Origin: Streptantibioticus cattleyicolor NRRL 8057 = DSM 46488
GTDB lineage: Bacteria; Actinomycetota; Actinomycetes; Streptomycetales; Streptomycetaceae
Assembly (NCBI RefSeq): GCF_000240165.1
Contig: NC_017586.1
Span: forward strand, 5,655,228-5,719,227
DNA: 64,000 nucleotides
Direction: 5' to 3'
The notes below the pieces were generated by a model, which did not search any database, had not been told where the DNA came from, and saw only the letters and a program-made list of their open reading frames with translations. This document shows positions 1-64,000 of the stretch, piece by piece. Position 1 is the stretch's first letter. Every line of letters starts with the position of its first letter. A program made the translations under genes and the position numbers.

Positions 1-1
1 G

Positions 2-367
2 CCCGCCGTCGTCCGCGACGACGACGGCACCGTCCGCGTCCTGGACGGCAAACCGGGCGTCATGCTGGGCATACCGGCCGACCACACCTATACCGACCAG
101 GTCACCCGCCTGCCGACCGGCTCGTCCCTGGTGCTGTACACCGACGGCCTGGTCGAACGCCGGGCGCGCGGCATCGACGCCGGCATCGAACGCCTCGCCC
201 AGGCGCTCGCCGCGCTGCGTACCCCGGAGCTGGAACAGGACCTGGACGCGGGCGCCGACGCCGTGCTCAAGCACATCCTGCACGACTCCGAGCGCGACGA
301 CGACGTGTGTCTGCTCGTGTGCCACAGGCTGACGGCGATCGCACAGGAGCCCCTTCCGTCCGCGTGA
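2..367 (+). CDS. SpoIIE-type PP2C phosphatase, C-terminal fragment
   Basis: The reading frame is open from the window edge, so only the last 121 residues are visible and the real start lies upstream. The visible part carries the LVLYTDGLVE motif followed by a DDDVCLL motif near the end, which is the typical C-terminus of SpoIIE-like PP2C serine phosphatases; the aspartates there help bind the two metal ions. In streptomycetes such proteins often have PAS or GAF sensor domains and dephosphorylate anti-sigma-factor antagonists, but the sensor part is outside the window. The family call is fairly sure, the specific role is unknown. Confidence 0.85.
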   Translation, partial: PAVVRDDDGTVRVLDGKPGVMLGIPADHTYTDQVTRLPTGSSLVLYTDGLVERRARGIDAGIERLAQALAALRTPELEQDLDAGADAVLKHILHDSERDDDVCLLVCHRLTAIAQEPLPSA

Positions 368-452
368 GGCGCGCGAGACGGCACACGCGGTGGTCGCCGG
401 GCCGGACGAGCGCCACCCGGACCGGAACGGCCGCCGGGGCCGACGGCACCGG

Positions 453-959
453 TTAAGGCTCAGGCCCGCGGTCCGCGCCCCTGGCGATGCCTTCCTGAGC
501 GGCCATGAAGGCCCGCATGCCCTGGAGAAGCGCCTCCCGCTCCTCCGCCCGCATGACGGTGAGCACCGCGGCGAGCGCCTGGGACCGGCGCGCGGCCACC
601 TCGCCGACGACCTGCCGGCCGGGCCCGGTGAGGTTCAGCTGCACCTCACGCCGCTTCTTGGGGTGGAGCACCCTCTCCAGCAGCCCCGCCGCCTCCAGCC
701 GGTCGCACAGCCGACTGGCGGTCGGCATCCCTATGTCCATGCTCTCCGCGAGCCCGGTCAGATTGAGTCCGGGCGCGGCCTCCAGGATCCGCAGGGCCCG
801 CAACTGGTGCGGCGACAATCTCAGCCGCGCCCCCTGTGCGGCGACCGACCACACGTTGGTCAGACTCTCCACGGCGTCGGCGATCCGCAGCGCGAGGGCT
901 ACGGCATCACCGCCCGGTCCATCTGTCTGGTCGTCCCCGGAACCGCCGAGACCAGTCAC
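453..959 (-). CDS. MarR-family transcriptional regulator
   Basis: A 168-residue protein with a GTG start. A winged helix-turn-helix occupies about residues 45-115, with the recognition region around LTGLAESMDIGMPTASRLCDR and the basic wing HPKKRREVQLNL. Length and layout match MarR repressors that bind as dimers and respond to small molecules. The first 20 residues are Gly/Asp-rich and probably disordered. It stands alone, transcribed away from argC, so its target is not evident; autoregulation is only a guess. No strong Shine-Dalgarno sequence is visible, so the start could be a few codons off. Confidence 0.85.
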   Translation of the reverse strand: MTGLGGSGDDQTDGPGGDAVALALRIADAVESLTNVWSVAAQGARLRLSPHQLRALRILEAAPGLNLTGLAESMDIGMPTASRLCDRLEAAGLLERVLHPKKRREVQLNLTGPGRQVVGEVAARRSQALAAVLTVMRAEEREALLQGMRAFMAAQEGIARGADRGPEP

Positions 960-1137
960 TAAAACATCACTCTCAGTAAAAGCCTGCCCATGGGGGTACC
1001 GCCTTCATTCGGACGCGGTACCCGACGAGCCGCCGGACAAGCGCCCGAGGCCGGGCCGTCATGGGAACGCCGGCCGGGCGGGACCCGGCCCCATCTGCTC
1101 GGTCGTGGTGGCCGGGCCCCGCGGAACCGGGAACCTC

Positions 1138-2222
<1,085 letters not shown>

Positions 2223-2295
2223 ACCACCCGCACCCCGCCGGGGACACCGCACGCACGACGAACGACCGCCGCACCGCGGCGAACGGAGGAACACG

Positions 2296-3450
2296 GTGAG
2301 CGTCACCGCACCCAAGGGCTTCACGGCGGCCGGGATCGCCGCCGGGATCAAGGAGTCGGGCGCCCCCGACCTCGCCCTGGTGGTCAACAACGGCCCCCGG
2401 CTGGCCGCCGCCGGGGTCTTCACCAGCAACCGCGTCAAGGCCGCACCGGTGCTGTGGTCGCAGACGGTCGTCTCCGGCGGGCAGGTCTCCGCCGTCGTCC
2501 TCAACTCCGGCGGCGCCAACGCCTGCACCGGACCGCAGGGCTTCCAGGACACCCACGCCACCGCCGAGAAGGCCGCCGGGATCCTCGACGGCCACAGCGC
2601 CGGCGAGATCGCCGTCGCCTCCACCGGGCTGATCGGCGTCCGGCTCCCGATGGACAAGGTGCTCACCGGGCTGGAGAAGGCGGCGGCCGAACTGTCCGCG
2701 CACGGCGGCGAGAAGGCCGCCATCGCCATCAAGACCACCGACACCGTGCACAAGACCGCGGTCGTGGAGGGCGACGGCTGGACGGTCGGCGGCATGGCCA
2801 AGGGCGCCGGCATGCTCGCCCCCGGCCTCGCCACCATGCTCGCGGTCCTCACCACCGACGCCGACGTGGACGCCGCCACCCTCGACCGCGCCCTGCGCGC
2901 CGCCACCGCCACCACCTTCGACCGGGTCGACTCCGACGGCTGCATGTCCACCAACGACACCGTGCTGCTGCTCGCCTCCGGCGCCGCCGGCACCACCCCG
3001 GACGAGACCGCGTTCGCCGAGGCCGTCCGCACCGTCTGCGCCGACCTCGCGCGGCAGCTGGTCGCCGACGCCGAAGGCGCCTCCAAGGACATCGTCATCG
3101 AGGTGACCGGCGCCGCCACCGAGCGGGAGGCCGTCGACGTCGCCCGCACCATCGCCCGCAACAACCTCCTCAAGTGCGCCATCCACGGCGAGGACCCCAA
3201 CTGGGGCCGCGTCCTCGCCGCCATCGGCACCACCTCCGCCGCCTTCGACCCCGACCGCCTCGCCGTCGCCATCAACGGCGTCTGGGTCTGCCGCGACGGC
3301 TGCGCGGCCGAGGACCGCGACCTGGTCGACATGCGCTACCGCGAGGTACGCATCACCGCCGACCTCGCCGCCGGCGACCACTCCGCGGTGATCTGGACCA
3401 ACGACCTGACCGCCGACTACGTCCACGAGAACAGCGCCTACAGCTCATGA
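2296..3450 (+). CDS. argJ: glutamate N-acetyltransferase / amino-acid acetyltransferase
   Basis: ArgJ, 384 residues, recycles the acetyl group from N-acetylornithine to glutamate and may also make acetylglutamate from acetyl-CoA. The autocleavage site is the ATML motif at about residues 179-182, where Thr180 becomes the N-terminal nucleophile of the beta chain. The STGLIG and EDPNWGR motifs are also typical. The GTG start has GGAGGA 5 bases upstream. Its stop overlaps the argB start (ATGA), which implies translational coupling. The 73-base gap after argC holds no obvious terminator. Confidence 0.97.
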
Positions 3451-4349
3451 CGACCCGCAAACACACCGCGCTGCCCAAGGCGCAGATCCTCATCGAGGCG
3501 CTGCCCTGGCTCACCCGCCACCACGGCAGGACCGTCGTGATCAAGTTCGGCGGCAACGCCATGATCGACGACGACCTCAAGTCCGCCTTCGCCCAGGACG
3601 TGGTCTTCCTGCGGCACGCCGGACTGCGCCCGGTGGTGGTGCACGGCGGCGGCCCGCAGATCAGCGCCCAACTCGACCGGATGGGGCTGGAGTCGGAGTT
3701 CAAGGCCGGACTGCGGGTCACCACCCCGGAGGCCATGGACGTGGTACGGATGGTCCTGGCCGGCCAGGTCCAGCGCGAACTGGTCAACCTCCTCAACCGG
3801 CACGGTCCGCTCGCCGTCGGCCTCACCGGCGAGGACGCCCACACCATGAGCGCCACCAAGCGGTACGCCCGCATCGACGGCAAGCAGGTGGACCTCGGCC
3901 GGGTCGGCGAGATCACCGCCGTCGACACCGGCGCCATCGAGGCCCTCCTCGACGACGGCCGCATCCCGGTGGTCTCCTCCATCGCCCGCAGCGCCGACGA
4001 CGGCCACATCTACAACATCAACGCCGACACCGCCGCCGCCGCGCTCGCGGCCGGCCTCGGCGCCGAGACGCTGATGGTCCTCACCGACGTCGAGGGGCTC
4101 TACGCCGACTGGCCCAACAGCGACGAGGTCATCAGCCAGCTCACCGCGAGCGAACTGGAGGAGCTGCTGCCCGACCTGGCCAGCGGCATGGTGCCCAAGA
4201 TGGAGGGGTGCCTGTACGCGGTGCGCAACGGCGTCACCACCGCCCGGGTCATCGACGGCCGCGTCCAGCACGCGATCCTGCTGGAGATCTTCACCGACGA
4301 GGGCATCGGCACCATGGTGGTGCCCGATCACAAGGGGGAGCAGGGATGA
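3447..4349 (+). CDS. argB: acetylglutamate kinase
   Basis: ArgB, 300 residues, phosphorylates N-acetylglutamate with ATP. The glycine-rich motif VIKFGGNAM lies near residue 31, VHGGGPQIS follows at about residue 67, and the C-terminal half has the NINADTAA and LTDVEGLY motifs of the amino-acid kinase fold. The ATG overlaps the argJ stop by ATGA and the stop overlaps the argD start in the same way. In many bacteria with the ArgJ cycle this kinase is the arginine feedback target; the extended N-terminus fits that type, but this is inference. Confidence 0.97.
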
Positions 4350-5539
4350 GCAACGCCGACGTCACCCGGCGGTGGCAGCACGCGCTGATGGACAACTACG
4401 GCACCCCGCGCCTGCCGCTGGTGCGCGGCGCCGGCGCCAAGGTGTGGGACGCCGACGGCAAGGAATACCTGGACCTCACCGGCGGCATCGCGGTCAACGC
4501 GCTCGGCCACGGCCACCCGGCGGTGGCCGAGGCGGTCACCGCCCAGCTCGGCCGCCTCGGCCACGTCTCCAACCTCTTCATCGCCGAACCGCCGGTGGCG
4601 CTCGCCGAACGCCTCCTGCGGCTGGCCGGCCGCCCCGGGCGGGTCTTCTTCGCCAACTCCGGCGCCGAGGCGGTCGAGGCCGCGTTCAAGATCGCCCGGC
4701 GCACCGGACGCACCCACCTGGTCGCCACGAAGGGCGGCTTCCACGGCCGCACCATGGGCGCCCTCGCGCTCACCGGTCAGCCCGCCAAGCAGGACCCGTT
4801 CCGGCCGCTCCCCGGCGACGTCACCCACGTACCGTACGGGGACGCCGACGCGCTGCGCGCCGCGGTCACCGAGGAGACCGCCGCCGTCTTCATCGAGCCG
4901 ATCCAGGGCGAGAACGGCGTCGTCGTCCCGCCCGAGGGCTACCTCGCCGCCGTCCGGGAGATCACCCGGGCCACCGGCACCCTGCTGGTGCTGGACGAGA
5001 TCCAGACCGGCGTCGGCCGCACCGGCCACTGGTTCGCCCACCAGGCCCAGGGCGTCGAGCCGGACGTGGTCACCCTCGCCAAGGCGCTCGGCGGCGGCCT
5101 GCCGATCGGCGCCACCCTCGCCTTCGGCCCCGCCGCCGACCTGTTCACCCCCGGCCAGCACGGCAGCACCTTCGGCGGCAACCCGGTGGTCTGCGCCGCC
5201 GCCCTCGCCGTTCTCGACACCATCGAGGCCGAGGGGCTGCTGGAACACGCCGGGCGCACCGGCGAGCGGCTGCGCGCCGGGATCGAGGCGATCGGCCACC
5301 CGTTGATCGACCGGGTACGCGGTGCGGGGCTGCTGCTGGGTATCGTGCTGACCGAGCCCCGCGCACCCCAGGTGCAGGCGGCGGCTCAGGACGCCGGTCT
5401 CCTGGTGAACGCCGCCGTACCCGAGGTGGTACGGCTGGCACCGCCGCTGAACCTGGGCGACGACGAGGTGGACACCTTCCTCAAGGCGCTCCCGGCCGTC
5501 CTCGACGCAAGCGGCGGTGACCCACGATCCGGAGAATGA
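4346..5539 (+). CDS. argD: acetylornithine aminotransferase
   Basis: ArgD, 397 residues, is a class III PLP aminotransferase that converts N-acetylglutamate semialdehyde to N-acetylornithine. The PLP lysine is Lys246 in [11 protein letters not shown], the aspartate that holds the PLP ring nitrogen is in [13 protein letters not shown], and the phosphate-binding loop is NSGAEAVE. A longer reading is open upstream, but the start at 4346 is preferred because it overlaps the argB stop and gives the normal family length. The stop overlaps the argR start. Confidence 0.97.
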
Positions 5540-6072
5540 CGACGATGACCGAGGCGCAGCAGGGCGGCCCGGCCGTACCGCAGACCCGAACCGCGCGGCA
5601 CCGCCGGATCGTGGACATCCTCAACCGGCAGCCGGTGCGCTCCCAGAGCCAGCTCGCCCGGATGCTCGCCGACGACGGGCTCAGCGTCACCCAGGCCACG
5701 CTCTCCCGTGACCTGGACGAACTGGGCGCGGTGAAGATCCGCAACGCCGGCGGCGAGCTGATCTACGCGGTCCCCTCGGAGGGCGGCTTCCGCACCCCGA
5801 TGGCCCCGCTGGGCGAGTCGGTCAAGGAGGAGCGGATGGCCCGCCTCGCCGGCGAACTGCTGATCTCCGCCGAGGCGTCGGCCAACCTGGTGGTGCTGCG
5901 CACCCCGCCCGGCGCCGCCCAGTTCCTCGCCTCCGCCATCGACCAGGCCGAGGTCCACGACATCCTCGGCACCATCGCCGGCGACGACACCGTCCTGCTG
6001 ATCAGCCGCGCCCCGGCCGGCGGCCAGGCGCTCGCCGAACACCTGCTGAAGCTGGCGGAACGTCACCGCTGA
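5536..6072 (+). CDS. argR: arginine repressor
   Basis: ArgR, 178 residues, is the arginine-dependent repressor. The N-terminal winged helix (about residues 22-90) includes [13 protein letters not shown] and the [16 protein letters not shown] motif that is diagnostic for ArgR. The C-terminal hexamerisation and arginine-binding domain carries [12 protein letters not shown]. The ATG at 5536 overlaps the argD stop and is preceded by GGAGA; a second ATG lies three codons in. Its place at the end of the operon implies feedback on the ARG-box-like sites. The last 10 bases overlap the convergent apbE-like gene. Confidence 0.96.
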
Positions 6073-6881
6073 GCCGCCGCCGGCCGCACCGCGGGCACCC
6101 CGCCGGGGAAACCGCCGGTGCGCCAGGTGCCGCCGTCCCGGTTCACCGCGAACGCCTCGGCGCGCGGGTGGTCCTCCACCCAGCGCCGGGCCCGCGGCCC
6201 CATCGCGAAGGCCGCGGTGGCCCAGGCGTCGGCGTCGGTGAGGGAACGGGTGACCACGGTGAGCGAGAGCGGGGCGCCGGCCGGGGGCTCGCCGGTGTGC
6301 GGGTCCAGCACGTGCTCGCCGCGTTCCGCGGTGCCGGAGGTGGCCACCGCCAGCTCACCGGCGGCGGCCACCACCGCCAGGGTGCGCTCCGGCCGCGCCG
6401 GGTCGGCCACCCCGACCCGCCACGGCTGCCAGGGGCCGGGCCGGCCGAGCAACTGCACGTCCCCGCCGCCGTTGACGCACACCCCGCGCGCCCCCGCCGC
6501 CGCGACCATCCGGGCCGCCCGCTCCACCGCCCACCCCTTGACCAGCCCGGTCGGGTCCAGGCCGCCGGCGTAACCGGTGCTGAACCAGCCGCCGGTGGCC
6601 CGCGACGCCCGCTCGCACAGCGCCAGCACCTCGGCCACCTCCGGCGCGCACCCCTCCACCGTGACCTCGCCCCGGGCCAGCCGCGTCACGTCGCTGTCCG
6701 CCCGGTACGGGGAGAAGACCGCGTCCGCCCGGTGCAGGAACGCCACCGCCTGCTCCATCGCCTCCCGCACCCGGGCCCGTATCCGGGTGCCGCCGTCCAC
6801 CGCCACGGCGAAGGAGACCACGGTCCCCATCACCGGCTCGGCGTGGCGCAGCCGCGGCCAGCCGCCGCCCGACTCGCTCAC
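6063..6881 (-). CDS. apbE: FAD:protein FMN transferase (ApbE-like)
   Basis: A 272-residue ApbE-family flavin transferase, which uses FAD to attach FMN covalently to a threonine or serine of a target protein. The sequence shows the N-terminal MGTVVSF motif, the VNGGGDVQL core and the metal-binding [13 protein letters not shown] stretch with Asp and Thr ligands. No signal peptide is evident, so it may act in the cytoplasm or be shorter than exported ApbE proteins. Its start overlaps the stop of the FMN-binding gene by 4 bases, and that neighbour carries a flavinylation motif, so the pair is probably enzyme and substrate. Confidence 0.92.
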
Positions 6882-7315
6882 CGGGCCCGGTCCAGCGCGC
6901 TCTGCAGCGACCGGACGTAGCCGTCGCTGGTGTACGTCGCCCCGGAGACCGCGTCGATCCGGGCGCTCTGCGCGGTGATCGCCTCCCGGGTCAGCTGCGG
7001 CACCGCGTAGGAGGCGATCTCCTGGTCCCGCGGGCTGTCCGAGGGCATCTGGACCGCGGTGACCGCGGTGATCCGGCCGTCGGTCAGCGCCACCTTCAGC
7101 TGTACGGGCCCGTACCGGGTGTCGATCGCGTCCCCGGTGACGGTGCGGGTGCCGGTGGGACGGGCGGACGCGGAGGGCCCCGCGGCGGCGGGGGCCGGGT
7201 CGGCGGCGAGCGCCGGGGCCGGCGCGGAGTGCGGCTTGAGCGCCAGCAGCAGCACGATCCCGCCGACCGTGGCGGCGGCCCCCAGCGTCATGCGGCGCAG
7301 CGGATTCCTGGTCAT
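6878..7315 (-). CDS. membrane-anchored FMN-binding domain protein
   Basis: A 145-residue protein with one N-terminal membrane segment or signal anchor (about residues 10-27), an Ala/Pro linker to about residue 55, and one FMN-binding domain. Residues 121-127 read DAVSGAT, which fits the D-x-x-(S/T)-G-A-(T/S) site that ApbE flavinylates; Thr127 would carry the FMN. A longer reading frame runs upstream to 7567, but the ATG at 7315 has GGGGAAG before it and follows the upstream gene by 11 bases. The domain would face outside the membrane and pass electrons to or from the flavocytochrome encoded just upstream. Confidence 0.88.
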   Translation of the reverse strand: MTRNPLRRMTLGAAATVGGIVLLLALKPHSAPAPALAADPAPAAAGPSASARPTGTRTVTGDAIDTRYGPVQLKVALTDGRITAVTAVQMPSDSPRDQEIASYAVPQLTREAITAQSARIDAVSGATYTSDGYVRSLQSALDRAR

Positions 7316-7326
7316 GGTCTTCCCCG

Positions 7327-8703
7327 TCACAGTTCGAAGGACTCGTGGTGGATGCGGCGGCCCGGCACCCCGGCCGAGCGCAGCGCCGCGTGGGCGTCGG
7401 CCATCAGCCCCGGCGGCCCGCACAGGTAGGCGTCGTGGGCGGCGATGTCGGGCAGCAGCGCGCGCAGCCCGTCGGGGGTGAGCACACCGCGGGTGGCGTC
7501 GGCGCCGCTGAGCAGCGGGAGCACCCGCGCCCCGCGGGCCTCGGCGATCGCCGTCAGCTCCGGCCACAGCGCCAGGTCCTCGGCCTCGCGCGCCCGGTAC
7601 AGCAGCGTCAGGTCACCGGGGCGGGCGGGCAGCGACTCGAAGAGCGCCCGCAGCGGGGTGACCCCCACGCCCCCGGCGATCAGCACCACCTTGTGCCGGG
7701 CACGCCGCCGGGCGGTCAGCGCGCCGTACGGTCCCTCCGCCCACACCCGGGTGCCGGGCCGCAGCCCGGCCACCGCCGCGCTGTGCCCGCCGACCGCCTT
7801 GACGGTGATCCGCAGGGCGTCGTCGCGGGGCGGCGCGGACAGCGAGTACGGCGCAGACGTCCCGGCCAGCCGCCCGGACAGGAACCGCCAGCGCATGAAC
7901 TGCCCCGGTTCCGCGCCCAGTTCGGCCAGGCGCTCACCGTGGATCACCACCGAGCAGACCCCCGGCGCCTCCGGCACCACCGCCGCCACCCGCAGCCGGT
8001 GCCGCCGGTTGAGCCGCACCGGCGTCCACACCCGGTACCACGCCACCAGCGCCCCGGCCCCGCCGTACAGCAGGCACCACACCACCCGCGCGGTGGCGTC
8101 CCCGGCGAACTGGGCACCCAGCGACACCTGGTGGAAGAAGGCGAGGAAGACCGCGAGATAGGTGAGCAGATGCAGGTGGTACCAGGTCTCGTAGCTCACC
8201 CGGCGGCGCACCGCGCGGGCCGATACCACCCCCACGGCGATCAGCAGCACCCCGCCCGCCGTGCCGATCAACATGTCCGGGTAGTGGAACACCACGTCCA
8301 CCGCCTCGCCGGCCACCCCGCGGTGGTCCTGGGCCGCGTACCCCGCGAGCACCGCCACCGCGTGCGCCGCCACCAGGCAGACCGTCCACCGCCCGGCCGC
8401 GGCGTGCCAGCGGGCCACCCGGTCGCTGCCCACCCGGCGCTCCAGCACCGGCACCCGGGCCATCAGCGCCACCAGCACCGCGCAGGCGTACCCGGCCAGC
8501 AGCCCGGCGATCCGGCCCGCCCCGGTCAGCCACCCCCCGGCCCCGGTCACCGTGGGCGTGCTCGTCCACCACGAGGCGAGCACCGCCGCGCCCCCCGCGT
8601 ACAGCGCGGCGAGCACGGCCGGCGCGGGGGAGCGCTGCGGCCGGGGCGGCGGTGGGGCGGCGTGCGGGCGCCCCGTCCGGGGCCGGTGGTACGTGGTGCT
8701 CAA
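7327..8703 (-). CDS. ferric-reductase-like transmembrane flavocytochrome
   Basis: A 458-residue protein with about six membrane helices in residues 28-225, containing spaced histidines (for example in WHAAAGRW, AAHAVA, WYHLHLL and FFHQ) suited to bind two hemes. A soluble ferredoxin-reductase-type half follows, with the FAD motif PYSLSAPP, the NAD(P) motif IAGGVGVTPLRA and the terminal CGPPGLM. It would move electrons from NAD(P)H through FAD and heme across the membrane. The start is TTG with a strong AAGGAGG 5 bases upstream. It heads the operon with the flavinylated protein and ApbE. Confidence 0.92.
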   Translation of the reverse strand: MSTTYHRPRTGRPHAAPPPPRPQRSPAPAVLAALYAGGAAVLASWWTSTPTVTGAGGWLTGAGRIAGLLAGYACAVLVALMARVPVLERRVGSDRVARWHAAAGRWTVCLVAAHAVAVLAGYAAQDHRGVAGEAVDVVFHYPDMLIGTAGGVLLIAVGVVSARAVRRRVSYETWYHLHLLTYLAVFLAFFHQVSLGAQFAGDATARVVWCLLYGGAGALVAWYRVWTPVRLNRRHRLRVAAVVPEAPGVCSVVIHGERLAELGAEPGQFMRWRFLSGRLAGTSAPYSLSAPPRDDALRITVKAVGGHSAAVAGLRPGTRVWAEGPYGALTARRRARHKVVLIAGGVGVTPLRALFESLPARPGDLTLLYRAREAEDLALWPELTAIAEARGARVLPLLSGADATRGVLTPDGLRALLPDIAAHDAYLCGPPGLMADAHAALRSAGVPGRRIHHESFEL

Positions 8704-8767
8704 GGGGCCCTCCTTCGCCGGCCGGCCCCCACCGGATCCGGGGCCGGGCCGCCACTGTGCCGCCGTA

Positions 8768-8786
8768 AGCTCTGAGACAGCTCTGA
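8768..8786. promoter_or_regulatory. 11-bp-spaced direct repeat, likely response-regulator site
   Basis: The octamer AGCTCTGA occurs twice in the same orientation, at 8768-8775 and 8779-8786, giving a centre spacing of 11 bases. OmpR-family regulators commonly bind such 11-bp-spaced repeats as a head-to-tail dimer. The repeat lies in the 147-base divergent region between the flavocytochrome operon and the response regulator gene, so it could control both. No footprint or matrix supports this yet. Confidence 0.5.
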
Positions 8787-8850
8787 ACCCGGCCCGCGGC
8801 CACCCGCTTCACAGCGAACTCAGAAACGGCCGCGCCACTCTGGAAGAACC

Positions 8851-9633
8851 ATGACGAACCCCGCTCCCACCCCCGCCGCCCCCCGCACCGCCGCCCCGCT
8901 CACCCGCGAGGACGGCTCCCCGGTACGCGTCCTGGTGGTGGACGACGAACCCGACCTCGCCGAGGTCCTCGGCGGCGTGCTGCGCTACGAGGGGTGGGAG
9001 GTGTCCGTGGCGGGGGACGGCGCCACCGCGCTCGACCTGGCCGCCCGCACCCGTCCCGACGCCGTGGTACTCGACGTGATGCTCCCCGACCTCGACGGCT
9101 TCCAGGTGCTGCGCCGGCTGCGGGCGCTCCAGCCGCACGTGTGCGTGCTCTTCCTCACCGCCCGCGACGCCGTCGAGGACCGGGTGGCCGGGATCACCGC
9201 CGGCGGCGACGACTACGTCACCAAGCCGTTCAGCCTGGAGGAGGTGGTGGCCCGGGTGCGCGGGCTGCTGCGCCGGGCCGGCCTCGCCCGGCGGCGGGCC
9301 ACCGGCGACTTCGCCGACCCGCTGCTCGTCGTCGGCGACCTGGCGATGGACGAGGAGGCACGCGAGGTCACCCGGGGCGGCGAGGCGATCGAGCTGTCCC
9401 GTACCGAGTTCGAACTGCTGCGGTTCCTGATGCGCAACCCGCGCCGGGTGCTCAGCAAGTCGCAGATCCTCGACCGGGTGTGGTCCTACGACTTCGGCGG
9501 CAAGGCACACGTCGTGGAGTTGTACGTCAGCTACCTGCGCAAGAAGATCGACGCCGGGCGCGCCCCGATGATCCACACCGTGCGCGGCTCGGGGTACGTG
9601 CTCAAGCCCGCCCCGGAGGCGTCCCGCCCGTGA
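8851..9633 (+). CDS. OmpR/PhoB-family response regulator
   Basis: A 260-residue two-component regulator. The receiver domain (about residues 26-140) has the acidic pair VVDDEPD, the phosphoacceptor Asp75 in VLDVMLPD, the conserved Thr in FLTAR and the Lys in VTKPFS. A winged-helix DNA-binding domain follows (about residues 163-255) with the RTEFELLRFLM and GSGYVLK motifs. The Pro/Ala-rich first 20 residues are unusual padding. It overlaps its kinase gene by 4 bases and is divergent from the redox operon, with a direct repeat between them. Confidence 0.95.
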   Translation: MTNPAPTPAAPRTAAPLTREDGSPVRVLVVDDEPDLAEVLGGVLRYEGWEVSVAGDGATALDLAARTRPDAVVLDVMLPDLDGFQVLRRLRALQPHVCVLFLTARDAVEDRVAGITAGGDDYVTKPFSLEEVVARVRGLLRRAGLARRRATGDFADPLLVVGDLAMDEEAREVTRGGEAIELSRTEFELLRFLMRNPRRVLSKSQILDRVWSYDFGGKAHVVELYVSYLRKKIDAGRAPMIHTVRGSGYVLKPAPEASRP

Positions 9634-11117
9634 TCCCCCGTACCGCCCCGGCCGGACTGTGGCCGCGCACCCTGCGGGCCCGGCTCACCCTCGGCCTGGT
9701 GGTGCTGCTCGCGCTGGGCTGCGCCGCGGTCGGGGTGGCCGCGGTGGTCGCGGTCCGCGGCTTCCTCACCGAACGCCTCGACCAGCAGCTCGCCGAGGCC
9801 GGCGGACGGTTCCCGGCCAGCCTGGAGCACGGCGGGCGGGGCGATCCGGCGGACGGCGGCGCGGGCGGCGTCCATTCCCCCGACACCCGCCGGCAGGCCC
9901 CCGGCACCTTCGGCGCCCGCCTGGTGGCCGGCCGGGTGACCGACGTGGCGGTGGTCCGCTCCGGCACCGACACCAGCGTCGTCCTGGACCGGTCCGACAC
10001 CGCCGCGCTGGCCGCCCTGCCGGTCGACGGCCGCGGCCACGACGTCCGCCTGTCGCGGCTGCGCCACTACCGGCTCGCCGCGGTCGCCGGCCACGACGGC
10101 GACGTGCTGGTCACCGGGTTGCCGCTGGAGGGCGTGGAGGCCGCCGTGCACCGGCTGGAACTGGTCGGCGCCGCGGTCTTCGGCGGGGTGCTGCTGGTGG
10201 CCGGGGTGGCCGGGGCGGTATGGGTGCGCTGGTCGCTGCGTCCGCTGAGCCGGGTGGCGGCCACCGCGGCCTCGGTGACCCGGCTGCCGCTGGCCAGCGG
10301 CGCGGTGATGCTCCCGGAGCGGGTGCCGGACGCCGATCCGCGCACCGAGGTGGGCCGGGTCGGCGCCGCGTTCAACCTGATGCTCAGCCACGTGGAGAAC
10401 GCGCTCACCCACCGGCAGGCCAGCGAGGAACGGCTGCGCCGGTTCGCCGCCGACGCCAGCCACGAACTGCGCACCCCGGTCGCCTCCATCCGCGGCCACG
10501 CCGAACTGGCGCTGCGCCACCCCGGCCCGGTGCCGCCGCGGATCACCCACGCCATGGAACGGGTGGCCGCCGAGTCGGCCCGGATGGGCGAGATGGTCGA
10601 CGACCTGCTGCTCCTCGCCCGCCTGGACGCGGGACGGCCGCTGGAGCGCCGACCGGTGGACCTGACCCGGCTGGTGCTGGACGCCACCGACGACGCCCGG
10701 GTGGCCGGCCCCGGCCACCGCTGGACGCTCGACCTGCCCGCCGAGCCGGTCACGGTGGCCGGCGACCGCCACCGCCTCCACCAGGTGGTGGCCAACCTGC
10801 TGGCCAACGCCCGCGTCCACACCCCGCCCGGCACCACCGTGGAGGTGCGGCTACGCGACGCCCCCGACGGCGTCACCCTCACCGTGCGCGACGACGGGCC
10901 CGGGGTGCCCGAGGCCGCCCGCGACACCCTCTTCGAACGCTTCGTCCGCGCCGAGCTGCGCCGCCACGCCACCGGCGGCGGCGCCGGGCTGGGCCTGGCC
11001 ATCGTGGCCGCCGTCACCGCCGCGCACGGCGGCTCGGTGGCGGTCGACAGCACCCCCGCGGGCGCCGTCTTCACCGTCTGCCTGCCGCACGGCGAGGACC
11101 GCGTTACGGTGCCGTAG
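9630..11117 (+). CDS. sensor histidine kinase
   Basis: A 495-residue kinase starting with GTG inside the regulator stop codon. Two membrane helices, at about residues 15-38 and 170-193, flank an extracellular region of about 130 residues that includes a Gly/Asp-rich loop. A HAMP linker leads to the HisKA domain with His278 in DASHELRTP. The HATPase domain shows the N box (ANLLANARVH), the DDGPGVP G1 box and the GGGAGLGLAI G2 box. The sensed signal is not evident; redox or metal state is a guess from the neighbouring flavocytochrome. Confidence 0.95.
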   Translation: MIPRTAPAGLWPRTLRARLTLGLVVLLALGCAAVGVAAVVAVRGFLTERLDQQLAEAGGRFPASLEHGGRGDPADGGAGGVHSPDTRRQAPGTFGARLVAGRVTDVAVVRSGTDTSVVLDRSDTAALAALPVDGRGHDVRLSRLRHYRLAAVAGHDGDVLVTGLPLEGVEAAVHRLELVGAAVFGGVLLVAGVAGAVWVRWSLRPLSRVAATAASVTRLPLASGAVMLPERVPDADPRTEVGRVGAAFNLMLSHVENALTHRQASEERLRRFAADASHELRTPVASIRGHAELALRHPGPVPPRITHAMERVAAESARMGEMVDDLLLLARLDAGRPLERRPVDLTRLVLDATDDARVAGPGHRWTLDLPAEPVTVAGDRHRLHQVVANLLANARVHTPPGTTVEVRLRDAPDGVTLTVRDDGPGVPEAARDTLFERFVRAELRRHATGGGAGLGLAIVAAVTAAHGGSVAVDSTPAGAVFTVCLPHGEDRVTVP

Positions 11118-11149
11118 AGGGACAAGTACGCCGATCCCGGGAGGCACCG

Positions 11150-11521
11150 ATGGCCACCAGGAAACCGCAGGTACGCGTCGGCCGGATCTACGACGACCCG
11201 CAGCCGGGGGACGGCACCCGGGTGCTGGTCGACCGGGTGTGGCCGCGTGGTGTGGCCAAGGACCGGGCGGCGCTGGACGAGTGGGCCAAGGACGCGGCGC
11301 CCTCCACCGGACTGCGCAAGTGGTACGGGCACGACAGCGAGCGCTACGAGGAGTTCCGCCGCCGCTACCGCGCCGAACTCTCCGACGACGCCCACCGCGA
11401 GGCCGTCCACCACCTGCGCGACCTCGCCCGGCACGGCCCGCTGACCCTGCTGACCGCCACCCGGGACGTGGACCGCTCCCAGGCGCCGGTCCTCGCCGAG
11501 GTGGTACGCGACGGCCACTGA
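11150..11521 (+). CDS. DUF488-family protein
   Basis: A small protein of 123 residues of the DUF488 (YeaO-like) family, seen from the RIYDD start, the LVDRVWPRG motif, the KWYGHD segment and the LTLLTATRDVDRSQA C-terminus. The family is widespread but has no settled function. The ATG at 11150 has GGGAGG upstream. It sits between the two-component system and the argH promoter, is on the same strand as the kinase with a 32-base gap, and might be cotranscribed with it. Confidence 0.85.
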   Translation: MATRKPQVRVGRIYDDPQPGDGTRVLVDRVWPRGVAKDRAALDEWAKDAAPSTGLRKWYGHDSERYEEFRRRYRAELSDDAHREAVHHLRDLARHGPLTLLTATRDVDRSQAPVLAEVVRDGH

Positions 11522-13063
<1,542 letters not shown>

Positions 13064-13074
13064 CCCGTGTCGTG

Positions 13075-13126
13075 GCCCAGGGCCCGGCCGTTACCCCGGT
13101 GAGGGGAGGACGGCCGGGCCCTGGGC
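13075..13126 (+). terminator. intrinsic terminator after argH
   Basis: Perfect 17-base inverted arms (13075-13091 and 13110-13126) flank an 18-base loop, starting 11 bases after the argH stop. There is no T run, which is common for GC-rich actinobacterial terminators. Confidence 0.75.
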
Positions 13127-13200
13127 GTATCCGGCGGACACACCACCGGGCGTGCCGGCCCGGGACCGACCGCGCGGCGATGCGCCATGGACTGTGCTGA

Positions 13201-13238
13201 TGAGACAGTGGTGTCTCAACGGGATTACCCTTGTCTCA
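13201..13238. promoter_or_regulatory. TetR-type operator and leaderless promoter
   Basis: TGAGACA-GTGG-TGTCTCA at 13201-13218 is a perfect inverted repeat, and a further TGTCTCA half-site (13232-13238) runs into the ATG of the TetR gene. TACCCT at 13226-13231 would fit a -10 element 6 bases before that ATG, so the transcript may be leaderless. Repressor binding here would block its own promoter and the coupled MFS gene. Confidence 0.6.
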
Positions 13239-13786
13239 TGAGCTTCGATCGTGAGCAGGTGCTGCGGGCCGCCGCGGCCGTACTGACCCGGCGGGCCACC
13301 GCGTCGATGGACGAGATAGCCCGGGCGGCGGGCATCAGCCGGGCCACCCTGCACCGCCACTTCCCGGGCCGCGACGCGCTCGTCCGGGCGCTGGGCACGC
13401 TCGGCATCGAGCAGACCGAGGAGTGCCTGGACGCCGCCCGGATCGAGGAGGGCGACCCGGAGGAGGCGGTGCGCCGGCTCATCCGGGAGGCCGTGCCCAT
13501 CTCCGGCTTCCTCGCCTTCCTCTACGGCGAGAACCAGCTCTACGACCTGCCGGAGATGGCCGAGGGGTGGGCCCGCATCGACGAGCGGGTCGGCGCCCTG
13601 TTCCGCCGCGGCCAGGAGGCCGGCCGGTTCCGCTACGACCTCACCCCGGCCTGGCTGTGCGAGGCGCTCTACGCGCTGATCGCCGCCTCCGGCTGGTGCG
13701 TCCAGGATGGCAAGGTGGCCGCCCGGGACGGCGCCCGGCTCGTCGGCGACCTGCTCCTGGGCGGCATGCTGCGGGAGCCCGCATGA
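13238..13786 (+). CDS. TetR-family transcriptional regulator
   Basis: A 182-residue TetR repressor. The N-terminal helix-turn-helix (about residues 8-55) contains MDEIARAAGISRATLHRHF; the rest is a helical ligand-binding domain. A start at 13187 is also open, but it would put the operator-like palindrome inside the gene, and no ribosome site is seen there. The gene overlaps the MFS transporter start by 4 bases, so the pair probably forms a drug-responsive efflux unit. The ligand is unknown. Confidence 0.9.
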   Translation: MSFDREQVLRAAAAVLTRRATASMDEIARAAGISRATLHRHFPGRDALVRALGTLGIEQTEECLDAARIEEGDPEEAVRRLIREAVPISGFLAFLYGENQLYDLPEMAEGWARIDERVGALFRRGQEAGRFRYDLTPAWLCEALYALIAASGWCVQDGKVAARDGARLVGDLLLGGMLREPA

Positions 13787-15324
13787 CCCCGCGCACCATG
13801 ACCGCCCCGGCCGCCCCCGCGCCGCCGCACCCGGCCCGCTGGTGGGCGCTGGGCGTGCTCACCCTGGCGCTGCTGCTGGTCGCGGTGGACGCCACCGTGC
13901 TGGCGCTGGCCATGCCGTTCCTCAGCGAGGACCTGCGGCCCTCCTCCACCCAGCTGCTGTGGATCGGCGACGTCTACTCGTTCGTCATCGCCGGACTGCT
14001 GGTCTCCATGGGCGGCCTCGGCGACCGCATCGGGCGCAAGAAGCTGCTGCTCGGCGGGGCCGCCGCCTTCGGGCTGCTGTCCATGGTGGCCGCCTACGCC
14101 AGCGGCCCGGCGATGCTCATCGCGGCCCGCGCGCTGATGGGGGTGGCCGGGGCGACGCTGATGCCCTCCACCCTGGCGATGATCCGCAACCTGTTCAGCG
14201 ACGCCCGGGAGCGCTCGTTCGCGATCGGGGTGTGGGGGTCGGCCTCGATGGCCGGCGCCGCGGTCGGCCCGGTCATCGGCGGCTTCCTGCTGGAACGATT
14301 CTGGTGGGGCTCGGTCTTCCTGATCAACATCCCGGTGATGGCGGTGCTGATCCTCTTCGGCGTCCGGCTGCTGCCCGAGTCGCGCGACCCCGCGCCCGGC
14401 CCGTGGGACGCGCCCAGCGTGCTGCTCTCCCTGGTAGGGATGGTGGGGGTGGTCTACGCGGTCAAGGAGGCCGCCGCCTACGGGGTGCGGCCGGGACCGG
14501 TGGTGGCCGGGGTGGCCGGGGCGCTGGCGCTCACCGCGTTCGTGCGCCGCCAACTCACCATCGACGCGCCCCTGCTGGACATGCGGCTCTTCCGGCACCG
14601 GGGCTTCACCGCCTCGGTCCTGTCCGACCTGATGACCGTGCTCGGCATGGCCGGGATGATCTTCTTCCTCTCCCAGTTCCTCCAACTGGTCCAGCACCGC
14701 TCGCCGTTGCAGGCCGGGCTCGCCGAGGTGCCGGCCACGCTGGGGGCCGTGGTCACCGGGCTGCTGGCCGGCCAGGCGGCCCGCCGCTGGTCGGTACGGG
14801 CCGTGGTGGCCGGTGGCCTGGCCGCCATCGGGGCGGCCCTCGCGGCGCTGACCGCCGTCACCCCGCACACCGGCTACCCGCTGCTGGGCGTGGTGCTGCT
14901 GGTGCTCGGGGTGGGCGCCGGCTTCTCGTTCACCGTCACGGCCGACGTGATCCTCTCCTCGGTGCCCAAGGAGCAGGCCGGCGCCGCCTCCGCGGTCTCC
15001 GAGACCGCCTACGAACTCGGCACCGCGCTCGGCATCGCCCTGCTCGGCTCGGTGGTCACCGGGTTCTACTCCGGCATCGCGGCGCCCTCCGGCGTCCCGG
15101 CCGCCGCCGCCGACCAGGCGCGTCAGTCACTGGCCGGCGCCGTGGAGGCCGCCGGGACGCTCCCGGCCGACCTGGGCCAGGCGCTGCTGACCGCCGCCCG
15201 CGAGGCGTTCACCAGCGGGCTGCGGGTGGCCTCCGGGGTGGGCGCCGCCGTCCTGCTGCTGGCCGCCCTGTGGGCCTGGCGGGGCTTGCGCGGACAGCGG
15301 CTCGAAGACCACCCGGGGGAGTGA
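13783..15324 (+). CDS. MFS efflux transporter, DHA2 (14-helix) family
   Basis: A 513-residue membrane transporter with about 14 hydrophobic segments. The motif GGLGDRIGRKK after helix 2 is the MFS loop 2-3 signature, and WGSASMAGAAVGPVIGG in helix 5 matches the antiporter motif C. It resembles SmvA/EmrB-type proton-driven drug exporters. The ATG overlaps the TetR stop, which suggests coupled translation and repression. Substrate cannot be told from sequence. Confidence 0.92.
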   Translation: MTPRTMTAPAAPAPPHPARWWALGVLTLALLLVAVDATVLALAMPFLSEDLRPSSTQLLWIGDVYSFVIAGLLVSMGGLGDRIGRKKLLLGGAAAFGLLSMVAAYASGPAMLIAARALMGVAGATLMPSTLAMIRNLFSDARERSFAIGVWGSASMAGAAVGPVIGGFLLERFWWGSVFLINIPVMAVLILFGVRLLPESRDPAPGPWDAPSVLLSLVGMVGVVYAVKEAAAYGVRPGPVVAGVAGALALTAFVRRQLTIDAPLLDMRLFRHRGFTASVLSDLMTVLGMAGMIFFLSQFLQLVQHRSPLQAGLAEVPATLGAVVTGLLAGQAARRWSVRAVVAGGLAAIGAALAALTAVTPHTGYPLLGVVLLVLGVGAGFSFTVTADVILSSVPKEQAGAASAVSETAYELGTALGIALLGSVVTGFYSGIAAPSGVPAAAADQARQSLAGAVEAAGTLPADLGQALLTAAREAFTSGLRVASGVGAAVLLLAALWAWRGLRGQRLEDHPGE

Positions 15325-15327
15325 GGA

Positions 15328-15370
15328 CGGGGCCGGGCGAGCACGGGGTTCCCGCACTCACCCGGCCCCG
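15328..15370. terminator. bidirectional terminator between MFS and acyltransferase genes
   Basis: CGGGGCCGGG (15328-15337) pairs with CCCGGCCCCG (15361-15370) across a 23-base loop, in the gap between two convergent genes. Confidence 0.6.
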
Positions 15371-15380
15371 CCGCTCAAGG

Positions 15381-16100
15381 TCACGCCGCCTTGTCGTGGT
15401 CGCTCGCGGCGGCCTTGGCCTTGGTGGCGTAGACGTCCACGTACTCCTGGCCGGACAGCCGCATCACGTGGCTCATCACCTCGTCGGTCACCGCCCGCAG
15501 CACGTACCGGTCGCGGTCCATGCCCTCGTAGCGGGAGAAGTCCAGCGGGGCGCCGAAGCGGACGGTGAAGGAGCTGATCCGGGGCAGGCCGGCGCCGGAC
15601 GGCTGGATGCGGTCGGTGCCGATCACCCCGACCGGCACCACCGGGGCGCCGGTCATCAGGGCGAGCCGGGCCACCCCGGTGCGGCCCCGGTAGAGCCGGC
15701 CGTCGGGGGAGCGGGTGCCCTCCGGGTAGATGCCGAACGCCTTGCCCTCCTCCAGCACCCGGCGGCCGGTCATCAGCGCGGCCACCCCGCCGTGCGCACC
15801 GTCCCGGTCCACCGGGATCATCCCGCAGGAGGTGAAGAACCACGCCATCAGCCGGCCCTTGAGCCCCGGCGTCTTGACGTACTCGTCCTTGCCGATGAAG
15901 TACACGGGGCGCTCCACCACCAGCGACATCACCATCGAGTCGATGAACGTCAGGTGGTTGCCGGCCAGGATCACCGGCCCGGTGCCCGGGACGTTCGCGG
16001 CACCCTCTACCCGTGGGCGGAACAGGACGCGCATGAGCAGTCCGAGCAGCGCCTTGAGCAGGATGCGGGTCAACGGGCCCTCCGGTCGGTGGTCGGCCAT
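15381..16100 (-). CDS. 1-acyl-sn-glycerol-3-phosphate acyltransferase-like protein
   Basis: A 239-residue PlsC-family acyltransferase. The catalytic HX4D motif is in NHLTFIDS and the glycerol-phosphate-binding motif is YPEGTRSPDG. An amphipathic or membrane-bound N-terminal helix (LLKALLGLLMRVLF) precedes the domain. The enzyme would acylate lysophosphatidate or a related acceptor at the inner membrane face. The Ala/Lys-rich tail is probably flexible. It is monocistronic and convergent with the MFS gene. The exact acceptor is uncertain because streptomycetes carry several paralogues. Confidence 0.9.
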   Translation of the reverse strand: MADHRPEGPLTRILLKALLGLLMRVLFRPRVEGAANVPGTGPVILAGNHLTFIDSMVMSLVVERPVYFIGKDEYVKTPGLKGRLMAWFFTSCGMIPVDRDGAHGGVAALMTGRRVLEEGKAFGIYPEGTRSPDGRLYRGRTGVARLALMTGAPVVPVGVIGTDRIQPSGAGLPRISSFTVRFGAPLDFSRYEGMDRDRYVLRAVTDEVMSHVMRLSGQEYVDVYATKAKAAASDHDKAA

Positions 16101-16341
16101 GCGGCAGCGGGAACGGCGTCGGACGGGCGGCGCGGCGGCCCGGAGCCGACTTCAGACGGGACCTTACCCGCGGCTACCGGTGAGTTCCATGCGGGATTGA
16201 CCCACCCGGTACGAGGTCTTGACACCGGCCGCCCGGCCGTCCAGCCCCGCCGGGGGCCCGACGGAACCCCTGGGTCACCCGGCCGGCTGAACCCCGGCGG
16301 CGGACCGCAACCGCCCCCGCGGCCACCGCGTCCGCGCCGGT

Positions 16342-16854
16342 ATGACGACGCTGCCCACCGCGTGGACCACCTTCGCCACCGCGCTCGCCGCCGAGGCCGC
16401 CGCCGAGGCGGGCCCGGCCGGGGTGGAGGCCGCCGACCTCGAACAGGCCGTCTGGCTGCGGTGGTTGGAGCACGGCGGTCCGGCACCGGTGCCGGACCGG
16501 GACTGGCTGCGCGAGGCGGTACGCGGCGAGGCCCGGGCCGCCCGCCGCCGGGCCGGGGCGGAGGTGCCGTGCGGCACCGGGCCCGTGGTGGCCGCGCCCT
16601 CCGCCGAGAGCCAGGCACTCCAGGCGCTGCGCGGGCGCTCGGTGCGCGAGGCGGTACGCCGGCTGCCCGGGCGCTGCGGTGCGGTGCTTTCCGCCCTGTT
16701 GTCCGCTTCCGACCCCACTTACCGCGAGATTTCCCGGGAGTTGGGAATCTCACAGGGCGCCCTCGGCCCGCTGCGCTCGCGTTGCCTGGGGTGTCTGCGG
16801 GCGAGCCTGCGATCGGAGGTTGAACCCCTGGAACCACGGGGTAAGGAGCGGTAA
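16342..16854 (+). CDS. ECF-like sigma-70 family protein
   Basis: A 170-residue protein. Its N-terminal half has a weak sigma region 2 (DLEQAVWLRWLEHG, then a basic helix WLREAVRGEARAARRR). A clear region 4 helix-turn-helix follows at about residues 125-155, with TYREISRELGISQGALGPLRSR. Region 2 is short and the linker is Ala/Pro-rich. No anti-sigma gene is next to it. No Shine-Dalgarno sequence is seen, so the start is uncertain. It could be a degenerate ECF factor or a sigma-like regulator. Confidence 0.7.
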   Translation: MTTLPTAWTTFATALAAEAAAEAGPAGVEAADLEQAVWLRWLEHGGPAPVPDRDWLREAVRGEARAARRRAGAEVPCGTGPVVAAPSAESQALQALRGRSVREAVRRLPGRCGAVLSALLSASDPTYREISRELGISQGALGPLRSRCLGCLRASLRSEVEPLEPRGKER

Positions 16855-17062
16855 ACGGTCGGCGACAGGGCGCGCGGGGCTGCCCGGATCCCGGTGGTGG
16901 ACGGCGGGTGCTCGGATGTGCCACCACCCCGGACAACTGTGCGATCATCGGCGCCACGGAGGCGGGGCGAAAGCGCGTCGCCTCCGGTCAAGGGCACACA
17001 TCCCGGACGCGCACCCTCACACCCTCATGCGTTCGGGAGAACAGACAGCGGAGGCTGCGCAC

Positions 17063-17569
17063 ATGGGCATGAGCGTGACCATCACCACGGCATCCGAGGA
17101 CGACGCCGAGCAGATCCTCAAACTCCAGTACCTGTGTTACCAGCGCGAGGCCGAGCTCTACGGCGACTACGGCATCGAACCGCTCACCCAGACCCTCGAC
17201 GCGCTGCGCGCCGAACTCGCCGAGGGGTGCGTCCTGGTGGCCCGGCTCGGCGCCGAGGTGGTCGGCTCGGTCCGCGGCGCGGTGGACACCGACGGCACGG
17301 CGCGGATAGACAAGCTCATCGTCCACCCCCGGCTCCAGCGCCACGGCCTCGGCGGCCGGCTGCTGCGGGCCATCGAGGACCGGCTCGCCGCCGAGCGGGA
17401 CGCCAAGCGCTTCCGGCTCTTCACCGGCCACCGCAGCGAGGGCAACCTGCGGCTGTACCGCAAGCTCGGCTACACCCAGACCGGCACCGAGCGGGTCAGC
17501 CAGCGGGTCAGCCTGATCCACCTGGAGAAGCCGGCCGCCACCCCGGCCACCTACGCCACCAGCGCGTAA
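17063..17569 (+). CDS. GNAT-family N-acetyltransferase
   Basis: A 168-residue acetyltransferase. The acetyl-CoA-binding motif is LQRHGLGGRLL at about residues 92-102, preceded by the KLIVHP strand and followed by NLRLYRKLGY. ATG at 17063 has CGGAGG 8 bases upstream; a second ATG two codons later is possible. A longer reading upstream overlaps the sigma-like gene and is rejected. The substrate is unknown. Confidence 0.85.
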   Translation: MGMSVTITTASEDDAEQILKLQYLCYQREAELYGDYGIEPLTQTLDALRAELAEGCVLVARLGAEVVGSVRGAVDTDGTARIDKLIVHPRLQRHGLGGRLLRAIEDRLAAERDAKRFRLFTGHRSEGNLRLYRKLGYTQTGTERVSQRVSLIHLEKPAATPATYATSA

Positions 17570-17585
17570 CCGGCACGACGCGCGC

Positions 17586-17628
17586 GGGCCGCCGGCCCGG
17601 GGACGTACCCCGTCCCGGCCGGCGGCCC
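17586..17628 (+). terminator. terminator after GNAT gene
   Basis: GGGCCGCCGGCC (17586-17597) pairs with GGCCGGCGGCCC (17617-17628), and the loop itself folds as CGGGG-ACGTA-CCCCG, giving an extended hairpin between convergent genes. Confidence 0.7.
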
Positions 17629-17639
17629 GCCGCCACTCC

Positions 17640-18077
17640 TCAGCTTTCGCCGCCCGCCCTGCGCAGCCACAGCAGACCGGTCACCGGCAGCGCCACCGGG
17701 ATGAACAGGTAGCCCATGCCGTAGTAGGACCACACCGTCTGGTCCGGGAAGGCCGACGGCAGCGCGATCGTCAGCGAGCCGACCACCAGCACCCCCGCCA
17801 GCTCGGCGGCGCAGCACACCATCGCCACCCGGCGCGCCGACTCCCCGCCGCGCACCAGGGTCACCGTGATGAACGCGTAGACCACGGCGGCCACCGCGGA
17901 GAGCACGTAGGCCAGCGGCGCCCGGTGGTACTCGGCGATGAGCTGGTAGAGCGACCGGGAGGCCGCGGCCACGGTGAAGACCGCGTAGAGCGAGACGATG
18001 AGCCGCCCCGGGCCCTCGCCGATCTTCCGCTTGGCCGGCGCCTCCGCCGGGCCGCCGGTCACCGGCGCGTCAGCCAT
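17640..18077 (-). CDS. small four-helix membrane protein
   Basis: A 145-residue protein with about four hydrophobic segments after a cytoplasmic-looking Lys/Arg N-terminus: LIVSLYAVFTVAAAS, PLAYVLSAVAAVVYAFITV, VAMVCCAAELAGVLVVGS and YLFIPVALPVTGLLWL. No family with a known role is recognised. It overlaps the next membrane gene upstream by 8 bases, so the two are a translationally coupled pair and the products may act together. Confidence 0.75.
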   Translation of the reverse strand: MADAPVTGGPAEAPAKRKIGEGPGRLIVSLYAVFTVAAASRSLYQLIAEYHRAPLAYVLSAVAAVVYAFITVTLVRGGESARRVAMVCCAAELAGVLVVGSLTIALPSAFPDQTVWSYYGMGYLFIPVALPVTGLLWLRRAGGES

Positions 18078-18438
18078 GGCCGCCTCCCCAGATGTCGAAG
18101 AGCCGTACCTCCAGCACGGCCAGGATCACCCCGCCCGCGGCCACCGTCGCCGAGCCCCAGCGGGTGCGCTCGACCAGCGACATGAAGCCCGCCGCCGGGA
18201 TCGCCAGCAACGCGCCGGCCAGATAGGCGACGAAGATCACCGTGCCGCCGGCCGGCTTGTGGCCGCCCGCCAGCTCCACCACGCCGACCACCAGCTGGGC
18301 CAGGGCGAGGACCGAGACCACGGCCATGCCGATGAAGTGCCAGTCCTTGGTCGAACCGTTGCGGGCGGCGGCCAGGCCGCACCACGCGGCGAGCAGCAGC
18401 GCGGCCACGGAGACCGCCACGGTCAGCGCGCCGATCAC
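18070..18438 (-). CDS. small four-helix membrane protein
   Basis: A 122-residue hydrophobic protein with about four membrane segments: a first one from residue 4, MAVVSVLALAQLVVGVVELAG, VIFVAYLAGALLAIPAAGF and SATVAAGGVILAVLEVRLF. No known function is recognised. It is the first gene of a two-gene operon with 17640-18077 and is divergent from the HAD phosphatase gene. Confidence 0.75.
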   Translation of the reverse strand: MIGALTVAVSVAALLLAAWCGLAAARNGSTKDWHFIGMAVVSVLALAQLVVGVVELAGGHKPAGGTVIFVAYLAGALLAIPAAGFMSLVERTRWGSATVAAGGVILAVLEVRLFDIWGGGHG

Positions 18439-18585
18439 CGGTGCTCCTCCCGCGGGCCGGCCGGTGAGGGGTGTACGAGCATGCCCGTGACTCTATTACG
18501 GCCCCCGCGCCCCCTTGGCGCGCCCCCCTCGACCGCCGCCGGGCCGGTGGTCCGGGCCCGCCCCGGACGCGTACGCTCGCCGGTC

Positions 18586-19263
18586 ATGACCTCTTCGCAC
18601 TTCCGCACCGACGCGCTGCTGTTCGACATGGACGGGACGCTGATCTCCTCGCTGGAGTCGGTGGTCCGCTGCTGGCGGCGGTGGGCGCGGGAGTACGGGA
18701 TCGGCGCCGAGCGGTTCGGGCGGGTGCGGCTGCACGGCCGGCCGGCGGTGGAGATCATCGGTGAGCTGCTGCCGCCGGAGCGGGTCGCCGGGGCGCTGGC
18801 CCGGATCGAGGAGCTGGAGGTCGCCGACGTGGCCGGCGGGGTGGTGCGGCTGCCCGGCACCGCCGAGCTGCTGGCCGCGCTGCCGGCCGAGCGGTGGGCG
18901 GTGGTGACGTCGGCCACCGGGCGGCTGGCCAGGGCCCGGCTGGCGGCGGCCGGGATCACCCCCGGACTGCTGGTCAGCGCCGACGACGTGCGGCGCGGCA
19001 AGCCCGACCCGGAGCCCTTCCTGCTCGCCGCCGGGAAGCTGGGCTTCGCACCGCACCACTGCACCGTCTTCGAGGACGCCCCGGCCGGTCTCGCCGCCGG
19101 CCGCGCGGCCGGTATGTATACCGTGGCGCTCACCACCACCCACGATGTGGCCGAGCTGGCGGCGGACCTGGTGGTCGCCGACTTGTCGCAGGTCACGGCG
19201 GCTGCCGGGGCGGACGGGGTGCGGCTGACGGTGGCCACGGCGGGCGACCGCCCGGCACGGTGA
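18586..19263 (+). CDS. HAD-family phosphatase
   Basis: A 225-residue haloacid dehalogenase-type hydrolase, like beta-phosphoglucomutase or sugar-phosphate phosphatases. Motif I is FDMDGTL with the nucleophile Asp and the acid/base Asp two later; motif II is VTSAT; the lysine motif is GKPDPEPF; motif III is FEDAPAG. A cap of about 65 residues sits between motifs I and II. The ATG at 18586 lacks a Shine-Dalgarno sequence but TACGCT lies 8 bases upstream, so the transcript may be leaderless. The substrate is unknown. Confidence 0.9.
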   Translation: MTSSHFRTDALLFDMDGTLISSLESVVRCWRRWAREYGIGAERFGRVRLHGRPAVEIIGELLPPERVAGALARIEELEVADVAGGVVRLPGTAELLAALPAERWAVVTSATGRLARARLAAAGITPGLLVSADDVRRGKPDPEPFLLAAGKLGFAPHHCTVFEDAPAGLAAGRAAGMYTVALTTTHDVAELAADLVVADLSQVTAAAGADGVRLTVATAGDRPAR

Positions 19264-19713
19264 ACCGTCCGGCATGCGGACAGTAGGACCGTATTACGGA
19301 ACCGGCGGCCGGTTTCTGGTTTACTGGGGCCCATGACGACGACGAACTGCCGCGACCGCGCGACCGAGGCGATGACGCCCGGTGTTCGTCCCATGTGTCG
19401 AATGCGCGGACTCTGAGGGCCCCCGCCGCACTCTCGCGCCCCGAAGCGAGCCCGACCGAGCGGCCTGACCGGTAAGGACGCTCCCGCCCGCGCCATGGAC
19501 ATCCCCGTGAAGCCTTCCGCGAACGGCCGTGCCCACCGCACCGCCATCCGCCGCTGCCGCCTCGCGCACGACCCCCAGCCGCCCGGCACCCGCTGCGTCT
19601 GACCCGCCGCCGCGCCCCGGACCGTGCCGCTCACCAGCTTGTCCAGATTCCGAGATGAATGCCGTACCCGGCGGGATCCTCCGCCGGGTACTCGACAGTG
19701 ACGGAAAACCCCA
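19264..19713 (+). other. 450-base leader region of metNIQ
   Basis: This long gap before metN has no SAM-I or SAM-IV riboswitch consensus that I can see. It does hold a possible small ORF at 19333-19416 encoding 27 residues, with two Cys and several Met, ending MCRMRGL; a second small ORF at 19495-19602 (35 residues); and a perfect hairpin at 19664-19691 just before the metN start. These suggest a regulated leader, but coding of the small ORFs is unproven. Confidence 0.45.
19664..19691 (+). promoter_or_regulatory. perfect hairpin before metN start
   Basis: GTACCCGGCGG and CCGCCGGGTAC are perfect 11-base arms around the 6-base loop GATCCT. The hairpin ends 22 bases before the GTG of metN and no T run follows, so it could attenuate transcription or affect translation rather than act as a plain terminator. 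Confidence 0.55.
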
Positions 19714-20763
19714 GTGATCACCACAACGGGCCTGAGGAAGGTCTACCACTCACGAGGCCGCGAGACGGTCGCCCTCGACGGCGTCGACCTGCACGTCCGC
19801 GAGGGCGAGGTCTTCGGCGTCCTCGGCCGCAGCGGCGCCGGCAAGTCCACCCTGATCCGCTGCGTCAACATGCTGGAGCGCCCCAGCTCCGGCACGGTGC
19901 AGGTGGCCGGCCAGGACCTCACCGCGCTGGCCGGCGGCTCCCGGCGGGCCAACGCCGAGCTGCGCGCCGCACGCAGCCGCATCGGCATGGTCTTCCAGCA
20001 CTTCAACCTGCTCTCCTCGCGCACCGTGCAGGACAACGTCGAACTGCCGCTGGAGATCCTCGGCATGTCCGGCGCCGAACGCTCCCGCAAGGCCGGCGAA
20101 CTCCTCGACCTGGTGGGCCTCGCCGACAAGGCCAGGTCCTACCCGGCGCAGCTGTCCGGCGGCCAGAAGCAGCGGGTGGGCATCGCCCGCGCCCTCGCCG
20201 GCGACCCCAAGGTGCTCCTGTCCGACGAGGCCACCTCCGCCCTCGACCCGGAGACCACCCGCTCCATCCTGCGGCTGCTGCGCGACCTCAACCGCCAGCT
20301 CGGCCTCACCGTCCTGCTGATCACGCACGAGATGGACGTCGTCAAGGCGGTCTGCGACTCCGCCGCGCTGATGAAGGGGGGACGCGTCGTGGAATCCGGC
20401 ACCGTACCCGAGCTGCTGGCCACCCCCGGCTCCCGACTCGCCCGCGAACTCTTCCCGGTGGGCGGCGAGCCCTCCGCGCCCGGCCGCACCGTGGTCGACC
20501 TCACCTTCCACGGCGAGACCACCACCCAGCCGGTCATCTCCCAGCTGTCGCGCACCTACAACATCGACATCTCGATCCTGGGCGCGGCCGTGGAGACCGT
20601 CGGCGAGCGCCAGATCGGCCGGATGCGCATCGAACTGCCCGGCCGCTTCGAGGACAACGTGGTGCCCATCGGGTTCCTGCGCGAACAAGGACTCCAGGTC
20701 GACGTGGCGCCGGTGGCCGGCGCCGACGGAACCGCGACCCGCGACGAGGAGAACACGAAGTGA
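19714..20763 (+). CDS. metN: methionine ABC transporter ATP-binding protein
   Basis: MetN, 349 residues, the ATPase of the D/L-methionine importer. Walker A is GRSGAGKST (residues 38-46), the signature is LSGGQKQR, Walker B ends LLSDEA, and the switch His is in LLITHEMD. The last 80 or so residues form a NIL domain, which senses cytoplasmic methionine and inhibits transport. It starts with GTG and lacks a clear ribosome site. It overlaps metI by a GTGA junction. Confidence 0.94.
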   Translation: MITTTGLRKVYHSRGRETVALDGVDLHVREGEVFGVLGRSGAGKSTLIRCVNMLERPSSGTVQVAGQDLTALAGGSRRANAELRAARSRIGMVFQHFNLLSSRTVQDNVELPLEILGMSGAERSRKAGELLDLVGLADKARSYPAQLSGGQKQRVGIARALAGDPKVLLSDEATSALDPETTRSILRLLRDLNRQLGLTVLLITHEMDVVKAVCDSAALMKGGRVVESGTVPELLATPGSRLARELFPVGGEPSAPGRTVVDLTFHGETTTQPVISQLSRTYNIDISILGAAVETVGERQIGRMRIELPGRFEDNVVPIGFLREQGLQVDVAPVAGADGTATRDEENTK

Positions 20764-21539
20764 CCTGGTCCGAGATGCAACCGCTGCTGTGGCCGGGGTG
20801 TTGGGACACCCTGTACATGGTGTTCTGGTCGACGCTGGTCGCCATCGTCGGCGGACTGCCGCTCGGGGTGCTGCTGGTGCTCACCGACCGTGGCGGGCTG
20901 CTGCAGAACGCCCCGGTCAACAAGGTCGTCGGCGCCGTCGTCAACGTCGGCCGGTCGCTGCCGTTCATCATCCTCATGGTGGTGCTGATCCCGTTCACCC
21001 GGTCGATCGTGGGCACCAGCATCGGCGCGGAGGCCGCCATCGTGCCGCTGGCCATCGGCGCCATCCCGTTCTACGCCCGGCTGGTGGAGACCTCGGTGCG
21101 CGAGGTCGACCACGGGCTGGTGGAAGCGGTCCAGGCGATGGGCGGCAGCACCTGGACCGTGGTCCGCAAGGCGCTCCTGCCCGAGGCGCTGCCCTCGCTG
21201 GTGTCCGGGCTGACCACCACCGTGGTGGCGCTCATCGGCTACTCCGCGATGGCCGGCGCGGTCGGCGCGGGCGGCCTGGGCGACCTCGCCATCCGCTACG
21301 GCTACATGCGCTTCGAGACCGGGTTCATGCTGGTCACCCTGGTGGTGCTGGTGGTCCTGGTGACCGTCGTCCAGCTCATCGGCGACCTGGTGGCCACCCG
21401 GCTCGCCCGGCGCGGCGGACGGTCCGGCGCCGCCAAGCCGCGCCTGCTGCGCTCCGCCGCCCCCGCACCCGCCGCCGTCCCGGCCCAGCCCGGGCCCGCC
21501 GCACCCGTCCGCGACACGGAGCCGACGCGGACCAACTGA
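20760..21539 (+). CDS. metI: methionine ABC transporter permease
   Basis: MetI, 259 residues, with five or so membrane helices. The cytoplasmic loop with EAVQAMGGSTWTVVRKALLPEALP is the EAA motif that contacts MetN. A Pro/Ala/Arg-rich tail of about 45 residues follows the last helix and is longer than in E. coli MetI. It starts with GTG inside the metN stop. A longer in-frame reading from 19659 is an artefact of overlap with metN. Confidence 0.94.
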   Translation: MTWSEMQPLLWPGCWDTLYMVFWSTLVAIVGGLPLGVLLVLTDRGGLLQNAPVNKVVGAVVNVGRSLPFIILMVVLIPFTRSIVGTSIGAEAAIVPLAIGAIPFYARLVETSVREVDHGLVEAVQAMGGSTWTVVRKALLPEALPSLVSGLTTTVVALIGYSAMAGAVGAGGLGDLAIRYGYMRFETGFMLVTLVVLVVLVTVVQLIGDLVATRLARRGGRSGAAKPRLLRSAAPAPAAVPAQPGPAAPVRDTEPTRTN

Positions 21540-21594
21540 CCATCTCCGCAGCGACACACCACGGGCACCGCGCCCACGATGAAAGGCACTTTTC

Positions 21595-22446
21595 GTGCGT
21601 AATGCAGCAAAGATCACCGCGACCGTCCTGACCGCCGCCGCGCTCGCCACCGGGGTGAGCGCCTGCGCCTCCTCCAGCGGCTCCGGCAGCGCCGGGCAGA
21701 GCGCCGACGGCCCCCTGGTGGTGGCCGCCAGCCCCACCCCGCACGCCAAGATCCTCGACTACGTCCGCGACCACCTCGCCGCCAAGGCCGGACTCAAGCT
21801 CGAGGTCAAGGAGTTCAGCGACTACGTCCTGCCCAACACCGCCACCCAGAACGGCGACGTCGGCGCCAACTTCTTCCAGCACAAGCCGTACCTGGACGAC
21901 TTCAACAAGAAGAACCACACCGACATCGTGCCGGTGGTCGACGTCGAACTGGAGCCGCTGGGGCTCTACTCGCACAAGGTCAAGTCCCTCAAGGACATCA
22001 AGGACGGCGCCACCATAGCGGTGCCCAACGACACCACCAACGAGGGCCGCGCCCTCAAGCTCCTCGCCGACAACGGGCTGCTCACCCTCAAGCCCGGCGC
22101 CGGCACCGGGGCCACCCCCGCCGACGTGGCCGGCAACCCCAAGCACCTGAAGTTCAAGGAGCTGGAGGCCGCCGCGCTGCCGCGCTCCCTGGACGACGTG
22201 GAAGCCGGCGTCATCAACGGCAACTACGCCCTCGGCGACAACCTCAACCCGGCCAAGGACGCCCTGGTGCTGGAGAAGGCACAGGGCAACCCCTACGCCA
22301 ACTTCCTCGCCGTCAAGAACGGCAACCAGAACGACCCCCGGGTCAAGAAGCTCGCCCAGCTGCTCAACTCCCCCGAGGTGAAGCAGTACATCGAGCAGAC
22401 CTTCAAGGGCGCGGTGGTGCCGGCCTTCGGCAAGCCCGCCGCCTGA
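21595..22446 (+). CDS. metQ: methionine-binding lipoprotein
   Basis: MetQ, 283 residues. The signal peptide ends in the lipobox GVSAC, so Cys24 would be lipidated and the protein anchored outside the membrane. The NlpA-type fold is shown by VVAASPTPHAKIL, GDVGANFFQHKPYL and the YALGDNLNPAKDAL stretch. The GTG start has GAAAGG 8 bases upstream. It completes the metNIQ operon; a 55-base gap follows metI. Confidence 0.94.
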   Translation: MRNAAKITATVLTAAALATGVSACASSSGSGSAGQSADGPLVVAASPTPHAKILDYVRDHLAAKAGLKLEVKEFSDYVLPNTATQNGDVGANFFQHKPYLDDFNKKNHTDIVPVVDVELEPLGLYSHKVKSLKDIKDGATIAVPNDTTNEGRALKLLADNGLLTLKPGAGTGATPADVAGNPKHLKFKELEAAALPRSLDDVEAGVINGNYALGDNLNPAKDALVLEKAQGNPYANFLAVKNGNQNDPRVKKLAQLLNSPEVKQYIEQTFKGAVVPAFGKPAA

Positions 22447-22455
22447 TCCGGCCCC

Positions 22456-22499
22456 GGCGGCCGTGCGGCGGGCCCGGACCGGCCCGCCTCACGGCCGCC
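22456..22499. terminator. bidirectional terminator after metQ
   Basis: Arms GGCGGCCGTG and GGCGGGCC pair with GGCCCGCC and CACGGCCGCC around a 6-base loop, with one unpaired base on each side. It lies between convergent genes and overlaps the last codons of the methyltransferase gene. Confidence 0.75.
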
Positions 22500-23259
22500 A
22501 GTGCAGCCAGTACACATCGGTGGTGTACGGCATCTCCAGCCGGTCCGCGCCGGCCGTACCGCCCTGCCGGGCCAGCAGCCGCACCGCCTCGGTCCGTACC
22601 CGTTCCTGCTCCGCGGCGCCCAGCACCACGATGTGGCTGGAGGACATCATCCGCTCCACCACGTCGGCCACCGTGGTCGGGTGCGGGTTGGGCCAGTGGC
22701 GCTCGCGTACCGCCGACCACCCCGGCCGCCCCTCGAACACCGCCCGCCAGCCGTCGTCCAGCGGGCTGGGCAGATCCCGCGGCGCCCGGCGGAAGTAGAT
22801 GTCCTGGAACTCCCGCACCCACGGCACCGAGGTGTCGTAGGTGTTCCACACCAGCCCCAGCGCGCCCCCGGGACGCAGCAGCCGCTCCACCTCCGCCAGC
22901 GCCTCGCCGCCGGAGAACCAGTGCCACGACTGCGCCGCCACCACCGCGTCCGCGCAGGCCCCCGGCAGCCCGGTGGCCTCCGCCGTACCCGCCGTCACCG
23001 CCACCCCGGGCAGCAGCTCCGCCAGCCGCTCGCGCATCTGGCGCACCGGCTCCACCGCGATCACCTCGGCCCCGGTCAACGCCAGCAGCCGGGTGAACTT
23101 CCCCGTCCCCGCGCCCAGATCGACCACCGTACGGCCGGCCTGGAGCGGCAGCGCGTCCGCCAGCGCCGCGAGCGCCGCCATGGGGTACGAGGGCCTGGAG
23201 CGCTCGTAGCCGCCCGCCGCCCGCTGGTATCCGAGTCCTGCTGCGTGGTGGATGGTCAC
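22489..23259 (-). CDS. class I SAM-dependent methyltransferase
   Basis: A 256-residue methyltransferase. Motif I is VVDLGAGTGKFTR, the acidic loop is AVEPV, and the post-motif region has AQSWHWF and LRPGGALGLVWN. It resembles the UbiE/YcgJ-like group. A longer reading begins at 23367, but the GTG at 23259 gives the usual family start VTIHHAAGLGY, so that start is chosen. The substrate is unknown. It is convergent with metQ. Confidence 0.85.
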   Translation of the reverse strand: MTIHHAAGLGYQRAAGGYERSRPSYPMAALAALADALPLQAGRTVVDLGAGTGKFTRLLALTGAEVIAVEPVRQMRERLAELLPGVAVTAGTAEATGLPGACADAVVAAQSWHWFSGGEALAEVERLLRPGGALGLVWNTYDTSVPWVREFQDIYFRRAPRDLPSPLDDGWRAVFEGRPGWSAVRERHWPNPHPTTVADVVERMMSSSHIVVLGAAEQERVRTEAVRLLARQGGTAGADRLEMPYTTDVYWLHWRP

Positions 23260-23485
23260 GCGGGCAGACGGTAGCAGCACCCCTCGGCGCCGACCGGAGC
23301 GGGCGGCGCCGCACCGCACCGCCAACCCCCGCCCCCACCAGGGGCGTTCGCCCCGCGACCACACCACTTCACGGCCCTTCGGCGGCCCGTCGGGGCCACC
23401 CCCTGCGCTGCGCGTTCCCCCGGCGCAACTGGCATGCTGTGCTCTCTACACGGCTTCGTACCCGGAGCTTGGCGAGGAGCGGCCA

Positions 23486-24124
23486 ATGACATCCACCTTC
23501 CCGGAGATCTCCATCAGCACCGAACGCCTGGTGCTGCGCCCGTTCGAAGAGGCGGACATCCCGGCGCTGGCGGAGATGATGAACGACGAACTCGTCGTCG
23601 CCTGGACCGGCGTCGCCCACCCCTACACCGAACGCGCCGCCCGGGAGTGGGCCGTCACCGAGGCCCACGCGGTACGCACCTCCGGCCGCGGCGTGGTCTT
23701 CGCGGTCACCGAGTTCCTCACCCAGCGCCTGGTCGGCATCTGCCACCTGGACCGCACCGACTGGCGCTGCCGCACCACCGAGGTCGGCTACGCCATCGCC
23801 CCCTGGGCGCGCGGCGAGGGATACGCCGGCGAGTCGGTGCTCGCCACCGCCAAATGGCTCTTCGAGGACCAGGGGTTCGAACGCCTGGAACTGCGCACCG
23901 CCGCCGACAACACCGCCTCCCAGCAGGTCGCCCAGAAGATCGGCTGCATCAGCGAGGGCGTCCTGCGCGGCGCCGGCCTGGTCCGCACCCGGCGCGACGA
24001 CGGCGGCTGGGCCGAGGTACGCACCGACCTGATCGTCTGGTCCCTGCTCCCGGAGGACCTGGACGGCGCGTCCGGCCCCGCCTCAGACGAGGAGGGGTAC
24101 GCCGCCTACCCCGACTGGCGCTGA
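23486..24124 (+). CDS. GNAT acetyltransferase, RimJ/RimL-like
   Basis: A 212-residue acetyltransferase of the RimJ/RimL type: it opens with STERLVLRPFEEADIPAL, has the EVGYAIAPWARGEGYAGE acetyl-CoA loop, and the LELRTAADNTASQQVAQKIG helix. The acidic tail (EDLDGASGPASDEE) is unusual. The ATG at 23486 has CGAGGAG 6 bases upstream. RimJ/L relatives acetylate ribosomal N-termini or small amines; the target here is unknown. Confidence 0.87.
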   Translation: MTSTFPEISISTERLVLRPFEEADIPALAEMMNDELVVAWTGVAHPYTERAAREWAVTEAHAVRTSGRGVVFAVTEFLTQRLVGICHLDRTDWRCRTTEVGYAIAPWARGEGYAGESVLATAKWLFEDQGFERLELRTAADNTASQQVAQKIGCISEGVLRGAGLVRTRRDDGGWAEVRTDLIVWSLLPEDLDGASGPASDEEGYAAYPDWR

Positions 24125-24240
24125 CCACCCCGCGCCACCGCTCCCGGCCGGGCGGAAGGCCCCCGGGATACTGTGTCCCCGCCCAGGTACGAACCTGGAC
24201 ATCCACAGCATCACGTTGACGTGCGAGGCGAAGGACGACG

Positions 24241-25443
24241 ATGGCGGACCGGGTCACGGTCATCGGCTGGGACGGCTCGCCGCCGCCCCCGGCGGCGCTC
24301 TCCGCGCTCCGCGCGGCCACCCTGGTGGCCGGCGCCCGGCACCACCTGGCACTCCCCGAAGTCCCCGGGCACGCCGAGCGGGTGCTGCTGGGCAGCATCG
24401 ACCTGGCCGCCCGGCGGATCGCCGCCCACCGCGGCACCGCCGTCGTCCTCGCCGACGGCGACCCCGGCTTCTTCGGTGTGGTCCGCGCGCTGCGCGCCCC
24501 GGAGTACGGGCTGGAGGTCGAGGTGGTCCCCGGGGTCTCCTCGGTGGCCCAGGCGTTCGCCCGGGTCGGCATGGCGTGGGACGACGCCCGGGTCGTGGTG
24601 GCCGGCCACCGCACGCTGCGCCGCGCGGTCAACGTCATCCGGGCCCACCCCAAGGTGGCCGTGCTCACCGCGCCCGGCGCCGGCCCCGCCGAACTCGCTC
24701 TGCTCCTCGGCGACGTCCACCGCACCTTCGTCATCTGCGAGGCGCTCGGCACCGAGCACGAGGAGGTCTCCGTCCTCACCTCGGACAAGGCCGCCGACCA
24801 CGCCTGGCGCGACCCCAACGTGGTGATCGCCGTCGGCGGCGCGGTCCCCGCCGGCCGCGGCGGCTGGATCGCCGGCCAGGACCCCGGCTACCCGCAGCCG
24901 CCGCGCGGCTGGGCGCTGCCCGCCACCGCGTACGGGGACGACCCGGCCGCCGCGCACACCCCGGCCCAGCTGCGCGCCCTCCAACTGGCCCGGCTCGGCC
25001 CGCGCCTGGGCGACCTGCTGTGGGACATCGGCGCCGGGGACGGCGCGGCGGCGGTGGAGGCCGCCCGGTTCGGCGCCGCCGTCATCGCGGTCGACCGTGA
25101 CCCGGACGCCTGCGCCCTGGTCACCGCCAACGCCCGCCGCTACGGCGTCCAGCCGCAGGTGGTGCACGGCACCGCCCCCGCCGTACTGGAGGACCTGCCC
25201 GAGCCCGACCTGGTACGGGTGGGCGGCGGCGGGGCCGAGGTGGTCGCCGCCTGCGCGGCCCGCCGCCCCGAACGCATCGTCACCAGCGCCACCACCCGGG
25301 ACGACGCCGAGGCGGTCGGCCGGGCCCTGGCCGAGGGCGGTTACACCGTCGAGCGGGCGCTGCTTCAGGAGGTCGGCCTGGACGCGGAATGGGTCGAACG
25401 GGAACGCACTACCGTCTTCCTGCTGTGCGGGCACCGGATGTGA
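24241..25443 (+). CDS. cobL: precorrin-6Y C5,15-methyltransferase (decarboxylating)
   Basis: CobL, 400 residues, combines a CbiE-type N-terminal methyltransferase (about residues 1-200, with VVLADGDPGFFG and VVPGVSSVAQAFARVG) and a CbiT-type C-terminal domain (about residues 235-390, with WDIGAGDGAAAVEAA). It methylates C5 and C15 and decarboxylates the acetate side chain of precorrin-6Y in corrin ring synthesis. The ATG follows AAGGA. It starts a cobalamin/siroheme block on this strand. I see no cobalamin riboswitch upstream. Confidence 0.92.
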   Translation: MADRVTVIGWDGSPPPPAALSALRAATLVAGARHHLALPEVPGHAERVLLGSIDLAARRIAAHRGTAVVLADGDPGFFGVVRALRAPEYGLEVEVVPGVSSVAQAFARVGMAWDDARVVVAGHRTLRRAVNVIRAHPKVAVLTAPGAGPAELALLLGDVHRTFVICEALGTEHEEVSVLTSDKAADHAWRDPNVVIAVGGAVPAGRGGWIAGQDPGYPQPPRGWALPATAYGDDPAAAHTPAQLRALQLARLGPRLGDLLWDIGAGDGAAAVEAARFGAAVIAVDRDPDACALVTANARRYGVQPQVVHGTAPAVLEDLPEPDLVRVGGGGAEVVAACAARRPERIVTSATTRDDAEAVGRALAEGGYTVERALLQEVGLDAEWVERERTTVFLLCGHRM

Positions 25444-25784
25444 CGCACACTCGCCCGAAAGGGGCGGGGCCTGGGCAGACGCGGCCGTGATCGCCAGGTA
25501 GGCTGGCGGACCGTTGTGCCGCCTCCCGGTGCCGGTGCCGACCCCGCGATCCGTCGTCGCCGGCGGTCGCGTGGCCCCGGCGGACGTGGCGCAACCCACA
25601 GTGCCCGGGTGCTGAGATCGGGTGGCCGTGCCGCGCGGCTCGCCGGGACAATGGGCGTCCCGTGCGGCCGTGCCGTCCGCCACGCCTCCGGTACCCGGGA
25701 ACGGTCCCGGGCCGAGGCCGAAGCGGGCAGCGACCGCCGGCACAGCACGGGGTGGAAGGAGATACCGATGGGCGAGGGGCACGC
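25444..25784 (+). other. 341-base gap before the bluB-cobT gene
   Basis: No gene is supported here. The region was searched by eye for a cobalamin riboswitch (B12 box) and none was found. Near its end, AAGGAG (25755-25760) precedes an ATG at 25768 that opens a 6-codon ORF whose stop overlaps the start of the next gene. Confidence 0.5.
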
Positions 25785-25788
25785 ATGA
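25768..25788 (+). CDS. possible six-codon upstream ORF
   Basis: ATG GGC GAG GGG CAC GCA TGA encodes MGEGHA. It has the strongest ribosome site nearby (AAGGAG, 7 bases upstream), and its stop overlaps the ATG of the large gene by ATGA. It could couple ribosome loading to the large gene. It may also be chance, since GAGGGG also precedes the main ATG. Confidence 0.3.
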   Translation: MGEGHA

Positions 25789-28700
25789 CTGACACCGGCG
25801 CCGGAGCGGCGAGCCGAGCAGCTCGCGGACAGGGCGGTGAAGCGGAGCGCACCGCCCACGGCGGAAGCGAGGAGGGGAGCGCGGCCATGGGGGGCTTCCC
25901 CGGTGAGGCGGTGCCGGAGCACGCGGGCGCGCAGCCGGTTCCGCAGCCGCCGTCCGGCGAGGCGCCCGACCGGTCCGGGCACGGCTGGAGCACCGACGCG
26001 TTCCTGGCCCCGGCCACCCCGGCGTTCACCTACCTCGACCAGCCGGACGGCCCGCAGCCGGCCGCGCCCGTCGACGACGAGGACGATCTGCTGCTGATGC
26101 CCGCGCCGCAGGGTTCCTGGGGCGACCCGCAGCCGGTACCGGCCCAGGCCCCGTCGCCCGCCGAGGTCGCCGCGCCGCTCCCGGAGGCCGACGGCCACCC
26201 CCAGGACCCGGCCGCCGCCTCGCTGACCGCCGGTCAGGCCGCTCCGCCGCGCCGCCCGCTGAACATGGGTCCGCCGGCCGAGGGCGCCACCACCCAGGGT
26301 GTGTCGGTGCGTTCGCTCGCCGATCGCGGACCGGCGCCGCAGCCCGCGCCGGCCGCGCCCGCCGCCCGCCGTCGTGCCGTCGCCCGCGGGGTCGCCGAGT
26401 CGCCCGCCGCGCCCGCGCAGTTGCCCCCGGAGGCGCCGCTCGCCGAGGCCCCGGTGGCGGGCGACCCGTGGGGTCCGCCGGCCGCCGCCGACCGCGTGCC
26501 CGTCGAGGCGCCGGCGCCGCGGCAGCCCGGGGCCCCCGTCCAGGGCGGCCCCGCGCTGCACGGCGTCCCCGCCGACGAGCCGGGCGGCCTGGCCGACCTG
26601 GACCGCGTCGAGGTCCCGCCGCAGCCGCAGCCCACGGTGCCGGCGCAGGCCCCGCAGCCCGCCGCCGAGACCGTGGCCGCCGAGCCGGTCGCGGCGGAGC
26701 CCGTCGTCGCCGCTGAACCCGTCGTCGCCGAGCCGGTCGCCGCCGAACCCGTGGCCGAGCCCGCGCCCGTCGAACCCGTCGTGGCCGAGGCCGCCGAGGC
26801 CGTCGTACCCGAGGCCGCCCCCGAGGCGCCCGAGGTCCCCGTGGCGCAGCCCGCCGCCGCCGAACAGGCCGTCGCCGAGCCGGTGGTGGCCGAGGCCCAG
26901 CCGGTCGAGGCCCAGCCCGCCGAACCGGCCCCGGCCGCCGTGGAGACCCCGGTCGCCGAAGCACCGGTCGCCGAAGCACCGGTCGCCGAAGCACCGGCCG
27001 TCGCGGCGGAGCCCGAGCCGGTGGCCGCCGAGGGCGACGCCCAGGTGACGCCGCAGCAGGCCCCGGCCGCCGCCGAACCCGTCGCCGAAGCCCCCGCCGC
27101 GCCGCAGGACGGACCGGCCCCGGAGCCCGCCGAACCGGCGTCCGAGGTACCGGCACCCGCCGAGCCGGAAACCGCCGAAGCGCCCGCCGCCGAGTCCGTT
27201 CCGCAGCCGGCCGCCGACCAGGCACCGGCCGCCGAGCCCGAGGCCCCGGTCGAGGAGTCCGCCGCCGAGCCGGTCCCCGCCGCCCCGGCCGCCCCCGGTT
27301 ACGACGACGCCGCCCGCGAGGCGGTGCACCGGGTGATCCGGGAACGCCGCGACATCCGCAACGGGTTCCGGCCCGACCCGATCCCGCACGAGGTGCTGCT
27401 GCGGGTGCTGGAGGCGGCCCACACCGCGCCGAGCGTCGGCCACTCCCAGCCGTGGGACTTCGTGGTCATCCGCTCCGAGCAGACCCGGGAGAAGATGCAC
27501 GCGCTGGCGATGAAGCAGCGCGACGCGTACGCCCGGTCGCTGCCCAAGGCCCGCGCCAAGCAGTTCCGCGAGCTGAAGATCGAGGCGATCCTCGACACCC
27601 CGGTCAACATCGTGGTGACCGCCGACCCCACCCGGGGCGGACGCCACACCCTGGGCCGCCACACCCAGCCGCAGATGGCGCCGTACAGCTCCGCGCTGGC
27701 GGTGGAGAACCTGTGGCTGGCGGCCCGCGCCGAGGGCCTCGGCGTCGGCTGGGTCAGCTTCTTCGACGAGCGCGAGATGGTCGGCGAACTCGGCCTGCCC
27801 GAACACCTGGAGGTCGTCGCCTACCTGTGCGTCGGGTACGTCGACGAGTTCCCCGAGGAACCCGAGCTGATGCAGGCCGGCTGGTCCAAGCGGCGCCCGC
27901 TGTCCTGGGTCGTCCACGAGGAGGAGTACGGCAACCGGGTGCTCCCCGGCGAGGACCCGCACGACCTGCTCGACGAGACGCTGCGCGGCATCCGCCCGCT
28001 GGACGCCAAGGCGCTCGGCGAGGCGTGGGAGCGCCAGAAGCGGATGACCAAGCCGTCCGGCGCGCTCGGCATGCTGGAGATCATCTCGGCCCAGCTGTGC
28101 GGACTGTCCCGGCAGTGCCCCCCGCCGATCCCGGAGCCCGCCGCGGTGGCGATCTTCGCCGGCGACCACGGCGTGCACGCCCAGGGCGTCACCGCCTGGC
28201 CGCAGGAGGTCACCGCCCAGATGGTGGCCAACTTCCTGGGCGGCGGGGCGGTCTGCAACGCCTTCGCCGGCCAGGTCGGCGCCGAGGTCTGCGTGGTGGA
28301 CGTCGGCGTCGCCGGCGAACTGCCGTCCAGCGCCGGGCTGTTGCCGCGCAAGGTACGGCACGGTACCGCCGACTTCACCACCGGCGCGGCGATGACCCGC
28401 GAGGAGGCGCTGCGCGCCGTCGAGGTGGGCATCGAGACCGCCCGCGACCTGGTCGCGGCGGGCAACAAGGCGCTCCTCACCGGTGAGATGGGGATCGCCA
28501 ACACCACCGCGTCGGCCGCCCTGATCGCCGCCTTCACCGGCGCCGACCCCGCCGAGGTCACCGGCCGCGGCACCGGCATCAACGACGAGATGCACGCCCG
28601 CAAGGTGGACGTCATCCGCCGCGCGCTGGAGCTGCACCAGCCCGACCCGGCCGACCCGCTCGGCACCCTGGCCGCCATCGGCGGGCTGGAGCACGCCGCC

Positions 28701-29018
28701 ATGGTCGGCCTCATCCTCGGCGGCGCCTCGCTGCGCACCCCGGTGATCCTGGACGGGGTGAGCGCCGGGGCCGCCGCCCTGGTGGCCCGGGCCATCGCGC
28801 CCGAGGCGCTGGCCGCCTGCATCGCCGGCCACCGCAGCGCCGAACCGGGCCACATGGCCGCCCTCACCAAGCTGGGCCTGCGCCCGCTGGTCGACCTCGA
28901 CCTGCGGCTCGGCGAGGGCACCGGCGCCCTGCTCGCCCTGCCGCTGGTGCAGAGCGCGGCCCGGGTGATGCACGAGGTCGCCACCTTCGACGCGGCAGGG
29001 GTCACCGAGAAGGGCTGA
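25785..29018 (+). CDS. cobT: BluB-CobT fusion with long low-complexity N-terminus
   Basis: A 1077-residue three-part protein. Residues 1 to about 505 are Ala/Pro/Glu/Val-rich with repeats such as PVAEA, with no known fold. Residues about 506-720 match BluB, the flavin-destroying 5,6-dimethylbenzimidazole synthase: RRDIRNGF, the SVGHSQPWDF motif and GVGWVSFFDE. Residues about 724-1077 match CobT, the nicotinate-nucleotide:dimethylbenzimidazole phosphoribosyltransferase, with FAGDHGVHAQGV and GMGIANTT-like EMGIANTTASAA. BluB makes the base and CobT activates it, so the fusion could channel the lower ligand of cobalamin. A longer reading from 25662 is open but lacks a ribosome site. Confidence 0.9.
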   Translation: MTDTGAGAASRAARGQGGEAERTAHGGSEEGSAAMGGFPGEAVPEHAGAQPVPQPPSGEAPDRSGHGWSTDAFLAPATPAFTYLDQPDGPQPAAPVDDEDDLLLMPAPQGSWGDPQPVPAQAPSPAEVAAPLPEADGHPQDPAAASLTAGQAAPPRRPLNMGPPAEGATTQGVSVRSLADRGPAPQPAPAAPAARRRAVARGVAESPAAPAQLPPEAPLAEAPVAGDPWGPPAAADRVPVEAPAPRQPGAPVQGGPALHGVPADEPGGLADLDRVEVPPQPQPTVPAQAPQPAAETVAAEPVAAEPVVAAEPVVAEPVAAEPVAEPAPVEPVVAEAAEAVVPEAAPEAPEVPVAQPAAAEQAVAEPVVAEAQPVEAQPAEPAPAAVETPVAEAPVAEAPVAEAPAVAAEPEPVAAEGDAQVTPQQAPAAAEPVAEAPAAPQDGPAPEPAEPASEVPAPAEPETAEAPAAESVPQPAADQAPAAEPEAPVEESAAEPVPAAPAAPGYDDAAREAVHRVIRERRDIRNGFRPDPIPHEVLLRVLEAAHTAPSVGHSQPWDFVVIRSEQTREKMHALAMKQRDAYARSLPKARAKQFRELKIEAILDTPVNIVVTADPTRGGRHTLGRHTQPQMAPYSSALAVENLWLAARAEGLGVGWVSFFDEREMVGELGLPEHLEVVAYLCVGYVDEFPEEPELMQAGWSKRRPLSWVVHEEEYGNRVLPGEDPHDLLDETLRGIRPLDAKALGEAWERQKRMTKPSGALGMLEIISAQLCGLSRQCPPPIPEPAAVAIFAGDHGVHAQGVTAWPQEVTAQMVANFLGGGAVCNAFAGQVGAEVCVVDVGVAGELPSSAGLLPRKVRHGTADFTTGAAMTREEALRAVEVGIETARDLVAAGNKALLTGEMGIANTTASAALIAAFTGADPAEVTGRGTGINDEMHARKVDVIRRALELHQPDPADPLGTLAAIGGLEHAAMVGLILGGASLRTPVILDGVSAGAAALVARAIAPEALAACIAGHRSAEPGHMAALTKLGLRPLVDLDLRLGEGTGALLALPLVQSAARVMHEVATFDAAGVTEKG
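26951..26995 (+). repeat. 15-bp tandem repeat, three perfect copies
   Basis: The unit GGTCGCCGAAGCACC is repeated three times in the low-complexity part of the BluB-CobT gene, and encodes PVAEA repeats. Perfect copies suggest recent slippage or expansion. Confidence 0.85.
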
Positions 29019-29051
29019 CCCCGGCCCGGCCCGATCCGGCACCCGCACCAC

Positions 29052-29083
29052 CGCCGTGGCCCGCCGTAAGGTGGGCCACGGCG
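29052..29083 (+). terminator. possible terminator between cobT and cysG genes
   Basis: Inverted 11-base arms around GCCGTGGCCC and GGGCCACGGC with a 10-base loop. TAAGGT inside the loop could instead be part of a promoter -10 element for the next gene. Confidence 0.45.
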
Positions 29084-29188
29084 CCCGTACATCCGCGTCG
29101 CCCGGCCGCAGCGCCGGGCCGGCCAGGGCCACCGCCGCCGGCGCGGCCCGGCACGCCACCGCCCGAACGCCCGAGGAGCCCCACCGTC

Positions 29189-30412
29189 ATGGACCGTAAC
29201 GACGCACCCGCCTACCCGGTCGGACTGCGGCTGGCCGGACGGCGTGTCGTCGTCCTCGGCGGCGGCCAGGTCGCCCAGCGGCGGCTGCCCGGACTGGTCG
29301 CGGCCGGCGCCGACGTCCTGCTGGTCTCGCCGTCGGCCACCCCGGCCGTGGAGGCGATGGCCGACGCCGGCGAAGTGCGCTGGGAACGCCGCCGCTACAC
29401 CCCCGGCGACCTCGCCGGCGCCTGGTACGCCGTGGTCGCCACCGACGACGCCGCCGCCAACGCCGCCGCCTCCGCGGAGGCCGAGGAACGCCGCGTGTGG
29501 TGCGTACGCAGCGACGACGCCGAGGCGGCCACCGCCTGGACCCCGGCCACCGGACGCGACGAGGGCGTCACCGTCGCCGTCCTCACCGGCCGCGACCCGC
29601 GCCGCTCCGCCGCCGTACGCGACGCGGTGGTCGAGGGGCTGCGGGACGGCACCCTGGTCGCCCCCCGCCACCGGGCCCGTACCCCCGGCGTCGCCCTCGT
29701 CGGCGGCGGACCCGGCGACCCCGACCTCATCACCGTGCGCGGCCGGCGGCTGCTGGCCGAGGCCGACGTGGTGGTCGCCGACCGGCTCGGCCCCCGCGAC
29801 CTGCTGGACGAACTGCCGCCGCACGTCGAGGTGATCGACGCCGCCAAGATCCCCTACGGCCGGGCCATGGCCCAGGAGGCCATCAACGACGCGCTGATCC
29901 AGCACGCCCGGGCCGGCAAGGCGGTGGTGCGCCTCAAGGGCGGCGACCCGTTCGTCTTCGGCCGCGGCATGGAGGAGGTCCAGGCGCTCGCCGAGGCCGG
30001 GATCGCCTGCACCGTGGTCCCCGGCATCTCCAGCTCGATCAGCGTGCCCGGCGCGGCCGGCATCCCGGTCACCCACCGCGGGGTGGCCCATGAGTTCACC
30101 GTGGTCAGCGGGCACGTCGCCCCGGAGGACCCGCGTTCGCTGGTCGACTGGGCGGCGCTGGCCCGGCTGCGCGGCACCCTGGTGCTGCTGATGGCGGTGG
30201 AACGCATCGGCGCCATAGCGCGGGCGCTGGTCGAGCACGGCCGCGACCCGCAGACCCCGGTGGCCGTCGTCCAGGAAGGCACCACCGCCGCCCAGCGCCG
30301 GGTGGACGCCACGCTGGCCACGGTGGGCGCCACGGTCGCCGCCGAAGGCGTCCGCCCGCCCGCGGTGATCGTGATCGGCGACGTGGTGGCGCTGGAGGCG
30401 GGCCGTGCGTGA
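29189..30412 (+). CDS. cysG: siroheme synthase / uroporphyrinogen-III C-methyltransferase
   Basis: A 407-residue CysG-like protein. The N-terminal part (about residues 10-160) is a precorrin-2 dehydrogenase/ferrochelatase domain with GGGQVAQRRLPGL. The C-terminal part (about residues 168-400) is a SUMT methyltransferase with GGGPGDPDLIT, the KGGDPFVFGRG loop and VPGISSSISVP. It makes precorrin-2 from uroporphyrinogen III, feeding both siroheme and cobalamin. Its place beside cobL and bluB-cobT fits. The ATG has a CGAGGAG about 9 bases upstream. Confidence 0.93.
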   Translation: MDRNDAPAYPVGLRLAGRRVVVLGGGQVAQRRLPGLVAAGADVLLVSPSATPAVEAMADAGEVRWERRRYTPGDLAGAWYAVVATDDAAANAAASAEAEERRVWCVRSDDAEAATAWTPATGRDEGVTVAVLTGRDPRRSAAVRDAVVEGLRDGTLVAPRHRARTPGVALVGGGPGDPDLITVRGRRLLAEADVVVADRLGPRDLLDELPPHVEVIDAAKIPYGRAMAQEAINDALIQHARAGKAVVRLKGGDPFVFGRGMEEVQALAEAGIACTVVPGISSSISVPGAAGIPVTHRGVAHEFTVVSGHVAPEDPRSLVDWAALARLRGTLVLLMAVERIGAIARALVEHGRDPQTPVAVVQEGTTAAQRRVDATLATVGATVAAEGVRPPAVIVIGDVVALEAGRA

Positions 30413-30454
30413 GGGCTGCCCGGCGGTGACCGGCGCCGAAGGGGGCGAGGGGCG

Positions 30455-31270
30455 ATGGGCGAACTGATCACCGTCGACGACCCGGCCGACCCGAGGCTGC
30501 GCGACTACACCGACCTGACCGACGTGGAGCTGCGGCGCCGCCGCGAACCCGCCGAAGGGCTCTTCATCGCCGAGGGCGAGAAGGTCATCCGGCGCGCCCG
30601 GCACGCCGGTTACCGGATGCGTTCGATGCTGCTGTCGGCCAAGTGGATCGACACCATGCGGGACGTCATCGACGAGGTGCCGGCGCCGGTCTACGCCGTC
30701 GACCCGGAGCTGGCCGAACAGGTCACCGGCTACCACGTGCACCGCGGCGCCCTCGCCTCGATGGAGCGCAAAGCCCTGCCGTCCGCCGCCGACCTGCTGG
30801 CCCCGGCGCGCCGCGTGGTGGTCATGGAGGGCGTCAACGACCACACCAACATCGGCGCCGTCTTCCGCAGCGCGGCGGCCCTGGGGATGGACGCCGTCCT
30901 CCTCTCGCCGGACTGCGCCGACCCGCTCTACCGCCGCTCGGTCAAGGTCTCCATGGGCGCCGTCTTCGCGGTGCCCTACGCCAGGCTCCAGGTGTGGCCG
31001 CGGGACCTGGAGACGGTACGCGGCCACGGTTTCCGGCTGCTCGCGCTCACCCCGGACGCCAAGGCGTCGCCGATCGACGAGGTCGCCCCGCACCGGATGG
31101 AACGGGTCGCGCTGATGGTCGGCGCCGAGGGGGAGGGGCTCACCACCCGGGCGCTGGTGGCCGCCGACGAATGGGTGCGCATCCCGATGGCGCACGGCGT
31201 GGACTCGCTCAACGTCGGCGCCGCCGCGGCCGTCGCCTTCTACGCGGTCACCGCCGGCCGCCCCGCCTGA
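30455..31270 (+). CDS. TrmH/SpoU-family RNA 2'-O-methyltransferase
   Basis: A 271-residue SPOUT methyltransferase. The N-terminal substrate-binding region has EGLFIAEGEKVIRRA. The knotted SPOUT domain carries motif 1 NDHTNIGAVFRSA, motif 2 VALMVGAEGEGLT and motif 3 VDSLNVGAAAAVA. It probably methylates a ribose in rRNA or tRNA, but the target position cannot be read. It follows cysG by 42 bases on the same strand. Confidence 0.9.
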   Translation: MGELITVDDPADPRLRDYTDLTDVELRRRREPAEGLFIAEGEKVIRRARHAGYRMRSMLLSAKWIDTMRDVIDEVPAPVYAVDPELAEQVTGYHVHRGALASMERKALPSAADLLAPARRVVVMEGVNDHTNIGAVFRSAAALGMDAVLLSPDCADPLYRRSVKVSMGAVFAVPYARLQVWPRDLETVRGHGFRLLALTPDAKASPIDEVAPHRMERVALMVGAEGEGLTTRALVAADEWVRIPMAHGVDSLNVGAAAAVAFYAVTAGRPA

Positions 31271-31392
31271 CGGCCGCCGCACGCTCACCGGTCCGGCGGA
31301 TTGCCGTGCGGTGGGCCGTGGGTTTGCATGGGACACCACGGCCGGTGGCGTGCGGCTCGCGGCGCCTCGGAAGGGTCAGGAGGTACTGCGGC

Positions 31393-32376
31393 GTGGGTCA
31401 CCCGGTGACGCCGGAGGCGATCACCCGGATCGCCACCGGGTTCATGGCGTCCAAGCAGTTGTTCGTCGCCTGCGAGGTCGGCATGTTCGCCGCGCTCGCC
31501 GAGGGGCCGCTGGAGCTGGACGACCTCGCCGCGCGGTGCGGCATCCCCCGGCGCACCGCCCGGGTGCTCGCCGACGGCATGACCGCGCTCGGGCTGCTCG
31601 ACGCCTCGCTGGGCCGCTACACCAACCGCCCGGAGACCCAGGCGTACCTCAGCGGCCCGGTGGGCGACGGGCTCCGCCCCTTCCTGCGCTACTGGGACCG
31701 GATCAGCTACCCCGCCTGGCAGGGCCTGGAGCAGGCGGTGCGCACCGGGCACGGGGTGGGCCTGGCCGATCTGGACGAGGAGCGCCAGCAGATCTTCTCC
31801 CAGGGCGTCCGGGCGCTCACCTCGGGCGCCGCGCACGCGCTCGCCGAGGGGTTCGGCCTCGACCGCTACCGGCGGATGCTCGACCTCGGCGGCGGCATGG
31901 GGTCGTTCCTGGTCGCCGCGCTCAGCCGCCATCCCCGGCTGACCGGCACGCTGTTCGACCTGCCGCCGGTGGTCGCCATCGCCCGTCCGGAACTGGCCGC
32001 GGGCCCGGTCGGCGACCGCGTCGAGGCGGTCGCCGGCGACATGCTCACCGACCCCATCCCCGGCGGCCACGACCTGGTGCTGATGGCCAACGTCCTGCAC
32101 TACTTCCTGCCGGGGACCAACGTCTCCCTGCTCACCCGGGTGCGTACCGCGGTGGAGCCGGGCACCCGGCTGCTCCTCGTCGACTTCTGGACCGATCCGA
32201 CGCACACCCAGCCGATGATGGCCGCGCTGATGGCCGCCGAGTTCCTCACCAACGTCGGCGGCGACGTCTACAGCGCGGAGGAGGCCGAGGGGTGGCTGAC
32301 CGACAGCGGCTGGCAGCCGGTCGGCCAGCAGCCGCTGGACGGCGCCCTGTCGGTGCTGCTGGCCACGGCGGTGTGA
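31393..32376 (+). CDS. O-methyltransferase with N-terminal dimerisation domain
   Basis: A 327-residue enzyme of the plant-caffeate/antibiotic O-methyltransferase type. An N-terminal winged helix (about residues 15-80: MFAALAEGPLELDDLAARCGI) supports dimers. The C-terminal SAM domain has LDLGGGMGSFLVAA and NVLHYFLPG; the usual catalytic His is probably in NVLHYF. The GTG start follows AGGAGG. It is alone, so a role in secondary metabolism or detoxification is only possible. Confidence 0.85.
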   Translation: MGHPVTPEAITRIATGFMASKQLFVACEVGMFAALAEGPLELDDLAARCGIPRRTARVLADGMTALGLLDASLGRYTNRPETQAYLSGPVGDGLRPFLRYWDRISYPAWQGLEQAVRTGHGVGLADLDEERQQIFSQGVRALTSGAAHALAEGFGLDRYRRMLDLGGGMGSFLVAALSRHPRLTGTLFDLPPVVAIARPELAAGPVGDRVEAVAGDMLTDPIPGGHDLVLMANVLHYFLPGTNVSLLTRVRTAVEPGTRLLLVDFWTDPTHTQPMMAALMAAEFLTNVGGDVYSAEEAEGWLTDSGWQPVGQQPLDGALSVLLATAV

Positions 32377-32404
32377 GGACGGGGCACGGCGTCGGCGTAC
32401 CCCA

Positions 32405-33541
32405 TCAGCCGGGCAGGTCCACCAGCGTGGCGAGGGCCGCGCGATGGCGGTCCGGGGTGCCCAGGGCCAGTTGCGCGGCCTTGGCCCGCTTCAGATACAG
32501 GTGGGCCGGGTGCTCCCAGGTCATCCCGATGCCGCCGTGCAACTGCACGCACTCCTCGGCGGCGTGGACGGCCGCCTCGGCGCAGTACGCCTGGGCCACC
32601 GCGACCGCCACCGGGGCGTCCGCCGCGCCGGTGGCCAGCGCGTCGGCCGCGGCACGCGCCGCCGCCCGGGCGGAGACCACCTCCAGCCACAGGTCCGCCA
32701 GCCGGTGCTTGAGCGCCTGGAACGAGCCGACCACGCGCCCGAACTGGCGGCGGTCCTTCAGGTAGGCCACCGTCGCGTCCAGGCACCACTGGGCCACCCC
32801 GAGCTGTTCGGAGGCGAGCAGTCCGGCGCCGGTGAGCAGCGCGGACTCCAGCGCCGCCGGGGCGGTGCCGGGCCCGGCCAGCAGGTGGCCGGGTGCCGCG
32901 GTCAGCTCCACGTCCGCCACCGGCCGGGTCAGGTCCAGCGAGCCGGTCCGGGCCACCCGTACCCCGGCGGCGCCGACGGCCACCTCGTACAGCCCCGGCC
33001 CCCGCTCACCAGTGGCCGGCACCAGCAGCACATCGGCCGCGATCGCGTCGGCGACCGCGGTGACCGTGCCGGTGAGGCGTCCGTCCGCGCCGGCCGTCAC
33101 CGAGGCGGTCAGCGGCGTGCCCGGCGCGGTGGTCAGCGGCACCGCCAGCGCCGCGGTGGCCGCGCCGGAGGAGAGCCGGGCCAGCAGCTCGCCCGCCCGA
33201 CCCTCGACCGGTCGGCAGCCGAGCAGCGCCGTGGTCGCCAGCACCGCGCTGCCGAGGTACGGGACGGGGGCCACCACGCCCCCCAACTCCTCCAGTACCA
33301 CGGCGACTTCACGGGCCGAGGCGCCCTGGCCGCCGTGTTCCTCGGGCACCAGCAGTCCGGCGAGCCCCAGTTCGCCGGCGAGGGTCCGCCACAGCCGGGC
33401 GTCGTAGGGGGCGTCGCTCTCGCAGCGGGCGAGCACCGCCGAGTGCGGGCAGCGGTCGGCCAGCAGCTCGCGTACGGTGGCCCGCAGGTCGTCCTCGACG
33501 TCGCCGTAGAGCAGATCGGGGGTGGGGGAGGTGGCGGTCAT
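32405..33541 (-). CDS. acyl-CoA dehydrogenase, short beta-type subunit
   Basis: A 378-residue acyl-CoA dehydrogenase-fold protein. It has the C-terminal FAD-contact region with VQLHGGIGMTWEHP, but lacks the EGT-type segment where many family members carry the catalytic Glu. Its start overlaps the stop of the other dehydrogenase by 4 bases. In steroid and side-chain catabolism of actinobacteria, paired genes of this kind form alpha2-beta2 tetramers in which one subunit is non-catalytic; this pair fits that pattern by inference. A longer reading upstream is rejected because it overlaps its partner. Confidence 0.87.
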   Translation of the reverse strand: MTATSPTPDLLYGDVEDDLRATVRELLADRCPHSAVLARCESDAPYDARLWRTLAGELGLAGLLVPEEHGGQGASAREVAVVLEELGGVVAPVPYLGSAVLATTALLGCRPVEGRAGELLARLSSGAATAALAVPLTTAPGTPLTASVTAGADGRLTGTVTAVADAIAADVLLVPATGERGPGLYEVAVGAAGVRVARTGSLDLTRPVADVELTAAPGHLLAGPGTAPAALESALLTGAGLLASEQLGVAQWCLDATVAYLKDRRQFGRVVGSFQALKHRLADLWLEVVSARAAARAAADALATGAADAPVAVAVAQAYCAEAAVHAAEECVQLHGGIGMTWEHPAHLYLKRAKAAQLALGTPDRHRAALATLVDLPG

Positions 33542-34740
33542 CGGGGCAGGTCCTTCCAGGGGACGTCCTTGTCGGTGCGGGGTTCCGGGGGCAGGCCGAG
33601 GACCCGTTCGGCGATGATGTTGCGCAGGATCTCCGAGGTGCCGCCCTCGATGGAGTTGCCCTTGGCGCGCAGATAGCGGTAACCGGCGTCGCGGCCGTAG
33701 AAGTCGACCGTCTCCGGGCGGGTCATCGTCCACTCCCCGTACCGCAGCCCGTCCTCGCCGAGGAGTTCCAGCTCCAGGCCGCTGACCGCCTGGTTGAGCC
33801 GGGCGAACGCCAGCTTCAGGCCGGAGCCCTCGGGGCCCGGGGCGCCCACCGCGAGTTGCTGGCGGACCCGTTCCGCGGTCAGCCGGGCGACCTCGGCGTC
33901 CACCCACAGCCGCAGCAGCCGGTCGTGCAGGCCCGGGGTGCGCGATCGCGGGTGCTGCCGCCAGGTGGCCGCCGCCTTGCCGATCATGCCGCCCTCGCGC
34001 GGCACGGGTGAACCGCCGATCGCCACCCGCTCGTTCATCAGCGTGGTCTGCGCGACCCGCCACCCCTCGCCGACCGCGCCGAGCCGGTCGGTGTCCGGGA
34101 TCCGCACGCCGGTCAGGAAGACCTCGTTGAACTCGGCCTCACCGGTGATCTGCCGCAGCGGACGCACCTCGACGCCGGGTGCGGTCATGTCGCACAGGAA
34201 GTAGGTGATGCCCTGGTGCTTGGGGAGGCCGGGGTCGGTGCGGGCGATCAGGATGGCCCGGCGCGCGTTGTGCGCGTTGGAGGTCCACACCTTCTGCCCG
34301 TCGACCACCCAGGTGTCGCCGTCGCGGACCGCCCGGGTGCGCAGTCCGGCCAGGTCGGAGCCGGCGCCCGGTTCGCTGAACAGCTGGCACCACACCTCCT
34401 CGCCGGTCCACAACGGCCGCAGGAAGCGTGCCTTCTGCTCCTTCGTGCCGTAGCGCAGGATGGTGGGCGCCGCCATGCCGAGGCCGATGCCGATGCGCCG
34501 AGGGTCGTTGTCCGGCGCCCCGGCCGCGGCGAACTCGGCGTCCGCCACGCTCTGCAGGGGCCGGGGGGCGCCGAGTCCGCCCAGCCCCACGGGGAAGTGC
34601 ACCCACGCCAGCCCGGCGTCGAAGCGCGCCCGCAGGAACGCCAGGCGGTCGGTGGCCGCCGGATCGTGCTCGGCGAGGAAGTCCCGCACCCGGCGGCGTA
34701 CCTCCCGCACGCCGGTCGTGCCCGTCTGGTCGGTCGTCAT
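33538..34740 (-). CDS. acyl-CoA dehydrogenase, alpha-type subunit
   Basis: A 400-residue FAD enzyme that oxidises an acyl-CoA to the 2,3-enoyl form. It shows the FSEPGAGSDLA FAD/substrate motif, the GQKVWTSNA segment, and near the C-terminus IEGGTSEILRN, where the Glu is at the usual catalytic position. The first gene in the pair, it is preceded by a 34-base region with two palindromes. Substrate chain is unknown. Confidence 0.9.
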   Translation of the reverse strand: MTTDQTGTTGVREVRRRVRDFLAEHDPAATDRLAFLRARFDAGLAWVHFPVGLGGLGAPRPLQSVADAEFAAAGAPDNDPRRIGIGLGMAAPTILRYGTKEQKARFLRPLWTGEEVWCQLFSEPGAGSDLAGLRTRAVRDGDTWVVDGQKVWTSNAHNARRAILIARTDPGLPKHQGITYFLCDMTAPGVEVRPLRQITGEAEFNEVFLTGVRIPDTDRLGAVGEGWRVAQTTLMNERVAIGGSPVPREGGMIGKAAATWRQHPRSRTPGLHDRLLRLWVDAEVARLTAERVRQQLAVGAPGPEGSGLKLAFARLNQAVSGLELELLGEDGLRYGEWTMTRPETVDFYGRDAGYRYLRAKGNSIEGGTSEILRNIIAERVLGLPPEPRTDKDVPWKDLPR

Positions 34741-34780
34741 ACGCCGCGTCCTCCCCGGCCTGCCGCGACAAGCCGTTCAC

Positions 34781-34814
34781 GTGAGCTAAGCAAGCGCTTG
34801 GAAAGCTAGCTCAC
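34781..34814 (-). promoter_or_regulatory. double palindrome before the dehydrogenase pair
   Basis: GTGAGCTA (34781-34788) and TAGCTCAC (34807-34814) form an outer inverted repeat, and CAAGCGCTTG (34791-34800) is a perfect inner palindrome, offset by 2 bases from the outer centre. AGCAAGCGCTTG resembles TetR-type operators found before fatty-acyl catabolic genes in actinobacteria. It lies 41-74 bases upstream of the alpha-subunit start. Confidence 0.55.
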
Positions 34815-34847
34815 CCAGGGCCCCGGCGCCACCCCCCGGTACGGGGC

Positions 34848-35246
34848 TCACAGCACGGCGTCGGTGCGCAACGGGCCCGCGGTGACGTGCAGCGTCCTGA
34901 TGTGCGCCGGTTCGGCGTCGTCGAGGCGGTAGATGTGCATGAACGGGGCGCGCACCACGGTGCCCGGGTCGTCCCTGCGCGCCATGACGGCCTCGCCGCG
35001 CAGCAGGTGGACGCCGTCGGGTGCGGACCAGTGCTCCAGCACCTCGTGGGTGATGTGGAGCGGCGCGTCGATCTTCACGAAGAACGCCTTGATCGCCTCG
35101 GCGCCGGTCACGTGCGCGGTGCCGAAGAACATCTCGGTCTCCTCGGTCATCCGCGCGAAGCCCTCGCCGAAGGAGAGCGTGTCGATCTCGCGCATGATCT
35201 GGATCACCCATTCCGGCGGTGCCGAGGGGGTGGCGGTGTACGTCAT
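34848..35246 (-). CDS. SnoaL-like / NTF2-fold protein
   Basis: A 132-residue protein with the size and pattern of the SnoaL-like (NTF2) fold: a first helix EWVIQIMREIDTLSFGEG, the RMTEETEMFFGTA strand, and later FMHIYRLDDAEPAHIRTLH. Such proteins act as small hydrolases, isomerases or binding domains. It follows the alpha/beta hydrolase gene by 14 bases and shares its HxlR-type upstream sites. A longer reading upstream (to 35975) is an overlap artefact. Function is unknown. Confidence 0.72.
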   Translation of the reverse strand: MTYTATPSAPPEWVIQIMREIDTLSFGEGFARMTEETEMFFGTAHVTGAEAIKAFFVKIDAPLHITHEVLEHWSAPDGVHLLRGEAVMARRDDPGTVVRAPFMHIYRLDDAEPAHIRTLHVTAGPLRTDAVL

Positions 35247-35260
35247 CGTGGTGTCTCCGT

Positions 35261-36115
35261 TCAGGCGGCGGCGGGCAGGGCGGCGAGGAAGGCGTCGATC
35301 TCGGCGTTGACCGCGTCGGGGTTCTCCCGGGCGGCCAGGTGGGCGGTGTGCGGCAGCACGCGCAGGACGCCGCCGGGGATGGCGTCGGCCATCCGCCGCA
35401 CCGCGTGCACCGGGAACTGGCTGTCCTCCTCCCCGGCGATCACCAGGACCGGGATGCCGGACGGGACGGTGGCCAGCCTGCGGTGCTCGTCCTTGCGGCC
35501 GATCAGGATGCTGCGCAGCGCCCAGGCCACCGACTTGGGGTCGTTGACCAGCACGGACCGGGTGAACTCCACGAACTCCGGGCGCTCGGCCTCGGCGGTC
35601 GGCCCGGCGAACGCGGCACGGGCGGCCCGGGCGGCGAGCTCCGGCATCCTCGCGTGCACCGAGAGGTAACCGGCGAGCGCGGTCGCCCAGACGCTCTCGA
35701 ACATGGTGGGCAGCGAGGCGGTGCAGTTGATGCCGACCGCGGCCGTGGTCCGCTCCGGGTGGTAGGCCGGGAAGACCCCGGCGAGCATGCCGCCCCAGCT
35801 GTTGCCGACCAGGACGCACCGGTCGATGGCGAGCGCGTCCAGCACCTCGGTGAGCGCGTCGGCGCAGTCCTTCAGGTCGATGAGCTTGCGCAGCGCGTCC
35901 GACCTGCCGTGTCCGGGGCTGTCCACCAGCACCATGCGGTGGGTGGGGGCGAAGTGCTCGTACTGGTACCGCCACATGGTGCCGTCCATCATCAGGCTCG
36001 GCCAGCAGACCATGGCCGGCCCGTCGGCGCGGCCCCCCTCCCGCACGTTGATCAGTCCGAGCGAGGTGGGGATCAGCTTCTCGGTGACGTCGTCGAGCCA
36101 GTGTGCCGTTGCCAT
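35261..36115 (-). CDS. alpha/beta hydrolase
   Basis: A 284-residue hydrolase. The nucleophile elbow is GNSWGG with Ser in the centre, the oxyanion region is near WPSLMMDG, the acid is likely in AGEEDSQFP and the His in LPHTAHLA. It resembles C-C bond or ester hydrolases in aromatic and fatty catabolism. RBS GAGGAG lies 7 bases upstream of the ATG. It is the first gene of the unit with the SnoaL-like gene, under spaced CTAGTA/TACTAG sites. Confidence 0.85.
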   Translation of the reverse strand: MATAHWLDDVTEKLIPTSLGLINVREGGRADGPAMVCWPSLMMDGTMWRYQYEHFAPTHRMVLVDSPGHGRSDALRKLIDLKDCADALTEVLDALAIDRCVLVGNSWGGMLAGVFPAYHPERTTAAVGINCTASLPTMFESVWATALAGYLSVHARMPELAARAARAAFAGPTAEAERPEFVEFTRSVLVNDPKSVAWALRSILIGRKDEHRRLATVPSGIPVLVIAGEEDSQFPVHAVRRMADAIPGGVLRVLPHTAHLAARENPDAVNAEIDAFLAALPAAA

Positions 36116-36167
36116 GACCGCTCCTCTCCCGCGGGAGGTGCCCGCGGGTCCGCGAAGGCTTCCGCTA

Positions 36168-36206
36168 ACTAGTACGAGACTACTACTAGTACGGAATTAA
36201 TACTAG
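36168..36206 (-). promoter_or_regulatory. three 17-base-spaced HxlR-type elements
   Basis: ACTAG cores begin at 36168, 36185 and 36202, exactly 17 bases apart. Read as inverted repeats they give CTAGTA-N9-TACTAG twice in overlapping form. Similar TACTA/TAGTA inverted sites are bound by HxlR-family regulators such as YodB. The block lies 53-91 bases upstream of the hydrolase start, where a promoter would be, and touches the end of the hxlR-like gene. Confidence 0.7.
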
Positions 36207-36664
36207 GAGGGGCCGTCGTCCTGCGGTGTCAGCGGCTCCAGGGTGTCCGCCTCGATGGGCCGGTGGCAGCTGCTGCACGCCAGGTACGGCTCGGTGCGGT
36301 GGCCGCAGGAGGTGTGGAGCAGCGGCCGGGCGTCGGTGGGACGGGCGTCGGCGTGGGTCTCGGCCCAGCGGGTGACGGCGACGACGGCCGGGACGACCAG
36401 CTCGCGCGCGGGGTCGGTGAGCCGGTACTCGAACCAGGGCTTGTCCGCCCGGTAGGCCCGCTTCTCCAGCAGTCCCAGCTCGGTCAGGTCGTTCAGGCGG
36501 GCGGTGAGCATGGTCGCCGAGATCCCCAGGGTGCGCTTGAGCTCGCCGAACCGGTGGACGCCGAAGAAGACCTCACGCAGGATCTGGTAGTTCCAGCGCT
36601 CCGAGATCGCGGCGAGGAACGCCTGCCCGTGCTGGAAGGTGACGTGGTCGGGACGGTCGGCCAT
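36203..36664 (-). CDS. HxlR-family regulator with Cys/His-rich tail
   Basis: A 153-residue HxlR regulator. The winged helix at about residues 15-100 includes SERWNYQILREVFFG, HRFGELKRTLGISATMLTARL and YRLTDPARELV. After it, the C-terminal tail reads LLHTSCGHRTEPYLAC then SSCHRP, with a Cys and His pair followed by a CxxC and His, like a zinc site. Most HxlR proteins end before such a tail. It is likely autoregulated, because matching sites lie just upstream. Confidence 0.87.
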   Translation of the reverse strand: MADRPDHVTFQHGQAFLAAISERWNYQILREVFFGVHRFGELKRTLGISATMLTARLNDLTELGLLEKRAYRADKPWFEYRLTDPARELVVPAVVAVTRWAETHADARPTDARPLLHTSCGHRTEPYLACSSCHRPIEADTLEPLTPQDDGPS

Positions 36665-36675
36665 GAGCGGTCCTC

Positions 36676-36698
36676 ACTAGTCGGGAAACGCAACTAGT
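36676..36698 (-). promoter_or_regulatory. HxlR-type element before hxlR-like gene
   Basis: ACTAGT occurs at 36676-36681 and at 36693-36698, again 17 bases apart, directly next to the ribosome site of the regulator gene. The shared spacing with the block at 36168-36206 supports a common regulator, most simply the HxlR protein itself. Confidence 0.65.
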
Positions 36699-36738
36699 AT
36701 CAGTATGGGACCACTGCGTGGGGTGGTGCGAGGACCGG

Positions 36739-38031
36739 CTACCCGGGCGTTCCGGGCCGGTGCTCCCGCGTGACGGCGGCACCCGGCCCCGCCGCCGGAC
36801 CCAGCCCGCGGGACGGCCCCTGGCAGCCCTGGGCCGCGGCGATACCGAGGGCCACCAGCAACGTGACGGTGACGAAGACGATCAGCCGCTGCCGCAGCAG
36901 CCGGCGGTTCGGACGTCCGGGACGCCGCCCGGCCGGCGTGCGCGGGGCACCGGGACGGGACGCCGCCGGGCGCCCCTGCGGATGCGGACGCGCCGGGGTC
37001 CGCTGCCGGTCCGCCGGGCGCTCCCCGGGACGACCCGAGGCGGGCGTCCGCTGCCCCGGCGCCCGGGCCGGGGTGCGTCCCGACGCCGGATCGGCCGCCG
37101 CCTCGGGCGCCGTATGCTGCCGCGCGTACTCCTCGGGCCGCCGCCCGGGCACCCGCTCCTGACGCGGCGCGACCAGCGGACCGCCGTCCCGCCGCACCGC
37201 GTCCAGCCCCCGGGCCTCCCGTGCCGCGATCTCCGCCAGCCGCTCGGCGAGCTGCGCCGCGCTCGGCCGCTCCTCCGGCTCCTTGGCCAGACACGCGTAG
37301 ACCAGCGGCGCCAACGAGTCCGGCACACCGGTCAGATCGGGCTCCTCGTGCACCACCCGATAGAGCATCACCTCCGAACTGCCCTGCCCGAACGGGGAGT
37401 CCGCGGTCGCCGCGTACGACAACGTGGCGCCGAAGGCGAACACATCGGTGGCCGGGGTGACCGCCGCGCCGCGCACCTGCTCCGGCGCGAGGAAGCCGGG
37501 GGAGCCCACCGCCGTGCCGACGTGCGTCAGCGTGCTCGCCCCGGTCGCCCAGGCGATGCCGAAGTCGATGATGCGCGGACCCTTGGGGGAGAGCAGGATG
37601 TTGGAGGGCTTCAGGTCCCGGTGGACCACCCCGGCCTCGTGCACGTGCACCAGGCCCTCGGCGAGCGCCGCCCCGATCGCCGCGGCCTCGGCGGCCGGCA
37701 ACGGCCCGTCCTCGCCGACCTTGTCGTAGAGCGAGGGCCCCGGCACGTACTGGGTGGCGAACCACGGCCGCTCCGTCTCCAGATCGGCGGCCACCAGCCG
37801 CGCGGTGCACCCGCCGCGGATCCGGCGCGCCGCCGACACCTCACGGGCGAACCGCTGCCGGAACTCCGAGTCCTCCGCCAGCTCCGGCCGGATCACCTTC
37901 AGCGCCACCCGCTGCCCGCGCTTGTCGGAACCGAGGTAGACCACGCCCATGCCGCCGGCGCCGAGCCGCCGGTGCAGCCGGAACGAGCCGACGACCCGCG
38001 GATCCTCGCGCCGGAGCCGCATCATCGCCAT
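36739..38031 (-). CDS. membrane-anchored Ser/Thr protein kinase
   Basis: A 430-residue eukaryotic-like kinase. The N lobe has the glycine loop GAGGMG (about residues 24-29) and Lys45; the catalytic loop is HRDLKPSN (137-144, Asp139), the DFG is 156-158, and the APEQ motif follows. A Pro/Arg-rich linker of about 100 residues (about 275-375) leads to one membrane helix at about 383-402 and a short outer tail without PASTA repeats. So it would be anchored with the kinase inside. It stands alone downstream of a long spacer. Confidence 0.93.
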   Translation of the reverse strand: MAMMRLRREDPRVVGSFRLHRRLGAGGMGVVYLGSDKRGQRVALKVIRPELAEDSEFRQRFAREVSAARRIRGGCTARLVAADLETERPWFATQYVPGPSLYDKVGEDGPLPAAEAAAIGAALAEGLVHVHEAGVVHRDLKPSNILLSPKGPRIIDFGIAWATGASTLTHVGTAVGSPGFLAPEQVRGAAVTPATDVFAFGATLSYAATADSPFGQGSSEVMLYRVVHEEPDLTGVPDSLAPLVYACLAKEPEERPSAAQLAERLAEIAAREARGLDAVRRDGGPLVAPRQERVPGRRPEEYARQHTAPEAAADPASGRTPARAPGQRTPASGRPGERPADRQRTPARPHPQGRPAASRPGAPRTPAGRRPGRPNRRLLRQRLIVFVTVTLLVALGIAAAQGCQGPSRGLGPAAGPGAAVTREHRPGTPG

Positions 38032-38480
38032 GTCCGTCCCCTGCCTTGCGGTGGATAGGCATCCGCTGGACGGGCCCGTCCGATCCGCCGGCCGGAGCCG
38101 TCGCGAGCTGGCTGTGGCCCGCTCCCGGCCTTCGGCTTCGGTGGCCGCACTCCCTCAGCCGCCTACTGACGTGGCACAGCTTACGGACTGACCGGCCGCC
38201 GTGCGGACAGGCGCCACTCACCGCCGACGGCGGGTCGCGTCCGGCGGTACCGGGCGCCCGGTATCCCCAACACCGCTGCCCCGCCCGGGTGATGCGCGTA
38301 CCGTGAGCCCAACTCGGTTGACAGCACGCCATGTTGACGCCTCGACAGCCGTCCGTCCGCGCCGGTCGCGCCCGCACCGCGGGACGGTACCGGGCGGTGG
38401 CGTCCAGGGTGAGCGAAGTCACCCGTGCCCGCCCCGGTATCCGGGCGCGCGGTCCGCCCCGTCGTGCGCGGGTCCGCTCT

Positions 38481-38541
38481 CCGGGGCGCCCCTGAGAGCT
38501 GGGTGGAGAACGTCTCCACCCAGGGGAGTAGGGCGCCCCGG
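38481..38541. repeat. nested inverted repeat
   Basis: Outer 11-base arms CCGGGGCGCCC (38481-38491) and GGGCGCCCCGG (38531-38541) enclose inner 11-base arms CTGGGTGGAGA (38499-38509) and TCTCCACCCAG (38513-38523) around a 3-base loop. The 7-base internal loops on both sides are of equal length. Such a symmetric structure suggests a folded RNA or a protein site. Confidence 0.8.
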
Positions 38542-38791
38542 GCGGCCTCCTCCTCGTGGAGGCCCGGGAATCGGTACGACGGCATGACGTCCGCGCCCGG
38601 CCGCCCGCCTACCGTTGAGACATGCGGCGGGCGGCACACTCGTCCCCCGAGGTCACTCGCCCGCCGCTGCACCTGATCGTCGTCCGCGGCTGGACTTGCG
38701 GCGCTGGAGACAGCGCCACGCGGCCTGGGAGAGCGGCCCGGGCCGGTCCGACCGGCGCACGACCCCGTGGGGACGGGGACGCGGACGGCAC

Positions 38792-38825
38792 GAGGCCCGG
38801 ACGCCTGGAGAGGCGTCCGGGCCTC
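38792..38825. terminator. strong hairpin downstream of the tRNA cluster
   Basis: Perfect 15-base arms GAGGCCCGGACGCCT and AGGCGTCCGGGCCTC around a 4-base loop. It is downstream of the tRNA cluster (minus strand) behind a second terminator. Confidence 0.8.
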
Positions 38826-38847
38826 GCGGTGCCGGCATACGACGAAC

Positions 38848-38877
38848 GAGGGCCCGGAGCGTGTGCTCCGGGCCCTC
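38848..38877 (-). terminator. terminator of the tRNA cluster
   Basis: Perfect 13-base arms with a GTGT loop, 8 bases beyond the last tRNA-Val of the minus-strand cluster. Confidence 0.8.
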
Positions 38878-38885
38878 GGTACGTG

Positions 38886-38957
38886 TGGACGATACTGGGA
38901 TTGAACCAGTGACCTCTTCCGTGTCAGGGAAGCGCTCTCCCGCTGAGCTAATCGTCC
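38886..38957 (-). tRNA. tRNA-Val(GAC)
   Basis: A 72-base tRNA with acceptor arms GGACGAT and ATCGTCC, and anticodon loop CTGACAC, giving anticodon GAC for valine. CCA is not encoded. Last of five in the cluster. Confidence 0.95.
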
Positions 38958-39003
38958 TCGGGACGTGTGCCACCGGCGCCGAAGGCGGACGATGGACACC
39001 GCG

Positions 39004-39075
39004 TGCGCGATACTGGGATTGAACCAGTGACCTCTTCCGTGTCAGGGAAGCGCTCTCCCGCTGAGCTAATCGCGC
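39004..39075 (-). tRNA. tRNA-Val(GAC), acceptor-stem variant
   Basis: Body identical to the flanking tRNA-Val genes, anticodon GAC, but the acceptor stem is GCGCGAT/ATCGCGC instead of GGACGAT/ATCGTCC, with both strands changed so pairing is kept. Confidence 0.95.
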
Positions 39076-39119
39076 GGGCTTCCGGCCGGAGCCGGAAGGA
39101 AGGTCCTCACGGACCCTGG

Positions 39120-39191
39120 TGGACGATACTGGGATTGAACCAGTGACCTCTTCCGTGTCAGGGAAGCGCTCTCCCGCTGAGCTAATCGTCC
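39120..39191 (-). tRNA. tRNA-Val(GAC)
   Basis: 72 bases, same sequence as the copy at 38886-38957, anticodon GAC. It ends just before the tRNA-Cys gene on the transcript's upstream side. Confidence 0.95.
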
Positions 39192-39192
39192 G

Positions 39193-39263
39193 AGGTGGAG
39201 ACGGGATTTGAACCCGTGTAGACGGCTTTGCAGGCCGTTGCCTCGCCTCTCGGCCACTCCACC
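39193..39263 (-). tRNA. tRNA-Cys(GCA)
   Basis: 71 bases with acceptor GGTGGAG/CTCCACC, anticodon loop CTGCAAA (GCA, cysteine). One base separates it from the next tRNA-Val, so the cluster is surely one transcript. Confidence 0.95.
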
Positions 39264-39307
39264 AACGTGAGGATCAAGATCCTTTGTGAGGATCGAGATC
39301 TTCATCG

Positions 39308-39380
39308 AGCGGACGACGGGATTCGAACCCGCGACCCTCACCTTGGCAAGGTGATGCTCTACCAACTGAGCCACGTCCGC
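39308..39380 (-). tRNA. tRNA-Gly(GCC)
   Basis: 73 bases with acceptor GCGGACG/CGTCCGC and anticodon loop TTGCCAA (GCC, glycine). It is the first tRNA of the cluster Gly-Cys-Val-Val-Val. Confidence 0.95.
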
Positions 39381-39425
39381 CTGTGTCGGGCTCCGGGGCG
39401 CTCCCGCGTCCCGGCGACGTGTTGA

Positions 39426-39453
39426 ACTCTAGCGGAATTCCGCGCCAGCTCAA
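39426..39453 (-). promoter_or_regulatory. promoter of the tRNA cluster
   Basis: On the minus strand TTGAGC is followed, after 16 bases, by TAGAGT, a good match to primary sigma-factor elements, about 46 bases before the tRNA-Gly start. The spacer contains a GGAATTCC palindrome. Confidence 0.65.
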
Positions 39454-39582
39454 ATTCCGTTTCCGCAGCGTGCCGGGCAAGTGGGGCGCGCGGGCGGCGC
39501 GTCGGCACCCCGGTCCGCGGAGGTAGCGTCGGAGCCGGAGGCCCGTAAGGCGCCGCTGACGAGCGAAGAAGGAGCCACGGCT

Positions 39583-40404
39583 GTGAAGATCTGGATCGAC
39601 GGGGCGCTGCGCGCCGCCGCCGAGGCGACGGTCTCCGTACTCGACCACGGGCTGACCGTCGGCGACGGCGTCTTCGAGACGGTCAAGACGGTGGCGGGCA
39701 CCGCGTTCGCGCTCGACCGGCACGTGGCCCGGCTCGCCCGTTCCGCCCGCGGCCTCGGGCTGCCCGAGCCCGACGGCGACCGGGTGCGCCGGGCCTGCGC
39801 CGAGGTGGTGGCGGCCAACCCCGCGCCGCTCGGCCGGCTGCGGATCACCTACACCGGCGGGGTGAGCCCGCTCGGCTCGGACCGCGGCGAGGCCGGCGCC
39901 ACCCTCGTGGTGGCCCTCGCCCCCACCACCCCGCACCCGCCCGCCACCGCCGTGGTGACCGTGCCCTGGGCCCGCAACGACAAGGGCGCCCTGACCGGGC
40001 TGAAGACCACCTCCTACGCGGAGAACGTGCTGGCGCTGGCCCGGGCCAAGGAGCGGGGGGCCACCGAGGCGCTCTTCGCCAACACCCGCGGCCACCTGTG
40101 CGAGGGCACCGGCTCCAACGTCTTCGTGGTGGTCGGCGGCGAACTGCTCACCCCGCCGCTGGACTCCGGCTGCCTGGCCGGGATCACCCGGCAACTGGTG
40201 CTGGAGTGGACCGGGGCCCGCGAGGCGGAACTGCCCATGGAGATCCTGCGCGAGGCCGAGGAGGTCTTCCTCACCTCCACCGTGCGCGACGTGCAGGGCG
40301 TCCACCGGGTCGACGACCGCGACCTGCCCGGCACCCCCGGCCCGGTCACCGCCAAGGCCATGCGGGTCTTCGCCGAACGCGCCGCGGCCGACCCCAACCC
40401 CTGA
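39583..40404 (+). CDS. class IV PLP enzyme, aminodeoxychorismate lyase-like
   Basis: A 273-residue fold-type IV PLP enzyme. The PLP lysine is in LKTTSYAENVLA, and EGTGSNVFVV lies in the phosphate-binding region, with TSTVRDVQGV later. This pattern is closest to 4-amino-4-deoxychorismate lyase (PabC), which makes para-aminobenzoate for folate, though a D-amino-acid or branched-chain aminotransferase is possible. The GTG start has AAGGAG 8 bases upstream; a longer reading overlaps the tRNA promoter. Confidence 0.8.
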   Translation: MKIWIDGALRAAAEATVSVLDHGLTVGDGVFETVKTVAGTAFALDRHVARLARSARGLGLPEPDGDRVRRACAEVVAANPAPLGRLRITYTGGVSPLGSDRGEAGATLVVALAPTTPHPPATAVVTVPWARNDKGALTGLKTTSYAENVLALARAKERGATEALFANTRGHLCEGTGSNVFVVVGGELLTPPLDSGCLAGITRQLVLEWTGAREAELPMEILREAEEVFLTSTVRDVQGVHRVDDRDLPGTPGPVTAKAMRVFAERAAADPNP

Positions 40405-40500
40405 CCGCGCCCCGGTCAATGCGGTGGCGGCCCGCTCGCCGACGGGGGTAGAACAACCCCGACGGGCACCGCCACCGCGACGAGGGGAACACGCCTGACG

Positions 40501-41334
40501 ATGACCACCACCCTGCGGCCGGCCGCACCCGAGGACTCCGGCCCCGGCGGGACCCGCTCCCGGCGCTACACGGTGTGCGTCAACAGCCGTCCGGTCGGTG
40601 AGCTGCGCCTCGCCACCGACGTGCGGTTCGGCGCCGCCGTCGGCCGCATCACCGACCTGCGGATCGCCGGACCGGACCGGGGACGCGGCCGGGCGACCGT
40701 CGCCGCGCTCGCCGCCGAGGAGGTGCTGCGCGGCTGGGACTGCCGCCGCGTCGAGGTGACCGTCCCGGAGACCGCCCCGGCCGCGCTGCGGCTGGCCGCC
40801 GCGCTCGGCTACACCGAACGCAACCGCGCCATGCGCAAGGAACTGCCGCCCACCCCGCCCGACCTGCCGCCGGGCAGCCGCCCCCGGCCGATGGACGAGG
40901 ACGACTTCGTCGCCTGGCACGCCTGGGAACGCGAGCACTACGTCGCGAGCTGGACCCGACACGGCGTCCCGCCCGAGCAGGCCCGGGCCAAGGCGGAGGC
41001 CGACCACCGCGTCCTCCTCCCGGACGGCCCGCGCACCGCCCACACCGTGCTGCGCGTCCTCGTCCACGACGGCGCCGACGTCGGCCACCTGTGGCTCAGG
41101 CTCCCCGCCACCCCCGACACCGACGCCTGGGTCTTCTTCGTGGACGTCCCCGAGGACCACCGCGGTCACGGCCACGGCCGCACCCTGATGCACCTCGCCG
41201 AACGCGAATGCCTCACCGCCGGCGTCCGCTCCCTCGCCCTCAACGTCTTCACCGGCAACACCCCGGCCGAGCGCCTCTACGAGTCCCTCGGCTACCGCAC
41301 CACCCAACGGACGCTGACCAAGCCGCTGCTGTGA
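40501..41334 (+). CDS. GNAT acetyltransferase with two tandem domains
   Basis: A 277-residue protein with two GNAT-like halves. The first (about residues 20-110) has DLRIAGPDRGRGRATVAALA and ALRLAAALGY; the second (about residues 125-277) has FFVDVPEDHRGHGHGRTLM and NTPAERLYESLGY. The second acetyl-CoA loop looks complete, and the first is less so. Tandem GNAT proteins occur in mycothiol synthase (MshD), and this one could be related, but key residues cannot be assigned here. Confidence 0.82.
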   Translation: MTTTLRPAAPEDSGPGGTRSRRYTVCVNSRPVGELRLATDVRFGAAVGRITDLRIAGPDRGRGRATVAALAAEEVLRGWDCRRVEVTVPETAPAALRLAAALGYTERNRAMRKELPPTPPDLPPGSRPRPMDEDDFVAWHAWEREHYVASWTRHGVPPEQARAKAEADHRVLLPDGPRTAHTVLRVLVHDGADVGHLWLRLPATPDTDAWVFFVDVPEDHRGHGHGRTLMHLAERECLTAGVRSLALNVFTGNTPAERLYESLGYRTTQRTLTKPLL

Positions 41335-41695
41335 TCCACGCGACGCGGCCGGGCGCCGTGGCCGGGGTCCGTTTCCCCCGGGCGTCGCGCGACGGAAACG
41401 GCGCCGGGCGAACCCCTGCCGCGGGCCCGCACGGTGCGGACGCGGAGGGGCCGGCTCCGCGTCGCCCGGCTGTGCAGGCCCGGTCACCGCGTCATGGGCC
41501 GACGCGGCCGGGCGCCGTGGGCAAGGCCCGTTCCCTCGGCCACCGCCGACCGGAGGGACGCCGCGCGGGCGGGCCGGAGCCGGTGCGCGGGCGGCGCCGG
41601 GGCGGTCCCGTCCCGCCGCGCCGGCGCGTCCTCGCCGGGGCCGGTTCCCCCGGGCCGCTGCCGTGATCCGTCCGGCGCGGGCGGCGCCGGGGCGG
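41335..41695 (+). other. 361-base spacer with duplicated segments
   Basis: No gene is supported. CGACGCGGCCGGGCGCCGTGG occurs at 41341-41361 and again at 41500-41520, and a GC-rich block ending GGCGCCGGGGCGGTC is repeated near 41593-41607 and 41683-41697. These look like partial duplications of the 3' end region of the GNAT gene. Confidence 0.55.
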
Positions 41696-42211
41696 TCAGT
41701 TCTGGGCGGCTTCGGCCAGGAGGCGGTCGGCGATCAGCTCGACGCGTTCGCGCAGGCCCTCCTGGCTCTTGCCGCCGTCGAGGCGTTCGCCGCCGATGAC
41801 GTAGGTGGGGGTGCCGGTCACGCCGATCGCCTTGGCCTCGGCCTCGTCGGCGTCGACGGTGAGGATGTGGCGGCCGTCGACCAGGGCGGTGTCCACCTCC
41901 TCGGCGTCCAGGCCGAGTTCGGCCGCGATCTCCACCAGCAGTGGCTCGCCGCGCTCGCCGAGTTCCTCGACGCGGGCGAGCACGGCCTCCGCGTAGGGCC
42001 ATCCCTTGCCCTGGGCGGCGGCCTCCTCGGCGGCCTGCGCGGCGGCGTGCGCGTGGCCGTGCTTGGCCAGCGGGAAGTGGCGCAGCTGGATGTCGAGGGC
42101 GTCACCGTAGCGGGCACGCAGCGCGCGCAGATCGGTCAGGGCCGAGCGGCAGTCGGGGCATTGCAGGTCGCACCAGACTTCCAGCGCCGGGCGGCGGATG
42201 GCATCGTTCAT
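41696..42211 (-). CDS. DsbA-family (thioredoxin-fold) protein
   Basis: A 171-residue DsbA-like protein with the active-site CPDC in CDLQCPDCRS near residues 17-20 and the cis-Pro loop GVTGTPTYVIGG. A helical insert lies between. No signal peptide is visible, so it is probably cytoplasmic, like FrnE and other DsbA-related oxidoreductases. The role in redox or thiol chemistry is inferred. It is alone, divergent from the membrane protein gene. Confidence 0.87.
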   Translation of the reverse strand: MNDAIRRPALEVWCDLQCPDCRSALTDLRALRARYGDALDIQLRHFPLAKHGHAHAAAQAAEEAAAQGKGWPYAEAVLARVEELGERGEPLLVEIAAELGLDAEEVDTALVDGRHILTVDADEAEAKAIGVTGTPTYVIGGERLDGGKSQEGLRERVELIADRLLAEAAQN

Positions 42212-42409
42212 GCCGCCAGTGTGTCAGCCCGGCGTGGGAGCGTCCGCCGGCACCTGCGGAGGAGGGCGACCCGGAGATCCCCCGGATCCTTGTCCCGCGG
42301 CCATGGCGGCACGGTCCGCCGCGAGGCAGGATGGAAGGGATGCGAGACCTTGTGAGGGGGACCGACCAGTGACGACGGCGAAGTGCACCACGCGGCGGGG
42401 GAGCCGGCC

Positions 42410-42877
42410 ATGCTGACCGGCACCGTCTGCCTCGCGCTCTCCGGCGCCGGGCTGGCCGTCGCGCTGCTGACCGCCTGGCGCCGCCGCTTCCTGCGGGCCA
42501 CCCGGATCGCCGCGGTGGCGCTGCTCCCGGTCGGTCTGTACCTCACCGGGCTGCTCACCATGCTCGGCCGGATCGGCCGGGCGATCGGCTCCTGGGCGGC
42601 CGGGCTCGTCCTCGACCCCACGGTGTGGGCCGGGGTCGCGGTGCTGGCGCTCGCGGTGGTCCTGTGGGTCGCGGCCCGGCTGGCCGCCGGACGCGCCGCC
42701 GGACGCCGTACCCGCGCCGAACAGCCCTCGGTGACCGGCGGCTCCGCCACCGCCCTGGGCGGCGCGACGCCCCCGCCCACCGCCACCCCGTCCGCCAAGC
42801 GCCCCAAGCGCGCCGCCGACGACCCGCTCTCGGAGTTCGGCGACATCGAGGAGATCCTGCGCAAGCGCGGCATCTGA
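42410..42877 (+). CDS. small membrane protein of unknown function
   Basis: A 155-residue protein with two or three hydrophobic segments (TGTVCLALSGAGLAVALLTAW, IAAVALLPVGLYLTGLLTML and VWAGVAVLALAVVLWVAARL), then a Pro/Ala/Thr-rich and charged C-terminus ending EFGDIEEILRKRGI. The ATG at 42410 has GGGGGAG just upstream; the GTG at 42383 is also possible. The acidic/basic C-terminal helix is conserved-looking, but no function is recognised. Confidence 0.7.
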   Translation: MLTGTVCLALSGAGLAVALLTAWRRRFLRATRIAAVALLPVGLYLTGLLTMLGRIGRAIGSWAAGLVLDPTVWAGVAVLALAVVLWVAARLAAGRAAGRRTRAEQPSVTGGSATALGGATPPPTATPSAKRPKRAADDPLSEFGDIEEILRKRGI

Positions 42878-43101
42878 CCTGGGCCGCCGCCCCCAATAGC
42901 ACCCCCGGGCTTTCGGTACAAGAACCGCCCAGGGAGGTGGGCGTGTCGAGGGGTACGCCGGCCCGGCGCTGGGTCATGATCGTCCGGGCCGCCGCTCAAC
43001 TGCCGTAAGTGAACGGCAAGTTGGCGTGAGCGTGACGCACGGCTGTGCGAGTGCGGCCCTTGTCGCCCGATGCTTCATGACCTTGCCGAGGCCGCGCACC
43101 G

Positions 43102-43221
43102 ATGAACGACGAGACCCGCGGATGCCTGTTCGCGCTCTCCCAGCCGCCGCTGATGCTCTTCCTGGGAGTGATCGGCACGTTGCTGTTCTTCGGGGCGTGT
43201 TACGACCTGTTCCTGCTGTGA
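43102..43221 (+). CDS. 39-residue membrane peptide
   Basis: A short ORF encodes a peptide with one predicted membrane helix (about residues 16-38, from PLMLFLGVIGTLLFFGA to the end). ATG at 43102 has GAGG about 10 bases upstream. Nothing similar is recognised. It sits 8 bases before the convergent CGNR gene stop, so it may be real but is supported only by its hydrophobic design. Confidence 0.4.
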   Translation: MNDETRGCLFALSQPPLMLFLGVIGTLLFFGACYDLFLL

Positions 43222-43228
43222 CCGCCGG

Positions 43229-43786
43229 TCAGTCGGCCGCTTCCCGGCGGCGCGCCCGGTAGGCGGCCACATGCAGCCGGTTCCCGCAGGTGCGGCTGTC
43301 GCAGTAGCGGCGTGAACGGTTGCGGGACAGGTCCACGAAGGCCCGGCGGCAGTCGGGCGCGGCGCACCGGCGCAGCCGTTCCGACTCACCGGCCACCACC
43401 AGGAAGGCCAGCGCCATGCCGCCGTCGGCCGCCAGGTGGTGGGCGAGCGAGGCACCGGGCGCGAAGTAGTGCACATGCCAGTCGTAGCCGTCGTGATCGG
43501 TCAGCCGTGGCGTGGTCCCCGCCTGCGCCACCAGCGCGTTGATCAACTCGGCCGCCGCCCGGGGGCCCGGCGCGGCGAAGACCGCGGCGAACCGTTCCCG
43601 TACCTGGCGCACCGCGAGCAGATCGGTCTCGTCCAGCCGGTCCGTCCCGCTGATCCGGTGGCGGGCGGCGAAACCGCGCAGCGCCTCCAGATCGGCGATC
43701 CCGTCCGGGGCGGGCGGCTCCGCGGCGGTGTTGACCAGGTCCACCACCCAGTCCAGAGCACGCCGGTTGTCGTGGTCGATCAGCAC
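43229..43786 (-). CDS. CGNR zinc-finger, ABATE-domain protein
   Basis: A 185-residue protein. The first half (about residues 5-130) is an ABATE-type helical domain with ALDWVVDLVNTA and the long acidic/aromatic DGYDWHVHYF. The C-terminal CGNR zinc finger is CAAPDCRRAFVDLSRN then YCDSRTCGNRLHVAAYRAR, with four Cys able to bind zinc. Such proteins are taken as stress-linked DNA-binding regulators in actinobacteria. A longer reading is open upstream; the GTG at 43786 gives the family start. Confidence 0.85.
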   Translation of the reverse strand: MLIDHDNRRALDWVVDLVNTAAEPPAPDGIADLEALRGFAARHRISGTDRLDETDLLAVRQVRERFAAVFAAPGPRAAAELINALVAQAGTTPRLTDHDGYDWHVHYFAPGASLAHHLAADGGMALAFLVVAGESERLRRCAAPDCRRAFVDLSRNRSRRYCDSRTCGNRLHVAAYRARRREAAD

Positions 43787-43820
43787 GGCTTCGCTCCCTG
43801 ACCGGGTCGGCGGCAGACCT

Positions 43821-43846
43821 CGGCAGGCGGTGGCCACCGCCTGCCG
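43821..43846. repeat. perfect 26-base palindrome
   Basis: CGGCAGGCGGTGG is followed directly by its complement CCACCGCCTGCCG, with no loop, between the CGNR gene and ssgB. It may be an operator for the CGNR gene or part of a terminator. Confidence 0.55.
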
Positions 43847-43903
43847 ACGGGTGACTTTAGCGCGCGCCTCCCCGGTCGGCGCCGGTGATCGCCCGGACGC
43901 GGA

Positions 43904-43936
43904 ACGCCGCCGCCACGAAATCCGTGGCGGCGGCGT
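43904..43936 (-). terminator. terminator of ssgB
   Basis: Fourteen-base arms ACGCCGCCGCCACG and CGTGGCGGCGGCGT around a 5-base loop, 71 bases after the ssgB stop on the minus strand. Confidence 0.65.
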
Positions 43937-44007
43937 CACCGGCAGGCGGGGACAGGTCCGCGGCAGTCCCCCCGAGACAGGACGGCCGCGGACGGCGTAC
44001 AGGGGTC

Positions 44008-44421
44008 CTAGCTCTCCGCCAGGATGTGCGAGAGCTCCGTGTCGAGATCGAAGTGCCGGTGTTCCGTGCCGGGCGGCACGGCGGCATCCGTGCGCTTCAG
44101 GAACGACTCCAGAGCCCGCGCCGGAGCCTCCAGCAGCGCCTCGCCCTCCGGGGAGCTGAGGGCGATGCAGACGACGCCCTGGCCGTGGCTCCTGGAGGGC
44201 CACACGCGGACGTCGCCGGTGCCGGTGGGCCGGTGCAGCCCCTCCGCGAGCAGGTCGCGGGCGAAGACCCACTCGACCGTCTCTTCGGCACCGGTGTGGA
44301 ACGTGGCGTGCACGGCGTAGGGATCGGCCGTGTCGTACCGCAGGCCCGCGGGCACGGGCAGTGAGGATTCGCTCGACACAACGAGGCGCAGGTGCAGCTC
44401 GCAGCTGACCGTGGTGTTCAT
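44008..44421 (-). CDS. ssgB: sporulation-specific cell division regulator SsgB
   Basis: A 137-residue SsgA-like protein that matches SsgB closely (start MNTTVSCELHLRLV, end ELSHILAES, both well known from this family). SsgB guides FtsZ to future septum sites in aerial hyphae with SsgA. The ATG at 44421 is preceded by GAAAGG about 11 bases upstream. A longer reading upstream is open but not used by the family. Its presence is strong evidence of a sporulating streptomycete. Confidence 0.96.
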   Translation of the reverse strand: MNTTVSCELHLRLVVSSESSLPVPAGLRYDTADPYAVHATFHTGAEETVEWVFARDLLAEGLHRPTGTGDVRVWPSRSHGQGVVCIALSSPEGEALLEAPARALESFLKRTDAAVPPGTEHRHFDLDTELSHILAES

Positions 44422-44735
44422 AAGCGCCAGGGCCTTTCGCTCAGTGTGCGCTCGGGGATTCGCACGTCGGCGAAATCGACATGCCACCTGCGGGGACGTT
44501 GTAAACCCCTCTGACCGGTTTGTGAGGATTCTGGTACTTCGTTCGGACCAATCGCCGAGCGGGCCGCTGGGCCGATCCGGTGAGGGCCTGCCCCGAGGTC
44601 CACCGAGGGCGACCGTCACCCACCGTCACCAGGTGGCTGCGAAGGTGCCGGGGCCCGGCCGGGGCCCGGCCGGGGCCCGCCGCACCGGGTGGTCGAGAGC
44701 CCCCGCTGACATGCGGTAATGTTGTCCCCGCGCCG
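44422..44735. other. 314-base spacer: ssgB upstream region and tRNA promoter
   Basis: The part next to ssgB holds its promoter region; on the minus strand a GTTTACAACG element lies about 75 bases before the gene and could be a sigma-H-type -35 region, but the -10 match is poor. An 11-base GGGGCCCGGCC unit repeats about 2.8 times at 44650-44680. TAATGT at 44717-44722 is a likely -10 element for the tRNA-Val that follows. Confidence 0.45.
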
Positions 44736-44807
44736 GGGCGATTAGCTCAGCGGGAGAGCGCTTCGTTCACACCGAAGAGGTCACTGGTTCGATCCCAGTA
44801 TCGCCCA
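44736..44807 (+). tRNA. tRNA-Val(CAC)
   Basis: 72 bases, acceptor GGGCGAT/ATCGCCC, anticodon loop TTCACAC (CAC, valine). Followed by a 16-base-arm terminator at 44816-44850. Confidence 0.95.
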
Positions 44808-44815
44808 CCCTGCGC

Positions 44816-44850
44816 GAGGGCCCGGATGCCGTCACGGCATCCGGGCCCTC
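44816..44850 (+). terminator. terminator of first tRNA-Val(CAC)
   Basis: Perfect 16-base arms GAGGGCCCGGATGCCG and its complement with a TCA loop, 8 bases after the tRNA. Confidence 0.8.
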
Positions 44851-44905
44851 GGCGTCTTCGGCGCCCTCTCGCCACCACCGCGGCCCGGGCGGCAGACTCG
44901 GCCCC

Positions 44906-45364
44906 GTGGACTGGTCCCGCTACACCTTCCGCAGCCGCTGGCTGCTGCCCGCCGACCCCGCCGCCGTCTACGCCGTCCTCGCGGACGTCGAGCACTACCC
45001 CGCCTGGTGGCCCCAGGTCCGCGAGGTCCGGCGGATCGACGAGACCTCCGGCACCCTGCGCATCCGCTCGCTGCTCCCGTACGACCTCACCGTCACCCTG
45101 CGCCAGGACCGCCGCGACCCGGTGGCCGGCGTCCTGCGCGCCCGGCTGAGCGGGGACATGGACGGCGTGGCGACCTGGCGGCTGACAGCCGACCGCGACG
45201 GCACCCTGGTCCGCTTCGAACAGCACGTCGTGGTCGCGAAACCGCTGCTGCGCAGGCTCGCCGTCCCCGGCCGCCCCTTCTTCCGCGCCAACCACGCGCT
45301 GATGATGCGGGCCGGACGACGCGGTCTGCGCGCCGCGCTCGCCCCCGCCGCACCGGCCGTTTGA
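44906..45364 (+). CDS. SRPBCC / polyketide cyclase-like protein
   Basis: A 152-residue START-like protein: the N-terminal strand with the DPAAVYAVLADVEHYPAWWP region, a middle sheet, and a C-terminal helix MMRAGRRGL. SRPBCC folds bind hydrophobic ligands; some are aromatases or coenzyme Q-binding chaperones. GTG start. It lies between two identical tRNA-Val genes and its stop overlaps the -35 of the second. Role unknown. Confidence 0.8.
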   Translation: MDWSRYTFRSRWLLPADPAAVYAVLADVEHYPAWWPQVREVRRIDETSGTLRIRSLLPYDLTVTLRQDRRDPVAGVLRARLSGDMDGVATWRLTADRDGTLVRFEQHVVVAKPLLRRLAVPGRPFFRANHALMMRAGRRGLRAALAPAAPAV

Positions 45365-45390
45365 ACGCGGGGCGTCCGGCACTGTATTGT
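45361..45390 (+). promoter_or_regulatory. promoter of second tRNA-Val(CAC)
   Basis: TTGAAC (45361-45366) and TATTGT (45385-45390), 18 bases apart, lie 38 bases before the tRNA. The -35 element overlaps the stop codon of the SRPBCC gene. Confidence 0.65.
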
Positions 45391-45428
45391 TCAGGACGTG
45401 CCGCGGGGAACCGCACCGCACACAACCC

Positions 45429-45500
45429 GGGCGATTAGCTCAGCGGGAGAGCGCTTCGTTCACACCGAAGAGGTCACTGGTTCGATCCCAGTATCGCCCA
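45429..45500 (+). tRNA. tRNA-Val(CAC)
   Basis: Same sequence as the copy at 44736-44807, anticodon CAC, with its own terminator at 45506-45541. Confidence 0.95.
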
Positions 45501-45505
45501 CCGCG

Positions 45506-45541
45506 ACAAGGCCGGTCAGTCAACGTACTGACCGGCCTTGT
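45506..45541 (+). terminator. terminator of second tRNA-Val(CAC)
   Basis: Fifteen-base arms ACAAGGCCGGTCAGT and ACTGACCGGCCTTGT with a 6-base loop, beginning 6 bases after the tRNA. Confidence 0.8.
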
Positions 45542-45567
45542 GCGTTGACCGCCGCCGGGCCCTCCGC

Positions 45568-46296
45568 TCAGGCCGCCCGCGGCAGCCGGGGACGCAACGG
45601 CCACGCCGGATCGCACCGCTCCGGCGAACCGTTGCGGGCGAACCACGCCTGAAGTCCCCGCGCCTGTGCGGCATGCCACAACGCCTGGCGCACATGGAGT
45701 TCGGCCGGCGTCATGCCACCGACCCCGCCGTCGGCGAACCGGCGGCCTATCGCCCGGGTGACCTCCAGCGCCGCCAGCGCGTCGGCCGCCGCGTCGTGCG
45801 CGTCGGTGAGCGCCACATCGTAGTGCGCGCACAGGTCCGACAGCGTGCGGCGCCCCTTGCGGTAGCGGTCCGCGTGCTTGTCGAGCACCCGCGGATCGAG
45901 CACGCACAACGGCTCTTGCGACCAGTAGCCGTCCAGCCCGGTGCCGCGGTGCCGGTGCAACTCCCGGTCCAGCAGCGTCAGATCGAACGGCGCGTTCATC
46001 ACCACCAGCGGCAGCCCGGCCCCCGGACCACCGGCCAGGGCACGGGCGATCGCCTCCACCGCCGGACCCGGCGGCACGCCGTGCCGGGCCACGTACCCGT
46101 CGGAGAGCCCGTGCACCGCGGTCGCCGCCTCGGGCACCGGCACCCCGGGCGAGATCAGCCAGCGCCGCGACCACGGTGTGGCGCCGGGGCGTTCCTGCAC
46201 CACCAGCGCCGCCGTGACGATCCGGTCCCGCTCGACGTCCACCCCGGTCGTCTCGGTGTCGAACGCGGCGAGCGGCCCGTCGAACCAAGAAGGCAT
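45568..46296 (-). CDS. DEDDh 3'-5' exonuclease (DnaQ-like)
   Basis: A 242-residue exonuclease. Exo I is FDTETTG (Asp13, Glu15), Exo II includes MNAPFDLTLLD and Exo III is DAHDAAADALAAL, with the His and Asp of the DEDDh type. It may proofread or degrade nucleic acid ends, as a free epsilon-like subunit or a nuclease in repair. The start at 46296 is chosen because it opens close to FDTETTG and has an AGGGGG site; one at 46338 adds a basic N-terminus. Confidence 0.87.
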   Translation of the reverse strand: MPSWFDGPLAAFDTETTGVDVERDRIVTAALVVQERPGATPWSRRWLISPGVPVPEAATAVHGLSDGYVARHGVPPGPAVEAIARALAGGPGAGLPLVVMNAPFDLTLLDRELHRHRGTGLDGYWSQEPLCVLDPRVLDKHADRYRKGRRTLSDLCAHYDVALTDAHDAAADALAALEVTRAIGRRFADGGVGGMTPAELHVRQALWHAAQARGLQAWFARNGSPERCDPAWPLRPRLPRAA

Positions 46297-46529
46297 GGCC
46301 GGCCCCCTGTTCCGCTCATCCAGCCTGCCGGACGCCAACTACCGCGAAAACCCGCCGACTTGGCGAAACCGCGACGTCCGTGACGGTCTCTTACCCCCGA
46401 CCCGCGCCCGGCGAACCGCACTCGTTTGCGGATCACCCGGGCCGGAGAAACCCTCAGTGGACGCCGCGTTCGCACACCACCGCGGCCCTCACCCACCACC
46501 GCCACCAGGCCCGGAAGGCACGGCAAGCC

Positions 46530-47096
46530 ATGGCGCTCGCGCAGCCCCGACCGGGCGGGCCGCATCCCGGGCACGGCACGACGCCGAGGGGCGGACTCGC
46601 CGTCACCAGTTGCATGGAGACCCTGCAAGTGGGCTACCTGCACGCGGTCGCCGCCGCCGCGGGGTGCTCACTGGCCCAGCCCTACCCCGACAACGGCATC
46701 GACTGGCACGTCAGCCACACCTCGCCCGGCCACCTGGTGGACGACGAAGTCACCATAAAGATCCAGCTCAAGGCGACCTACCAGGTGGCGCCGCACCCGC
46801 CGGGGCCGTTCTTCTCCTTCACCCTCGACAACGACCACCTGGTCAAGCTCGCCCGCCACCCGGTCTCGGTGCACAAGATCCTCGTGGTGATGCTCGTCCC
46901 ACGCGGCCAGGAACGGTGGATCGGCGCCGGCCACGAGCGGATGGAACTGCGCCACTGCTGCTACTGGACCAACCTGGCCGGCCACCCGGTGACCGGCCGC
47001 CACAAGACCACCGTGCGCATCCCGACCGCCCGGATCTTCGACGACCGGGCACTGTGCGAGATCATGGCCCGGGTCGGGGCGGGAGGGAGACCCTGA
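46530..47096 (+). CDS. DUF4365 domain protein
   Basis: A 188-residue protein with a DUF4365-like core. The motif GIDWHVSHTS, the KIQLKATYQV strand and the VMLVPRGQERWI helix resemble the nuclease-like (PD-(D/E)XK-like) fold assigned to this family, where a GIDW-type motif is followed by a KxQxK motif. It overlaps the next gene by one base. DUF4365 proteins are of unknown role, some near defence loci; nothing here proves such a role. A longer reading upstream is Pro/Arg-rich and rejected. Confidence 0.75.
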   Translation: MALAQPRPGGPHPGHGTTPRGGLAVTSCMETLQVGYLHAVAAAAGCSLAQPYPDNGIDWHVSHTSPGHLVDDEVTIKIQLKATYQVAPHPPGPFFSFTLDNDHLVKLARHPVSVHKILVVMLVPRGQERWIGAGHERMELRHCCYWTNLAGHPVTGRHKTTVRIPTARIFDDRALCEIMARVGAGGRP

Positions 47097-48280
47097 TGTG
47101 GCACGACCCGGAACACCCCTCGCCACCCGCCCCCGACCAGGTGGACCCCGAGGTGCTCACCGCCCTGCTGGTACGCCACGGCTGGCAGCGCCGCGGCGGC
47201 GTGCACGGCCGCTACACCCGCTGGACCCCGCCCGGCGCCGCACCACGCGGCGGCCCCGGCGCCGGCACCTCCCTGCTGGTCCCCGCCCCCGGCGGCTACG
47301 GCGACTACTGCGACCTGCTCGGCGAGGCGCTCACCGCGCTGGCCCGCTCCGGCGCCCCCTCCGCCCGCGACGTCCTGCTCGCCCTGGCCGTACCCGGCGA
47401 CGAGATCCGCTGGCGGCGCGCGGCCGGCGGCACCGGCGCTGCGGTCCCCTGGGACGAGGCCGAACGGCTGCGCACCGCCGCCGCCGACACCCTGCTGGCC
47501 GCCGCCCGCGCCACCCGGAGCCGCGCCGGATACTTCGGCGAACGCCACCGCCGGTACGCCGACGCCTACCTGCGCCAGGTCCTCGTCGGGCCCAGCCCGA
47601 GCGGCCAGGCGCTCACCGCCTACGCCCCGGCACCGGACGGCCGCGCCGTCACCGTCACCCTGCTGCGGGCGCTGCGCGCGGTCCGGGACGCCGTCGACCA
47701 CCAGCGCGCCACCGGCCGGCTCGACGCCTTCGACGCCGCCGTCGAACTCGGCGTCTGCCACGAACTGGTCACCGCGATCGCCCTGCTGGTGCACGGCAGC
47801 GAGGGCGCCGAGCTCCAGCTCGACTGGTCCCCGGTGGCCGGAGTCCCCGTCGGCCTCGCCGCCCGCCCCGCACCCGTCGGCTTCACCCCCGGCGACCTGC
47901 CCGCACTCCACCTGGCCGCCGCCCGCTACCTGGCCGCCGAACCCGCGCTGCCGGCCACCGTCACCGGCACCGTCACCCGGCTGCGCAGCGACCGCCCGGA
48001 GGACGGCGGCACCGTACGGCTGCGGGTGCTGGCCGGCGCCCCGGTCGCCCGGATCCGGGCCGGCCTCGACCGCCACGCCTACCGCGTCGCCGTCCACGCC
48101 CACCTCGTCGGCCTGCCGCTGCGGCTCACCGGCAGGCTGGAGAGCCGCGGCGGCTTCCGTACCCTCGCCGCGGTCACCGCGGTGGCCCCGGTGCCGGTGG
48201 ACGCGGCGGAACGGGAACGGATGCTCAAGGCGCTCGACGACGGCGAGCCGGGCCAGGACGGTTACGGCCCGACGGGCTGA
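47096..48280 (+). CDS. conserved hypothetical protein, partner of the DUF4365 gene
   Basis: A 394-residue protein with no known domain recognised. Visible features are an N-terminal module with VLTALLVRHGWQRRGGVHGRY, a middle region with GYFGERHRRYADAYLRQVL and later VCHELVTAIALLVHGS, and an Ala/Arg-rich C-terminal with GTVTRLRSDRPE and LPLRLTGRLESRGGFRTL. ATG at 47096 shares one base with the previous stop (TGATG), so the pair is translationally coupled. They may form a functional pair. A 65-base gap then leads to thrS. Confidence 0.65.
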   Translation: MWHDPEHPSPPAPDQVDPEVLTALLVRHGWQRRGGVHGRYTRWTPPGAAPRGGPGAGTSLLVPAPGGYGDYCDLLGEALTALARSGAPSARDVLLALAVPGDEIRWRRAAGGTGAAVPWDEAERLRTAAADTLLAAARATRSRAGYFGERHRRYADAYLRQVLVGPSPSGQALTAYAPAPDGRAVTVTLLRALRAVRDAVDHQRATGRLDAFDAAVELGVCHELVTAIALLVHGSEGAELQLDWSPVAGVPVGLAARPAPVGFTPGDLPALHLAAARYLAAEPALPATVTGTVTRLRSDRPEDGGTVRLRVLAGAPVARIRAGLDRHAYRVAVHAHLVGLPLRLTGRLESRGGFRTLAAVTAVAPVPVDAAERERMLKALDDGEPGQDGYGPTG

Positions 48281-48345
48281 CCCCGGTACGATCGCACCGG
48301 GGCAGCGTCGCGCTGCCGTCGCCCAGATCCAGTCAGGAGTAACCG

Positions 48346-50328
48346 GTGTCTCAGATCCGTGTGGTCATCAAACGCGATTCCGTTGAGCGGGAAGAGCGGG
48401 TGGTCACGACGGGTACGACGGCCGCGGACCTCTTCGGCGGCGAGCGCACCGTGGTCGCCGCCCGGGTGGCCGGCGAGCTGAAGGACCTGGCCCACAAGGT
48501 CGCCGAGGGCGACGAGATCGAGCCGGTCGAGATCGGCAGCGAGGACGGCCTCGCCATCCTGCGCCACTCCACCGCGCACGTGATGGCCCAGGCCGTGCAG
48601 GAGCTCCACCCCGAGGCCAAGCTGGGCATCGGTCCGCCCATCAAGGACGGCTTCTACTACGACTTCGACGTCGACAAGCCGTTCCACCCCGATGACATCA
48701 AGGCCATCGAGAAGAAGATGCAGGAGATCGTCAAGCGCGGCCAGCGCTTCTCCCGCCGCGCGGTCAGCGACGAGCAGGCCCGCGAGGAGCTGGCCGGCGA
48801 GCCCTACAAGCTGGAGCTGATCGGCCTCAAGGGCTCCGCCGCCGACGCCGCGGAGGGCGCCTCCGCCGAGGTCGGCGCCGGCGAGCTGACCATCTACGAC
48901 AACCTGGACGCCAAGACCGGCGAGCTGTGCTGGAAGGACCTGTGCCGCGGTCCCCACCTGCCCACCACCCGGCTGATCCCGGCCTTCAAGCTGATGCGCT
49001 CGGCCGCCGCCTACTGGCGCGGCAGCGAGAAGAACCCGCAGCTCCAGCGGATCTACGGCACCGCCTGGCCCTCCAAGGACGAGCTCAAGGCCCACCTCGA
49101 CTTCCTCGCCGAGGCCGAGAAGCGCGACCACCGCAAGCTCGGCAGCGATCTCGACCTGTTCTCCATCCCCGAGGAGATCGGCTCCGGCCTCGCCGTCTTC
49201 CACCCCAAGGGCGGCATCGTGCGCCGCGCCATGGAGGACTACTCGCGCCGCCGCCACGAGGAGGCGGGGTACGAGTTCGTCTACACCCCGCACGCCACCA
49301 AGGGGAAGCTGTTCGAGGTCTCGGGCCACCTGGACTGGTACGCCGACGGCATGTACCCGCCCATGCAGCTCGACGAGGGCATCGACTACTACCTCAAGCC
49401 GATGAACTGCCCCATGCACAACCTGATCTTCCGTGCCCGGGGCCGCTCCTACCGCGAACTCCCGCTGCGCCTCTTCGAGTTCGGCACCGTCTACCGCTAC
49501 GAGAAGTCCGGCGTGGTGCACGGCCTCACCCGCGCCCGCGGCTTCACCCAGGACGACGCGCACATCTACTGCACCAAGGAGCAGATGGCCGACGAGCTCG
49601 ACTCGCTGCTCACCTTCGTGCTGGGCCTGCTGCGCGACTACGGCCTGGAGGACTTCTACCTGGAGCTGTCCACCAAGGACCCGGAGAAGTACATCGGGAC
49701 GGACGAGAACTGGGAGGAGGCCACCGCCACGCTGCGCAAGGCGGCCGAGAAGCAGGGCTTGGAGCTCGTGCTCGACCCCGGCGGCGCCGCGTTCTACGGC
49801 CCCAAGATCTCCGTCCAGGCCCGCGACGCCATCGGCCGCACCTGGCAGATGTCCACGATCCAGGTGGACTTCAACCTCCCCGAGCGCTTCGACCTGGAAT
49901 ACACCGCGGCCGACGGCTCCCGGCAGCGCCCGGTGATGATCCACCGCGCCCTCTTCGGCTCCATCGAGCGCTTCTTCGCGGTGCTGCTGGAGCACTACGC
50001 GGGCGCCTTCCCGGCGTGGCTCGCCCCGGTCCAGGCGGTCGGCATCCCGATCGGCGACGCCCACGTGCCGTACCTGGCCGAGTTCGCCGCCAAGGCGAAG
50101 GCCAAGGGGGTGCGCATGGAGGTGGACTCCTCGGCGGACCGCATGCAGAAGAAGATCCGCAACGCGCAGAAGTCCAAGGTCCCGTTCATGGTCATCGCCG
50201 GTGATGACGACATGGCGGCCGGCTCGGTGAGCTTCCGCTACCGGGACGGGTCGCAGAAGAACGGCATCCCGTGTGACCAGGCCATCTCCGAGATCGTTGA
50301 TGTGGTGGAGCGCCGCGTCCAGGTGTGA
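48346..50328 (+). CDS. thrS: threonyl-tRNA synthetase
   Basis: ThrRS, 660 residues, charges tRNA-Thr. The N-terminal TGS-like region is followed by the editing domain with [11 protein letters not shown], which holds the zinc-binding-type HxxxH motif. The catalytic core has the Cys in [10 protein letters not shown], motif 2 [18 protein letters not shown] and motif 3 [15 protein letters not shown], then the anticodon-binding C-terminus. GTG start with CAGGAG 6 bases upstream. No T-box is seen; upstream is a hairpin at 48301-48317 and a TACGAT -10-like element. A strong terminator follows. Confidence 0.96.
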
Positions 50329-50349
50329 TCGCGGTCGTGAGGACGGTCA

Positions 50350-50375
50350 GGGGGCCCCGCTTCGGCGGGGCCCCC
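50350..50375 (+). terminator. terminator of thrS
   Basis: GGGGGCCCCGC and GCGGGGCCCCC around TTCG, 21 bases after thrS, and only 20 bases before the next ATG. Confidence 0.8.
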
Positions 50376-50394
50376 GGCGTTTATGCTGGCCCGC

Positions 50395-50943
50395 ATGACG
50401 ACTGAGCCGGAAGAGCAGATCGGAGTGGGGACGCCGGACGCGTTCCAGCGCCTGTGGACCCCGCACCGCATGGCGTACATCCAAGGCGAGAACAAGCCGA
50501 CCGGCCCGGGCGCCGGGGACGGCTGCCCGTTCTGCGACATCCCGGCCAAGTCGGACGAGGACGGCCTCGTGCTCGCCCGAGGTGAGCACGTGTACGCGGT
50601 GCTCAATCTGTACCCCTACAACGGCGGACACTGCATGATCGTCCCCTTCCGTCACGTCGCCGACTACACGGAGTTGAACGACGTGGAGACGGTCGAGTTG
50701 GCCGAATACACCAAGCAGGCCATGACCGCGCTGCGGTCCGCGTCCGGGGCGCACGGGTTCAACATCGGCATGAACCAGGGCGCGGTGGCGGGCGCGGGGA
50801 TCGCGGCCCATCTGCATCAGCACGTGGTGCCCCGGTGGGGCGGGGACACCAACTTCATGCCGGTCGTCGGTCACACCAAGGTGCTGCCGCAGTTGCTCGC
50901 CGACACCCGGGCGATGCTCGCCGCCCACTGGCCCAAGGGCTGA
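50395..50943 (+). CDS. HIT-domain nucleotide hydrolase/transferase
   Basis: A 182-residue HIT protein. The catalytic triad motif is HLHQHVV (HxHxHxx) in the second half, and the zinc-type CPFCDI lies near residue 40. The family hydrolyses nucleoside phosphoramidates or Ap4A-like substrates. TATGCT at 50382-50387, 7 bases before ATG 50395, suggests a leaderless transcript, so this start is preferred to the ATG at 50383. It lies beside PIM genes as in other actinobacteria. Confidence 0.87.
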   Translation: MTTEPEEQIGVGTPDAFQRLWTPHRMAYIQGENKPTGPGAGDGCPFCDIPAKSDEDGLVLARGEHVYAVLNLYPYNGGHCMIVPFRHVADYTELNDVETVELAEYTKQAMTALRSASGAHGFNIGMNQGAVAGAGIAAHLHQHVVPRWGGDTNFMPVVGHTKVLPQLLADTRAMLAAHWPKG

Positions 50944-50967
50944 CCGGGCCGGCACCGCTGAAACGCC

Positions 50968-51001
50968 GCGGCGGGCCCGGGGACGATCCCGGACCCGCCG
51001 C
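50968..51001. terminator. hairpin between HIT gene and membrane protein gene
   Basis: GCGGCGGG and CCGGG pair with CCCGG and CCCGCCGC, with one mismatch, between convergent genes. Confidence 0.6.
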
Positions 51002-51013
51002 GTACGCCTGTCG

Positions 51014-52687
51014 TCACGCGTCGTAGGCGTCGGCCTTCTTCGGCGCGGCCTCCTGCACCCCGGTGCCCAGCGCCAGCGAGCGGGCGGCGAACCGTTCGGT
51101 GTCCACGCCGTTCTCCCGCAGCACCGACAGCGCCGCGGAGTGCACCACCCGCAGCACCGGGGTCACCGCGCGCAACGCGTCGTCGGCCATGAAGCGGTGC
51201 TTCCACGGCTTGCCGGCCCAGGTGTGCCGCAGCCCGAACGGCTCGGGCAGGGTGAGCTTGCCGCCGAGGTAGTCCAGCACCGGCGGGAACCAGGTCAGCG
51301 GGGCGCGCGCGGACAGCCGCACCACCTCGGCCGAGTCCACCAGCGGCAGCCGTACGGTGCGGGTCTCCCAGAACTTGACGCTCTTGGCGACCTTCTTCTC
51401 CTTAGGGCTCGGCTTGGACAGGAAGATCCCGTCCACCGGGCCGAGGGCGTGCCCGGAGACCTCGATGCGCAGCGTGTGGTGGAGCACGGTCACCGTGATC
51501 AGCAAGGTGATCACCAACTGGCCGTCCCAGAGCACGAACTGCACGCCCAGGTAGTGCCGGTTGCCGGCGCCGAACTGCTGCTCGTTGCAGATCCGCTGGA
51601 TCTCGAAGTCCTTGACGGTGAACCCCTCCACCTCGGCACCGGTGGGGCGGGTGATGCCCTTGGCGTTCTCGCCGATCGGGGCGACGACCCAGTTCCGTAT
51701 CGACGGCTTGGGGAAGCCGCCGGTGTGCAGCGGGCCGCGCTCCAGTTCGCGCAGGCGGTCCTGGATGGCGCGTATCACGTCCCAGCTGCGGAACGGGTGG
51801 ATGTCCTGGCCCTCCTCGCGGGGCACCAGTTCCTCGGCGAGCTGCCAGACGCCCCAGCGGGAGCCCATGCCGAGTATGCCCTTGGGGCCGGCGTAGAAGA
51901 CCACGTTGCTGTTCTGCTCGGCGGCCAGCGCCACCAGGGACTTGCGCAGTTGCTCGGCGCGGGCGTCGTCGGGGTGCTGCGGTACGGCTTCGGGGATCTT
52001 GGCGCCCACGCCGCCGCCGGAGAGCAGCCCCGACCAGCGGTCGCGCAGGTCGACGGCGGTGCGTTCGCAGATCCGCTTGGCCACGTACCAGCCGGCCACC
52101 GGTACCACCAGCATCAGCCGCAGGTAGAGCGCGCCGATGCCGGTGAGCGGCGGGCGCCACAGCAGCAGCACGCCCAGGCCCACCACGACGGCGAGGACCA
52201 CCCCGCCCAGCATCCCGGCGCGGCCCTGGCGTTTGGCGAGGGTGCGCCGCAGCTGGAAGGCGCCCAGCCAGATCAGCACCCCGGGCAGGAAGAGGAGCCC
52301 GAAGACCAGCATCACCACGGTGAGCCGGGCGTCGCGCTGCTGGCGGATGCGGTTGGCGGCCAGGCAGTGTTCCACCACGGCCTGCGGGTCCATGCCGAAG
52401 GACTGGACGGTCTCGGCGCGGCCGGCGCCGAGCATGCGCATCTGCACGGCGCGGGCGAACGCCTCACCGAGGTTGGGCTCGAAGAGCGACAGCCGGGGCG
52501 GCTGCACGGTCGCCTCCGGGTTGACCTCGACCAGCGCCTCGACCGGGCCGTCCCGGTAGGCGGCGGAGGCCAGCGCCTGGGTGGCGGCGGTGTCTCCGTC
52601 GCCGCCGGTCACCGGGATCTGCGCGCCCGGACTGAAGTCGAACTCCGTGCCGGAAAAATTCGACAGTACAGACAACGACGCCCCCAT
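51014..52687 (-). CDS. large membrane protein of unknown function
   Basis: A 557-residue protein. A soluble N-terminal part (about 1-120) leads to three close hydrophobic segments (LTVVMLVFGLLFLPGVLIWL, GMLGGVVLAVVVGLGVLLLW and LYLRLMLVVPVAGWYVA), then about 190 residues of soluble domain, a further hydrophobic stretch (LVITLLITVTVLHHTL) and a long C-terminal part. No known family or motif is recognised. The start at 52750 adds 21 residues; I chose 52687. It is monocistronic, upstream of an EF-G-like gene on the same strand. Confidence 0.65.
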   Translation of the reverse strand: MGASLSVLSNFSGTEFDFSPGAQIPVTGGDGDTAATQALASAAYRDGPVEALVEVNPEATVQPPRLSLFEPNLGEAFARAVQMRMLGAGRAETVQSFGMDPQAVVEHCLAANRIRQQRDARLTVVMLVFGLLFLPGVLIWLGAFQLRRTLAKRQGRAGMLGGVVLAVVVGLGVLLLWRPPLTGIGALYLRLMLVVPVAGWYVAKRICERTAVDLRDRWSGLLSGGGVGAKIPEAVPQHPDDARAEQLRKSLVALAAEQNSNVVFYAGPKGILGMGSRWGVWQLAEELVPREEGQDIHPFRSWDVIRAIQDRLRELERGPLHTGGFPKPSIRNWVVAPIGENAKGITRPTGAEVEGFTVKDFEIQRICNEQQFGAGNRHYLGVQFVLWDGQLVITLLITVTVLHHTLRIEVSGHALGPVDGIFLSKPSPKEKKVAKSVKFWETRTVRLPLVDSAEVVRLSARAPLTWFPPVLDYLGGKLTLPEPFGLRHTWAGKPWKHRFMADDALRAVTPVLRVVHSAALSVLRENGVDTERFAARSLALGTGVQEAAPKKADAYDA

Positions 52688-52957
52688 CTCGCCCGGCGCC
52701 GACTCCCCGCGGCCCCGGGCACGTTGGCCAACCACGGCTGACCCGCCCATTCCCCGGAACGGGCGCCGTGGAACCTCCCGGTGGCCCCGGGAGCACCACT
52801 TCTCCGATCACCGCACAGCGTATCCGTCCGGCGCACCGGCGTACCGGCGCGTTCACCCGGCGCACCGGTGGACAGGGGGGCTCGCAACGTGCCGCCCGCG
52901 GGCCTTTGTTGGCGCGGTGCGCGGACCGGGCGCCCCCGGGGCGGGGCGCCCGACGGG

Positions 52958-55153
52958 TCACCCGGTGGCCTGCGACTCCCGCAGTTTGGTGGCGAGTTGC
53001 GGGGGCATTGGTTCGTGGCGTGCGTAATCGCGGCTGAAACGGCCGGTTCCGTGCGAGATGGACCGCAGATCGATCGCGTACCGGCCGATCTCGATCTCGG
53101 GGACTTCGGCGCGCACCAACGTCCGTCCGGCGCCCGCCGGTTCGGTGCCCAGGACGCGGCCCCGGCGGCCGGCCAGGTCGCTCATCACCGGGCCCACGTA
53201 CTCGTCGGAGACGAGCACCCGCACCTCGGAGACGGGTTCCAGCAGGTGGATGCGGGCGCCGTCGGCGGCCTCCCGCAGCGCCAGCGCGCCGGCGGTCTGG
53301 AACGCGGCGTCGGAGGAGTCCACCGAGTGGGCCTTGCCGTCCAGCAGCGTCACCCGTACGTCCACCACCGGGTAGCCGGCCGCGACGCCCTTGGCGGCCT
53401 GGGCCCGTACCCCCTTCTCCACCGAGGGGATGAACTGGCGGGGCACGGCGCCGCCGACCACCTTGTCCACGAACTCGATCCCGGAGCCCACCGGCAGCGG
53501 TTCCACCTCGATCTCGCAGATGGCGAACTGGCCGTGGCCGCCGGACTGTTTGACGTGGCGTCCGCGCCCGGCCGCCTTCTCGCCGAAGGTCTCGCGCAGC
53601 GCCACCCGGTAGGGCACCGCGTCCACCTGGACCCCGTAGCGGGCGCGCAGCCGTTCCAGGGCCACGTCGACGTGGGCCTCGCCCAGGCACCAGAGCACCA
53701 CCTGGTGGGTGTCCTGGTTGTGTTCCAGGCGCATGGTGGGGTCCTCGGCGACCAGCCGGGCCAGCCCCTGGGAGAGCTTGTCCTCGTCGGCCTTGCTGTG
53801 CGCCTCGATGGCCACCGGCAGCAGCGGGTCGGGCATCAGCCACGGCTCCATCAGCAGCGGGTCGTCCTTGGCCGACAGGGTGTCCCCGGTCTCGGCGCGG
53901 CCCAGTTTGGCCACGCACACCAGGTCGCCGGCGACCGCCTTGGCCACCGGGCGCTGCTGCTTGCCGAAGGGTGAGGTGAGCGCCCCCACGCGTTCGTCCA
54001 CGTCGTGGTCCTCGTGGCCGCGGTCGGTCAGTCCGTGGCCGGAGACGTGGACGGTGTCGTCGGGGCGCAGGGTGCCGGAGAAGACCCGGACCAGCGAGAG
54101 CCGGCCGACGTAGGGGTCGGACGAGGTCTTGACCACCTCGGCGGCGAGCGGGCCGTCCGGGTCGCACTCCAGGGGCTGGCGGGGGCCGCCGTCCGGTGTG
54201 GTGACCGCGGGGGCCTCGCGCTCCAGCGGGGTGGGGAAGCCGCCGGTGATCAGCTCCAGCAGCTCGACGGTGCCCAGGCCCTGGCGGGCGCCCTCGGCCG
54301 GCGGGGCGGCGGCGAGCACCGGGTGGAAGGTGCCCCGGGCCACCGCCCGTTCCAGGTCCTCCACCAGCGTCTTGAGGTCCACCTCCTCGCCGCCGAGGTA
54401 GCGGTCCATCAAGGTCTCGTCCTCGCTCTCGGCGATGATCCCCTCGATGAGCCGGCCGCGCGCCTCCTCGATCAGCGGCAGGTGTTCGGGGTCCGGGTCG
54501 CGTTCGACGCGTTCGCCGGAGGAGTAGTCGAAGATCCGCTGGGAGAGCAGCCCGATGAGCCCGGCCACCGGCGTGTGCCCGTCGGAGCGTTCCTCGCCGT
54601 GGAGCGGCAGGTACAGCGGGAGTACCGCGTCCGGGTCGTCGCCGCCGAAGGCGCGGCGGCAGATCTCGGTCATCTCGTCGAAGTCGGCGCGGGCCGCGTC
54701 GAGGTGGGTGACGACCACCGCGCGCGGCATCCCGACCGCGGCGCACTCCTCCCACACCATGCGGGTGGCGCCGTCCACCCCGTCGGCCGCCGAGACGACG
54801 AAGAGCGCCGCGTCCGCCGCCCGCAGCCCGGCCCGCAGCTCCCCGACGAAGTCCGCGTACCCCGGTGTGTCCAGCAGGTTGATCTTGACGTTGCCCCAGG
54901 TCACCGGGGCGAGGGAGAGCTGCACCGAGCGCTGCTGGCGGTGCTCGATCTCGTCGTAGTCGGACAGCGTGGTGCCGTCCTGGACCCGGCCGCACCGGCC
55001 CAGCGCCCCGCAGGCCGCGGCCAGCGCCTCCACCAGGGTGGTCTTGCCCGAACCGCTGTGGCCGACCAGCACCACGTTGCGCAGCCCCTCGGGCCGGTCG
55101 GCCGCCGGTACGCCTCCGGCGGCTCCCGCGTGTGTCTGTTGTTTGTCGCCCAT
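52958..55153 (-). CDS. elongation factor G-like GTPase
   Basis: A 731-residue EF-G paralogue. G1 is GHSGSGKTT, G3 is DTPGYADF, but the G4 position reads THLD rather than NKxD, so guanine recognition may differ. Domains II-V follow, with the RGRHVKQSGGHGQF region of domain IV and RDYARHEPMPPQ at the end. Actinobacteria carry such EF-G-like proteins beside the main fusA; their role is not settled. The start at 55153 has GGAGG upstream; a longer reading to 55462 is rejected. Normal EF-G is about 700 residues. Confidence 0.85.
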   Translation of the reverse strand: MGDKQQTHAGAAGGVPAADRPEGLRNVVLVGHSGSGKTTLVEALAAACGALGRCGRVQDGTTLSDYDEIEHRQQRSVQLSLAPVTWGNVKINLLDTPGYADFVGELRAGLRAADAALFVVSAADGVDGATRMVWEECAAVGMPRAVVVTHLDAARADFDEMTEICRRAFGGDDPDAVLPLYLPLHGEERSDGHTPVAGLIGLLSQRIFDYSSGERVERDPDPEHLPLIEEARGRLIEGIIAESEDETLMDRYLGGEEVDLKTLVEDLERAVARGTFHPVLAAAPPAEGARQGLGTVELLELITGGFPTPLEREAPAVTTPDGGPRQPLECDPDGPLAAEVVKTSSDPYVGRLSLVRVFSGTLRPDDTVHVSGHGLTDRGHEDHDVDERVGALTSPFGKQQRPVAKAVAGDLVCVAKLGRAETGDTLSAKDDPLLMEPWLMPDPLLPVAIEAHSKADEDKLSQGLARLVAEDPTMRLEHNQDTHQVVLWCLGEAHVDVALERLRARYGVQVDAVPYRVALRETFGEKAAGRGRHVKQSGGHGQFAICEIEVEPLPVGSGIEFVDKVVGGAVPRQFIPSVEKGVRAQAAKGVAAGYPVVDVRVTLLDGKAHSVDSSDAAFQTAGALALREAADGARIHLLEPVSEVRVLVSDEYVGPVMSDLAGRRGRVLGTEPAGAGRTLVRAEVPEIEIGRYAIDLRSISHGTGRFSRDYARHEPMPPQLATKLRESQATG

Positions 55154-55437
55154 CGTCTGCCTCCCGGTGATATCGGGGGTGACTGCCCGGCTGTGCGGGC
55201 ACGGATGGTGTGCGCGAACGCCTGCGCCGCCGGGCCTTCGGGCCGCACCGCGGCGGGCGGCTCGCGGCTGCGCCCGCGGTCCTTCGACCTTCCCACGACC
55301 GTAACGTTGCGTCCATACGTCGTACCCTCGGCCGTGGCCGGGTGGTGCCGCGGGAGCCGCCCGGATGCGCGCCTGGCTACGATGGGGCGGCCGGTGGCCG
55401 CAGGGGCCGGCCGGCACCTGCGACTGTCGGGAAGGCC

Positions 55438-56100
55438 ATGCTGAACAAGTACGCGCGTGCATTCTTCACGCGTGTCTTCACACCGTTCGCCGCTCTGCTG
55501 CTGCGCAAGGGGGTGAGCCCCGACACCGTCACGCTCATCGGCACCGCCGGGGTCATCGCGGGCGCGCTGGCCTTCTACCCCAGAGGGGAGTTCTTCTGGG
55601 GCACGGTGGTGATCACCCTCTTCGTCTTCTCCGACATGGTCGACGGCAACATGGCCCGGCAGATGGGCCGCTCCAGCCGGTGGGGGGCCTTCCTGGACTC
55701 CACGCTCGACCGGCTCGCCGACGCGGCGGTCTTCGGCGGGCTGGCGCTGTGGTACGCCGGGCGCGGTGACGACCGGGTGCTCTGCGCGGTCGCCATCTTC
55801 TGCCTGGCCAGCGGGCAGGTGGTGTCGTACACCAAGGCGCGCGGCGAGGCGATCGGGCTGCCGGTGGACGTCAACGGGCTGGTGGAGCGCTCCGAGCGGC
55901 TGGTGATCTCGCTGGTGTTCTGCGGCCTGTCCGGGCTCCACAAGTTCGGGGTGCCCTACATCCAGTGGCTGCTGCCGATCGCGTTGTGGATCGTGGCGGT
56001 GGGCTCGCTGGTGACGTTGGTGCAGCGGGTGGTCACGGTGCACCGGGAGGCCGCCGAGGCCGATGCGGCGGCCCGCGACGGGCAGGGGAACCCGGCGTGA
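55438..56100 (+). CDS. pgsA: CDP-alcohol phosphatidyltransferase (PI-phosphate synthase-like)
   Basis: A 220-residue membrane enzyme with the family motif DGNMARQMGRSSRWGAFLDS continuing TLD, that is DGx2ARx8Gx3Dx3D, at about residues 66-90. It joins CDP-diacylglycerol with inositol phosphate to make phosphatidylinositol phosphate, the actinobacterial route to phosphatidylinositol. Five or six membrane helices. The ATG has GGAAGG upstream. It heads the run with PatA and PimA, with 4-base overlaps, which supports a PI-mannoside role. Confidence 0.9.
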   Translation: MLNKYARAFFTRVFTPFAALLLRKGVSPDTVTLIGTAGVIAGALAFYPRGEFFWGTVVITLFVFSDMVDGNMARQMGRSSRWGAFLDSTLDRLADAAVFGGLALWYAGRGDDRVLCAVAIFCLASGQVVSYTKARGEAIGLPVDVNGLVERSERLVISLVFCGLSGLHKFGVPYIQWLLPIALWIVAVGSLVTLVQRVVTVHREAAEADAAARDGQGNPA

Positions 56101-57119
56101 ACGACAAGCTCAGCGAGATCGTCTACGGCGCCGGCTGGTCGCTGGTCAAGCGGTTGCCGGAGTCGGCGGCGGCGGCGCTGGGCCGGACGGTGGCGGACGC
56201 CACCTGGCGCCGCCGCGGGCCCGGCGTGCTGCGGCTGGAGGCCAACTACGCGCGGGTGGTGCCGGACGCCGGCCCGCAGCGGCTGGCCGAGCTGTCCCGG
56301 GCGGGCCTGCGGTCCTACCTGCGCTACTGGATGGAGTCGTTCCGGCTGCCGGTGTGGAGCAAGCAGCGGATCCGGGACGGCTTCGCCCCGGCCGACGTCC
56401 ATCTGCTCCAGGACGCGCTGGCGGCCGGCCGGGGCGTCATCCTGGCCCTGCCGCACATGGGCAACTACGACCTGGCCGGGGCGTGGGTCACCACCAAGCT
56501 GGGGGTGCCGTTCACCACCGTCGCCCAGCGGCTGAAGCCCGAGTCGGTCTACGACCGGTTCGTCGCCTACCGCGAGGGGCTGGGCATGGAGGTGCTGCCG
56601 CACACCGGCGGCTCGGCCTTCGGCACGCTGGCCCGGCGGCTGCGCGACGGCGGCCTGGTCTGCCTGGTCGCCGACCGCGACCTGTCCGCCTCCGGGATCG
56701 AGGTGGACTTCTTCGGCGAGCCGGCCCGGATGCCGGCCGGCCCCGCCATGCTCTCGGTGCAGACCGGCGCGGTGCTGCTCCCGGTCACCTTGTGGTACGA
56801 CGACTCGCCGGTGCTCCAGGGCCGGGTGCACCCGCCGGTGCCGGTGCCGGCCGAGGGCACCCGGGCGGAGAAGGCCGCCGTGATGACGCAGGCGATGGCG
56901 GACGCCTTCGCCTCCGGGATCGCCGCCCACCCCACCCACTGGCACATGATGCAGAAGCTGTGGCTGTCCGATCTGCTGACGCCGGCCGCGGACGGCGAAC
57001 GGTCCCCGCGCGGCCCCGTGGCGCGGGACACTTCCGGTGAGGGCGCGCGCCCGTCGGCCGAGGGTCCGGGGACCGCCCGGGCCACGGCGGCGGAGGGCGC
57101 CGGATCGGAGCGGCCGTGA
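56097..57119 (+). CDS. phosphatidylinositol mannoside acyltransferase (PatA-like)
   Basis: A 340-residue LpxL/HtrB-type acyltransferase. The catalytic His and Asp are in LPHMGNYD, and the later loops CLVADRDLSASGIEVDFFGE and PTHWHMMQKLW match the family. In PIM synthesis PatA acylates the mannose or glycerol of PIM. It overlaps both neighbours (pgsA and pimA) by 4 bases, so the three are one translational unit. The C-terminal tail is Ala/Gly/Arg-rich and probably disordered. Confidence 0.88.
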   Translation: MNDKLSEIVYGAGWSLVKRLPESAAAALGRTVADATWRRRGPGVLRLEANYARVVPDAGPQRLAELSRAGLRSYLRYWMESFRLPVWSKQRIRDGFAPADVHLLQDALAAGRGVILALPHMGNYDLAGAWVTTKLGVPFTTVAQRLKPESVYDRFVAYREGLGMEVLPHTGGSAFGTLARRLRDGGLVCLVADRDLSASGIEVDFFGEPARMPAGPAMLSVQTGAVLLPVTLWYDDSPVLQGRVHPPVPVPAEGTRAEKAAVMTQAMADAFASGIAAHPTHWHMMQKLWLSDLLTPAADGERSPRGPVARDTSGEGARPSAEGPGTARATAAEGAGSERP

Positions 57120-58318
57120 GGATCGGGATCGTGTGCCCGTACTCCTGGGACGTCCCCGGCGGGGTCCAGTTCCACATCCGGGACCTGGCCGAGGATCTGA
57201 TCCGGCGCGGCCACGAGGTCTCGGTGCTCGCCCCCGCCGACGAGGACACCCCGCTGCCGCCGTACGTGGTCAGCGCCGGCCGCGCCGTGCCGGTGCCGTA
57301 CAACGGCTCGGTGGCCCGGCTCAACTTCGGCTTCCTGTCGGCGGCCCGGGTGCGCCGCTGGCTGCACGACGGCGGCTTCGACGTGATCCACATCCACGAG
57401 CCCGCCTCGCCCTCGCTCGGCCTGCTGTCCTGCTGGGCCGCCCAGGGGCCGATCGTGGCCACCTTCCACACCTCCAACCCGCGTTCCCGGGCGATGATCG
57501 CCGCCGGCCCCATCCTCCAGCCCGCCCTGGAGAAGATCAGCGCCCGGATCGCGGTCAGCGAGTACGCCCGCCGCACCCTGGTCGAACACCTCGGCGGCGA
57601 CGCGGTGGTCATCCCCAACGGGGTGGACGTGGGGTTCTTCGCCGACGCCGAGCCCAAGTCGGAGTGGCAGGGGCTGGACGCCCCCGGGTCGGTGGCCGGC
57701 GGCGCCGCGCGGGCCGCCACCATCGGGTTCATCGGCCGCATCGACGAACCCCGCAAGGGGCTGCCGACGCTGATGCGGGCGCTGCCGAGGATCCTCGCCG
57801 AGCGCCCCGGCACCCGCCTGCTGGTGGCCGGCCGCGGTGACGAGCAGGAGGCGGTCGCCTCGCTCCCGGAGGCGGTGCGCGGCCAGGTGGAGTTCCTCGG
57901 CATGGTCAGCGACGAGGACAAGGCCCGGCTGCTGCGCAGCGTCGACCTGTACGTCGCCCCCAACACCGGCGGGGAGAGCTTCGGCATCATCCTGGTCGAG
58001 GCGATGTCGGCCGGCGCCCCGGTGCTCGCCGGCGACCTCGACGCGTTCCGGCAAGTGCTCGACGGGGGAGCGGCCGGTGAGCTGTTCCCGGTGGAGGACG
58101 CCGACGCGCTCGCCGCCGCCGCGCTGCGCCTGCTGTCCGACCCCGCCCGCCGGTCCGCGCTGCGGGCGGTCGGCAGCGCCCACGTCCGCCGTTTCGACTG
58201 GTCGGTGGTGGGCGGCGAGATCCTCTCGGTGTACGAGATGGTGACCGACGGCGCCGCCTCGGTGGCCCCGGACGAACGCACCCGGCTGCGCGGCCGGCTG
58301 GGACTGACCCGCGGCTGA
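57116..58318 (+). CDS. pimA: phosphatidylinositol alpha-mannosyltransferase
   Basis: A 400-residue GT4 glycosyltransferase (PimA type). N-terminal IVCPYSWDVPGGVQFHIRDL binds the acceptor; HIHEPASPSLGLL follows, and the C-terminal GDP-mannose domain has GFIGRIDEPRKGLPTL and the EX7E motif in ESFGIILVEAMSAG. It transfers the first mannose from GDP-mannose to phosphatidylinositol at the inner membrane face. The GTG start overlaps the PatA-like stop. Confidence 0.93.
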   Translation: MRIGIVCPYSWDVPGGVQFHIRDLAEDLIRRGHEVSVLAPADEDTPLPPYVVSAGRAVPVPYNGSVARLNFGFLSAARVRRWLHDGGFDVIHIHEPASPSLGLLSCWAAQGPIVATFHTSNPRSRAMIAAGPILQPALEKISARIAVSEYARRTLVEHLGGDAVVIPNGVDVGFFADAEPKSEWQGLDAPGSVAGGAARAATIGFIGRIDEPRKGLPTLMRALPRILAERPGTRLLVAGRGDEQEAVASLPEAVRGQVEFLGMVSDEDKARLLRSVDLYVAPNTGGESFGIILVEAMSAGAPVLAGDLDAFRQVLDGGAAGELFPVEDADALAAAALRLLSDPARRSALRAVGSAHVRRFDWSVVGGEILSVYEMVTDGAASVAPDERTRLRGRLGLTRG

Positions 58319-58393
58319 CCGGCGGCGTCCCGCCTCGCGCGGTGCGGGACGCCGGGCGGGCGGGCACCGGTTGCGACGGTAGCCTTGCGGTCC

Positions 58394-58966
58394 GTGGTGA
58401 CGACTTTGATCTGGATCGCGGCCGTCGCCGTGCTGCTCGGTGTCTACCTGAGCTGGACGGCGAGCCGGCTGGACCGGCTGCACGCGCGGATCGACGCGGC
58501 GCGGGCGGCGCTCGACGCCCAGCTGCTGCGCCGCGCCTCGGTGGCCCAGGAACTCGCCACCTCCGGCGTGCTCGACCCGGCCGCCTCCATGGTGCTCTAC
58601 CAGACCGCGCACGCCGCCCGGCAGGCCGAGGACGACCACCGCGAGGTCGCCGAGAGCGAGCTGAGCCAGGCGCTGCGCGCGGTCTTCGCCGAGCCGGCCG
58701 CGGTGGAGGCGGTACGGCAGGCCCCCGGCGGCCCGGAGGCGGTGGGGGAGCTGACCGCCGCGGTACGGGGTACGCCGATGGCCCGGCGGTTCCACAACGA
58801 CGCGGTGCGGGCGGCCCGGGCGGTGCGGCGCCACCGGGTGGTGCGCTGGTTCCGGCTGGCCGGCCACGCCCCGTTCCCGATGGCCTTCGAGATGGACGAC
58901 GAGCCGCCGCCGCTGTTCACCGCGGAGGGCGGCGGCCACGTGCGGCCCGGCACCGCGGGCAACTGA
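58394..58966 (+). CDS. LemA-like membrane-anchored protein
   Basis: A 190-residue protein with one N-terminal membrane helix (LIWIAAVAVLLGVYLSW) and then an Ala/Arg-rich alpha-helical domain, with RLDRLHARIDAARAALDAQL and later WFRLAGHAP. This pattern resembles LemA proteins, but no LemA signature is certain. TAGCCT 8 bases before the GTG at 58394 suggests a leaderless transcript; a TTG at 58385 is an alternative. It follows pimA on the same strand but may have its own promoter. Confidence 0.72.
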   Translation: MVTTLIWIAAVAVLLGVYLSWTASRLDRLHARIDAARAALDAQLLRRASVAQELATSGVLDPAASMVLYQTAHAARQAEDDHREVAESELSQALRAVFAEPAAVEAVRQAPGGPEAVGELTAAVRGTPMARRFHNDAVRAARAVRRHRVVRWFRLAGHAPFPMAFEMDDEPPPLFTAEGGGHVRPGTAGN

Positions 58967-59146
58967 GGCCACCAAGCGGTCCACCCGCTGCCGATTGGCC
59001 CTTTTCCGGAGGGTACCGTCTGCGCTTTCGTCGGATACGTAGCGCGTGACCGGCTCAAGTGGACCGGACGGAAGGGTCCGGAGCCGATCCGCGCGGCCCT
59101 ACGATCGGGGCCAGTCGCACGCATTAACGACGAATGAGGTCAAACC

Positions 59147-60061
59147 GTGTCCACCACGCCCCCCAGCACCCCCGAGACCCCTGAGACCGGCACCGCGCGC
59201 GTCAAGCGCGGCATGGCCGAGCAGCTCAAGGGCGGTGTGATCATGGATGTCGTCACCCCGGAGCAGGCGAAGATCGCCGAGGACGCCGGCGCGGTCGCGG
59301 TCATGGCCCTGGAGCGGGTCCCCGCCGACATCCGCAAGGACGGCGGCGTGGCCCGGATGTCCGACCCGGACATGATCGAGGGCATCATCGACGCCGTCTC
59401 GATCCCGGTGATGGCCAAGTCCCGGATCGGCCACTTCGTCGAGGCCCAGGTCCTCCAGGCGCTCGGCGTCGACTACATCGACGAGTCCGAGGTGCTCACC
59501 CCGGCCGACGAGGTCAACCACAGCGACAAGTGGGCCTTCACCACCCCGTTCGTCTGCGGTGCCACCAACCTGGGCGAGGCGCTGCGCCGGATCGCCGAGG
59601 GCGCCGCGATGATCCGCTCCAAGGGCGAGGCCGGCACCGGCAACGTCGTGGAGGCCGTCCGCCACCTGCGCCAGATCAAGGGCGAGATCGGCCGCCTGCG
59701 CGCGCTGGACAACAACGAGCTGTACGCCGCCGCCAAGGAGCTGCGCGCCCCCTACGAGCTGGTCAAGGAGGTCGCCGAGCTGGGCAAGCTGCCGGTGGTC
59801 CTCTTCTCGGCCGGCGGTGTGGCCACCCCGGCCGACGCCGCGCTGATGCGCCAACTCGGCGCCGAGGGCGTCTTCGTCGGCTCCGGCATCTTCAAGTCCG
59901 GCGACCCGGCCAAGCGCGCCGCCGCCATTGTGAAGGCCACCACCTTCTACGACGACCCCAAGGTCATCGCCGATGTCTCCCGCGGTCTCGGCGAGGCCAT
60001 GGTCGGCATCAACTGCGACACCCTCACCGACAGCGAGCGGTACGCCAACCGCGGCTGGTGA
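59147..60061 (+). CDS. pdxS: pyridoxal 5'-phosphate synthase, PdxS subunit
   Basis: A 304-residue PdxS. The catalytic Lys91 is in [25 protein letters not shown] and [15 protein letters not shown] are typical. The complex with PdxT condenses ribose 5-phosphate, glyceraldehyde 3-phosphate and ammonia to PLP without deoxyxylulose. The N-terminal 20 residues are Thr/Pro-rich. GTG start with GAGG 7 bases upstream, and TACGAT at about 59100 is a likely -10 element. A strong terminator follows. Confidence 0.96.
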
Positions 60062-60088
60062 CCGCCCCGGCCGTGCGGTGACCTTGTG

Positions 60089-60124
60089 GTGCCGTCGCCC
60101 GCGCCCCGACGCGGGCGACGGCAC
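60089..60124 (+). terminator. strong hairpin between pdxS and pdxT
   Basis: Perfect 15-base arms GTGCCGTCGCCCGCG and CGCGGGCGACGGCAC with a 6-base loop, 27 bases after pdxS. It would end or weaken transcription into pdxT. Confidence 0.8.
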
Positions 60125-60211
60125 CCGCCGCCGGCCCCCGCACCCGCGCCACCCCGGCGCCGCGCCCGTCGCCCCGGGCCGGCGCCGCACCCCGTATCCG
60201 AAAGGTGTTCC

Positions 60212-60856
60212 GTGACCGCCGTCCACCCGTCGCCCGCCGCCGTCCCCGCCCAGCGGGAAGCCTCGTACCGCCCGGCCGTCGGCGTCCTCGCCCTCCAGGG
60301 CGACGTACGCGAGCACCTCGCCGCCCTCGACGCGGCCGGGGCCGAGGCCACCGCCGTACGCCGCGCCGAGGAGCTGGCCGCGGTGGAGGCCCTGGTCATC
60401 CCGGGCGGCGAGTCCACCACCATGTCCAACCTGGCGGTCGCCTTCGGCCTGCTGGAACCGCTGCGCGCCCGGATCGCCGAGGGCATGCCCGCCTACGGCT
60501 CCTGCGCCGGCATGATCATGCTCGCCGACAAGATCCTCGACGGCCGCGCCGACCAGCGCACCCTCGGCGGCATCGACATGACGGTGCGCCGCAACGCCTT
60601 CGGCCGGCAGAACGAGTCCTTCGAGGCGGTCGTCGAGGTGGCCGGCGTCGGCCCGGTCGAGGGCGTCTTCATCCGCGCGCCGTGGGTGGAGTCGGTCGGC
60701 GCCGGGGTCGAGGTGCTGGCCCGGCTCACCGACGGCACCGTGGTCGCGGTACGCCAGGGCAACCTGCTGGCCACCTCGTTCCACCCCGAACTCACCGGCG
60801 ACCACCGGGTGCACCGGCTCTTCGTGGAGATGGTCCGCGCCCGCCGCGCCGACTGA
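60212..60856 (+). CDS. pdxT: pyridoxal 5'-phosphate synthase, PdxT glutaminase subunit
   Basis: A 214-residue class I glutaminase that feeds ammonia to PdxS. Nucleophile Cys98 is in GSCAGMIML; His191 and Glu193 are in SFHPELTGD; the oxyanion loop is [12 protein letters not shown] start with GAAAGG 6 bases upstream. It follows pdxS in the usual order, but with a strong hairpin in between. Confidence 0.95.
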
Positions 60857-60991
60857 CCCGCGCGCCGGCGGCACGGGGCCGGAGCGGGACCGGTGCCGCC
60901 GTTTCGCGGGTGGGCGGCCGGTGCGCCCCGGCGATCCCGGTAGGATCGCAGCAGTTCATTGGCAAGTTGGTGACGTGAAGGAGACAGGCGG

Positions 60992-61744
60992 ATGTCCGGC
61001 CACTCTAAATGGGCTACGACCAAGCACAAGAAGGCCGTGATCGACGCCAAGCGCGGCAAGCTCTTCGCGAAGCTGATCAAGAACATCGAGGTCGCGGCCC
61101 GCACCGGCGGCGCCGACCCGGACGGCAACCCGACGCTCTACGACGCCATCCAGAAGGCGAAGAAGAACTCGGTCCCCAACAAGAACATCGACAGCGCGGT
61201 CAAGCGCGGCGCGGGCCTGGAGGCCGGCGGCGCCGACTACCAGACCATCATGTACGAGGGCTACGGCCCCAACGGGGTCGCCGTGCTCATCGAGTGCCTC
61301 ACCGACAACCGCAACCGCGCCGCCTCCGAGGTGCGCGTCGCCATGACCCGCAACGGCGGCTCCATGGCCGACCCCGGCTCGGTGTCGTACCTGTTCAACC
61401 GCAAGGGCGTGGTGATCGTCCCCAAGGGTGAGCTGACCGAGGACGACGTGCTCGGCGCGGTGCTCGACGCCGGCGCCGAGGAGGTCAACGACCTCGGCGA
61501 GAACTTCGAGGTGGTCAGCGAGCCGGGCGACCTGGTGGCGGTGCGCACCGCCCTCCAGGAACAGGGCATCGACTACGAGTCCGCGGAGGCCAACTTCGTC
61601 CCCACCATGCAGGTGGAGCTGGACGAGGAGGGCGCGCGTAAGATCTTCAAGCTGATCGACGCGCTGGAGGACAGCGACGACGTGCAGAACGTCTTCGCCA
61701 ACTTCGACGTGTCCGACGACATCATGGAGAAGGTCGAGGCCTGA
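60992..61744 (+). CDS. YebC/PmpR-family DNA-binding regulator
   Basis: A 250-residue YebC protein: the start [14 protein letters not shown] is diagnostic, followed by the [18 protein letters not shown] helix and [17 protein letters not shown]. Some members bind DNA and control recombination or quorum genes, and YebC homologues also aid translation of polyproline stretches. It lies directly before ruvC on the same strand, as in many bacteria. AAGGAG is 9 bases before ATG; TAGGAT (60941-60946) is a probable -10 element. Confidence 0.94.
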
Positions 61745-61878
61745 CCGAGGGTGTGACGGCGGGTCGGCGGGCGGGTGGTGGCACCCCCCACCGGCCCGCC
61801 GTCGTTGTCGGTGGCACCCGATAGCCTCCAGGGGACGCCGGTGACGTGCCGTCCGGCGACGGGGAAGGGAGGGGCGTG

Positions 61879-62460
61879 ATGCGGGTGCTCGGTGTGGACC
61901 CGGGGCTGACCCGGTGCGGCATCGGCGTGGTGGACGGCGCCCCCGGCAAGCCGCTGCGGATGGCCGGGGTCGGGGTGGTGCGCACCCCGGCGGACGCCCC
62001 CATCGGGGAGCGCCTGGTGCTGATAGAACGCGGCATCGAGAGCTGGCTCGACGAGCACCGGCCCGAATTCGTCGCCGTGGAGCGGGTGTTCAGCCAGCAC
62101 AACGTGCGCACCGTGATGGGCACCGCCCAGGCGAGCGCGGTGGCCATCCTCTGCGCCTCGCGCCGCGGGCTGCCGGTCGCGCTGCACACCCCCAGCGAGG
62201 TCAAGGCCGCCGTCACCGGCTCCGGCCGGGCCGACAAGGCGCAGGTCGGCTCGATGGTCACCCGGCTGCTGCGGCTCGCCGCGCCGCCGAAGCCGGCCGA
62301 CGCCGCCGACGCCCTCGCGCTCGCCATCTGCCACATCTGGCGCGCCCCGGCCACCAACCGGCTCCAGCGCGCGGTCGAGAAGCTGGCCGCCGCGCAGCCG
62401 TCCGCCACCGGCCCGTCCGCCGTGAACCCGGCCGTCGAGAACAGGAGAGGCACCGCATGA
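61879..62460 (+). CDS. ruvC: Holliday junction resolvase RuvC
   Basis: A 193-residue RuvC nuclease. The acidic residues sit in [10 protein letters not shown], in [10 protein letters not shown] and in the [12 protein letters not shown] region. It cuts Holliday junctions made by RuvAB. ATG at 61879 follows a GGGAGGGG site; a GTG one codon earlier is possible, and a longer reading from 61846 is rejected. Its stop overlaps the ruvA start. Confidence 0.94.
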
Positions 62461-63080
62461 TCGCCTTCGTGACCGGACCGGTCGCCGCCGTCGCCCCCGA
62501 CTCGGCCGTGATCGAGGTCGGCGGCGTCGGCATGGCCGTCCAGTGCACCCCGGGCACCCTGGCCGGGCTGCGGGTGGGGGAGCGGGCCCGGCTCGCCACC
62601 TCACTGGTCGTCCGGGAGGACTCGCTGACCCTGTACGGCTTCGCCGACGACGACGAACGCCAGGTCTTCGAACTCCTCCAGACCGCCAGCGGTGTCGGAC
62701 CCCGGCTCGCCCAGGCGATGCTCGCCGTCCACTCGCCCGAGGCGCTGCGGCTCGCGGTGGCCCAGGGCGACGAGAAGGCGCTGACCGCGGTGCCGGGCAT
62801 CGGCAAGAAGGGCGCCCAGCGGCTGCTGCTGGAGCTGAAGGACCGGCTCGGCGCGCCCACCGGCGCGGCCGCCGCCCGTACGGTGGCCGCCTCCGCGCCC
62901 CCCGCCTGGAGCGATCAGCTGCACTCCGCCCTGGTCGGCCTCGGCTACCAGCCCAAGGAGGCCGAGGAAGCGGTCGCCGCGGTCGCCCCGCAGGCCGAGG
63001 CGGCGGCCGGGGAGGGCAAGGCCCCGGACGTCTCCACCCTGCTGCGCGCCGCCCTGCGCACCTTGAACCGCACCCGCTGA
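62457..63080 (+). CDS. ruvA: Holliday junction DNA helicase subunit RuvA
   Basis: A 207-residue RuvA. Domain I is the OB-like ITFVTGP-type start (here [13 protein letters not shown]), domain II has two helix-hairpin-helix motifs ([15 protein letters not shown] and [13 protein letters not shown]), and domain III at the C-terminus has [16 protein letters not shown] for RuvB contact. It overlaps ruvC by ATGA. Confidence 0.94.
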
Positions 63081-63130
63081 CCCGCCCCGCACCCGCGACC
63101 CCGACCCGTACCGCCTGCCTGAGGACCTCG

Positions 63131-64000
63131 ATGACCTGGGACGAGACCGACTCCGCCGCCTCCGACCGCCTGGTCGCCGCCCTCGCCGACGGCGAGGACC
63201 GCGCGGTCGAGGCGGCGCTGCGCCCCAAGGACCTGGCCGAGTTCGTCGGCCAGGAACGCGTCCGGGAACAGCTCGACCTGGTCCTCAAGGCCGCCCGGCA
63301 GCGCGGCGGCACCGCCGACCACGTCCTGCTCTCCGGCGCCCCCGGCCTGGGCAAGACCACCCTGTCCATGATCATCGCGGCCGAGATGGGCGCCCCGATC
63401 CGGATCACCTCCGGTCCGGCGATCCAGCACGCCGGTGATCTCGCGGCCATCCTCTCCTCGCTCGCCGAGGGCGAGGTGCTCTTCCTCGACGAGATCCACC
63501 GCATGTCGCGGCCGGCCGAGGAGATGCTCTACATGGCGATGGAGGACTTCCGGGTCGACGTCGTGGTGGGCAAGGGCCCCGGCGCCACCGCCATCCCGCT
63601 GGAGCTGCCGCCGTTCACGCTGGTCGGCGCCACCACCCGGGCCGGTCTGCTGCCGCCGCCGCTGCGCGACCGCTTCGGCTTCACCGGCCACATGGAGTTC
63701 TACGCCCCGGCCGAGCTGGAGCGGGTGCTGCACCGCTCGGCCCGGCTGCTCGACGTCCCGCTGGACGCCGAAGGAGCCGCCGAGATCGCCGGCCGCTCCC
63801 GCGGCACCCCCCGCATCGCCAACCGCCTGCTGCGCCGGGTACGGGACTTCGCCCAGGTCAAGGCGGACGGCGTGGTCACCCGCGAGGTGGCCGCCGCGGC
63901 GCTCGACGTGTACGAGGTCGACGGGCGCGGCCTCGACCGGCTCGACCGCGCGGTGCTCGACGCGCTGCTGCGGCTCTTCGGCGGCGGCCCGGTCGGCCTG
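63131..64000 (+). CDS. ruvB: Holliday junction DNA helicase RuvB, truncated by window end
   Basis: The first 290 residues of RuvB; the stop is outside the window. Walker A is GAPGLGKTT, Walker B is LFLDEIHR, sensor 1 is GATTRAGLL and the arginine-finger region is PLRDRFGF. An alpha-helical middle domain with [17 protein letters not shown] follows. It is the motor of branch migration with RuvA. ATG at 63131 lies 50 bases after ruvA. Confidence 0.93.

Follow-up and report, generated by a model that had tools for sequence, protein, structure and literature searches.

The ACTAGT hexamers that flank a small regulator gene of Streptantibioticus cattleyicolor, in the 64-kb stretch of DNA analysed here (the window), form ladders with a step of 17 bp that most likely, with a probability of roughly 0.85, represent the operator of the adjacent autoregulatory HxlR repressor, the dimers of which would cover the -10 and start region of hxlR as well as that of the hydrolase and SnoaL-like genes. 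On the minus strand, hxlR is followed by an alpha/beta hydrolase gene and then by a gene for a small SnoaL-like protein (Table 1). The established part of this picture consists of the sequence itself, the uniqueness of the ladders in the genome that carries them, the conservation of the hexamers, the step and the inner flanks, and the co-inheritance. Judged from these sequence features, the arrangement appears to be an ordinary, well conserved autoregulatory HxlR-type operator of a known kind with an overlapping layout.

Table 1. Genes and putative operator elements of the hxlR locus, given as positions in the window.
Feature	Position	Strand	Description
hxlR-like regulator gene	36203-36664	-	153 aa; winged helix followed by a HxxCG-x8-CxxC tail at the C-terminus; Pfam HxlR PF01638
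alpha/beta hydrolase gene	35261-36115	-	284 aa; Pfam Abhydrolase_1; proposed target
SnoaL/NTF2-like small protein gene	34848-35246	-	132 aa; weak SnoaL_2 match; proposed co-transcribed target
Putative operator unit nearest the hydrolase start	36168-36190	-	ACTAGT-N11-ACTAGT; minus strand reads ACTAGTAGTAGTCTCGTACTAGT; 9/11 inverted-repeat matches
Overlapping putative operator unit	36185-36207	-	shares hexamer 36185-36190; 7/11 inverted-repeat matches
Putative operator unit before hxlR	36676-36698	-	ACTAGT-N11-ACTAGT; ends 11 bases from the hxlR start codon; 8/11 inverted-repeat matches
Possible third, degenerate hexamer of the hxlR ladder	36710-36715	-	ACCACT, 4/6; weak alone

A preliminary description of this DNA had placed ACTAG cores at 36168, 36185, 36202, 36676 and 36693 in steps of 17 bases, and both the positions and the exact spacing were confirmed. 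The lattice carries ACTAGT at 36168, 36185, 36676 and 36693 and the five-of-six match ACTAGG at 36202, an outer hexamer (36202-36207) that includes the hxlR stop codon. These sites account for all five plus-strand ACTAG and all four ACTAGT of the window, where ACTAG on the minus strand occurs once outside the ladders (CTAGT at 11636) and CTAG is rare (nine in 64 kb). The repeats had also been read as CTAGTA-N9-TACTAG, which is exact at 36169 and 36186, whereas the pair in front of hxlR reads CTAGTC-N9-AACTAG and departs from this form by two mismatches. The bare count of ACTAGT in the window (four observed, 1.28 expected from shuffling) is weak, since 4 of 100 shuffles reached four, and it is the arrangement that matters: CTAGTA-N9-TACTAG with up to two mismatches was found three times in the window against 0.05 expected, and none of 100 shuffles reached three. 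Throughout the 8.1-Mb genome, a search for ACTAGT-N11-ACTAGT that allowed up to one mismatch gave three places, all of them at this locus, and six further places have two mismatches, one of which is a shifted pair at the hxlR ladder. The pattern is thus rare in its own genome, with nine matches at up to two mismatches compared to 83 for a reversed control pattern. One of the two-mismatch matches (C1:445094, L060), located before a gene named by eye as small multidrug-resistance-like, lacks GTA-N9-TAC and was set aside as chance. Three-hexamer ladders before hxlR are present at two other loci (L007 and L056).

Searches for relatives of the HxlR protein gave matches in 10 of 394 family genomes (E 1e-30) and in 15 of 392 genomes from one genus of this family (1e-40), while a class sample at 1e-32 yielded 1 of 394, the own genome only, showing that this sample missed orthologues of the Sciscionella type; at most the best nine candidates were scored per genome in the family, genus and class searches. 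The own genus is represented by one genome, the named genomes provided six close loci among 15 (four from Streptomyces and two from Sciscionella), and no orthologue was found on plasmids at 1e-20. With three duplicates and two distant loci (L014 and L058) left out, 26 non-redundant loci were obtained, the own locus and 25 orthologues of 66-81% identity; these loci are related, and the ladder and flank counts drawn from them are not independent.

The preliminary description had named conservation of the spacing at orthologous loci as a test of a shared operator, and this test was run by scoring pairs of ACTAGT for every step between 6 and 40, both in the upstream gap (120 bases before hxlR) and in the downstream gap (a stretch that starts 20 bases ahead of the end of the hxlR stop codon and reaches 130 bases past it). 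The 17-bp step was prominent in both gaps and had the highest mean score of all steps across the 26 loci. Upstream, the mean best score was 9.73 of 12 compared to 6.73 in 200 dinucleotide shuffles (sd 0.15, largest 7.19), and downstream it was 10.77 of 12 compared to 7.10 (200 shuffles; sd 0.15, largest 7.54). At least 11 of the 12 letters were matched at 17 of the 26 loci downstream (nine fell below) as against 5 of 26 upstream (21 below), indicating that the upstream operator is weaker or more degenerate than the downstream one; across the 26 loci the operator on the hxlR side is often degenerate. A step of 34 reached the same level at 1 of 26 loci upstream and 10 of 26 downstream, a signal that the ladder predicts, and the remaining steps did so at no more than 3 of 26. 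The ladder is also kept in another genus, Sciscionella.

The extent of the putative bound unit was derived from 49 hexamer pairs of 22 of the 26 loci, with both hexamers matching at least 5/6 and one pair (L009, AGTAGT/AGTAGT) being a register artefact. Information content is 0.27-0.65 bits per position for the five bases on the inner side of the hexamers (n=98), the majority being A/T-G-C-G/A-T/A, whereas the five bases beyond the terminal hexamers reach 0.03-0.20 bits (n=54) and are not conserved. Hence, the unit is a 23-bp inverted repeat centred on the spacer, its best form being ACTAGTAGCGTTACGCTACTAGT and its majority form ACTAGT-(W)GC(R)(W)-N-(W)(Y)GC(W)-ACTAGT, and adjoining units have one hexamer in common. 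The three units of the window all fall short of the perfect repeat (Table 1). Such conserved inverted repeats are found at hxlR itself and at the neighbouring gene, where binding is predicted.

With respect to the promoters, a TANNNT directly adjoins the final hexamer of the downstream ladder at 19 of 24 loci (counted by script, two of the 26 being without a ladder there), and on the upstream side of hxlR one is found 12 bases ahead of a hexamer at 17 of 26 loci, both offsets having been chosen after inspection and the counts being without a control. Two of the five misses of the downstream count, L054 and L056, result from a wrongly chosen register and do show TATGCT and TACGCT at that place. 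The own locus has no TANNNT at the conserved place in either promoter, and a sigma-70 scan of this locus found no promoter. Judging from the TANNNT matches of the other loci, we infer that the ladders would cover the region from -10 to +1 and act by occlusion.

The nearest NCBIfam models of the hydrolase are PcaD-like and far under their cut-off. When the best six candidates of each of the 394 family genomes were scored, an orthologue of this enzyme was detected in 8, and every one of these belongs to the 10 genomes with an HxlR match; the two HxlR-match genomes without a counted hydrolase are G012 (46% identity) and G236, in which the hydrolase is broken. In G191 the SnoaL-like gene directly follows hxlR, and the hydrolase gene is separated from hxlR by 525 kb, lies close to a transposase-like gene (by eye) and has a three-hexamer ladder of its own, GCTAGT-N11-ACTAGT-N11-ACTAGT, with spacer letters unlike those of the ladder at hxlR. 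In G433 and G663 (L046 and L049), scoring of all candidates at 1e-40 revealed no hydrolase, and at these loci only an apparent remnant of the hydrolase end follows hxlR (by eye) and the ladder of the downstream gap is also missing. However, loss of the ladder along with the hydrolase is not uniform. The ladder is kept in L007 (G236), though the hydrolase there reads as internally deleted and is followed by the SnoaL-like gene, and in L052 and L053 the ladder stands directly before the SnoaL-like gene with no hydrolase in between at the locus. The hydrolase is thus not the sole gene behind the ladder, and since the ladder is retained in L007, L052 and L053, the SnoaL-like gene is a likely target itself. 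The SnoaL-like gene follows hxlR without an intact hydrolase in between in L006, L007, L046, L049, L052 and L053, and these loci other than L006 hint at a more constant partnership of hxlR with the SnoaL-like protein than with the hydrolase. Its match to SnoaL_2 is weak in the window (E 0.0087, below the cut-off), and that of the relative in L052 (E 0.00021) is below the cut-off too.

Two further features of the window were observed in passing. An imperfect palindrome, GTGAGCTAAGCAAGCGCTTGGAAAGCTAGCTCAC, at 34781-34814 between the SnoaL-like gene and an acyl-CoA dehydrogenase gene starting at 34740 looks like the operator of a different regulator, and a cluster of five tRNA genes (three Val-GAC, Cys-GCA and Gly-GCC) is located on the minus strand at 38885-39380.

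The regulator scores 64.1 bits against Pfam HxlR PF01638 (cut-off 20.8) and thus carries the winged-helix domain of this family. An AlphaFold model from 12 sequences (mean pLDDT 68.6, with 82-92 per block of ten for residues 21-80 and low confidence in the tail) predicts a winged helix with the recognition helix at residues 50-62, and the fold matches of the model include PA1607, HypR, YodB, QsrR and HxlR structures. The first cysteine is residue 120, and the protein is without an N-terminal sensing cysteine of the kind of YodB Cys6. H117, C120, C130 and C133 are invariant across 15 aligned sequences, which suggests a metal site; when more distant HxlR proteins are included (L021-L029 among them), 12 of 12 sequences retain C120, G121, C130 and C133, and H117 is no longer invariant. 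From this pattern, the C-terminal Cys/His tail is possibly a metal site or a redox switch. The CG-x8-CxxC part of the tail (window 36266-36316) is common even to the distant HxlR proteins of L021-L029.

The uniqueness of the ladder in its own genome, the co-occurrence of hydrolase and hxlR, the separate ladder in G191 and the loss of the ladder in G433 and G663 all point to the neighbouring HxlR as the binding protein. The conserved 17-bp step, the co-occurrence and the G191 ladder support the proposal of a shared operator and autoregulation that had been made at the outset. We suggest that a dimer of HxlR binds the 23-bp inverted repeat, that its recognition helices would enter the two major grooves located some 5 bp from the centre on each side, near TAGCG/CGCTA, and that the wings would touch the outer CTAGT. 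Since ACTAGT is itself palindromic, a second unit can begin in the last hexamer of the first, which would generate ladders of two or three hexamers in 17-bp steps on which neighbouring dimers may be bound simultaneously. Because the ladders lie over the presumed -10/+1 regions of both transcripts, the bound protein would block RNA polymerase, resulting in negative autoregulation and repression of the enzymes, and an inducer would presumably release HxlR from the ladder.

Several other explanations were considered. Repeated AT-rich hexamers could arise in GC-rich intergenic DNA by chance or mutational bias and have no function, and the hexamer is indeed short: 18 exact copies of ACTAGT-N11-ACTAGT are present in 15 of the 394 genomes, six of them at the hxlR system (two each in G000, G191 and G201) and 12 away from it. 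Yet shuffles of the same regions (200 each) never reached the observed 17-step scores, CTAG is as rare as described above, and the ladder has been conserved as far as Sciscionella, so that this explanation is strongly disfavoured and in our view extremely improbable. The exact sites also bear on the idea that the ladder belongs to another regulator encoded elsewhere, for instance of the TetR type, with hxlR merely one of its targets. Nine of them, in nine genomes, lie in the gap that separates a tetR gene from a divergent MFS gene (L032, L034-L040 and L042, positions 1501-1523), each locus carrying TetR and MFS peptide words and L032 a Pfam TetR_N match, indicating that proteins other than HxlR may use such a site and that the bare pattern is not diagnostic of HxlR. 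However, the tetR/MFS sites have different conserved flanks (TGTCACTAGT...GACTAGTCA) and different spacers from the hxlR ladders, and they are probably a TetR operator that arrived at the same pattern. Moreover, the own genome holds no further site with at most one mismatch, as would be expected for a regulator with its own site elsewhere, and ladder, hxlR and hydrolase are inherited together; hence we regard a foreign regulator as quite unlikely. Other exact sites were found in G176 and G178 (L030 and L031, 1501-1523), between epimerase-like and kinase-like genes and at the 3' end of the former (by eye), not near hxlR, and in G338 near a GntR-like gene (by eye from translations). G178 also has an hxlR orthologue, far off, so that the neighbourhood of this site does not account for it. 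Exact copies of the reversed control pattern were seen in many of the 394 genomes, with up to four in one.

An alternative that retains HxlR as the binding protein is that it represses its own gene and activates the hydrolase promoter from the ladder, as B. subtilis HxlR does with its target, and B. subtilis HxlR has been termed a positive regulator of the formaldehyde response (PMC7835342). At most of the counted loci, however, the ladder overlaps the putative -10 and start site (positions taken from TANNNT only) instead of standing upstream of a -35, which makes activation unlikely compared to the repression proposed here.

The ladder looks like a feature of a clade and not of the HxlR family, since the other HxlR groups examined are without it. 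The own genome has 16 PF01638 matches, and among the 14 of these loci read by eye, one being the present hxlR, no ACTAGT ladder was seen at the others; nor was one seen by eye at the nine distant HxlR loci L021-L029, eight of which (not L026) have TTGGA...TCCAA-like repeats instead (by eye). GTA-Nn-TAC was tried as a general HxlR site and rejected: when the 120 upstream bases of 13 HxlR genes of the own genome were scanned for every n from 3 to 18, n=9 matched once, as did each of five other spacings, so GTA-N9-TAC is no general rule. The two distant loci L014 (46% identity) and L058 (54%) carry ACTACT-N11-AGTAC(T/A)-N11-(A/G)GTACT upstream (by eye), a 17-bp step with an AGTACT-like core, and their recognition helix reads GIAPNTLTARL in place of GISA(T/N)(M/I)LT(A/T/V)RL. 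A search for more members of this group in three genomes of the genus returned only the known one, and the joint change of core and helix, seen in two sequences, is suggestive only. We speculated, tentatively, that the 17-bp step is a lattice on which dimers at neighbouring units, about 220 degrees apart, cooperate in wrapping the promoter in a short filament, and that a change of recognition helix alters the hexamer specificity but not the step. If so, the locus would offer a simple case for cooperation between HxlR dimers and for shifts in DNA specificity. Among the matches listed, the open-licence literature contained no report of this regulator or of an ACTAGT operator of an HxlR protein. 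The analysis provides a testable operator, together with its likely targets, for an actinobacterial HxlR group that has a Cys/His tail and lacks a sensing cysteine at the N-terminus.

Among proteins of known structure, PA1607 (2f2e) and PA1374 (4gcv) of Pseudomonas aeruginosa are the two best PDB sequence matches and belong to the best fold matches, the match to 4gcv spanning residues 17-137 of the window HxlR with the cysteine tail included. The quinone sensors YodB of B. subtilis and QsrR of S. aureus have the HxlR/DUF24 fold in common with the window protein, in which YodB Cys6 is without a counterpart. The operator of QsrR is GTATA-N5-TATAC. Both sensors bind as a dimer to an inverted repeat that spans two major grooves (PMC8063818). 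YodB had been cited by the preliminary description as an HxlR-type regulator that binds TACTA/TAGTA inverted sites, a comparison which proved wrong in detail, as the YodB site is given as TACT-[7]-AGTA (PMC8063818) and TAGTA-N9-TACTA of the window runs in the opposite orientation and with a different spacing. B. subtilis HxlR (MarR/DUF24; 7bzg, co-crystallised with DNA) likewise has family and fold in common with the window HxlR. It senses formaldehyde via Cys11/Lys13 (PMC7835342), whereas the window protein has no cysteine before residue 120, and the target genes of the two differ. A ladder of shared palindromic hexamers is not among the features described for it in the available part of that source. 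The DNA crystallised with B. subtilis HxlR, CAGTATCCTCGAGGATACTG, contains GTA-N10-TAC (PMC7835342), and the best sites of the window, with GTA-N9-TAC, are one base off this arrangement, the site before hxlR being without it by two mismatches. In conclusion, the DNA crystallised with B. subtilis HxlR is closer to the ladder than the YodB site is.
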